Of a DNA stretch of 32,840 bases, positions 1 through 32,840 are shown piece after piece. The translations under genes were made by a program, and so were the position numbers. The stretch is from Muribaculaceae bacterium (GTDB lineage Bacteria > Bacteroidota > Bacteroidia > Bacteroidales > Muribaculaceae). How positions within the stretch are numbered: position 1 is the first letter of the stretch; every line of letters starts with the position of its first letter. The stretch lies in contig JAFUVK010000065.1 in NCBI GenBank assembly GCA_017477555.1, positions 1-32,840 on the forward strand, read 5' to 3'. Below the pieces are notes generated by a model. The model did no database searches and had not been told where the DNA came from. It saw nothing but the letters and a program-made list of their open reading frames with translations.

Positions 1-12
1 CACATCGGCGAT

Positions 13-118
13 GACCCCACCCCTCACCCCTCCCCTATCCGGGGAGGGGAAATGGTTGCGGCAGTCCCTCTCCCCTGCAGGGGAGAGGTGAGGTGAGGGG
101 CATCAACACCCTAGTTTC
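13..118. repeat. GC-rich palindromic intergenic element (copy 1)
   Basis: Two back-to-back palindromes are visible. The first is CCCCTCCCC at 27-35 against GGGGAGGGG at 41-49. The second, at 67-88, is a perfect 22-base palindrome with CCTCTCCCC facing GGGGAGAGG. A closely similar element, with the same following GAGGT.AGGTGAGGGG and CATC..AACACC words, lies at 4016-4075. It is non-coding and resembles a REP-type element dispersed between genes. Confidence 0.7.
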
Positions 119-139
119 ACAACCAAACCCATACAAAAA

Positions 140-169
140 TCACGCCCACTCACCAAGGGAGGGGCGTGA
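140..169 (-). terminator. Rho-independent terminator of the AAA+ ATPase gene
   Basis: TCACGCCC (140-147) pairs with GGGCGTGA (162-169), and CTC (149-151) pairs with GAG (159-161). The loop is at 152-158. On the minus strand the stem is followed by a run of T residues (complement of 135-139). It lies 20 bases beyond the stop codon at 190. Confidence 0.75.
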
Positions 170-189
170 CAGATGTTCACCTGTTACAG

Positions 190-1920
190 TCAGGCACAGA
201 AACCCACGCGAACGCACTGGTTGTCGATGAGTTCGCTGTCGCAGTAGTCGCGGATGGCATTGATGTCGACATCTTCGGTGCCGTTGATAATGTCGTCGAC
301 GGCCTTCTTGCGCGCGATGTTCTCGATTTGCCCACCGCTGAACGCATATTCCTGTGCCAGCTCGTCGGCTTGTGCCTCGCTCAACTCGGGAATCATTGAC
401 CGCCAGATCGAGCGCTTAGCCTCCACCGAGGGCTTGTCAAATTTGATCTTGTACAGGAACCGGCGCTCAAAGGCCTTGTCCAGGCTTCCGGTAAGGTTGG
501 TCGTGGCTATCATGATGCCTTGCAAGTTCTCCATCTCTTGCAGGATGATGTTCTGGATGGCGTTTTCCATCTTCTCCACCGCCTGGTCAGCTCCTTCTTT
601 CCTCACCCCCAGCACGGCATCGGCCTCGTTGAACAGTAGGATGGGGGCCACATCGCAGTCCTTGACGGCACGGCGGTAGCGGTCGAACACCGCCTTGATG
701 TTCTTCTCGCTGTCGCCCACCCACTTGCTCTTGATTTCGGTGATGTTGACTTGCATGATGTCGCGGCCTGTGTGACGCGCCAGCTGCAGCACTGTCTCGG
801 TCTTGCCCGTGCCAGGGCTGCCATAAAACAGGCAGGTGAACCCGGTGCGCATGCCCTTGTCCTTGAGGCGCTGGGCGATGTCGGCATAGCGCCGCTCATC
901 GAGCAGTGCCTGCAGCCTGTCCACTTGCTTCTGCTCGTTGGGGTTGTAGTACATCGGTTTGGCCACAATATCGGTATGTGATGTGAGGCCCCTGTCCTTG
1001 GCCGAAGTGTCGACTTCAATGTCCAGCTCGGCAAGCAGCGTGCGCTTGGTGTGACTGGTCAGGTGGAACGACATGCCATCGAACATACCCTGCTCGTTGT
1101 TGGGCTCCACCAGCTCGCTGGTGAGCAGCACATGCCTGCCTGTGCGGAACAAGTTGCGGTGGCTGCGGAACATGCCCGTATGCTCGAAGACATCGCTGAA
1201 CTGCGACAGAATGATGGCATCGTCGTTGTCATTGACCAGCTTGTGCGCGAAGTACACGAGCAGTGTCAAGTCGTCGTCCTCAAGCTTATAGCTCTTGAGC
1301 ATGCGGCAGAACTGCAGTTGCTGATTGTTGTCAATCAGGTTGTTCAGCTCGCTGCCCAACAGACCGAGCGAGATCTCGTTGTCGTCGCGCTTGTTGTACA
1401 GCTCATCGAGCTGTACAAACAGCCGATCGATGTTCAGGTCACTCATGCTGGGCCGCTCATACTTTTGGTTGGCCTTGAACGCATCAATCACCGCCATGGG
1501 TACACGGTAGCCATGGTCATCGCGGCGGCGATAGCACAGCAGCAGCTGTTTGCGCTCCAACTCATCGAGTTCCTCCAGGTGATTGAGCAGGTGCAGGTTG
1601 CTGCATGCCAGCGTGCGGCTGATTTCGGTCATGGTGACAAACTCGTCGCGGTCGCCGTTCAGGACCACCGACAGGAACACGGCCTGAATGGGCGTGATGT
1701 CGAGTTTGGGGCACAAATAGTCGGTCAGCTGCTTGCTGCGGTTCAGCAGTGACGGTGTCAGCCCCGAGTCCTTGGATTTCTCTAGCAGGAGTTCAAACGC
1801 TTTGAGCAGTGTCAGTTTGTTGCCCTTGTTTTGGTCAGCTTGGATGACTTCGGCCTCAATGCCGAGTTCGGCGAGCTTTTTTTCGATTTCCCTTTGTGTG
1901 TCGTGTCCTTTTCTTGCCAT
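190..1920 (-). CDS. AAA+ ATPase (COG0464-like)
   Basis: This is a 576-residue cytoplasmic protein. The first 330 or so residues are a helical region with no motif I recognise. A classic AAA+ module follows: Walker A GSPGTGKTE near residues 366-374, Walker B ILLFNEADAV near 427-436, then a sensor-1 segment (IMIATTNL) and the arginine-finger region (AFERRFLYKI). The Walker B has Asn where most AAA proteins have Asp before the catalytic Glu. I recall the LLFNEAD form from related bacterial AAA proteins, so it is probably a family trait and not damage. AAA proteins of this type remodel or unfold protein partners; the substrate cannot be told from sequence. The gene stands alone, with its own promoter near 2123-2153 and a terminator at 140-169. 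Confidence 0.9.
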   Translation of the reverse strand: MARKGHDTQREIEKKLAELGIEAEVIQADQNKGNKLTLLKAFELLLEKSKDSGLTPSLLNRSKQLTDYLCPKLDITPIQAVFLSVVLNGDRDEFVTMTEISRTLACSNLHLLNHLEELDELERKQLLLCYRRRDDHGYRVPMAVIDAFKANQKYERPSMSDLNIDRLFVQLDELYNKRDDNEISLGLLGSELNNLIDNNQQLQFCRMLKSYKLEDDDLTLLVYFAHKLVNDNDDAIILSQFSDVFEHTGMFRSHRNLFRTGRHVLLTSELVEPNNEQGMFDGMSFHLTSHTKRTLLAELDIEVDTSAKDRGLTSHTDIVAKPMYYNPNEQKQVDRLQALLDERRYADIAQRLKDKGMRTGFTCLFYGSPGTGKTETVLQLARHTGRDIMQVNITEIKSKWVGDSEKNIKAVFDRYRRAVKDCDVAPILLFNEADAVLGVRKEGADQAVEKMENAIQNIILQEMENLQGIMIATTNLTGSLDKAFERRFLYKIKFDKPSVEAKRSIWRSMIPELSEAQADELAQEYAFSGGQIENIARKKAVDDIINGTEDVDINAIRDYCDSELIDNQCVRVGFCA

Positions 1921-2122
1921 GTTACATCATTTTTAAGTTCAACTATAAAATATCAACTCGCGAGCAAAAATTCAAGGCTAAAGGTTTTTATCACCCCCGT
2001 GAGGGGCGACAACTCAATCACCGTACACGGTTGCACGGTTGGCCAGTTTGTCTCACAGAGGCGGGGGAGTGTTGTGTGTCTTTCCCGGCATGTGTGCCTT
2101 CGGCTCTGCGGTTTAGATAGTG

Positions 2123-2153
2123 CAAAGGTATATGGTCGTTTTCATTCCACCAA
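2123..2153 (-). promoter_or_regulatory. Bacteroidetes-type promoter for the AAA+ ATPase gene
   Basis: On the minus strand the -7 box TACCTTTG (2123-2130) lies 20 bases downstream of a -33 TTG (2151-2153). This matches the Bacteroidetes primary sigma consensus TTTG/TAnnTTTG. Confidence 0.6.
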
Positions 2154-2211
2154 ATTTTTATGAAGAAAAATTCAGTTTTTAACATTTGGCTCATTCAGTG
2201 TATCAACGATG

Positions 2212-2243
2212 ATGGCCACTGGGTCGTGAGACCCGGTGGCCAT
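2212..2243. terminator. Strong hairpin after the small secreted-protein gene
   Basis: A 14-base stem joins 2212-2225 to 2230-2243 around a four-base loop, with one G-T pair. It lies 24 bases past the minus-strand stop at 2268. There is no clear T-run, so it may stabilise the 3' end more than terminate transcription. Confidence 0.5.
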
Positions 2244-2267
2244 TTGTCTGTCGTTCAGGCGGCGCAA

Positions 2268-2891
2268 TCAGTTGCAGTACTCCTTGTAGAGGTTGATGTA
2301 CTCCATGACGATGTCGATGGCGCTCTGACGCATGTCGAGCTTGAGCGAACCGTCGTGGGCCACATCGGCCACCACTTTGTAGACCATGCACCAGTCGCTG
2401 TCCATGTACACTTGCGCATCAATCAGCGCGGCGATAAACGCTACAGTGAAGCTGTGGCCCTTGTCTTTCTTCACCGCCTCGTGAGCCAGCCGTGCCGCCT
2501 CATCTACCTCAAAGTAGTTGCTCATGGCCTTGGCGTAGGCGTAGACGCACAGCGTCTTGGCATCCAGCTTCTTGACCAGCTGGTCGATGGTCTTGACTTT
2601 GTGGCGCTTCATCAGATATTGGCTCAGTTGACTGGCGCAGTCATGGCCGTTGAAGTCCCATCCGATGCCATTGATGACGGCCACACGCACATCCACCGGC
2701 GCGTCCTTGTCGGCCAGGAAGTCGAGCATCGAAGTGGGCAGGAAGTCGCCAGGCTTAAGGTCGGCGGTCATCTCCACCATGGGCAGTTCGGCATAGGCAT
2801 TGTTGAACGCGGTTGAGGTCAGGGGCGAGTCGGCCCACAGTGCAGCACACCACATGGTCATGAGTGTGACTGCGGTAATCATTCGTTTCAT
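2268..2891 (-). CDS. Small secreted protein of unknown function
   Basis: The 207-residue product starts with a likely signal peptide (MKRMITAVTLMTMWCAALWA), so it should be exported to the periplasm or beyond. There is no lipobox. The mature part is mainly helical by composition, with repeated DAK/AKA-type helices and scattered Cys residues. I recognise no family. Its start is set by the signal peptide. A TAtcTTTG box just upstream (2938-2945) suggests it has its own promoter, although it follows the transporter gene by only 70 bases on the same strand. Existence of the gene is well supported; function is unknown. Confidence 0.75.
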   Translation of the reverse strand: MKRMITAVTLMTMWCAALWADSPLTSTAFNNAYAELPMVEMTADLKPGDFLPTSMLDFLADKDAPVDVRVAVINGIGWDFNGHDCASQLSQYLMKRHKVKTIDQLVKKLDAKTLCVYAYAKAMSNYFEVDEAARLAHEAVKKDKGHSFTVAFIAALIDAQVYMDSDWCMVYKVVADVAHDGSLKLDMRQSAIDIVMEYINLYKEYCN

Positions 2892-2937
2892 GTTGGTTTT
2901 CTTTTTGTTAGTAATACTAGTAGTTATCTCACATTAT

Positions 2938-2945
2938 CAAAGATA
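2938..2945 (-). promoter_or_regulatory. -7 box upstream of the small secreted-protein gene
   Basis: On the minus strand TATCTTTG lies 46 bases before the start codon at 2891. The best TTG (complement of 2968-2970) is 22 bases away, slightly wide, and overlaps the end of the transporter gene. Confidence 0.4.
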
Positions 2946-2961
2946 CAAAAACTGTGCCAAA

Positions 2962-3885
2962 TCACAGCAAGAAGAAGAGCGACACACCCATCACCGAGAT
3001 GATGGCACCCATCACGCTCTTGGCGGTGATGGGCTGCCCGAAGAGCCAGCGTGCGGGCAGGATGATGATGATGGGGGTCAGTGCCATGAGCGTGCTGGCG
3101 ATGCCGGCGGCGGTGTACTGCACGGCCATCAGCGAACAGCCCACGCCCACAAAGGGGCCGAAGATGGTGGTGGCCACGGCGGCGGTCATCCCCTTGCGGT
3201 CGTGTACGCTGCGACGCAGCGGAGCGAACGTCTCCTTGAAGTGCATCAGCACGGCAAAGCCCACGATGCCGGCGATGCAGCGATAGAAGTTGGCAAAGAA
3301 CGGGAGCAGCCAGGGAGCAGAAGGGGTGGCCATCGTGGCCTGGTAGTGGTCCATACCAATCTTGCTCAACACAAGCCCAACACCCTGGCAGATGGCGGCA
3401 CCCACGGCAAACAGCACGCCACTGAGCGGCAACTTCAGCGACAATCGGTGTCCCTGCTCGCCGCGCCCCAAGATGGTGATGCCTATGCCTAGCAAGGTCA
3501 CCGACATGGCCACGATGGCGCTGGGTTGCAGCGCCTGCCCCAGGGTGAACCATGCCATGATGGCTGCGGTGATGGGCGCCAGGGTCATGAACAGCTGTCC
3601 GAATTTCGAGCCGATGATGATGTAGCACTGAAACAGGCAGTAGTCGCCTATCACATAGCCCACCAGTCCTGAGAGCAACATCCAGCCGTAGGCTTCGCCA
3701 CTGGCGGGGGCCGGCAGCGGGCTGCCGGTGGCCAGCCAGAACATGGCCAGCGACATGAGCAAGGCCAGTGCCATGCGCAGCACGTTGAGTGTGAGGTTGC
3801 CCATGCGCTTGCTGCCATATTCGCTCAACAGTGCGGTCGCTGTCCACGAGAAAGCCACAGCTATCGATATCAGTTCGCCTTTCAT
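2962..3885 (-). CDS. EamA/DMT-family transporter
   Basis: The 307-residue protein is very hydrophobic, with about ten membrane segments arranged as two EamA repeats, the usual size for the drug/metabolite transporter superfamily. The first repeat begins at the N-terminus (AVAFSWTATALLSEYGSKRMG). The second begins near residue 150 (LSGVLFAVGAAICQGVG). It sits in the inner membrane. DMT members export or import small metabolites, and the substrate cannot be inferred here. The ATG at 3885 begins directly with the first membrane segment. A longer frame over the same region is a different reading frame and is not used. A TAtcTTTG box lies at 3957-3964. Confidence 0.88.
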   Translation of the reverse strand: MKGELISIAVAFSWTATALLSEYGSKRMGNLTLNVLRMALALLMSLAMFWLATGSPLPAPASGEAYGWMLLSGLVGYVIGDYCLFQCYIIIGSKFGQLFMTLAPITAAIMAWFTLGQALQPSAIVAMSVTLLGIGITILGRGEQGHRLSLKLPLSGVLFAVGAAICQGVGLVLSKIGMDHYQATMATPSAPWLLPFFANFYRCIAGIVGFAVLMHFKETFAPLRRSVHDRKGMTAAVATTIFGPFVGVGCSLMAVQYTAAGIASTLMALTPIIIILPARWLFGQPITAKSVMGAIISVMGVSLFFLL

Positions 3886-3956
3886 TGTGAGTCTTCAGTG
3901 AGAGTTGACGGGCTGGTGTGACTTGTCGCATCGGTCCGTATCGTGATTTTCGGCTA

Positions 3957-3964
3957 CAAAGATA
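3957..3964 (-). promoter_or_regulatory. -7 box upstream of the DMT transporter gene
   Basis: On the minus strand TATCTTTG lies 71 bases before the start at 3885. No good -33 TTTG is seen at the expected distance, so confidence is modest. Confidence 0.4.
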
Positions 3965-4015
3965 CGACAATAAATTGACAATTGAAAATTGCCACCGGGC
4001 AACTCAATGGCGGCA

Positions 4016-4075
4016 AGTCCCTCTCTCCTGCCAGGGGAGAGGTTAGGTGAGGGGGCATCTTAACACCCCAACCTC
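4016..4075. repeat. GC-rich palindromic intergenic element (copy 2)
   Basis: CCTCTCTCCTG and CCAGGGGAGAGG face each other near 4021-4043. They are followed by the same AGGTGAGGGGGCATC..AACACC words as the element at 13-118. It lies between the divergent transporter and birA genes. Confidence 0.65.
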
Positions 4076-4176
4076 ACCTGTGTCGCATCGAATAAACTCA
4101 AAAATGTTGCGGCCGTTAAAATATCGAGGTCAAACTGTAGTTAATCATAGAAACATGAGTAAAAACCTATCGTTTC

Positions 4177-4929
4177 ATGGCACAATTTATCGAACTGTCT
4201 CAGGTCGAGTCGACCAATACCTATCTGCTGCAGGCGGCAGGCGAGCTGCCCGGCGGAACAGTCATCTACACACCCTGCCAGACGGCCGGGCGCGGACAGA
4301 AGGGCAACCGCTGGCTGGCGCAGCCCGGCATGAACGCCACATTCAGCTATCTCTACAAGCCCCGCGCCATTGAGGCGCGCCGCCAGTTCTGCATCAGCGA
4401 GGCTGCCGCCCTGGCGGTGGCTGGTGTGCTCGGTGAACTGAGTGGTGAGCGCATCACGGTCAAGTGGCCCAACGACATCTACCACGGCGACCGCAAGCTG
4501 TGCGGCATGCTCATCGAGAACTCGCTGCACGGCCGGCTCGTAGAGCACTCGGTCATCGGCATAGGCATCAACATCAACCAGCGCGAGTTTGACCCTTATG
4601 CGCCCAATCCCACTTCGCTGGCGCTCATCACCGGTGGCGACCACGATGTGGATATGGTGATGCGCCGCGTGACCCAACGCCTTGAGCAACTGCTTGGGCG
4701 CCTGGACAGCGAGGACTCGGCGGTGCTGCACGCTGACTATCTGTCAGTGCTCTATCGTGGTGATGATCAGCCACATGGCTTTGTCCTGCCCGATGGCACA
4801 AAATTTGCTGCAACCATCGTCGATGTCGCACCCGACGGTATGCTGGCCCTGCGCCATCAGGCCGACGGCACTGTGCGTCACTACGCTTTCAAGCAGGTGG
4901 CCTTCTGCTTGGACAGAATGAATTATTAG
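4177..4929 (+). CDS. birA: Biotin--[acetyl-CoA-carboxylase] ligase
   Basis: BirA activates biotin with ATP and transfers it to the biotin-carrier lysine of carboxylases. The 250-residue protein has the catalytic landmarks in order: STN near residue 12, GRGQKGNRW (biotinyl-AMP loop, about residue 46), KWPNDIY (about 103) and GIGINI (about 130). A small C-terminal SH3-like domain follows. There is no N-terminal helix-turn-helix, so it is the monofunctional enzyme and not a repressor. It is followed by two co-directional genes (LOG protein and corrinoid adenosyltransferase) with a 58-base gap and then an overlap, suggesting one transcript. It ends in TAG, which shows that TAG is an ordinary stop in this genome. 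Confidence 0.93.
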   Translation: MAQFIELSQVESTNTYLLQAAGELPGGTVIYTPCQTAGRGQKGNRWLAQPGMNATFSYLYKPRAIEARRQFCISEAAALAVAGVLGELSGERITVKWPNDIYHGDRKLCGMLIENSLHGRLVEHSVIGIGININQREFDPYAPNPTSLALITGGDHDVDMVMRRVTQRLEQLLGRLDSEDSAVLHADYLSVLYRGDDQPHGFVLPDGTKFAATIVDVAPDGMLALRHQADGTVRHYAFKQVAFCLDRMNY

Positions 4930-4940
4930 CAATGGCGACT

Positions 4941-4976
4941 CGAATGTTCGATTGCTCGAATGTTCGACTGCTCGAC
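4941..4976. repeat. Period-8 CGA array
   Basis: CGA recurs at 4941, 4949, 4957, 4965 and 4973, exactly every eight bases, in the context TCGAATGT/TCGACTGC. The array fills most of the gap between birA and the next gene and ends 12 bases before its ATG. It is the same type as the arrays at 22000 and 22559. Confidence 0.8.
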
Positions 4977-4987
4977 AACAAGGAAAT

Positions 4988-5527
4988 ATGAAAATAGCAG
5001 TCTATTGCAGCTCCCGACGGGGGCTGCCACAAGAGTACTTCGACCTGGCTCAAGCGCTAGGGCAGTGGATGGGTAGCCATGGCCACACACTGGTCTATGG
5101 CGGCGTGAACGCTGGGCTGATGCACACGGTGGCGCAAGCCTGCCACGATGCCGGCGGGCACATAGTGGGGGTCAACGTCGAGACATTCCGTCACCGTACC
5201 GACCCGCTGGTCGACGAAGTACACTACACGCCCCACCTGGGCGAGCGCAAGGCAATGATGTATCAGATGGCCGACACCTTTGTCGTGCTGCCGGGAGGGC
5301 TGGGCACGGTCGACGAGTGGTTTGCCACTTTGTCGCAAATGGTGGTCAGCGCCGACGAGAACCGCGTCATTGTGGTGGTCAATGCTCATGGCATGTACGA
5401 TGCGCTGCTGCGCTACCTCGACGAGTTGGCCGTCTCGCCCTTTGCCCGCGACGCGCACTTGCGGCGCTATGTCGTGGTCAACAATCAACAAGAACTCATC
5501 AACACACTCAACCAATATGAAAAGTAA
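4988..5527 (+). CDS. LOG-family (TIGR00730) Rossmann-fold protein
   Basis: The 179-residue protein has the signature PGGLGTVDEWF near residue 100, together with the nucleotide-binding start (IAVYCSSRRGLP) and YGGVNAGLM near residue 37. This places it in the TIGR00730/LOG family, often labelled lysine decarboxylase. Characterised members are cytokinin-type phosphoribohydrolases that cleave nucleoside 5'-monophosphates to base and ribose 5-phosphate; the bacterial physiological role is uncertain. I chose the ATG at 4988, preceded by AAGGAAAT, over an in-frame ATG at 4952 that lies inside the repeat array. It overlaps the next gene by 11 bases, implying translational coupling. Confidence 0.88.
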   Translation: MKIAVYCSSRRGLPQEYFDLAQALGQWMGSHGHTLVYGGVNAGLMHTVAQACHDAGGHIVGVNVETFRHRTDPLVDEVHYTPHLGERKAMMYQMADTFVVLPGGLGTVDEWFATLSQMVVSADENRVIVVVNAHGMYDALLRYLDELAVSPFARDAHLRRYVVVNNQQELINTLNQYEK

Positions 5528-6080
5528 AGTATATACCCTGACGGGCGACAAGGGCACCACCTCGCTCGTTACAGGCACGCGTGTGAGCAAGGACGACGTG
5601 CGCGTCGAGGCTTATGGCACAGTCGACGAACTCAATGCCCACATTGGCCGGATGGCCTGCGAGGCGCAGTTGGCCGACCTCGACGGCGTGCCGCAGCTGG
5701 TGCGCAAGGTGCAGAACAAGCTCTTCAACATCGGGGCCTATCTGGCCACCGAGAATACCGCCGACGACTCGCCCGTGTATGGCCTGGCCGAGGCCGATGT
5801 CACCGAGGTCGAGCAGATGATCGACCAGATGGATGCCCAGTTGCCGCCTTTCCGCGGCTTCATCCTGCCGGGCGGCAGCACGCTGAGCGCGCTGTGCGAC
5901 ATCTGCCGCACCGTGGCGCGGCGTGCCGAGCGCCGAGTGGTCACGCTCAGCCATCAGGCACCAGTCAGCCCACTGGTGCTGAGTTACCTCAACCGGCTCA
6001 GCGACTTCTTCTTCGTGTTAGCAAGATTTAACAATGTCAGTCATCATTTCGAAGAAATTTATTGGGATAAAAACGCATGA
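5517..6080 (+). CDS. PduO-type ATP:cob(I)alamin adenosyltransferase
   Basis: The enzyme transfers the adenosyl group of ATP to reduced corrinoid to make coenzyme B12. The 187-residue product has the PduO-type hallmarks: TGDKGTTSL near the N-terminus, VEAYGTVDELNAHIG (residues about 29-43), FILPGGSTLSALCDICRTVA (about 115-134) and RRAER. It is helical and works as a cytoplasmic trimer in known members. The start is the ATG at 5517, inside the end of the preceding gene. A longer upstream extension is out of frame with any family homology. It ends in TGA. Confidence 0.92.
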   Translation: MKSKVYTLTGDKGTTSLVTGTRVSKDDVRVEAYGTVDELNAHIGRMACEAQLADLDGVPQLVRKVQNKLFNIGAYLATENTADDSPVYGLAEADVTEVEQMIDQMDAQLPPFRGFILPGGSTLSALCDICRTVARRAERRVVTLSHQAPVSPLVLSYLNRLSDFFFVLARFNNVSHHFEEIYWDKNA

Positions 6081-6096
6081 TGTGTAAAATACTTTG

Positions 6097-6104
6097 TATC
6101 TTTG
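6097..6104 (+). promoter_or_regulatory. -7 box upstream of the DUF2795-like gene
   Basis: TATCTTTG lies 86 bases before the ATG at 6191, giving a leader of about 80 bases. No clear TTTG is seen 19-21 bases upstream. Confidence 0.45.
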
Positions 6105-6190
6105 CGCACTTTTTGACCACCCTGTAACAGAAGGATGGGAATATGTGTTGAAATAATCTGAATTTCAAATTCTTAATACTGAATAAGACA

Positions 6191-6415
6191 ATGTATTGGA
6201 CACTAGAATTGGCTACTAAACTTGAGGACGCTCCCTGGCCAGCTACCAAGGAGGAGCTAATTGACTATGCCGTGCGCAGTGGCGCGCCGCTCGAGGTCAT
6301 CGAGAATCTGCAAGAGATAGAGGATGAGGGCGATACCTACGAGAGCATCGAGGAGATTTGGCCCGACTATCCCAGCACCGACGACGACTTCTTCTTCGAC
6401 GCCGACGAGTACTGA
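6191..6415 (+). CDS. Small acidic DUF2795-like protein
   Basis: The 74-residue protein contains the short helical pattern WPATKEELIDYAVRSGAP followed by EVIENLQEIEDEGDTYES. This matches the DUF2795 fold as I remember it. The tail is strikingly acidic (DDDFFFDADEY). DUF2795 proteins are small and of unknown role. It follows the corrinoid adenosyltransferase gene by 110 bases but appears to have its own promoter (6097-6104). A strong hairpin at 6454-6497 follows it. Confidence 0.75.
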   Translation: MYWTLELATKLEDAPWPATKEELIDYAVRSGAPLEVIENLQEIEDEGDTYESIEEIWPDYPSTDDDFFFDADEY

Positions 6416-6453
6416 CACATCGGCCTCACGACTACAACCGGTAGTCGGCGAAG

Positions 6454-6497
6454 CGGCGGACCGTCCACCTTATATTCTTATGGTGGGCGGTCCGCCG
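6454..6497. terminator. 16-base hairpin between the DUF2795-like gene and mutS
   Basis: 6454-6469 pairs with 6482-6497 at 15 of 16 positions around a 12-base AT-rich loop. There is no T-run after it. It is likely the 3' end structure of the upstream gene and lies just before the mutS promoter. Confidence 0.65.
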
Positions 6498-6522
6498 TGC
6501 TGTTCTTGGCGCGCGGTGTTGA

Positions 6523-6554
6523 TTTTGTCGAGTGGCAAAATTTCACTACCTTTG
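6523..6554 (+). promoter_or_regulatory. Canonical Bacteroidetes promoter of mutS
   Basis: -33 TTTTG (6523-6527) and -7 TACCTTTG (6547-6554) are separated by 19 bases. The ATG at 6580 lies 25 bases beyond the -7 box. This is the cleanest promoter in the window, so the interrupted mutS still has an intact promoter. Confidence 0.75.
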
Positions 6555-6579
6555 CATTCACAAAACTATCGATAAGCAC

Positions 6580-8349
6580 ATGGCTAAAGACAATACCATC
6601 ACGCCGATGATGCGGCAGTTTCTTGACATGAAGGCCAAGCATCCCGATGCGGTGCTGCTGTTTCGCTGCGGCGACTTCTATGAGACCTACATGCAAGATG
6701 CCGTGGTGGCATCCGAGATACTGGGCATCACGCTCACGCGGCGCAGCAATGGCGCCAGCGGAAACACCGAAATGGCCGGCTTTCCGCACCACGCGCTCGA
6801 CACCTACCTGCCCAAGCTGGTGCGCGCCGGCAAGCGGGTGGCCATCTGCGACCAACTTGAGGACCCCAAGACCACCAAGAAGCTGGTCGAGCGCGGCATC
6901 ACCGAGCTAGTGACGCCCGGCGTGGTGCTGGGTGGAAACATACTTGACCGTAAGGAGAACAACTTCCTGGCTGCTGTCCACTTTGGACGGGGCGCTCTGG
7001 GCGTGGCGTTTCTGGACATCAGCACCGGCGAGTACATGGCCGCGCAGGGCGACATCGAGTATGTCGACAAGTTGCTGGGCAATTTCCAGCCCAAGGAGGT
7101 GCTCATCGAGCACAGCCACCGCAAGGACTTTCAGGACGCAGCCACAGCACGCTACCTCACGCAGGAGATGGACGACTGGGTGTTCAACTTCGAGTCGGCC
7201 CGCGACCGCCTGCTCAAGCACTTCGAGACCCACTCGCTCAAGGGCTTCGGCATCGACGGCATGGACTGTGCCATCGTCGCGGCCGGTGCCATACTGCACT
7301 ACCTCGACATCACCCAGCACACCCAGCTGGGACACATCACCACCCTGTCGCGCATCGAGGCCGAGCGATATGTGCGGCTCGACAAGTTCACCGTGCGCAA
7401 CCTGGAGCTGGTGGAGTCGATCAGCGGCGAGGGCAAGAGCCTGCTCGACATCATCGACCAGACCCTCTCGCCCATGGGCGGCAGGCTCATGCACCGCTGG
7501 ATGCTGTTCCCGCTCAAGGATGCCAAGGCTGTCGACCGACGGCTGGCCGTGGTCGAGCAGCTGATGCGCGATGTCGAGGGGCGAGAGATGCTGACCACAC
7601 AGCTGCGGCTCATCGGCGACCTGGAGCGACTGACATCGAAGGTGGCCACCGCGCGCATCAATCCTCGCGAGCTGGTGCAGCTGATGTGTGCCCTGCGGGC
7701 CATCGAACCCATCAAGCAACTGTGCCAGGCAAGCGACAACGACCTGCTGCGCGCCTATGGCGACCAGCTCAACCCGTGCCCGCTCATTGCACAGCGCATT
7801 GCACAGGAGGTCAATCCCGATGCACCCATTCAAGTCAATCGCGGCAATGTCATCCGAGCCGGCGTAGACCCACAGCTCGATGAGCTGCGCGACATCGCCC
7901 ACTCGGGCAAGGACTACCTGATGCGCCTACAGCGCGACGAGAGCGAGCGCACGGGCATTCCCAGCCTCAAGATTGGATACAACAACGTGTTCGGATACTA
8001 CATCGAGGTGCGCAACACACACAAGGACAAGGTGCCACCCGAGTGGGTGCGCAAGCAGACGCTGGTCAATGCCGAGCGCTACATCACTCAGGAGCTCAAG
8101 GAGTATGAGGAGAGGATTCTGGGTGCCGAGGACAAGATTCTCATCATCGAGCAGCAACTCTATGCCGACCTGGTGCAGGCCGTGGTCGAGTATATTCCCG
8201 CCATACAGACCGACAGCAACATCATCGCCCAGCTCGACTGCCTGTGCGCGTTCACACGCGTCTCGCTGGCCAACCACTACAACCGCCCGGTGGTCGACGA
8301 CTCGCTCGACATCGACATCGTTGAGGGGCGTCACCCCGTCATCGAGTAG
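6580..8349 (+). CDS. mutS: MutS N-terminal part (domains I-IV), truncated
   Basis: This is the 589-residue product made if the TAG is read as stop. It carries mismatch-binding domain I with the Phe-x-Glu motif in GDFYETY, the connector, the core and the clamp ([19 protein letters not shown] near residue 465). It lacks the ATPase and dimerisation domain, so it should not support mismatch repair. The start at 6580 ([11 protein letters not shown]) fits family N-termini; an ATG at 6532 lies within the promoter region and is rejected. Confidence 0.75.
8347..8349 (+). other. In-frame amber codon in mutS
   Basis: The sequence around it reads ATCGAG-TAG-CAGCTG, translating as VIE-stop-QLPVG. Flanking codons are normal on both sides and the reading frame is unchanged. 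Confidence 0.95.
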
Positions 8350-8358
8350 CAGCTGCCC

Positions 8359-9204
8359 GTGGGTGAGCAGTATGTGCCCAACGATGTGCAGCTGAGCAAC
8401 GACGGCCAGCAAATCATGGTCATCACCGGACCCAACATGGCCGGTAAGAGCGCGCTGCTGCGACAGACGGCCCTCATCGTCATCATGGCGCAGATGGGAT
8501 GCTTTGTGCCGGCGCAGCGGGCGCGCATCGGTGTGGTCGACAAGGTGTTTACCCGCGTCGGAGCCAGCGACAATATCTCGCAGGGCGAGAGCACGTTTAT
8601 GGTCGAGATGACCGAGGCGGCCAGCATACTCAACAACCTGAGCGAGCGCTCGCTAGTGCTCTTCGACGAGCTGGGGCGCGGCACCAGCACCTACGACGGC
8701 ATCTCCATCGCATGGGCCATCGTCGAGCACATCCATGAGCACGCCGCAAAGCCCAAGACGCTCTTTGCCACACACTATCATGAACTCAACGAGATGGAGC
8801 GCACATTCAAGCGCATCGTCAACTACAACGTCACCGTGCGCGAGGTGCAGGGCAAGGTGGTGTTTCTGCGCAAGCTGGTCAAGGGAGGCTCGGAGCATAG
8901 TTTCGGCATTCATGTGGCCAAGCTCGCCGGCATGCCGCCAAGCATTGTCAATCGCGCCGCCGAGGTGCTCAAGCAGCTGGAGCAGGCCAACCGCAGCACC
9001 GACCACGAGGTGGCGCGCAACCTGGGCGACGTGGCCACCAGCCGCAGCGGCTACCAGTTGAGTATCTTCCAGCTCGATGATCCGGTGCTGGAGCAGATAC
9101 GCGACGAGATTCTGCACATCGACATCAACAACCTCACGCCCATGCAGGCGCTCACCAAGCTGCACGACATCAAGTCGATACTCACCGGCAAACAGTCGAG
9201 CTGA
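8359..9204 (+). CDS. mutS: MutS C-terminal ATPase part, downstream of the TAG
   Basis: This open frame carries the complete MutS ATPase: Walker [13 protein letters not shown], Walker [17 protein letters not shown], the ATHYHEL switch, and the C-terminal helix-turn-helix region. It has a possible GTG start at 8359 and an ATG at 8416, but neither has a clear ribosome-binding site. As a separate protein it would lack DNA recognition. It is best read as the 3' half of one broken or misread mutS gene. Confidence 0.7.
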
Positions 9205-9205
9205 C

Positions 9206-9225
9206 GCGCCTCGACAAAAGGTAAT
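9206..9225. repeat. Short copy of the CGCCTCGAYAAAAGGTAAT word
   Basis: GCGCCTCGACAAAAGGTAAT follows the mutS stop by one base. The same word ends the larger elements at 12335-12435 and 16235-16278. Confidence 0.7.
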
Positions 9226-9367
9226 ATTGTAATCTCACACAGAATACACTGAATGCACAGAATAATATTATCTTTCTAAATCTGAATGGCTTGGCGGCCA
9301 GAAATTCAATGAAAATTTAATGAAAATATGGGGCACCTGCAAAAACCTGTGTTGAGAATTATATTTT

Positions 9368-9418
9368 GCGTCGAAGACGCAGTAGTGGGTCGAAGACCCG
9401 CTCTGCATCTTCGATGCA
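9368..9418. repeat. Three tandem three-base-loop hairpins
   Basis: GCGTC-GAA-GACGC (9368-9380), GGGTC-GAA-GACCC (9387-9399) and TGCATC-TTC-GATGCA (9404-9418) follow one another. Stems differ, but the loop is always GAA or its complement TTC. They lie between the convergent mutS and fucosidase genes and could act on both 3' ends. Confidence 0.75.
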
Positions 9419-9486
9419 CAGGGAGGGAAGAGGAGATTTTTCTGAATCGGTGAACAGGTTACGCAAGATCTGTGGGAGGTTGGAGG

Positions 9487-10854
9487 TCACTCGATCTCGA
9501 GGGCGATGGGGGCAGCGGGGAGGCCCTGCGGCAGGCGCACGGTGACGCGGCCATCGGCGATGGTGTGCTTCAGGGTCTTGCCTGTTGAGAGCAGGCGAAC
9601 TCGCTTTGCGGGCAGGTTGACGCTCCACGACAAGGTGGCGGGCAGTTGTTCGCCGTCGGGCAGGGCAAGGATGGCATAGCGGCGGCTGCCGTCGCGGGCG
9701 GCGGTGAACCACAGGTTGCCCTCGTGGTAGTGCGGCGTGTTGACCGTGCCATAGATGGCGCGGCCATTGCGGTCGAGCCACTTACCGATGGCCTGCAGCC
9801 GCTCAACGGCCTCGGGCTGGATGAGCCCCTCGGGTGTGGGGCCCACGCCCAGCACCAGGTTGCCGCCCTTGGCCACAATCTCGGCCAGCGTGCAGATGAT
9901 GCGGGCTGGCGACTTCCACTGTGGGCGCGGCACCCAGCCCCAGTCGTTGGTCAGTGTGATGCAGCTCTCCCAGGGCACCGACAACTGCCGCTCGGGGATG
10001 GCTTGCTCGGGGGTCTGGTAGTTCTCGTAGGGGCCGCGGATGGTGCGGTCGACGATGATGAGCCCCGGCTGGTGGCGGCGTGCCATCTGTGCTATCTGCG
10101 GCATGTGGATGTCCTGGTTGTTCTCCTTGCACACCCAGCCGGCGTCGAGCCACAGGATGTCGACCGGGCCGTAGCCCGACATGATCTCCTCAATCTGTCG
10201 GTAGGTGAACCGGCAGAACCGCTCCCACCGCCAAGGAAACTTCTGGATGTTGTAGTTCACACCGCGCCGGTGGCCGCTGTAGGTGTCCCACCAGTAGTCC
10301 TGCGAGTGCCAGTCGGCCTTGGAGAAGTAGGTGCCAATCATGAAGTCCTGCTGTCGGAATGCATCGAGTACATGACGCAGCACGTCGCGCCGCGGGTCAT
10401 CCTTGAAGGCGTGGCGCGTGATGGTGTAGTCGGTCTCGTGGCTGTCGTACATGCAGAAGCCGTCGTGATGCTTGGTGGTGAAGATCATGTATTTCATACC
10501 CGCCCGACGGGCCACCGTGGCCCACTGCGTGGGGTCGAACTGCGTGGGGCGGAACTCGTCGGCCAGGCCGAAGTACCAGTCCTTATACTGCTCATAGGTG
10601 CGGGTGGTGTCGCGCGTGATCCAGTCCTCGTCGCAGATCGACCACGACTCGACGATGCCCGGCACCGAGTAGATGCCCCAGTGCAGCAGGATGCCGAACT
10701 TCAGGTCTTGCCAGTGGTGCAACTTCTCCAGCACCTGTGGCTCGGTGGGCCATTGATAGAGGTCGGCGGCCGTTTGCTGGTGCACATTGTTGTTCTGGGC
10801 TATGCCTGCTAGCCATGCGGTGCAAAGCAGTGTCAAAGTGATGATTCTGTTCAT
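9487..10854 (-). CDS. Secreted alpha-L-fucosidase (GH29)
   Basis: The enzyme hydrolyses alpha-L-fucosides of glycans such as mucin. The 455-residue protein begins with a signal peptide (MNRIITLTLLCTAWLAG), so it acts in the periplasm or at the surface. GH29 landmarks follow in order: FGILLHWGIYSVPG (about residue 52), TTKHHDGFCMYDS (about 120) and DILWLDAGW, whose Asp near residue 237 is the expected nucleophile. GNLVLGVGPTPEG is near residue 330. The start at 10854 is chosen because the signal peptide begins there. It stands alone, convergent with mutS and divergent from the metal-efflux gene. No SusC/SusD pair or sulfatase neighbours it, so it is not part of a visible polysaccharide-utilisation locus. 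Confidence 0.92.
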   Translation of the reverse strand: MNRIITLTLLCTAWLAGIAQNNNVHQQTAADLYQWPTEPQVLEKLHHWQDLKFGILLHWGIYSVPGIVESWSICDEDWITRDTTRTYEQYKDWYFGLADEFRPTQFDPTQWATVARRAGMKYMIFTTKHHDGFCMYDSHETDYTITRHAFKDDPRRDVLRHVLDAFRQQDFMIGTYFSKADWHSQDYWWDTYSGHRRGVNYNIQKFPWRWERFCRFTYRQIEEIMSGYGPVDILWLDAGWVCKENNQDIHMPQIAQMARRHQPGLIIVDRTIRGPYENYQTPEQAIPERQLSVPWESCITLTNDWGWVPRPQWKSPARIICTLAEIVAKGGNLVLGVGPTPEGLIQPEAVERLQAIGKWLDRNGRAIYGTVNTPHYHEGNLWFTAARDGSRRYAILALPDGEQLPATLSWSVNLPAKRVRLLSTGKTLKHTIADGRVTVRLPQGLPAAPIALEIE

Positions 10855-10877
10855 GTCATGATTGAGTTTGGTGCCCA

Positions 10878-10885
10878 CAAATATA
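10878..10885 (-). promoter_or_regulatory. -7 box upstream of the fucosidase gene
   Basis: On the minus strand TATATTTG lies 23 bases before the start. A TTTG occurs upstream but at about 14 bases, shorter than canonical. Confidence 0.45.
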
Positions 10886-10959
10886 GCAAAAAATTGCGAC
10901 AAATAGGGGATTGAAGTAGATTTTTGTCAGTTCGCAACCCAGTTGCAAGAATTTTGCCG

Positions 10960-10967
10960 TAATTTTG
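10960..10967 (+). promoter_or_regulatory. -7 box upstream of the efflux permease
   Basis: TAATTTTG lies just before the period-9 CTAG array, so a transcript from here would carry the array in its leader. The -33 match is poor. The same TAATTTTG-then-array order is seen before the gene at 13908. Confidence 0.45.
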
Positions 10968-10977
10968 CACTCGCAAT

Positions 10978-11044
10978 CTAGAGACTCTAGAATATCTAGA
11001 TTATCTAGAATATCTAGGACATCTAGAGCATCTAGGACATCTAG
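10978..11044. repeat. Period-9 CTAG array, 8 units
   Basis: CTAG occurs at 10978, 10987, 10996, 11005, 11014, 11023, 11032 and 11041, exactly nine bases apart. The units are CTAGANNNT or CTAGGACAT, and several contain the palindrome TCTAGA. The array ends 13 bases before the ATG at 11058. Confidence 0.9.
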
Positions 11045-11057
11045 TAAAAAACGACTT

Positions 11058-12305
11058 ATGAATTATATTAACGCTTTCTTGATGATGCTGCATGAGATGT
11101 CGCCCTACTTGCTGCTGGGCTTCCTCATTGCCGGCGTGTTGCATGCGTTTGTCCCCACCTCGGTCTACGCCCGCTATTTGTCGGGCACCGGGTGGCGCTC
11201 GGTGGGTGCGGCGGCCCTGTTCGGCATACCGCTGCCGTTGTGCTCCTGCGGTGTGCTGCCCACGGCCGTGAGCCTGCGTCGAGGAGGAGCCTCGCGTGCG
11301 GCGGCCACGTCGTTTCTCATCGCCACGCCACAGACGGGTGTCGACAGCATTGCCGCCACCTACTCGATGATGGGCTTGCCCTTTGCCATCCTGCGTCCGG
11401 TGGCCGCGCTGGTCACCGCCATGCTGGGCGGCAATGTGGTGGGAGCCATTGAGCGCCGCGGCCACCTGGAGGACACTGACGGCTGCGGCGACTCGTGCGC
11501 CACTGCCGAGGCGCTCAAGCCCACGCTGGCCGGACGGGCGTGGGAGGCGTTGCGCTATGGCTTCTACGAGATGATTCAGAACATCGGTCGATGGCTGGTG
11601 CTGGGACTAGTGGTGGCCACGCTCATCACTGTGCTGGTGCCTGACGACTTCTTCCAGACCTACGCCCGCTGGCCGTTATTGAACATGGTGGTCATCGTGC
11701 TGGTGGCCGTGCCCATGTACATCTGCGCCACAGGCTCTATACCCATTGCCGCAGCACTGATGATGAAGGGCTTGTCGCCCGGCTGCGCACTGGTCATGCT
11801 CATGGCCGGGCCGGCGGCCAACATGGCGTCGATGCTGGTCATCTCCAAGTCGTTTGGCCGCAAGGCGATGTGGGCCTATCTGGCCTCAATCGTGCTGGGT
11901 GCCATCGCCTTTGGCGTGGTGGTTGATTACTGGCCGGGTTTGCGCCAGATTTTTGTCGACGCCATGCCGCACCACCATGGCGCCATGAGCCACCACATGT
12001 CGGTGACCTGGCTCAACTGGGTGTGCAGTATCTTCTTGATTGTCATGCTAGTAGTGGGCATGGCCAGTAACTACTGGAAGTCTTATAAAATCAAACAAAA
12101 CAAAACCATCGCAATGAAAGAATTCAAGGTACGTGGCATGATGTGCAACCACTGCAAGGCCACTGTAGAGAAAGGGCTCGCCCAGCTTGATGGAGCAGAG
12201 AAAGTGACTGTCGACCTGGCACAGGGCATAGCCTATGTCGAGGGCAACGTCGATGAGGCCGCCGTGCGCGCCAAGGTCGTGGAGCTGGGCTTTGAGAACG
12301 GTTGA
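11058..12305 (+). CDS. CuZn-efflux-type permease (SO_0444/DUF318) fused to an HMA domain
   Basis: The 415-residue protein starts with membrane segments (MSPYLLLGFLIAGVLHAF). It carries the conserved PLCSCGVLP motif near residue 57 and a second permease repeat from about residue 165, as in SO_0444-type permeases proposed to export copper or zinc. After the last membrane helix a linker leads to a C-terminal heavy-metal-associated domain. This begins MKEFKVRGMMCNHCKATVEK, with the MxCxxC metal site near residues 362-366. The HMA domain probably delivers or senses metal at the inner membrane. An ATG at 12115 begins the HMA domain, so separate translation of a small metallochaperone is possible. 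The start at 11058 avoids reading the CTAG array as protein. Confidence 0.87.
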   Translation: MNYINAFLMMLHEMSPYLLLGFLIAGVLHAFVPTSVYARYLSGTGWRSVGAAALFGIPLPLCSCGVLPTAVSLRRGGASRAAATSFLIATPQTGVDSIAATYSMMGLPFAILRPVAALVTAMLGGNVVGAIERRGHLEDTDGCGDSCATAEALKPTLAGRAWEALRYGFYEMIQNIGRWLVLGLVVATLITVLVPDDFFQTYARWPLLNMVVIVLVAVPMYICATGSIPIAAALMMKGLSPGCALVMLMAGPAANMASMLVISKSFGRKAMWAYLASIVLGAIAFGVVVDYWPGLRQIFVDAMPHHHGAMSHHMSVTWLNWVCSIFLIVMLVVGMASNYWKSYKIKQNKTIAMKEFKVRGMMCNHCKATVEKGLAQLDGAEKVTVDLAQGIAYVEGNVDEAAVRAKVVELGFENG

Positions 12306-12334
12306 GCCGGTCTAAGTAGGGGTAAGGGGTTAAG

Positions 12335-12435
12335 GTAGGGACGGCATTGCTGCGCGCGTTGCGCTTGCCCTTCGGGCTCCCGTTCGGTCGCGAGCACTTC
12401 GTGGTTCCTATGCCGTCCGCCTCGATAAAAGGTAA
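12335..12435. repeat. Dispersed GTAGGGACGGCA ... CGCCTCGAYAAAAGGTAAT element
   Basis: ACGGCAT (12341-12347) faces ATGCCGT (12410-12416), followed by CCGCCTCGATAAAAGGTAAT. The same ends enclose a much shorter core at 16235-16278, and the last word alone occurs at 9206-9225. The interior word CGTTCGGTCGCGAGCACTTC recurs with two changes near 29439. Confidence 0.7.
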
Positions 12436-12441
12436 TTAAAC

Positions 12442-12474
12442 CAATCCACCGCAGTGTATAGCTGCGGTGGATTG
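12442..12474. terminator. Bidirectional terminator between the permease and tsaE
   Basis: CAATCCACCGCAG (12442-12454) is perfectly complementary to CTGCGGTGGATTG (12462-12474) around a seven-base loop. It lies between convergent genes, four bases from the tsaE stop. T-rich sequence follows in the minus direction. Confidence 0.8.
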
Positions 12475-12477
12475 TTG

Positions 12478-12912
12478 TTACTCGGGTAGGGTGAGCGTGA
12501 GCTGCCGGGTGTTGTCGTCGTTGACGGTGATATCGACGCGCACCGTGTCGTCGGGCAGCAGCGCCTCGATGCGCTCGGGCCACTCAATCAGGCAGATGGC
12601 ACCGCAGTCCAGGTAGTCCTCGGTGCCTATGTCCACGGCCTCGGCCTCGCTCTCGAGGCGGTAGCAGTCGAAGTGATAAATCAGTTCGGCTGTGCTGTCG
12701 CTGCGGTACTCGTTGATGATGGCAAACGACGGCGAGCCGGTCATGTCGGTCGCCACGCCCAGCGCGCGGCACAGGGCGTTGATAAATGTGGTCTTTCCGG
12801 CTCCCATCTGGCCGTAGAAGGCGTAGACGGTGTAGTCGCCCATGTGGGCCATGAACTGCTGTGCCGCCTGGTCAATTGCCTCGAGCGACGGGATGTTGAT
12901 GTCTACTTTCAT
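12478..12912 (-). CDS. tsaE: tRNA threonylcarbamoyladenosine biosynthesis ATPase TsaE
   Basis: TsaE is the ATPase that drives cycles of the TsaB-TsaD complex making t6A37 in tRNAs. The 144-residue protein has the expected motifs: Walker A GQMGAGKTTFINAL near residue 34, GSPSFAIINEY near 58, YHFDCYRL near 78 and LIEWPERI near 107. Length is usual. It is downstream of the TPR gene on the same strand, with a 94-base gap containing a strong hairpin (12934-12963). Confidence 0.93.
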   Translation of the reverse strand: MKVDINIPSLEAIDQAAQQFMAHMGDYTVYAFYGQMGAGKTTFINALCRALGVATDMTGSPSFAIINEYRSDSTAELIYHFDCYRLESEAEAVDIGTEDYLDCGAICLIEWPERIEALLPDDTVRVDITVNDDNTRQLTLTLPE

Positions 12913-12933
12913 GTCATGTGTGGGTTAAGCAAC

Positions 12934-12963
12934 GGGGCCGGGGCCACACTTGGCTCCAGCCCC
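12934..12963. other. 13-base hairpin between the TPR gene and tsaE
   Basis: 12934-12946 pairs with 12951-12963 except for one C-A mismatch, around a CACT loop. On the minus strand six T residues precede rather than follow it, so it is not a standard terminator. It may be a processing or attenuation structure before tsaE. Confidence 0.5.
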
Positions 12964-13006
12964 CAAAAAAGAGTTCTTTAAAATTCTGCGTATTTCGTTT
13001 TCGGGC

Positions 13007-13687
13007 TTATTCGCCGGCCATGGCCTTGGCGCGCTCGATGTACTTGTCCATGTTCACCTGATAGATATCGGCATACTGCGGATAGTTGTCGCGGATGTTC
13101 TCGTAGATTTTCACCTCATCGGCATACTTCTTCTGCGCATGCAGCACAGTGGCCTTCTTGAGCATGAACGTGGGGGCGTACACCTCGTTGTCGCCGGCCA
13201 GCTTGATGGCCTTGTCGAATGCGGCAATAGCCTTGTCGTACTGCTTGAGGTTCACATAGCAGTCGCCCAGCAGTGACTGCGAGGCCGGGCCCACCAGGTT
13301 GCCTTCGGGGTCATACTTCTCGAGGTAGCCGGCAGCCTCCTTGTTCTTGCCCTGCTGATAGAGCAGGATAGCGGCGTTGAATGCGGCACGCTCGGCGGGC
13401 TTGTTGCTGTAGGTGTCGAACACCTTCTCGTAGTCCTTGAGTGCGTTGACGGTGTCGCCCTGCAGATACTCCAGGTCGGCCTTGCCAATCAGTTCTTTGG
13501 CTTTATTGACATTGGGGTTGTGGATGCCATAGACATAGCCGGCCACCAGCAGCACAATCACTGCTGCGGCGCCCAGCGCCCAATAGATGTACTTCTTGTT
13601 GTCCTCAAGACGTTGTGCGGCGGTCGACAGAGACTCATTGACCTCCTCGAGGGTCGTGCGCACAGGTTCGTTTTTTTTCTTTGCCAT
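13007..13687 (-). CDS. Membrane-anchored TPR protein
   Basis: The 226-residue protein has a charged N-terminal cytoplasmic segment and one membrane helix at about residues 33-51 (YIYWALGAAAVIVLLVAGY). Three or four tetratricopeptide repeats follow (for example YLQGDTVNALKDYEKVFDTY and YDKAIAAFDKAIKLAGD). The architecture resembles YfgM-like proteins that hold partners at the periplasmic face of the inner membrane; that comparison is inference. It is expressed from a canonical promoter (13738-13767) and precedes tsaE. Confidence 0.85.
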   Translation of the reverse strand: MAKKKNEPVRTTLEEVNESLSTAAQRLEDNKKYIYWALGAAAVIVLLVAGYVYGIHNPNVNKAKELIGKADLEYLQGDTVNALKDYEKVFDTYSNKPAERAAFNAAILLYQQGKNKEAAGYLEKYDPEGNLVGPASQSLLGDCYVNLKQYDKAIAAFDKAIKLAGDNEVYAPTFMLKKATVLHAQKKYADEVKIYENIRDNYPQYADIYQVNMDKYIERAKAMAGE

Positions 13688-13737
13688 TGTTCTATCTAAT
13701 ATTCTGTTGTTTACGTGTCAGTTGTCGAAACGACTTG

Positions 13738-13767
13738 CAAAAGTAGTAAAAACTTGACAAATGACAA
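13738..13767 (-). promoter_or_regulatory. Canonical promoter of the TPR gene
   Basis: On the minus strand TACTTTTG (13738-13745) is preceded by TTG (13765-13767) with exactly 19 bases between. The leader is about 45 bases. Confidence 0.6.
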
Positions 13768-13851
13768 TTAAATAATGCCAAATATTTTTGTTTTTGGCCA
13801 TTTTTTAGAGTTTTTTGCATTGACAATAGAGCCTAATCCACTTTTTTGCAG

Positions 13852-13859
13852 TAATTTTG
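13852..13859 (+). promoter_or_regulatory. -7 box upstream of the zinc-ribbon gene
   Basis: TAATTTTG is followed eight bases later by the CTAG array, the same arrangement as at 10960. No clear -33 element is seen. Confidence 0.4.
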
Positions 13860-13867
13860 TGAGATTT

Positions 13868-13889
13868 CTAGGCTCTCTAGATTGTCTAG
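13868..13889. repeat. Period-9 CTAG array, 3 units
   Basis: CTAG at 13868, 13877 and 13886, nine bases apart, in the leader of the zinc-ribbon gene. Confidence 0.8.
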
Positions 13890-13907
13890 AAAAAATAGCA
13901 AACAACT

Positions 13908-14444
13908 GTGCAGACGACTTGTCCACAATGCGGTAAGGTGATGAACGTCTCGCCCGAGGAGCTTTCGGTGCGCGACGGGCTGGTGGTGTGTCCGCAGTGC
14001 CTCAATGCCTATCAGGCCATTGAGCCTGGCACATTGCCCAGGCCGCACAGCCCACATGCCGAGGCTGCCGATGAGACCGAGCACACGCAGCCGCCCATGC
14101 GCTACTGCCCGCACTGCGGACAGAGCATTGGAGAGGGCATCAACTTCTGCCCATACTGCGGCAAGGCACTGAATGCGGCAAGCGACAACACCGAGACAAT
14201 AAGCAACCACGACACCGGCAAGCGTCATCAGAGCAGTCGCCGTAGCCACGAACACGGCACACATACCTCGACTTTGTCCGACACCGGTTTCGACTGGAAA
14301 CCCATGATTCCGAGCTACCGACTGGCGCAGCATCGGCACCGCGAACCGGCTTCACCGGCTTTCCAGGCATTTGCCATCGCCGTGATCATGGGCTTGCTGG
14401 CCCTGCTGGCATTTATCATCTACCGCGCCATCCAGCTACCCTAA
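13908..14444 (+). CDS. Zinc-ribbon protein with a C-terminal membrane anchor
   Basis: The 178-residue protein starts with an MJ0042-type zinc ribbon (CPQCGKVM and VVCPQC in the first 31 residues). It has a second ribbon near residues 65-85 (YCPHCGQ and FCPYCG), a polar linker rich in His, Ser and Arg, and one C-terminal membrane helix (AIAVIMGLLALLAFIIY). It should face the cytoplasm as a tail-anchored protein. A GTG at 13908 is the likely start, because a TAG stop lies nine bases upstream in frame and the next ATG would cut off the first CxxC. It precedes porX by 28 bases and is probably cotranscribed. The gene at 28928 has the same architecture and is a likely paralogue. Function is unknown. 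Confidence 0.8.
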   Translation: MQTTCPQCGKVMNVSPEELSVRDGLVVCPQCLNAYQAIEPGTLPRPHSPHAEAADETEHTQPPMRYCPHCGQSIGEGINFCPYCGKALNAASDNTETISNHDTGKRHQSSRRSHEHGTHTSTLSDTGFDWKPMIPSYRLAQHRHREPASPAFQAFAIAVIMGLLALLAFIIYRAIQLP

Positions 14445-14472
14445 CCTGAACACTGAAAAAACTTACCACACG

Positions 14473-16017
14473 ATGAGCAAGATCACCATACTTTGGGCCG
14501 ACGATGAGATTGACCTGCTACGGCCGCACATCATGTTTCTCAACAATAAGGGCTACGACGTGGTCACTGTGACCAACGGACGTGACGCGCTCGATGCCAT
14601 CGAGGGCCAGCACTTCGACCTCATCATCCTCGATGAGAATATGCCGGGCATCAGCGGACTCGAGGCACTGCAGCGCATCAAGATTGCGCAGCCCACCGTG
14701 CCGGTGATCATGATTACCAAGAGCGAGGAGGAGAACATCATGAACCAGGCCATAGGCAGCGAGATTGCCGACTATCTCATCAAGCCTGTCAACCCGATGC
14801 AAATCTTGTTGTCAATCAAGAAGAACCTGCATAGCACCGAACTGGTGACAGAGAAGGTGACGGGTGACTATCGGCAGGAGTTCATCAACATCAGCAACCA
14901 GATTGGGGCAGCACAGACCATCGACGACTGGTATGAGCTGTACAGCAAGCTTGTGCGCTGGGAACTTACGCTAAGCGCTACCGACACAGGCATGGCCGAC
15001 ATGCTCAGGATGCAGAAGGACGAGGCCAACGCGGCGTTCTGCAAGTTTGTGCGGCGCAACTACGAGACGTGGGTCACCACCGACCAGCACCCCATGCGCA
15101 GCAACGACGTGTTCAAGAGCCGGGTGCTGCCACTGCTCGACAAGGGAGAAAAGGTGTTCTTTGTGGTCATCGACAACTTTCGTCTCGACCAGTGGAAGAC
15201 CATCAGCCCGCTGCTGGCCGAGCACTACAACATTGAGCGCGAGGAGCTGTACACTACCATTCTGCCTACGGCCACACAGTATGCGCGCAACGCCATCTTC
15301 TCGGGGCTGATGCCCATCGACATCGAGCGGATGTTTCCCGACCTGTGGGTCGACGAGGACTCGGAGGAAGGAAAAAACGTCAACGAGGCGCCACTCATCC
15401 AGACACTGCTCGACCGCTATCGCCGCAAGCTTCACTTCTCTTATAATAAGGTGAACGATGTGGCCGGCGGTGAGAAGCTACTGCAGAACTTCAACACGCT
15501 CAAGAGCTTCGACCTCAACGTGGTGGTCATCAACTTTGTGGACATGATGTCGCACGCACGCACCGAGAGCAAGATGATACGCGAGCTGGCAAATACCGAC
15601 AGCGCCTACCGCTCGCTCACCGAGTCGTGGTTCCGAACCAGCTATGCCATTGAGCTGTTTAAGCGCATGGCCGAGATGGGATATAAGGTGGTGGTCACCA
15701 CCGACCATGGCACCATACGCGTCGACAATCCCGTCAAGGTCATCGGCGACAAGAACACCAATGCCAACCTGCGCTACAAGCTAGGCAAGAACTTGAGCTA
15801 CAATGCCAAGCAGGTCTACGAGATTCTCAAGCCGCAGCGCTACGGACTGCCGTGTCCCAACGTGAGCACGGCCTATGTCTTTGCGCTGAATCGCGACTTC
15901 TTGGCCTATCCCAACAACTACAACTATTACGTGTCCTATTACACCGACACGTTCCAGCACGGCGGCATCTCGATGGAGGAGATGCTCGTGCCGCTGGTCA
16001 CGCTGGCTCCCAAGTAA
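14473..16017 (+). CDS. porX: PorX-type response regulator with a PglZ domain
   Basis: PorX is the response regulator that, with the sensor PorY and an ECF sigma factor, controls type IX secretion in Bacteroidetes. The 514-residue protein has an N-terminal receiver domain with Asp10/Asp11, the phosphorylation site Asp54 (LIILDENMPG), a TK motif near residue 81 and the conserved Lys in YLIKPVNP. A helical bundle comes next. Then a PglZ/alkaline-phosphatase-like domain follows from about residue 215, with LPTATQYARNAIFSGL (about 268) and TTDHGTIRVDNP (about 412) contributing metal-binding residues. This domain hydrolyses oligonucleotides in the studied homologue. No PorY or other secretion gene is in the window. 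Confidence 0.93.
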   Translation: MSKITILWADDEIDLLRPHIMFLNNKGYDVVTVTNGRDALDAIEGQHFDLIILDENMPGISGLEALQRIKIAQPTVPVIMITKSEEENIMNQAIGSEIADYLIKPVNPMQILLSIKKNLHSTELVTEKVTGDYRQEFINISNQIGAAQTIDDWYELYSKLVRWELTLSATDTGMADMLRMQKDEANAAFCKFVRRNYETWVTTDQHPMRSNDVFKSRVLPLLDKGEKVFFVVIDNFRLDQWKTISPLLAEHYNIEREELYTTILPTATQYARNAIFSGLMPIDIERMFPDLWVDEDSEEGKNVNEAPLIQTLLDRYRRKLHFSYNKVNDVAGGEKLLQNFNTLKSFDLNVVVINFVDMMSHARTESKMIRELANTDSAYRSLTESWFRTSYAIELFKRMAEMGYKVVVTTDHGTIRVDNPVKVIGDKNTNANLRYKLGKNLSYNAKQVYEILKPQRYGLPCPNVSTAYVFALNRDFLAYPNNYNYYVSYYTDTFQHGGISMEEMLVPLVTLAPK

Positions 16018-16035
16018 CTTTCACACGTCCTTAGC

Positions 16036-16081
16036 CTCCCCTCCCCTTTCCCAAAAGGGAGGGGAAGGGGTGGGGTTTGCC
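16036..16081. repeat. GC-rich palindromic element after porX
   Basis: CCCCTCCC faces GGGAGGGG, followed by GGGGTGGGGTTTG. It is the inverse orientation of the elements at 29700-29742 and 29945-29985. It lies about 20 bases beyond the porX stop and may serve as its 3' end. Confidence 0.65.
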
Positions 16082-16234
16082 CCAATGCACAATGTCAGCC
16101 TGGCTGCTTCGCGTTATTCGCGTAAAACAGCGAGGCAGTTGGCGCGACTTCGCGGTATGTCTCAGCCACAAAACTGCATGGTGCGCCCTCGACCCGGTGA
16201 ATGGCTTTATAGCTCTTGTTGCTGCGTCAAGGCT

Positions 16235-16278
16235 GTAGGGACGGCACCCCTGTGCCGTCCGCCTCGACAAAAGGTAAT
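16235..16278. repeat. Dispersed GTAGGGACGGCA ... CGCCTCGAYAAAAGGTAAT element, short form
   Basis: GTAGGGACGGCA-CCCC-TGTGCCGT forms a compact hairpin followed by CCGCCTCGACAAAAGGTAAT. This is the short form of the element at 12335-12435. Confidence 0.75.
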
Positions 16279-16634
16279 GTCGTTTGGATAAAATGCTCAC
16301 GCTCGGCCATCAGCGAGCCAGCTCGCATTGCACTCGCTTAATCGCATTTTTGCAGCCCTGCTGGCGGACGGCATGGTAAATCTCGTGCCAATGAGCGCAA
16401 TGATGCTTGCATCGATTGTCGAGTGCAGCCGAGATTATCGAAAAATTTACGCCCTTCGGGCGGAAATCTAATAGAATCTTATTCAAAATCTCACAGCGGC
16501 AGGAGGAAATAATAAGTTTCTGCGACTGTGCGATTTTGTTTTAGATTTTATTTGATTTCCCGCCCGACAGGGCGGCTAACTCTCGTAGTGCTGCGCTGCC
16601 ACATGGGTAATCCGTCTTGCTCTGTTATAACCAC

Positions 16635-16737
16635 CAAATTCATCAAAGACTGGCAAAAGACATCAAAAACTAATTTGACGAACTTTGATGAGTTTTGATG
16701 GTTTTGGTGGAGAATGTAACCACCAAAGAACACCAAA
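16635..16737. repeat. 10-base-phased CAAA/TTTG array (inverted halves)
   Basis: CAAA begins at 16635, 16644, 16654 and 16664. TTTG then begins at 16674, 16684, 16694 and 16703. CAAA recurs at 16724 and 16734. The spacing is close to one DNA turn, and the two halves are imperfect inverted repeats. Confidence 0.7.
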
Positions 16738-16860
16738 ACCCTAGCTTGTTATCATTGTTTATTTGTTAGGCGGCCCCGTTGGGGCCACTGCTACTTTACA
16801 TCAAGGGACAACTGGTATATAGCCCACAAAAAGCATTATCGCGATTAGAGGCTAGAAAAG

Positions 16861-16899
16861 AGAGGCAGCGAACTGCGCATGGGCGAGTTCGCTGCCTCT
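16861..16899 (-). terminator. Terminator of the dockerin-bearing secreted protein gene
   Basis: A perfect 14-base stem joins 16861-16874 to 16886-16899 around an 11-base loop. On the minus strand it is followed by CTTTTCT. It lies 44 bases beyond the stop at 16943. Confidence 0.85.
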
Positions 16900-16942
16900 G
16901 TGTTGAGCCTGTGGTCATGCCACGCGGGCCGACCGTGAGGAT

Positions 16943-19534
16943 TTATTCGTCAAAATTGACCTTACCCAGGATGATGTTGACCAGATACTGGACATCGCTC
17001 ACATCGACGATGCCGTCACCGTTCAGGTCGCCCACCAGGCTGAAGGTGTAGTCTACGCTCTTGCGGGCCAGCTCTGCATTGGCGGCGTCGCGGGCGATGA
17101 AGGTGAGCGTGCCGCTCTTCGACAACTTGACACCGGCATCGGTGTAGTCGTTCTCGACTGCCTCCTCGGTGGCTCCGGTCTCAACAAAGACATACTTCAG
17201 GCTGGCGCCCTCGGGCAACTCGGGAGTCACCTCGGCCTTGACGGTGATGCCGCTCTTGTACACCTTGCCTTCCTCGGGGGTGGGGGTGACAACGATGTCG
17301 TAGCTAGGCTGCGGAGTCACAGTCTCGCCCTCGATGTTGATGACCTTCAGGTAAGCGCGCTTGGTGGCGGCGAAGGTGATGGCCTCAACCTGGCTCTCGG
17401 GAACGAACTCATAGAGTGCGAAGTCCTTGGTCAGGTCAAACTCGTTGCCATTGACCGTCATCTTGGCGGCATCAGTTTTGCCGGTAGTACTACTGGTCCA
17501 AGCCTTGGCGATGAACGAAATCTTGGTGGCGTTCCACTTGTCCTTGAGGTTCAGGGTCATTGTGCCGTTAGTGCTGCTATTCGAGAACTTCAAGCCCTCT
17601 GCTCCGGCATACACCTTGTCGATGTCACTTGCGCTCTCAATGTAGTTGCCACCCTTGGTAGCCTGACCAATGATGCCATCGCTATCCAGGGGAGAACCGT
17701 CGGCCTCGTTGTCGGCAAACACAATCATGCCGTCCAGCTCAATGGGTTCGGTGATGGTGTAGGTCAAGCCCTCCTCGGGGGTGTTGTATTCGCGACCGGT
17801 GTTCGCCTCTTCGGCCATGATGGTCAGCACGCCACTCTTGGCTGCGGTGAAGGTCATGCTGGTCTCATCGCCCTCGATGGTATCGCCCTCCTCGGGAGTG
17901 TAAGCCCAAACCACAGTAAGGTCACTCACTGCATTGGTGCAAGCGATGGTCACATTCTGCTCGCCTTGGTAGGTGCCGGGCTCGGGAGTCATCGTGAATG
18001 CGAGAGCCGGCAGGTTGATGGTGTAGGTATACTCCTGGATGTCCGACTTCTCGCCACATTCAGCCATCACAGTGACAGTTGCGCTCTTGTACAGCGTGAA
18101 CGGCTCGGTGTAAGTCTGCTCCTCGCCATCGCCGATGGTGTAGGTGATAGTGGCCACTTCGCCCTCTGCAAGACCGGTGGTCGAGATTTCCACAGTCACA
18201 GGCTCAGTATATTCGCCGGCCACAGGGCTCACCTGAATGCCGAACTCAACCGGAGTCTCAACCTTCTTGAAGCTCAGGGGCAGGAACTGATTACCATTGT
18301 GATAGCTTGCCACACCATAAACATCGTAGGTGGCATCGTCGGTAGGGATGGCGACACCCTCAAAGCGATTAAAGTATGCAACCTTGGCATTGCCAACAAC
18401 GATACTGTCGCCATTGATGGTTGCGCCACGGATGACACCATAGCGGCCGAAATTTTCAAGAGTGACATCGGCAATGGTCATCTCAATAGCGGTAGGCTCA
18501 ACATTTTCAGTGGCGGCTGCAAAACCAGTAGGATCCTTCATCTCGGGGGCACCACTGAATGTGGTCTTTGTGCCCTTAAAGCCGGCGGGAATAATGTCGC
18601 CGAAAGTGTATTCTTGGTTAGTGGTACCGTAGATGAGCATGCCATTGTTGGCATCCTGGACATAGAGGTTGCTGCCTTTCTGGCCCAGAACAGTCACTGT
18701 TCCGTTGAACTTGAAGGTTTCGTTGTCTTCCAAAGCGTTGAAATCGGCGATGTTCTGAACAACCTTGCCAAAGGTGATGGTCTTCTGGGCAATCTCGCTC
18801 ACCTCGTTGTTGAGCGTAGCCTTGGCATAGACGGTGGTGGTGGCGTTCAGCGTGAACTCGCCGTTATACTCCTGATAGGTCTCACCATCGGTCGAGTATT
18901 GGATGACAGCTCCATCGGTAGCGCAGCTGATGCTGCAGGTCACCTCGTCACCCTCGTAAGCGGTCGCCGGGCTGAACGTAATCACAGGCGCAGCCACCGT
19001 GGCGGTTGATGCCTCAGTATCCCAGACAATCTCAATCTGGTCAATGTAGATAGCACCGCTTTTTGAACGCAGACCGATGTAAGGATAGATATCGCTGCTC
19101 GAGAATGTGAGGTCGGTGTTGGTGCCACAGGTAATCTCACCCACTAGGGTTCCTTTGTTATCACCATAGAGGTCAGCCGCGCTGTTGTAAGCAGCAGCTT
19201 TCCCAAATACTTGAACTACGTTGCCTGATGTTGTTGAGCTGTTAAAAGTAATGGTAACTTTCTTGACTGTGGCTCCACCACTGGCGGTAGTCACGATGCC
19301 TGAGTTGCTGTTTTTAGAACGCAGCTGGATACTGAGGTTTGTTGCACTTGCACCGCGAGCAGAATTGCCGGCATACACCGCATCCGAAGCGAATGTCATT
19401 CCACTCCAGTCTTGATAGCTGGATGAGTTGAGATCTATTCCAGTTCCGGTGACAGTCAGCGTATCGGTCACCGTCTCTGCCCACGCTGTCGTGCACAGCA
19501 GCATGAGCGTCAATAATGATAGAAATTTCTTCAT
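16943..19534 (-). CDS. Large secreted multidomain protein with a C-terminal dockerin-like module
   Basis: The 863-residue protein has a signal peptide (MKKFLSLLTLMLLCTTAWA). A jelly-roll-like N-terminal part (to about residue 170) comes first, then a chitobiase-C-like module (VIQYSTDGETYQEY, VYAKATL, about 185-255). An OB-like DUF6359-type segment follows (FKFNGTVTVLGQKGSNLYVQ, about 275-425), then three more Ig/chitobiase-C-like modules. A second jelly-roll-like stretch lies near 600-720. The end is a dockerin-type EF-hand repeat (DLNGDGIVDVSDVQYLVNII). The dockerin half-repeat carries the calcium pattern DxNxDGxxDxxD. I see no enzyme active site. It probably binds glycans or other surface proteins. 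No type IX C-terminal signal is evident. Confidence 0.85.
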   Translation of the reverse strand: MKKFLSLLTLMLLCTTAWAETVTDTLTVTGTGIDLNSSSYQDWSGMTFASDAVYAGNSARGASATNLSIQLRSKNSNSGIVTTASGGATVKKVTITFNSSTTSGNVVQVFGKAAAYNSAADLYGDNKGTLVGEITCGTNTDLTFSSSDIYPYIGLRSKSGAIYIDQIEIVWDTEASTATVAAPVITFSPATAYEGDEVTCSISCATDGAVIQYSTDGETYQEYNGEFTLNATTTVYAKATLNNEVSEIAQKTITFGKVVQNIADFNALEDNETFKFNGTVTVLGQKGSNLYVQDANNGMLIYGTTNQEYTFGDIIPAGFKGTKTTFSGAPEMKDPTGFAAATENVEPTAIEMTIADVTLENFGRYGVIRGATINGDSIVVGNAKVAYFNRFEGVAIPTDDATYDVYGVASYHNGNQFLPLSFKKVETPVEFGIQVSPVAGEYTEPVTVEISTTGLAEGEVATITYTIGDGEEQTYTEPFTLYKSATVTVMAECGEKSDIQEYTYTINLPALAFTMTPEPGTYQGEQNVTIACTNAVSDLTVVWAYTPEEGDTIEGDETSMTFTAAKSGVLTIMAEEANTGREYNTPEEGLTYTITEPIELDGMIVFADNEADGSPLDSDGIIGQATKGGNYIESASDIDKVYAGAEGLKFSNSSTNGTMTLNLKDKWNATKISFIAKAWTSSTTGKTDAAKMTVNGNEFDLTKDFALYEFVPESQVEAITFAATKRAYLKVINIEGETVTPQPSYDIVVTPTPEEGKVYKSGITVKAEVTPELPEGASLKYVFVETGATEEAVENDYTDAGVKLSKSGTLTFIARDAANAELARKSVDYTFSLVGDLNGDGIVDVSDVQYLVNIILGKVNFDE

Positions 19535-19584
19535 AATTGTTTGAAATTTAAGTTAATATAAATGGTTTGTATCTGTGTCGTCGG

Positions 19585-19642
19585 CTAGATATTCTAGACT
19601 ATCTAGAGTCTCTAGACTATCTAGACTATCTAGAGCCTCTAG
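19585..19642. repeat. Period-9 CTAG array, 7 units, supplying a stop codon
   Basis: CTAG at 19585, 19594, 19603, 19612, 19621, 19630 and 19639, exactly nine bases apart. The last unit supplies the TAG stop of the minus-strand gene at 19639-20319. It lies between that gene and the downstream secreted-protein gene. Confidence 0.9.
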
Positions 19643-20319
19643 TGAGGGATGCCGTGGGCGGCAAGCAGGTCACGCAGACGCTCATTCTCGGCAGCAAGGG
19701 TTTGCAGATGGGCTTGCAGCCGGTCGATCTCTTGTTGCTGGGTGGCACGGCGGTTGAGACGTGCTGCGGTCATGCGCTCTCGGATGCCTCCTTCGGCAAG
19801 AAACTCCTCTTCTTTGCGCTTTTGATAGCTCATGAGCATCTTGTCGACCATGTGGCACAAAGTCAGAGCAGTGTTGGCCGCTTCTTCATCGGTCCAGCGT
19901 TCAAAGTAGGGCTGATAGTCCTTGAGCCTGTTGTGCTCGCGGCAAAAGATGAGCATTGCCTCAAAGCGGGGGTGTGATTCGTCCCAGATCTCGACTTGAC
20001 GCTTCACAAGGTAGTCCTCGTAGTCCTCTTGCAGCTCTTGGATGCTTGACCGCGCAACGTTGAGCAGCTTCAGCTCCAGCTCCATTGATGTCACACCATC
20101 GGCACTGCCCTCAACAATGTTCTGCTTGCCCGAACGCGCAGCTTGCACCATCTGGTCGACCGTACGGTCGCCATAGGTTGGCAAGAAGCGGCGAGTGAAG
20201 ACGTAGGTCATCTGATAGAGGACAACCGTCTTCTGATAGAACCAGAGGCGCTTCCAGTTGGTCTGCTTGCGCAGCACTGTCTCGATGCGTTGTGCCGGTA
20301 TGGGCAGCTGAGATAACAT
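19639..20319 (-). CDS. Four-helix-bundle protein with suffix domain
   Basis: The 226-residue protein has a helical core typical of the four-helix-bundle (S23-like) family. Recognisable stretches are YQMTYVFTRRFLPTYGDRTV, QMVQAARSGKQNIVEGSA, and LLNVARSSIQELQEDYEDYL. The extended C-terminal part is marked by a coiled coil (QQQEIDRLQAHLQTLAAENE). The short form occurs inside 23S rRNA intervening sequences; this longer form with a suffix is a free-standing Bacteroidetes gene. Its role is unknown. It has a canonical promoter (20348-20378), is flanked on both sides by CTAG arrays, and ends inside one of them. Confidence 0.85.
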   Translation of the reverse strand: MLSQLPIPAQRIETVLRKQTNWKRLWFYQKTVVLYQMTYVFTRRFLPTYGDRTVDQMVQAARSGKQNIVEGSADGVTSMELELKLLNVARSSIQELQEDYEDYLVKRQVEIWDESHPRFEAMLIFCREHNRLKDYQPYFERWTDEEAANTALTLCHMVDKMLMSYQKRKEEEFLAEGGIRERMTAARLNRRATQQQEIDRLQAHLQTLAAENERLRDLLAAHGIPH

Positions 20320-20347
20320 ATCAGAGTTATAGCTTCTTAAATTGCCG

Positions 20348-20378
20348 CAAAGATAACAATATTTTGCTAATGCTGCAA
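20348..20378 (-). promoter_or_regulatory. Canonical promoter of the four-helix-bundle gene
   Basis: On the minus strand TATCTTTG (20348-20355) is preceded by TTG (20376-20378) with 20 bases between. The CTAG array at 20386 begins just upstream of it. Confidence 0.65.
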
Positions 20379-20385
20379 TTTTTTT

Positions 20386-20434
20386 CTAGATATTCTAGAT
20401 TTTCTAGACCCTCTAGATTCTCTAGAGACTCTAG
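20386..20434. repeat. Period-9 CTAG array, 6 units
   Basis: CTAG at 20386, 20395, 20404, 20413, 20422 and 20431, exactly nine bases apart. It lies between the divergent promoters of the four-helix-bundle gene and the vWA lipoprotein gene. Confidence 0.9.
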
Positions 20435-20513
20435 CCCCCTTGTTTTAGCCCCCCGGGCGCAACTTTTTTCTTAAAAAATGCGTCTAAACGGTGGCAATAC
20501 CAAAAAATGGCAT

Positions 20514-20521
20514 TACCTTTG
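20514..20521 (+). promoter_or_regulatory. -7 box at the head of the cytoskeletal gene block
   Basis: TACCTTTG lies 19 bases before the ATG at 20541, which would give a very short leader. The -33 region is poor. Confidence 0.5.
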
Positions 20522-20540
20522 TAGGTTAAAAGCACAAGCA

Positions 20541-21983
20541 ATGAAGATGAAGCAACTAATAGCACTATTGATGCCGGTGATGGTGGCACTGGCACTGGCC
20601 TCGTGCGGCAGCTCGCCGCTCGACAAGGCCATCAAGCACGCACTGGTGCAGCAAGACACCACACAGGCGCAGTTCGACTCAATCTGCGCCATCATCCGGC
20701 AGAACCCCGACCGCTACAGCCAGTATGTCGACAAGCAGGGGCAGGTCGACGTGGCGCAGCTGCAGGCACTCATCGACCGCATAGGCGGCGACCTGCGGCC
20801 ACCCATGCGATGGGACATCGCTCGCTATGGGCAGCAGGAACTGTCGCTCACCATCTACTTTGAGCGCAGCGGCTCGATGGTGCCATACGACAACGCCGGC
20901 GACCGCGGGCAGCTCAAGAAGGCCGTTAACGACATCATCAACCGCTTCCCGGGCCGCAAGGTGAACATCAACATCGTCAACGACGGAATCTATCCCTACC
21001 AGGGTACCGTCGACCAGTTCATCAAAGATCGGAACATCTATGCCAGCACGGCCGGAGTGGGCAACTCGGCCTTCACCGACTTCCAGCAAATCTTCGGTGC
21101 CATACTCAAGGCGCAGGACGCCACCAACGTCAGTGTGGTGGTCACCGACCTCATTTACTCGCCGGCCGATGCCGGCGATGTGAGCATCGACAAGATTCTG
21201 AACGAGGAGAATAGCCTGGCTACGAACATATTCCGGCACTACAAGGGCAAGTCGGTGCTGGTACATCAGCTCATGGGCGACTACAACGGCAAGTACTACC
21301 CCTACACCAACCGGCCGGTGGAGTACCGAGGCATGAGACCCTTCTATCTGCTGGTCATCGCCGATACGCCCGTGATGGATCGGATGGCGGCCCAGAGCGA
21401 CTATGCCGAGCTGCTGCACCCCGCAGCCGTGCGCCACAGCTACCGCTTCAACCAAAGTGAGGCGGCAGTAGACTACTGCGTGTTGCCCGACTGGAAGGAC
21501 AATGCCGGGCGATTCCGCGTCGACCACCACGATGCCACGCGCCTGACCAAGTGCCAGGCCGACAAGACCACAGGCATTTTGTGCCTGACCATTGCCGCGC
21601 GGCTGGATGGACTGCAAAAAGAGGCCGACTTTCTGGCCCAAGCAGGGAACTACAAGGTGCAGTCGGCCAGCGGATTTGAGCTGCGCGTCGCGCCCATCAC
21701 GCCCGACATGGTCACCGGCAACAACAAGATGTATCTCGACGGCAAGACGCACCTGCTCACGCTCACCGGCAAGTTTGTCGGCCCGCGCGACCAGCTCACC
21801 ATCAGCTTGCCCAACGAGCTGCCGGCATGGATTGGCCAGAGCAGCTCGCGCGACGACACCAACACCGCCGCCTCCGGTTTCTCGACCACCACGCTGGGAC
21901 TGAAGGAGTTTCTCGACGGCATAGCCGCGGCATTCGGCACCGGCGGCAACTACACCACACTCACTCTCAATCTCGAGAACTAA
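20541..21983 (+). CDS. Lipoprotein with a vWA-like domain
   Basis: The 480-residue product has a lipoprotein signal (MKMKQLIALLMPVMVALALASC) with the lipid-bearing Cys at residue 22. A helical segment follows. A vWA-like fold then starts near residue 103: LTIYFERSGSMVPYD carries an ExSxS in place of the usual DxSxS metal site. VNINIVNDGIYPY and VSVVVTDLIYSP (Asp near 204) fit the later strands. The C-terminal 150 residues look like a beta-rich domain. vWA domains bind protein partners through a metal ion. As the first gene of a co-directional block with tubulin-like and actin-like NTPases, it is likely an envelope anchor. The ATG at 20541 is chosen over an in-frame ATG at 20478, which lies upstream of the -7 box. 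Confidence 0.8.
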   Translation: MKMKQLIALLMPVMVALALASCGSSPLDKAIKHALVQQDTTQAQFDSICAIIRQNPDRYSQYVDKQGQVDVAQLQALIDRIGGDLRPPMRWDIARYGQQELSLTIYFERSGSMVPYDNAGDRGQLKKAVNDIINRFPGRKVNINIVNDGIYPYQGTVDQFIKDRNIYASTAGVGNSAFTDFQQIFGAILKAQDATNVSVVVTDLIYSPADAGDVSIDKILNEENSLATNIFRHYKGKSVLVHQLMGDYNGKYYPYTNRPVEYRGMRPFYLLVIADTPVMDRMAAQSDYAELLHPAAVRHSYRFNQSEAAVDYCVLPDWKDNAGRFRVDHHDATRLTKCQADKTTGILCLTIAARLDGLQKEADFLAQAGNYKVQSASGFELRVAPITPDMVTGNNKMYLDGKTHLLTLTGKFVGPRDQLTISLPNELPAWIGQSSSRDDTNTAASGFSTTTLGLKEFLDGIAAAFGTGGNYTTLTLNLEN

Positions 21984-21999
21984 AAAATCTGTAACCGCT

Positions 22000-22042
22000 C
22001 GAATGTTCGAAAACTCGAATGTTCGAATGTTCGAAAATTCGT
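22000..22042. repeat. Period-8 CGA/TTCGAA array
   Basis: CG starts at 22000, 22008, 22016, 22024, 22032 and 22040, exactly eight bases apart, mostly as TTCGAA or CTCGAA. It fills the gap between the lipoprotein gene and the next gene and ends 13 bases before the ATG. Confidence 0.85.
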
Positions 22043-22055
22043 TTACAAAAGAAAT

Positions 22056-22505
22056 ATGAAGAAGCAACACTACATCTATCTGGCACTGGGCATCGCGGCT
22101 ACCCTATTGTTCTATGTGCTGCGCGTGCAGGCCTACGAGGCCATCTACTCTGTGCCGGGCTTTAGCGACCAGTTCTACAACGCCGGGCTCTACGACATGA
22201 TTCCGCTCATCACCATTGCCGTGCCATGGGCTGCAGCCGCCATCTACTACTACGCCATCAACTCCGTGCGCTTCGACCGTTGGTTCCACTGGCTGCTGGT
22301 GGGCGGCATCTCCACGTTGCTCACACCCATCATCGGCTATGCCGTCAACCAGAGCGTGTTTGCCGACCTGGGGCTGAGCTATGGGGCCGAGTCGTTGTCG
22401 TTTGAGCTGGCCAACATGGTGTGGGCTGCGGTGATGTTTGTCGTCGCGTCGTTCGCAATGCGCTGGTGGAGCAGCAACTGCCGTCACACCCCCATCCCGC
22501 AGTGA
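22056..22505 (+). CDS. Four-helix integral membrane protein, unknown family
   Basis: The 149-residue protein has about four membrane segments: residues about 7-22 (YLALGIAATLLFYVLR), 48-67 (MIPLITIAVPWAAAAIYYY), 78-98 and 118-138. Tyr- and Trp-rich loops join them. No charged residue in the membrane suggests a channel or transport role. I recognise no family. It lies 72 bases after the vWA lipoprotein gene and 189 bases before the tubulin-like gene on the same strand, so it is plausibly the membrane subunit of the same system. Confidence 0.75.
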   Translation: MKKQHYIYLALGIAATLLFYVLRVQAYEAIYSVPGFSDQFYNAGLYDMIPLITIAVPWAAAAIYYYAINSVRFDRWFHWLLVGGISTLLTPIIGYAVNQSVFADLGLSYGAESLSFELANMVWAAVMFVVASFAMRWWSSNCRHTPIPQ

Positions 22506-22558
22506 CCGCTCCTCCTGGGGCAAGTGCGCTTCACTGAATCGCGAATTGCGCAAAAAAT

Positions 22559-22586
22559 CGAAAGTTCGAGAATTCGATAATTCGAG
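22559..22586. repeat. Period-8 CGA array, 4 units
   Basis: CGA at 22559, 22567, 22575 and 22583, in TTCGAGAA/TTCGATAA context. It is directly followed by the CGCG hairpin repeats at 22601-22680. Confidence 0.8.
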
Positions 22587-22600
22587 ATAAATAAACGACC

Positions 22601-22680
22601 TTCGCGTAATGCGCGGTAAAAAAGAGATTCGCGTAATGCGCGGTTAAAATAAAAGAACGTTCGCGAGGATTTCGCGGTTA
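22601..22680. repeat. Three TTCGCG...CGCGGT(T)A repeats before the tubulin-like gene
   Basis: TTCGCGTAATGCGCGGTA begins at 22601, a near-identical copy at 22628, and TTCGCGAGGATTTCGCGGTTA at 22660. Each can form a short CGCG stem. The last runs into AATAATAAAGGAAAG, the ribosome-binding region of the gene at 22695. Confidence 0.75.
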
Positions 22681-22694
22681 ATAATAAAGGAAAG

Positions 22695-24209
22695 ATGCGA
22701 TTATTTCTATTTGCAATAGGTGGCACCGGGTCACGCGTGCTCAAGTCACTGATTATGCTCTCGGCTGCCGGTGTGCGACCCGTCGACGAGAACGGCCGGC
22801 CCGTTCCTAACATCGAAATCGTGCCCGTGATTATCGACCCGCACAAGAGCAATGAAGACCTCAAGCGCACTGAGGCGCTGCTCACGGCCTACCGCAGCCT
22901 GCGCCAGCGGCTGTATGGCAACGCCGTCAATGCCGATGGCTTCTTTGCCACACGCTTTGTCACACTGCGCGAGATCATGAGCGAGGGAACCATACAGCTC
23001 AACGACACATTCATCTTCAACCTTGGGGCCGTGGAGCGCGAGAAGTTTCGCGACTTCATCGGCTACGACACCATGAACGAGGCCAACCAAGCGTTGACAT
23101 CGCTCTTGTTTGCCGACTATCAGCTCGAGAATCGCATGAACATAGGCTTTGTGGGATCGCCCAACATCGGCTCGGTGGCACTCAACGAGATCAAGGACAG
23201 CGACGAGTTCAAGGCCTTTGCCAACGTATTCAACCAGGGCGACCGCATCTTCTTCATCAGCTCAATCTTTGGCGGCACCGGTGCCGCGGGATTCCCCATC
23301 ATGGTCAAGAACATCCGGCAGGCCAAGAACCTCGAAATCAACAACCGCGACGTGCTGCGCAAGGCACCCATCGGCGGACTCACTGTGTTGCCATACTTCA
23401 ATATCGAGCATAACGACGACCGGCGCATCGACAAGGCCGACTTCATCGTCAAGACTCAGAGCGCACTCTACTACTACAAGGACACCATGACCGGGGCCAA
23501 CGATTCTAACCTCAACGCCATCTTCTATGTGGGCGACCAGGAGGTGAGCAAGCCCTACACTTACGACCCCGGCGAGCATGGACAGCGCAACCGGGCCCAC
23601 CTGGTGGAGCTGGTAGGAGCGCTGGCACCGCTCAAGTTTGCAGGCATGCCGCTCAACCGCCTGAGCGACCCCGACGGCTACCCATTGCCCACCAGCGCCT
23701 TTGAGTTTGCCCTCGACAAGGACGAGCGCGATGTCAACTTCCTGACCCTGCGCGCCGCCACGCGCCGTCTGGTTTACGAGCCGCTGGTGCGCTTCCACCT
23801 GCTCTTCCTGTATCTGCGCACAGGATTCCGCGACCAGGTGGGGCAGGGATATACCGAGGATGCCCCAAAAATCAAGAGCGACTTCCTTAACTCGCAGTTC
23901 TACCGGACACTCACCGACGACTTTATGCGCGCCTACGTCGACTGGCTCGTAGAGATGCACGACAACAACCGCTCGGTGAGCCTGTTCAGCTTGGGAGAGA
24001 CCGACATGAACCGCGCCATCACCCGCGTGGCCACGCGCAAGGGGCTGCTCGGACACAAGAGTGTGGACAACAACGTGTTTAAGGCCGAGATGAACCGCCT
24101 GAGCCGCGATGCCGGCTACAGCGAGCACACCGTCGAGTACAAGCTGCTCGACCTGTTCAACCGTGCCGCCACACGCATCATCGCCGAACGCTACGAGGCC
24201 ATCAACTGA
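22695..24209 (+). CDS. Tubulin/FtsZ-like GTPase-family protein
   Basis: The 504-residue protein begins MRLFLFAIGGTGSRVLKSL, a first-strand plus T1-type phosphate loop (GGTGSR at residues 9-14). It has FFISSIFGGTGAAGFP near residues 186-201, which matches the tubulin T4 signature GGGTGSG in form and place. This puts it in the divergent tubulin-like group (Tubulin_2 type) and not among canonical FtsZ. The C-terminal 300 residues are helical and specific to this group. FtsZ-like families next to vWA proteins have been proposed by Makarova and Koonin to form a membrane-remodelling system. ATG at 22695 follows AAAGGAAAG. The next gene follows after 48 bases. Confidence 0.8.
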   Translation: MRLFLFAIGGTGSRVLKSLIMLSAAGVRPVDENGRPVPNIEIVPVIIDPHKSNEDLKRTEALLTAYRSLRQRLYGNAVNADGFFATRFVTLREIMSEGTIQLNDTFIFNLGAVEREKFRDFIGYDTMNEANQALTSLLFADYQLENRMNIGFVGSPNIGSVALNEIKDSDEFKAFANVFNQGDRIFFISSIFGGTGAAGFPIMVKNIRQAKNLEINNRDVLRKAPIGGLTVLPYFNIEHNDDRRIDKADFIVKTQSALYYYKDTMTGANDSNLNAIFYVGDQEVSKPYTYDPGEHGQRNRAHLVELVGALAPLKFAGMPLNRLSDPDGYPLPTSAFEFALDKDERDVNFLTLRAATRRLVYEPLVRFHLLFLYLRTGFRDQVGQGYTEDAPKIKSDFLNSQFYRTLTDDFMRAYVDWLVEMHDNNRSVSLFSLGETDMNRAITRVATRKGLLGHKSVDNNVFKAEMNRLSRDAGYSEHTVEYKLLDLFNRAATRIIAERYEAIN

Positions 24210-24257
24210 CGACATTAACAGCCACCTTGTAATTTTCAATTTTCAATTACAGAGACA

Positions 24258-27200
24258 ATGAGCGAGATATTATCATACAGCAACAAGACGTCGCGCGGAG
24301 GAAACGAGGACTGGATTCCTGTTGAGCCTTACCAAGACGACGACATAGCACGCATCAAGGATCCCGATGGAGGGCTGAGCCGCAACCCGCGCACAGCCAT
24401 TCCCAGCCCGTTCGCACAGCTCGACTTGGTCAAGAATGCTTTCACACAGCTGGCCAACCCCAACCTGCGCGGAGCGGCCATGAACGAGCGACTGGTGTCG
24501 AACGCCCTCGACGTGATGCAACTGCTGTTCGACTACGAGAACCACAAGGACTACTTGCGGCTGGTGCGATGGAACCGCGACGAGCAGCTGGCAGTGCTCA
24601 AGGACAATGCGACACACCGCCTGTATGGCGAAACACTGGAGCTGTTCCTGGCCAGCGACACGGTCTATAACTTCGATGACCTGCACGACTGGTACATACT
24701 CATGTACGACAACATGGTGCTCGGAGGCACCAGCCCGGCATCGCTGGTGATGGCCGCACCCGTCAGCGGGCCGGTCGATGCCATCAAGGTGGAGCAGGGC
24801 GTGACTCTGTTCTCCACCGACCGCCCCCTGTGGCAGCGCGACGAAGACTTTGTCTACTACCTCTATCTGCTGATGAACGCCTATCCCGTGCTGCGCGAGC
24901 GCGTGGGATGCGTCTATAGCTACATGATTCACAACATCGACTACCTGCGTCGGCAGCGACCTGAGCTCTACCGCCGCATCACCGACGTGGTGCCCAACCT
25001 CAACGCGCTGAGCCACGACCTGGCCAATTCGGTGCTCGAGCGGTTGGAGCAGACGTTCGACCGCTTTGGCGGCAGTGCCGATGTGAGTGTGCTGGGAGCA
25101 AGGTTCTACCACAAGCGTGTGATGGACATTCGCACCAGCGCGGCACAGAGCGACTTCGTCATCCAGCCCACTATGCCGCAGCCCGAGGCCACGACACTGC
25201 CACTGGTGCTGCGCACGGGATTCAACGGCTCGGTCGAGCACTACCGATACATCGACAAAGAGTGGGACAGTGCCACCGAGGTGCTGGCCGGAGGACTGCC
25301 CCTGGCCGAACGGAAGTTGCCCGACACCAGCATCCAGTACCCCTTCATCACCACCGACGACCTGCTGGCACCCGAGCTGGTGCGACTGAGCAACGCCATC
25401 GACAACGACCACTACTTCGACGGCAACCTGCGGTCCAATGGGCAGACAGCCACGCGGGGCTATCTGCTGCCGCTCAAGCCCGAGTTCTTCCGTTGGTTCA
25501 CCGCGGCCGACCTGCGCGGGCGTGTCGCGGGACGCAACATGATGGACATCGAGGAGCTGAGCGACGGCAGCGTGCAGGTGACGTTGCGCATACCCATCAA
25601 AAAGCGCTGCATCGAGCTCTCGCGGCGCTATCTTGTCACCACCGACCCCACCTGGCAGTGGGACGAACGCCGCGGCACGGGGCGCATTGTCGACTCCATA
25701 GTCAGTGTCAGTGTCTTCCCGTTTGTGCGCACCGACCGCAACGACGACTATACCGTGCAATTGTTCTCGATGATTCCCGACGGCCAGGTGTCGCTGCGCT
25801 TTCTGCGCGATGGAGGCACCACAGCCGGCATCAACGTCACCGGAAAGGTAAGGGCACGACAGGTGTTCACCACCACCTACTACGACATCAACGGCACATG
25901 GGACTACGCCGAGGCCACGGTGCACATGCCCATGGGCAACTTTGCGGGCATCATCTTGCCCAGGTGGAAACCTTACACTCCCTCGGCGCGCGAACTGGTA
26001 TTTGCTGTCGACTTCGGCACGACCAACACACACGTCGAGTGGGCCGACCGCGGACAGGTGTCGCAGCCGCTGACCTTCGACTGGAGCAGCGAACAGGTGC
26101 TCATCGCGTCGCTGCTCAAGCAGGGCGGCCTCGACATCGCCGAGCAGCTCCAGCGCATCGAGTTCCTGCCGCGAGTCATCGACACGGTCTATGGCTTTCC
26201 CATGCGGTCGTCGCTGGCACGCAACCTGGGCAGTGACGGCGGCAACAGGCTGTTTCACGATGTGAACATCCCGTTTCTCTACGAGCGCAAGTACTTCCAG
26301 GGCTACGAGGTGATGACCAACCTGAAGTGGATGGGCGACACCACGCTGGCGCGCGAGTTCCTGCGCGAGCTGATGCTGCTCATCAAGGCCAAGGCTCTGC
26401 TCGAGAGCGCCGACCTGAGCCGCACACAGGTCATCTACTTCTTCCCTGTGAGCATGGGCGGAAGCGACCGGCGCAAGTTGCGCGACACCTGGGAGGACCT
26501 CTATCGCACTTACATGAGTGCCGACCTGACACACCTCCAGGCCTATCCCGAGTCGATAGCCCCGGCGTTCTACTACAAGAGTGCCGCCGTGAGCGGAAGC
26601 AGTTATGTGAGCATCGACATTGGAGGCGGCACTAGCGATGTGGTCATCTACCAGCCCACTCCCGACCGCCTGGCTAGTCAGCCGGTGGCCATATCCTCGT
26701 TCCGCTTTGCCGGCAATGCGCTCTTTGGCGATGCCTTCGGCGAGCGTGATGCCGACACCAACCCCCTGCTGCAGCACTACAGCCAGTACTTCACACGACT
26801 GATTGAGAACGACCGCACGTCGGGCATCAGCTATCTGACAAGCATCCTGCACGACATCATGCAGCAGAAGCGAAGCGAGGACATCAACGCGTTCTTGTTC
26901 TCGATTGAGAACGTCGAGGAGCTGCGGGGACTGCGCGACATCGACCGCAGTCTGTACAGCTATAACACGCTCTTGCGCAACGACGAGCAGCGCAAGCTGG
27001 TGTTCATGTACTTCTTCGCTGCACTCATCTACTACATTGCGCGAACCATGCACGCCAGGCACTACGAGAAACCCAAGCAGGTCTACTTCAGCGGCACGGG
27101 CTCCAAAATTCTGAACATCGTGGGTAGCCATAGCCAGGTCGAGGAGCTGGCGCAGACCATCATCGAGCGTGTTTATGGCGAGACCTATACCGAACGATTT

Positions 27201-27704
27201 GAGGTAAAGATCGAGACCGAGTGCCCCAAGCAAATCACTTGTCGGGGCGGCATCAAACTCGAGAACCAGCGCCTCGACGGGCAGGTCAGTACAGCTGTCT
27301 ATAGTCCGCGCAATGTGGTAGCGCTCAAGTATTGCTACTCGATGCTGGGCGACGAGCAACTCACTTTTGAGCAGGTCAACGACCTGGGCATTAGGGAACA
27401 AATTGTGCAGCAGGTGAGGCAGTTCAACGAATTCTTTGTGGCACTGCTCGACAAGGCCACCAAGGATGACTACGGCATCGACAACACTGTGCTCCGACTG
27501 TTTACCGACGTGGTGGGCAACGACCTGGACAACTACCTCACCGCAGGAATCAATAGTTATCTGGGTGGACGCTATGAGCCGGCCGATGTGGTCGAGGATG
27601 TGCCATTCTTCTATCCCATCATTGGCACCATACGTTATAACTTGATGCGCAACCTGTGCAACGAGGTCATCAGCCGCCTGCGCAACCAGGGCGACATCAA
27701 CTAA
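24258..27704 (+). CDS. Large protein with an actin/Hsp70-type ATPase domain (SrfB-like)
   Basis: This 1148-residue protein has two parts. Residues 1 to about 570 are of no family I recognise, rich in Arg/Asp/Tyr. From about 580 an actin-superfamily ATPase fold is clear. The phosphate-1 loop is VFAVDFGTTNTHVEW (about 580-594). Phosphate-2 is YVSIDIGGGTSDVVIYQ (about 782-798). The adenosine motif is VYFSGTGSKILNIVG (about 941-955). The order and spacing fit a large MreB/Hsp70-like domain and resemble the virulence-factor SrfB family; that name is by architecture only. No signal peptide or membrane helix is present, so it is cytoplasmic. It directly follows the tubulin-like gene, so two cytoskeletal NTPase folds are encoded side by side. 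Confidence 0.8.
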   Translation: MSEILSYSNKTSRGGNEDWIPVEPYQDDDIARIKDPDGGLSRNPRTAIPSPFAQLDLVKNAFTQLANPNLRGAAMNERLVSNALDVMQLLFDYENHKDYLRLVRWNRDEQLAVLKDNATHRLYGETLELFLASDTVYNFDDLHDWYILMYDNMVLGGTSPASLVMAAPVSGPVDAIKVEQGVTLFSTDRPLWQRDEDFVYYLYLLMNAYPVLRERVGCVYSYMIHNIDYLRRQRPELYRRITDVVPNLNALSHDLANSVLERLEQTFDRFGGSADVSVLGARFYHKRVMDIRTSAAQSDFVIQPTMPQPEATTLPLVLRTGFNGSVEHYRYIDKEWDSATEVLAGGLPLAERKLPDTSIQYPFITTDDLLAPELVRLSNAIDNDHYFDGNLRSNGQTATRGYLLPLKPEFFRWFTAADLRGRVAGRNMMDIEELSDGSVQVTLRIPIKKRCIELSRRYLVTTDPTWQWDERRGTGRIVDSIVSVSVFPFVRTDRNDDYTVQLFSMIPDGQVSLRFLRDGGTTAGINVTGKVRARQVFTTTYYDINGTWDYAEATVHMPMGNFAGIILPRWKPYTPSARELVFAVDFGTTNTHVEWADRGQVSQPLTFDWSSEQVLIASLLKQGGLDIAEQLQRIEFLPRVIDTVYGFPMRSSLARNLGSDGGNRLFHDVNIPFLYERKYFQGYEVMTNLKWMGDTTLAREFLRELMLLIKAKALLESADLSRTQVIYFFPVSMGGSDRRKLRDTWEDLYRTYMSADLTHLQAYPESIAPAFYYKSAAVSGSSYVSIDIGGGTSDVVIYQPTPDRLASQPVAISSFRFAGNALFGDAFGERDADTNPLLQHYSQYFTRLIENDRTSGISYLTSILHDIMQQKRSEDINAFLFSIENVEELRGLRDIDRSLYSYNTLLRNDEQRKLVFMYFFAALIYYIARTMHARHYEKPKQVYFSGTGSKILNIVGSHSQVEELAQTIIERVYGETYTERFEVKIETECPKQITCRGGIKLENQRLDGQVSTAVYSPRNVVALKYCYSMLGDEQLTFEQVNDLGIREQIVQQVRQFNEFFVALLDKATKDDYGIDNTVLRLFTDVVGNDLDNYLTAGINSYLGGRYEPADVVEDVPFFYPIIGTIRYNLMRNLCNEVISRLRNQGDIN

Positions 27705-27717
27705 TCGTCTTCCCATA

Positions 27718-27735
27718 CCGTGACTTCTGTCACGG
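27718..27735 (+). promoter_or_regulatory. Small perfect hairpin just upstream of the next start
   Basis: CCGTGAC-TTCT-GTCACGG lies 14 bases after the 1148-residue protein's stop and 17 bases before the ATG at 27752. It may modulate translation or 3' processing between the two genes. There is no T-run. Confidence 0.5.
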
Positions 27736-27751
27736 CCAAAAACGACAAAGA

Positions 27752-28843
27752 ATGAAAAAACTTATCACAATCAGCCTGGCCGCAATGATGATGATGGTGG
27801 CCATGGCGCAAGGCGACAGTACTGCACTGACGCAGCAGCAGTGGCAACATGCCCTGGCCGTGATTGCGCAGTATGAAGCACTCAATGGTGGCTATGGGCA
27901 GAAGACCGACGACTTCGAGGCGCAGGCACCACAGGGCTATACACTGGATGACCTCGATGCCGTCTACCGCCCACAAAGCCAGTGGGAACCGGTGTACAAC
28001 CGGCTGAAAGCGCTGGAGAACGATGGGGGCAACATGGCTCGCGTCAAGCAGCTGGCAGGCGCCCTGGCGCAGCACGTGGAGCGCGACATGACGCGCTACC
28101 TGCAGCAGTCGGCGAGCCAGCAGGGGCAACCCCTGGCCGAGGTCGACACGGCACCACCCGTGCCCGACACCATCCCGGTTACCGACCTGCCCAATGAGCC
28201 GGCCCAGACCCAGCAGAAAGCTGGACTGAACACCCATCTGCTTTTTGACGCATTGCTGGCACTGCTGGCTCTGGCCGCACTGGCCATGGCGTGGCTCAAC
28301 CATAGCAGGCTGAACAAGCTCCGCAGGGCCACACGCTCGGAGCTGGAGGCTACCAACCAGAACATGCAACAGTTGGCCGACGACGTGTCGCAGCACGTCA
28401 AGGCATTGTTGCAGCGCGTGGGAAACATCGAGGCCAACCAGCGCGTGATGAAGCCAAGGCAGGTGGAGCGCGCACAAGGCGACCATCAGCAACGCGCCGC
28501 TCAACCGCAGCCTGAGGTCACCACACGCACCTACTATTTGTCGAAACCCGACGACAACGACTGCTTCAACCGAGTGAGCGAACACTTTGAGTTGGGTAAC
28601 TCGCTCTTTGAACTGGTCACTAACGACGGCATACATGGTTCTTATCAGGTGATTGACAACCGTGATGTGCACCGATTCGCACTGATGATGCCCACAGAAA
28701 ACCTCACGCGGGCCTGCTCGGGCAACGCCATACAGATGTCGGCCGGCATGACGCGCATCGTCACCGACCGGCCCGGCGAGGCTGTGCTCGACAACGGACA
28801 GTGGCGCATCATCGTCAAGGCCATCATCCACTACGAGGCATAG
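27752..28843 (+). CDS. Exported single-pass membrane protein with coiled coil, unknown family
   Basis: The 363-residue product starts with a signal peptide (MKKLITISLAAMMMMVAMAQ) followed by a Gln-rich helical region. A membrane helix lies near residues 165-185 (LLALLALAALAMAWL). After it comes a coiled-coil stretch (LRRATRSELEATNQNMQQLA) and a C-terminal cytoplasmic domain from about residue 250 (TYYLSKPDDNDCFNRVSEHF). This topology would link the periplasm to cytoplasmic partners, such as the two NTPases encoded upstream. I chose the ATG at 27752 because the signal peptide begins there. It ends in TAG. Function is unknown. Confidence 0.78.
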   Translation: MKKLITISLAAMMMMVAMAQGDSTALTQQQWQHALAVIAQYEALNGGYGQKTDDFEAQAPQGYTLDDLDAVYRPQSQWEPVYNRLKALENDGGNMARVKQLAGALAQHVERDMTRYLQQSASQQGQPLAEVDTAPPVPDTIPVTDLPNEPAQTQQKAGLNTHLLFDALLALLALAALAMAWLNHSRLNKLRRATRSELEATNQNMQQLADDVSQHVKALLQRVGNIEANQRVMKPRQVERAQGDHQQRAAQPQPEVTTRTYYLSKPDDNDCFNRVSEHFELGNSLFELVTNDGIHGSYQVIDNRDVHRFALMMPTENLTRACSGNAIQMSAGMTRIVTDRPGEAVLDNGQWRIIVKAIIHYEA

Positions 28844-28862
28844 CAAACAGCGAAATAAAAAA

Positions 28863-28923
28863 CTAGAACCAAGAACCAAGAGCCAAGGACCGAGCCGTAG
28901 CTGTAGTCCGAGGCTCCGCCTCG
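28863..28923. repeat. Period-7 CAAGAAC array and CCGAGG hairpin
   Basis: CTAGAAC, CAAGAAC, CAAGAGC and CAAGGAC follow without gap (28863-28890), exactly seven bases each. A hairpin TCCGAGG-CTCCG-CCTCGGA then ends a few bases before the ATG at 28928. Confidence 0.7.
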
Positions 28924-28927
28924 GAAA

Positions 28928-29407
28928 ATGAATTGGAACTGTCCTAATTGTGGAAAACGCGTAGAATTCTCGGCCGAGCAATTGGCCGAGACGCGCGGTG
29001 TGGTAGTGTGTCCCCAGTGCCTGTCGAGTGACAAGGTGCCGGGATATGACGCACCCCACACCTCGCGCGCCGCGGCATCCACTACCTCCACTACCTCCAC
29101 TAAATCCCGTCGGTCCCAGCCGTCGGCCCCATCGCAATCAGGGCGCAACATGACCACACCACCGCCACATAACAAACCATCCACACCACCTCCGCACCGA
29201 AGACGCATCAGCTTTGTCGACAAGGAGGACACACCCAAGCCGGCCAAACCACAAAAGTCGACCGGGAAAAAGAAAAAAGCCAAGACATCCAGCAAGGGAC
29301 TCTTGGCTCCTAAATCGGCACTGGGCTGCCTGTGGCGCTCGGTGGTCTACACCTTGCTCCTGCTCATCGCCTACATCGTCGTCGGCCTGCTCCTCCAGGG
29401 CATTTAG
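28928..29407 (+). CDS. Zinc-ribbon protein with a C-terminal membrane anchor (paralogue)
   Basis: The 159-residue protein begins with an MJ0042-type ribbon (CPNCGKRV and VVCPQC). It is parallel to the first ribbon of the protein at 13908 (CPxCGK...VVCPQCL). A long low-complexity linker rich in Thr, Ser, Pro and Lys follows. The end is one membrane helix (SVVYTLLLLIAYIVVGLLL). It lacks the second ribbon of the paralogue. As the last gene of the block beginning at 20541, it is probably a membrane-held adaptor. It ends in TAG. Confidence 0.8.
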   Translation: MNWNCPNCGKRVEFSAEQLAETRGVVVCPQCLSSDKVPGYDAPHTSRAAASTTSTTSTKSRRSQPSAPSQSGRNMTTPPPHNKPSTPPPHRRRISFVDKEDTPKPAKPQKSTGKKKKAKTSSKGLLAPKSALGCLWRSVVYTLLLLIAYIVVGLLLQGI

Positions 29408-29502
29408 GACCCTTTCTTTCCTTACTGGCGGCTGCTCACGTTCGGTCGTGAGCGCTTCGTGGTGGTAGAGCGGCCAAAGCCCAGCAGGCGGGTCACCCCC
29501 CC

Positions 29503-29742
29503 CGCGTCACTGCTATCTCAATTCATAATAACCGTCGGGCATCAAGCCCGAAGGGCTGGCAGACCACAGGCCGGGGTGGAGCGATAGCGTAACCCCGGTG
29601 CAGATGGCCGCCCTAGCTCGAAGCCCTGAAAGGGCGGCAGACCACCTGCGTCACTGCCATGCAGATAATGCGGCCCATCCCGTTCGGCCTGGCTGAGTAA
29701 AACCCCACCCCAACCCCTCCCCTTTGGGAAAGGGGAGGGGAG
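29503..29742. repeat. Duplicated intergenic block, copy 1
   Basis: It starts GCGTCACTGCTATCT, contains GGCATCAAGCCCGAAGGGCTGG, AAGCCCTGAAAGGGCGGCAG and GCAGATAATGCGGCCCATCC, and ends in the perfect palindrome CCCCTCCCCTTT-GGG-AAAGGGGAGGGG (29714-29740). Copy 2 is 244 bases downstream and nearly identical over most of its length. Confidence 0.9.
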
Positions 29743-29756
29743 CAAGAGGAGGGTGC

Positions 29757-29985
29757 CTGCGTCACTGCTATCTAACCGTCCGGCATCAAGCCCGAAGGGC
29801 TGGCAGACCACAGGCCGGGGTGGAGCGATAGCGTAACCCCGGTGCAGATGGCCGCCCTGCCTCGAAGCCCTGAAAGGGCGGCAGCCTCCCCCGCGTCACT
29901 GCCATGCAGATAATGCGGCCCATCCCGTTCGGCCTGGTGAATGAAACCCCAACCCAACCCCTCCCCTTTGGGAAAGGGGAGGGGG
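29757..29985. repeat. Duplicated intergenic block, copy 2
   Basis: It matches copy 1 from GCGTCACTGCTATCT to the final palindrome (29958-29984), with small insertions or deletions and a few changes. Internal mini-hairpins such as GCCC-GAA-GGGC are shared. Confidence 0.9.
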
Positions 29986-30054
29986 CAAACAGGTTCAAAA
30001 AATCCTTGCTAGCGTAACTTCGCGGTTGATTATCTCTTAGCGGTTTTCGTGAGC

Positions 30055-30711
30055 CTATAGCTTCTCGCCGTAGAGCAGATCGCCGGCATCGCCCAAGCCG
30101 GGAACAATGTAGCTGTGGGCGTTCAGCTCGTGGTCGAGGGCGCAGGTCCACAACGTGGTGCGCTCGGCTGGCAGAGTCTGCTTGACGTAGTCGATGGCCT
30201 GTTCCGAAGCAATCACACAGGCCACATGGATGCGGGCGGGAGTGCCACGGGTAAGCAGGGCGCGGTAGGCCAACTCCATCGACCGCCCGGTGGCCAGCAT
30301 GGGGTCGGTGATGATCAGGGTCTTGCCCTCGATGCTGGGGCTGGCCAGATACTCGATGTGCACGTCAAACTCGTCGCTGCCCTCGCGATACTGTCGGTAG
30401 GCACTGACAAAGGCATTTTCGGCCGTGTCCAGGTAGCTCAAGAAGCCGTCATGCAGGGCCAAACCGGCACGTAGTATGGTGACCACCACCACCTGACTCG
30501 AGATGACGGGCGTGTGCGCTGTGGCCAGTGGGGTCGGGGTGTCGATGGTGATGTAGTCGAAACGTTTCGAGATTTCGTAGGCCATGATTTGGCCCAGGCG
30601 GTGCACATTGGCACGAAAGCGCATGCGGTCGCGCTGGATGTTGCGGTCGCGCAACTGGCGCATGTAGTGACTGACCAGAGAGTGCTGGTCGCCCAGATTG
30701 ATAAACTCCAT
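30055..30711 (-). CDS. upp: Uracil phosphoribosyltransferase
   Basis: The enzyme makes UMP from uracil and PRPP in pyrimidine salvage. The 218-residue protein has the PRPP-binding loop KTLIITDPMLATGRSM (about residues 124-139). It also has the family's ILRAGLALHDG segment (about 79) and the C-terminal uracil-binding PGLGDAGDLLYG. Length is usual. It is cytoplasmic. It stops with TAG at 30055 and is preceded by a large inverted-repeat element (30727-30892) separating it from the upstream gene. Confidence 0.93.
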   Translation of the reverse strand: MEFINLGDQHSLVSHYMRQLRDRNIQRDRMRFRANVHRLGQIMAYEISKRFDYITIDTPTPLATAHTPVISSQVVVVTILRAGLALHDGFLSYLDTAENAFVSAYRQYREGSDEFDVHIEYLASPSIEGKTLIITDPMLATGRSMELAYRALLTRGTPARIHVACVIASEQAIDYVKQTLPAERTTLWTCALDHELNAHSYIVPGLGDAGDLLYGEKL

Positions 30712-30726
30712 AAATCAATGTGCATT

Positions 30727-30892
30727 GTTTCTAAAGTAGCTTCTTGTCAGTAGTTAAGGAGTAAAGTAGTCAAATGGAGTTAAGATGTCACAATGTTGTG
30801 GCGGTAGGGATGCGGCGTGCCGCGTGAACAGCCACCAGCATGTAACGTCTTAACTACTTTAACTCCTTAACTTCCTTAACTACTTTAGAAAC
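30727..30892. repeat. Inverted-repeat element of 166 bases
   Basis: The ends are perfect 13-base inverted repeats, GTTTCTAAAGTAG (30727-30739) and CTACTTTAGAAAC (30880-30892). Inside, AGTTAAGGAG.TAAAGTAG on the left faces its complement on the right, giving imperfect arms of about 50 bases. The right arm is itself an array with TTAA every 8-9 bases. The centre contains GCGGC-GT-GCCGC. Confidence 0.75.
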
Positions 30893-30901
30893 TTGAATGG
30901 A

Positions 30902-31984
30902 TTAAAACTGAACTTCCTTGGCCAGGTAGATGATGGTGGGGAAGTGGTCGCTGTAGCCGTTGAGGAACACGCCACCCGAGTAGGTGCGCAACGGGTAGCC
31001 CTGACGGTCGCCTTCGCGCGTCTTGAGAAACTCGCGGTTCAGCACCTCGGCGCGCAGGAAGGTCAGTTGTGGCTTCTCCTTGCTGTCGTAGTATTTGGTA
31101 AAGAAGCCCGTCATCATGATTTGGTCAAACAGGTTCCAGCCCCCTTTGTAGGCCAGTGTGCCGATGCCGCGGTCCAGAATCTTCCACCATGGGTTGTACA
31201 CATCATCGTAGTCGTCCACATCCTTGATGTCGCGGCGGCCTTCCAGCACCTTGGCGCAGCTGCGGTCTTGGGGGTCGTCGTTGAGGTCGCCCATGAAGAT
31301 GATGCCCTGGTTGGGGTCGTCGCGCAGCAGCGAGTCGATGGTCTGGCGGGCCATCTCCGCAGCAGCCTCGCGCAGGTAGCTCGACTGCTCCTGTCCACCC
31401 AGTCGCGACGGCCAGTGGTTGACCAGGACCGACACCTTGTCGCCCGCCAGCATGCCGGTGACGCATAGCTGGTCGCGCGTGCGGAAGTTCTCGCTGAACT
31501 GGTCTTCATAGTCCAGCTCCTCGAAGTAGCGCTTCTCCAGCCGCTGGTTGGTGACATTGAGCACCTTGAACAGTCGCGGATTGTAGAGCAGTCCCACGTC
31601 CACGCCACGGCGGTCGGGGCTGTCGTGGTGCACAATCTGGTAGCGGCGGCTCTTGAGCTCGGGCTGGCGCACCAAGTCTTGCAGCACGGTGATGTTCTCA
31701 ATCTCGCTCACCCCGATGATGGCAGGGCCGTCGGGCGTGCCGGGCGTGGTGATCTGGGCGATGGCCGAGGCCATGTTGTGTTGTTTCTGCCAGTACTTCT
31801 CGTGGTTCCACTGGCGGGCGCCGGCCGGTGAGAACTCCAGGTCATACGACCCATTGGCATTGATTGTGTCGAACAGGTTCTCCAGGTTGTAGAACATCAC
31901 ACCATAGAGGTTGTATTGGCGGTCTTGTGCCAGAGCCGGCAATAGCAGCAGCACGGCCAAGGCAAGCATAGCAATCTTTTTCAT
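30902..31984 (-). CDS. Secreted endonuclease/exonuclease/phosphatase-family protein
   Basis: The 360-residue protein has a signal peptide (MKKIAMLALAVLLLLPALAQ) and the fold markers of the EEP superfamily. These are FYNLENLFDT (metal-binding Glu, about residue 32), GVSEIEN (about 88), LVNHWPSR (catalytic His, about 185), GDLNDDPQD (about 230) and a final YSDHFPTI. It is a periplasmic or surface metal-dependent phosphoesterase; the substrate (nucleic acid, lipid or sugar phosphate) is not evident. The ATG at 31984 fits the signal peptide, and a canonical promoter lies at 32014-32043. It ends in TAA. Confidence 0.9.
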   Translation of the reverse strand: MKKIAMLALAVLLLLPALAQDRQYNLYGVMFYNLENLFDTINANGSYDLEFSPAGARQWNHEKYWQKQHNMASAIAQITTPGTPDGPAIIGVSEIENITVLQDLVRQPELKSRRYQIVHHDSPDRRGVDVGLLYNPRLFKVLNVTNQRLEKRYFEELDYEDQFSENFRTRDQLCVTGMLAGDKVSVLVNHWPSRLGGQEQSSYLREAAAEMARQTIDSLLRDDPNQGIIFMGDLNDDPQDRSCAKVLEGRRDIKDVDDYDDVYNPWWKILDRGIGTLAYKGGWNLFDQIMMTGFFTKYYDSKEKPQLTFLRAEVLNREFLKTREGDRQGYPLRTYSGGVFLNGYSDHFPTIIYLAKEVQF

Positions 31985-32004
31985 TGTCAGAAGGGTGTTA
32001 ACTG

Positions 32005-32175
32005 TTATTTCGGCAAAGGTACAAAAAAAGTGCCAACTAGCAAGCGTGATAGGCATTTTTGTAAACAAGAATCTTTAATTCTTCCAATTACCGATGCCAT
32101 TGCTCCGTTATCGGGCTCAATTAAATGTTCAGGATTATAGAGTAAATGTTTGGCGACTGCCTCGAAGACGCTCAT
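32005..32175 (-). pseudogene. Possible AT-rich gene remnant
   Basis: An open frame of 56 codons from an ATG at 32175 reads as plausible protein (SVFEAVAKHLLYNPEHLIEP, then DNGAMASVIGRIKDSC). It has AT-rich codons unlike its neighbours. It overlaps the promoter of the next gene and has no visible ribosome site. I do not recognise the family. It could be the end of a decayed gene or chance. Confidence 0.3.
32014..32043 (-). promoter_or_regulatory. Canonical promoter of the EEP-family gene
   Basis: On the minus strand TACCTTTG (32014-32021) is preceded by TTG (32041-32043) with exactly 19 bases between. The start codon is 29 bases beyond the -7 box. Confidence 0.7.
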
Positions 32176-32216
32176 GTCTCTTCCTGGCAACCACTAGCTG
32201 TAACTGTGATCACATG

Positions 32217-32288
32217 AATCTTTTGTTCTTATGTTCTTCTGTCTTTTTACCGCGAATCTTTTGTCCTTATGTTCTTATGTCTTTTTAA
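32217..32288. repeat. Duplicated period-8 GTTCTTAT array
   Basis: GT(T/C)CTT(A/C)T-type units begin at 32225, 32233, 32241 and again at 32263, 32271, 32279, each eight bases apart. The two halves form a direct repeat 38 bases apart, separated by CCGCGAATC. It lies between kbl and the EEP gene. Confidence 0.8.
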
Positions 32289-32332
32289 CAGAAAATCACG
32301 CGAAAAAATTCGGCAATTACTGAGATAAAAAA

Positions 32333-32374
32333 TCAGCCAGGCTGAAATCCGTGAACGGAATTCTGCCTGGCTGA
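32333..32374 (-). terminator. Terminator of kbl
   Basis: TCAGCCAGGC (32333-32342) pairs perfectly with GCCTGGCTGA (32365-32374), with an inner TCCG-TGAA-CGGA stem. On the minus strand it is followed by TTTTTTATC. It lies 26 bases beyond the kbl stop. Confidence 0.88.
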
Positions 32375-32399
32375 AAATTCTTGAAAATGATGTGAGCAA

Positions 32400-32840
32400 T
32401 CACTTGATGCAGCCCAGCTCGCGACCCACCTTGATGAATGCGGCGATGGCCTTGTCCAGGTGCTCACGCTCGTGACCGGCGCTCAGCTGCACGCGGATGC
32501 GCGCCTGGCCCTTGGGTACCACGGGATAGTAGAAGCCCGTGACATAGATGCCTTCCTGCTGCATGCGGGCGGCGAAGTCCTGCGAGAGCTTGGCATCATA
32601 GAGCATCACGGCGCAGATGGCGCTCTGTGTGGGCTTGATGTCGAAGCCAGCAGCCATCATCTTGTCGCGGAAGTAGTTCACGTTGTCCACCAGCTTATCA
32701 TGCAGTGCGTTGCTCTCTTTGAGCATCTTGAACATCTCGATGGATGCACCCACAATGCCGGGAGCAATCGAGTTGCTGAACAGGTAGGGACGGCTGCGCT
32801 GGCGCAGCATGTCGATGATCTCCTTACGGCCGGTGGTGAA
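32400..32840 (-). CDS. kbl: Glycine C-acetyltransferase (2-amino-3-ketobutyrate CoA ligase), C-terminal part
   Basis: The last 146 residues of a pyridoxal-phosphate alpha-oxoamine synthase are present; the 5' part lies beyond the window edge. The visible protein reads FTTGRKEIIDMLRQRSRPYL, then FSNSIAPGIVGASIEMF, and ends with a RIRVQLSAGHEREHLDKAI segment, all typical of Kbl. The enzyme splits 2-amino-3-ketobutyrate with CoA to glycine and acetyl-CoA in threonine breakdown. The related 8-amino-7-oxononanoate synthase is possible but fits less well. A strong terminator follows. Confidence 0.85.
   Translation of the reverse strand, partial: FTTGRKEIIDMLRQRSRPYLFSNSIAPGIVGASIEMFKMLKESNALHDKLVDNVNYFRDKMMAAGFDIKPTQSAICAVMLYDAKLSQDFAARMQQEGIYVTGFYYPVVPKGQARIRVQLSAGHEREHLDKAIAAFIKVGRELGCIK

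What the first reader, a model, noticed from the sequence alone, without database searches (positions are those of the whole stretch)
20541..29407. Candidate undescribed envelope system pairing a tubulin-like GTPase with an actin/Hsp70-like ATPase
Six co-directional genes encode a vWA-like lipoprotein, a four-helix membrane protein, a tubulin-like protein (GGTGSR and FGGTGAAGFP loops), an 1148-residue actin/Hsp70-fold protein (DFGTTNTH, DIGGGTSD, SGTGSK), an exported single-pass coiled-coil protein and a zinc-ribbon tail-anchored protein. Seen directly: order, strand, motifs and gaps of 47-189 bases. Known: FtsZ-like families with vWA partners have been proposed to be membrane-remodelling systems, and SrfB-type proteins carry this ATPase fold. 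Inferred: the six products form one machine bridging cytoplasmic NTP-driven polymers or switches to the envelope.
Basis: partly seen in the sequence, partly recalled or inferred. Interest (0 to 1): 0.9.

Follow-up and report, generated by a model that had tools for sequence, protein, structure and literature searches.

The report
Tubulin-actin envelope machine in gut bacteria
Six neighbouring genes of a gut bacterium appear to encode one cell-envelope machine built around a tubulin-like and an actin-like protein; relatives in other bacteria often add a rotary motor like that of a known anti-phage system, so it may be an undescribed envelope guard or skeleton.

The parts
20514..20521 (+). Bacteroidetes-type -7 promoter motif TACCTTTG (motif recalled), the only TAnnTTTG on the + strand between 13860 and the window end
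   Evidence: motif within -150..+30 of A in 48 of 51 genus loci, 5.1 expected from mononucleotide shuffles
20541..21983 (+). A: 480-aa lipoprotein with a vWA-like ExSxSM motif and a D...S pair
   Evidence: lipobox Cys, E108, S110, S112, M113, D203, S207 invariant in 17 of 17; no Pfam VWA match in 17 of 17
22056..22505 (+). B: 149-aa four-TM protein with a conserved C-terminal tail (S-x-N-C-R-H-T-P)
   Evidence: last 14 columns mean top-residue frequency 0.63 against 0.42 for the rest in 22 sequences
22695..24209 (+). C: 504-aa tubulin/FtsZ-fold protein with GTP-binding T1 and T4 loops; FtsZ T7 motif not recognised
24258..27704 (+). D: 1148-aa protein; residues 577-1017 actin/Hsp70/sugar-kinase-type ATPase fold; about 570-residue N-terminal region of unassigned fold
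27752..28843 (+). E: exported single-pass protein; periplasmic N-part, cytoplasmic coiled coil and conserved C-terminal domain (topology inferred)
   Evidence: C-terminal domain alignable across the phylum
28928..29407 (+). F: 159-aa zinc-ribbon (CxxC...CxxC), Pro-rich linker, C-terminal TM anchor
   Evidence: Zn_ribbon_4 E 1.9e-5, 24.9 bits, under its cut-off of 30.3; TM 138-156; zinc-ribbon membrane proteins also after E in L134 and L136

Best explanation
The six genes form one operon for a trans-envelope NTPase machine. SHOWN by computation: a single promoter-like site, fixed order, purifying selection, tubulin fold (C), actin/Hsp70-type fold (D). INFERRED: C and D work as an FtsZ-FtsA-like pair on the cytoplasmic face, with C binding GTP and forming polymers or a switchable oligomer and D as its ATP-dependent membrane-side adaptor; B (four TM, conserved cytoplasmic tail) and E (one TM, conserved cytoplasmic domain) dock them to the membrane; A, a lipoprotein, is the periplasmic sensor or output. 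The wider family often adds a ZorA/ZorB-like motor with an OmpA-type (peptidoglycan-reaching) domain, and in some cases lipoprotein nuclease or protease genes. The likeliest job is therefore envelope guarding: perturbation of the wall or inner membrane, as in phage DNA entry, changes the nucleotide state of C and D and so triggers a response at that spot. In the window's clade the motor appears to have been lost, F has been added, and the module is nearly fixed in the genus.
For: Order kept in 65 of 66 genus loci while most flanking genes differ. Promoter motif at A in 48 of 51, in 11 of 255 internal gaps, which are shorter stretches. All 8 D-positive among 11 C-positive of 394 other genomes. 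C followed by D on the same strand in 30 of 32 divergent loci with a strong C. C fold; D fold, with PilM and FtsA among the best by Z and FtsA, with EutA, the commonest weak Pfam match, 8 of 19, best 3.6e-4. ZorA/ZorB-like genes in 17 of 27 divergent loci with room downstream (11 of the 17 are rows of the profiles used); ZorB-like to PADLOC ZorB1, 2.3e-15, and to PDB 8vvn_B 1e-10 and 8qyd_F 2.4e-8 (recalled as Zorya chains), membrane Asp D15 invariant in 11 of 11. SNase and Asp-protease genes, trypsin-like in two loci. Motor-less window clade nested among motor-bearing rows.
Confidence: 0.45

Rival explanations
1. Housekeeping envelope skeleton: in this genus the module is a second FtsZ/FtsA-like system for cell shape, elongation or septation, with no defence role; the motor in relatives powers wall-linked movement or force, not immunity.
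For: Present in 36 of 37 genus genomes under purifying selection, strongest on C in all five comparisons. The genome keeps an ordinary FtsZ on another contig, so C is an extra. Sodaliphilus pleomorphus is described as irregular rods up to 50 um long that shorten and thicken with longer incubation (PMC7738495, passages). vWA proteins beside TolQR-type motors were proposed as force transducers (PMC12204202, section 8).
Against: Outside the genus the system is patchy: 11 of 394 phylum genomes and 17 of 294 order genomes, weak distant hits included, and 0 of the 3 genomes listed from other genera of the same family. Nuclease and protease partners do not suggest shape control. The link to long cells is a coincidence of genus; the operon was not looked for in the type strain.
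Confidence: 0.3
2. Non-polymer thresholding switch: C and D act as GTP- and ATP-driven chaperone-like switches that set a trigger threshold for effectors, as proposed by Kaur et al. 2020 for tubulin- and HSP70-containing DO-GTPase systems, without forming filaments.
Against: No DO-GTPase: no Pfam GTPase match in the six proteins. In the passages seen, the tubulin and HSP70 themes are called non-overlapping and are described from firmicutes and actinobacteria. FtsA is, with EutA, the commonest weak Pfam match of D (8 of 19).
Confidence: 0.18
3. Chance neighbours: six unrelated genes that happen to be adjacent.
For: Cargo genes do insert between C and D in some relatives (RHS-repeat, YhcG and PDDEXK_3 nuclease genes), so the junction is not untouchable.
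Against: Order in 65 of 66 genus loci, the C-D co-occurrence (probability 1.2e-14 if independent, kinship ignored) and the same A-B-C-D order in other classes, e.g. L127.
Confidence: 0.02

Closest known systems
FtsZl1 / Tubulin_2 (PF13809) vWA operons (Makarova and Koonin 2010, PMC2875224)
   Same: Tubulin-fold protein beside a vWA protein, membrane proteins and, in several genomes, OmpA-family genes; proposed membrane remodelling.
   Different: C scores under the PF13809 cut-off in the window (14.4 of 27 bits) and in L096 (25 of 27), is about half the size of the 912-aa member in the same genome, has no P-loop GTPase in the operon, and nearly always has an actin-fold neighbour, which the parts of that paper that I read do not mention.
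Zorya anti-phage systems (ZorA/ZorB motor; PMC11890865, passages)
   Same: The wider family carries ZorA/ZorB-like genes: ZorB-like to PADLOC ZorB1 2.3e-15 and to PDB 8vvn_B 1e-10; a long ZorA-like C-terminal tail; nuclease genes nearby in some.
   Different: No ZorC-G model matched the six window or nine L096 proteins; the motor is absent from the window and its clade; the core is a tubulin-fold/actin-fold pair.
GTPase-centric conflict systems with tubulin or HSP70 (Kaur et al. 2020, PMC7159879)
   Same: Tubulin and Hsp70 folds, the former with vWA partners, in predicted conflict systems near the membrane.
   Different: No GTPase match here; tubulin-fold and actin/Hsp70-fold genes occur together in one operon; Bacteroidota.
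FtsZ-FtsA divisome pair; PilM-PilN
   Different: Not orthologous: the genome has its own FtsZ; no FtsZ C-terminal domain match in C.
Motor-coupled vWA force transducers (PMC12204202)
   Same: A vWA-type protein genetically linked to a MotAB/TolQR-type motor in many relatives.
   Different: A is a lipoprotein with no transmembrane motor helix; tubulin and actin folds are not part of that proposal in the section read.

Membership tests
Tubulin/FtsZ superfamily (fold) | Tubulin/FtsZ nucleotide-binding fold | tested here: met
Tubulin/FtsZ superfamily (fold) | T1 and T4 GTP-loop motifs | tested here: met
   96 of 96 near-full C proteins
Tubulin/FtsZ superfamily (fold) | Catalytic T7 acidic loop (FtsZ pattern NxDxxD, recalled) | tested here: inconclusive
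   2 of 96 by pattern anywhere in the protein; no structure-based residue alignment was available
FtsZl1 / PF13809 | Score over the curated cut-off | tested here: not met
   Window 14.4 of 27 bits; L096 25 of 27. 19 of 21 members match, best E 2.5e-6; their bits are not listed, so a relative may reach the cut-off
FtsZl1 / PF13809 | vWA partner in the operon | tested here: inconclusive
   A has the ExSxSM motif in 17 of 17 but no VWA profile match
FtsZl1 / PF13809 | P-loop GTPase partner (frequent, not universal) | tested here: not met
   No GTPase match in the six proteins
Actin/Hsp70/FtsA superfamily (fold) | Actin-like ATPase fold with phosphate-1, phosphate-2 and adenosine motifs | tested here: met
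SrfB (PF07520) | Score over the curated cut-off | tested here: not met
   The window D has no match at E up to 1; 3 of 19 members match, best E 0.043
Zorya | ZorA and ZorB in the operon | tested here: not met
   Absent from the window operon; profiles find nothing in the own genome; present in 17 of 27 divergent relatives
Zorya | ZorC/D, ZorE or ZorF/G effector | tested here: not met
   No PADLOC match for six window proteins; no Zor effector model for nine L096 proteins
Zorya | Anti-phage activity | not testable with these tools
   Needs phage challenge
DO-GTPase/GAP1-N2 conflict systems | DO-GTPase and GAP1 genes | tested here: inconclusive
   No GTPase match in the six proteins; GAP1 was not searched for
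FtsZ divisome orthologue | FtsZ C-terminal domain (PF12327) | tested here: not met
   No match in C; the genome's only match is on contig C194

The most novel reading that the evidence does not exclude
A categorically new class of trans-envelope machine in Bacteroidota: a proton-driven rotary motor of the ZorAB type coupled through its cytoplasmic tail to a paired tubulin-fold GTPase and actin/Hsp70-fold ATPase, with lipoprotein sensors and effectors on the outer side, acting as immunity against DNA entry; in Sodaliphilus the motor was shed and the NTPase core kept as a fixed cellular system.
Probability: 0.25. Interest if true: 0.92.

Novelty: new variant of a known kind. Interest (0 to 1): 0.72.

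Why it matters
To my knowledge (recalled), tubulin-fold and actin-fold proteins working together from one operon are known chiefly as FtsZ and FtsA. A second, independent pairing, linked in relatives to a Zorya-type motor and lipoprotein nuclease genes, would connect bacterial cytoskeletons with envelope immunity and suggest a use for one of the many unassigned tubulin-like proteins. The family occurs in named strains (Chitinophaga silvisoli L105, Cryomorpha ignava L096, Persicitalea jodogahamensis L102), so it can be tested.

Tried and rejected
Profile search of C and D against PDB sequences: one chance-level hit (E 0.19) and none. A against PDB: none up to E 5. ZorA-like against PDB: only weak hits, 8vvi_F at E 0.5. 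NCBIfam: nothing above cut-off. Phage records: no match with L096 C. Plasmid collection: 6 records, best a Prevotella replicon of 1.77 Mb at 47.9%, the other five cyanobacterial at 24-30%. The SrfABC literature search gave no tubulin link in its 20 listed rows of 842. SrfB itself was not fetched for a profile comparison, to stay away from virulence-labelled proteins of pathogens. The consensus scanner found no more sigma-70 promoters or terminators than shuffles. Families absent from the VIA lists are not read as excluded.

Rejected readings: plasmid partitioning pair (no phage match; found on chromosome-sized contigs in several relatives), ordinary FtsZ orthologue (PF12327 absent from C), SrfABC homologue (weak SrfB score).

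Cautions on my own counts:-6 protein A began at 20478 and E at 27746, slightly long of the chosen starts. In one search the E row of L083 was out of frame and was left out of the E profile. The AspP profile took in long open frames and gives doubtful hits in L103, L133 and L136, so Asp-protease statements rest on Pfam or BLAST; the E hit of L157 is doubtful too, as one search shows no gene between D and ZorA there. The 32 divergent loci include the second copy in G034, a genome of the genus, and pairs of loci from G620 and from G666; L128, L129, L131 and L132 (C only at 1e-21 to 1e-25) were left out of the count. G419, G447, G226 and G132 match the ZorA/ZorB profiles by construction. Of 66 genus loci 39 have the full 10-kb flanks, so flank counts are lower bounds; the nearest relatives L032, L035 and L089 do keep upp. 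The tree was the quick kind, with long branches. The co-occurrence probability ignores kinship. Literature listings were capped at 8-20 rows.
Full report
WHAT IS THERE. Six + strand genes run from 20541 to 29407 with gaps of 72, 189, 48, 47 and 84 bases. I call them A-F. A is a 480-aa lipoprotein; B a 149-aa protein with four hydrophobic segments; C 504 aa and D 1148 aa without any; E an exported 363-aa protein with one segment at 163-181; F a zinc-ribbon protein with one segment at 138-156. The only TAnnTTTG (-7 element of Bacteroidetes promoters, recalled) on the + strand from 13860 to the window end is TACCTTTG at 20514-20521, about 20 bases before the start of A. In 51 genus loci with all six genes and enough upstream DNA, 48 have the motif around the start of A (5.1 expected from mononucleotide shuffles), against 11 of 255 internal gaps, which are shorter (medians 43-107 bases).

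UNIT. In 66 genus contigs the detected genes lie in the order A-B-C-D-E-F in 65; L050 lacks a detectable E. L047 shows only A-B-C before an RHS-type insert, L040 and L086 lack a detectable F, and several contigs are cut short. The window's flanking genes are mostly not there: upp in 4 of 66, the endonuclease-like gene in 4, the kbl-like gene in 2, the 863-aa gene in 13 (24-55% identity), the porX-like and four-helix genes in 0; 39 of the 66 loci have full 10-kb flanks, and the closest relatives do keep upp. dN/dS against five relatives is 0.035-0.34 where computable, lowest for C in each. Of 37 genus genomes searched, own included, 36 have C; the miss is 74% complete. In a phylum sample of 395 genomes, 12 have C and 9 have D at E 1e-10, own included; all 8 other D-positive genomes are among the 11 other C-positive ones (probability 1.2e-14 if independent). 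Within the order 18 of 295 have C, own and several weak matches included; the 3 genomes listed from other genera of the family do not.

THE WIDER FAMILY. In one search, 32 divergent loci hold a strong C (E under 1e-50): 31 from outside the genus and the second copy of G034. C is followed by D on the same strand in 30; the exceptions are L120, where C is broken and D is missing, and L153. A and B precede C wherever the contig allows, except in L153; in L130 A and B look fused. E was detected in 23 of 27 loci with room downstream, one of them doubtful (L157). Of these 27, 17 have a ZorA-like and a ZorB-like gene and 10 do not (L121, L126, L127, L130, L133, L134, L149, L150, L153, L159). Eleven of the 17 are rows of the profiles, first seen by reading and BLAST. 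The ZorB-like protein of L096 hits PADLOC ZorB1 (2.3e-15), and the ZorB-like profile hits PDB 8vvn_B (1e-10) and 8qyd_F (2.4e-8) (recalled as Zorya chains); D15 is invariant in 11 of 11. ZorA-like support is weaker (PADLOC 0.0052; 8vvi_F 0.5). Genes for a staphylococcal-nuclease domain (L096 7.2e-26, L156 4.1e-29), retropepsin-like proteases (L096, L149, L157) or trypsin-like proteases (L151, L156), most with a lipobox by eye, follow in some loci. Motor-less L121 and L126 have a WG-repeat protein and L127 a weakly SH3-like one downstream. A more distant clade has a C relative beside TerD genes (L129, TerD E 3.6e-50).

EVOLUTION. On a quick ML tree of 46 C proteins the motor label needs 5 changes among the labelled rows. 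The window's clade (genus rows, a Prevotella of the mouth L134, and the second copy in G034; 12 rows) is motor-free with support 100 and sits among motor-bearing rows, so loss is the simplest reading; long branches make the root unsure. In that clade zinc-ribbon membrane proteins follow E: one in L134 and five with differing outer domains in G034's second copy. Zinc-ribbon-looking genes are also near the motor-less L149 and L150 (by eye); I did not scan for them systematically. ZorA/ZorB profiles find nothing in 16 of 17 genus genomes; G034 has a pair elsewhere, next to a weakly PDDEXK-like gene.

HOW IT PROBABLY WORKS. Fold and adjacency suggest an FtsZ-FtsA-like pair on the cytoplasmic face. 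B has a tail, cytoplasm-facing if four TMs and its positive ends are read that way, that is more conserved than its body (0.63 against 0.42): a candidate docking peptide like those of PilN and FtsN for PilM and FtsA (recalled). E carries its phylum-wide conserved domain on the side predicted to be cytoplasmic. A sits outside. In Zorya, ZorAB is described as a 5:2 ion-driven motor whose function depends on peptidoglycan binding and on its cytoplasmic tail and which directs its nuclease to the membrane on infection (PMC11890865, passages). By analogy the motor-bearing relatives could turn wall perturbation into a change in C and D. In the window lineage only the core and F remain.

WHAT IS KNOWN. 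Makarova and Koonin 2010 (parts 1-2 of 5 and passages) describe FtsZl1-vWA operons; the window's genome holds such a system separately on C196 (VWA protein, 912-aa Tubulin_2, papain-type 1149-aa protein). Kaur et al. 2020 (outline and passages) describe tubulin themes and HSP70 themes as non-overlapping. PMC12204202 (section 8 and passages) proposes vWA proteins as motor-driven force transducers. The passages seen of PMC7824862, PMC12904381 and PMC12082470 held nothing on this pairing. Searches of the open-access library gave no paper on a tubulin-actin-motor operon among the rows listed; listings were capped, and subscription papers and preprints are mostly not held.

VERDICT. A real, conserved and apparently undescribed envelope NTPase system: a new variant of the tubulin-vWA kind, distinguished by its actin-fold partner and, in many relatives, a Zorya-type motor. 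Function is inferred.

Noticed in passing
L038:11528-12796; L039:11515-14948; L047:11527-20306; L052:11589-12053: The C-D junction is an insertion spot in relatives: a YhcG/DUF1016 nuclease gene whose start repeats the N-terminal residues of D, an RHS-repeat gene with an AAA-type ATPase gene, and a PDDEXK_3 gene.
   Followed up: partly
window 29529-29985: Two tandem copies of a repeat of about 244 bases downstream of F; a 91-base part has 46 matches in the genome on many contigs, a dispersed repeat.
   Followed up: partly
L137 (own genome C196:573-8512): A separate FtsZl1-type cluster in the same genome: VWA protein (3.1e-5), 912-aa Tubulin_2 protein (1.9e-46), 1149-aa papain-family peptidase.
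   Followed up: partly
L136:8431-14621 (G034): Five zinc-ribbon, Pro-rich, single-TM proteins with different outer domains after a second copy of the core that also has an extra D-like ORF: a possible array of variable sensors.
   Followed up: partly
L129:2172-4063, L128:7877-8455: A distant tubulin-like clade sits beside TerD-type genes in L129 (one tested, 3.6e-50), linking these proteins to Ter-type stress systems; the L128 neighbour looked similar by eye but had no Pfam match.
   Followed up: partly
L135:10473-14982 (G034 C13): A ZorA/ZorB-like pair behind a 780-aa protein weakly matching PDDEXK_1 (4.4e-4, under cut-off), on another contig than the second tubulin-actin core: possibly another Zorya-like system.
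   Followed up: no
window 14473-16017: ORF of 514 aa that looks like a PorX-type response regulator (type IX secretion regulator, recalled; no profile run); not found next to the cluster in 66 genus loci.
   Followed up: no
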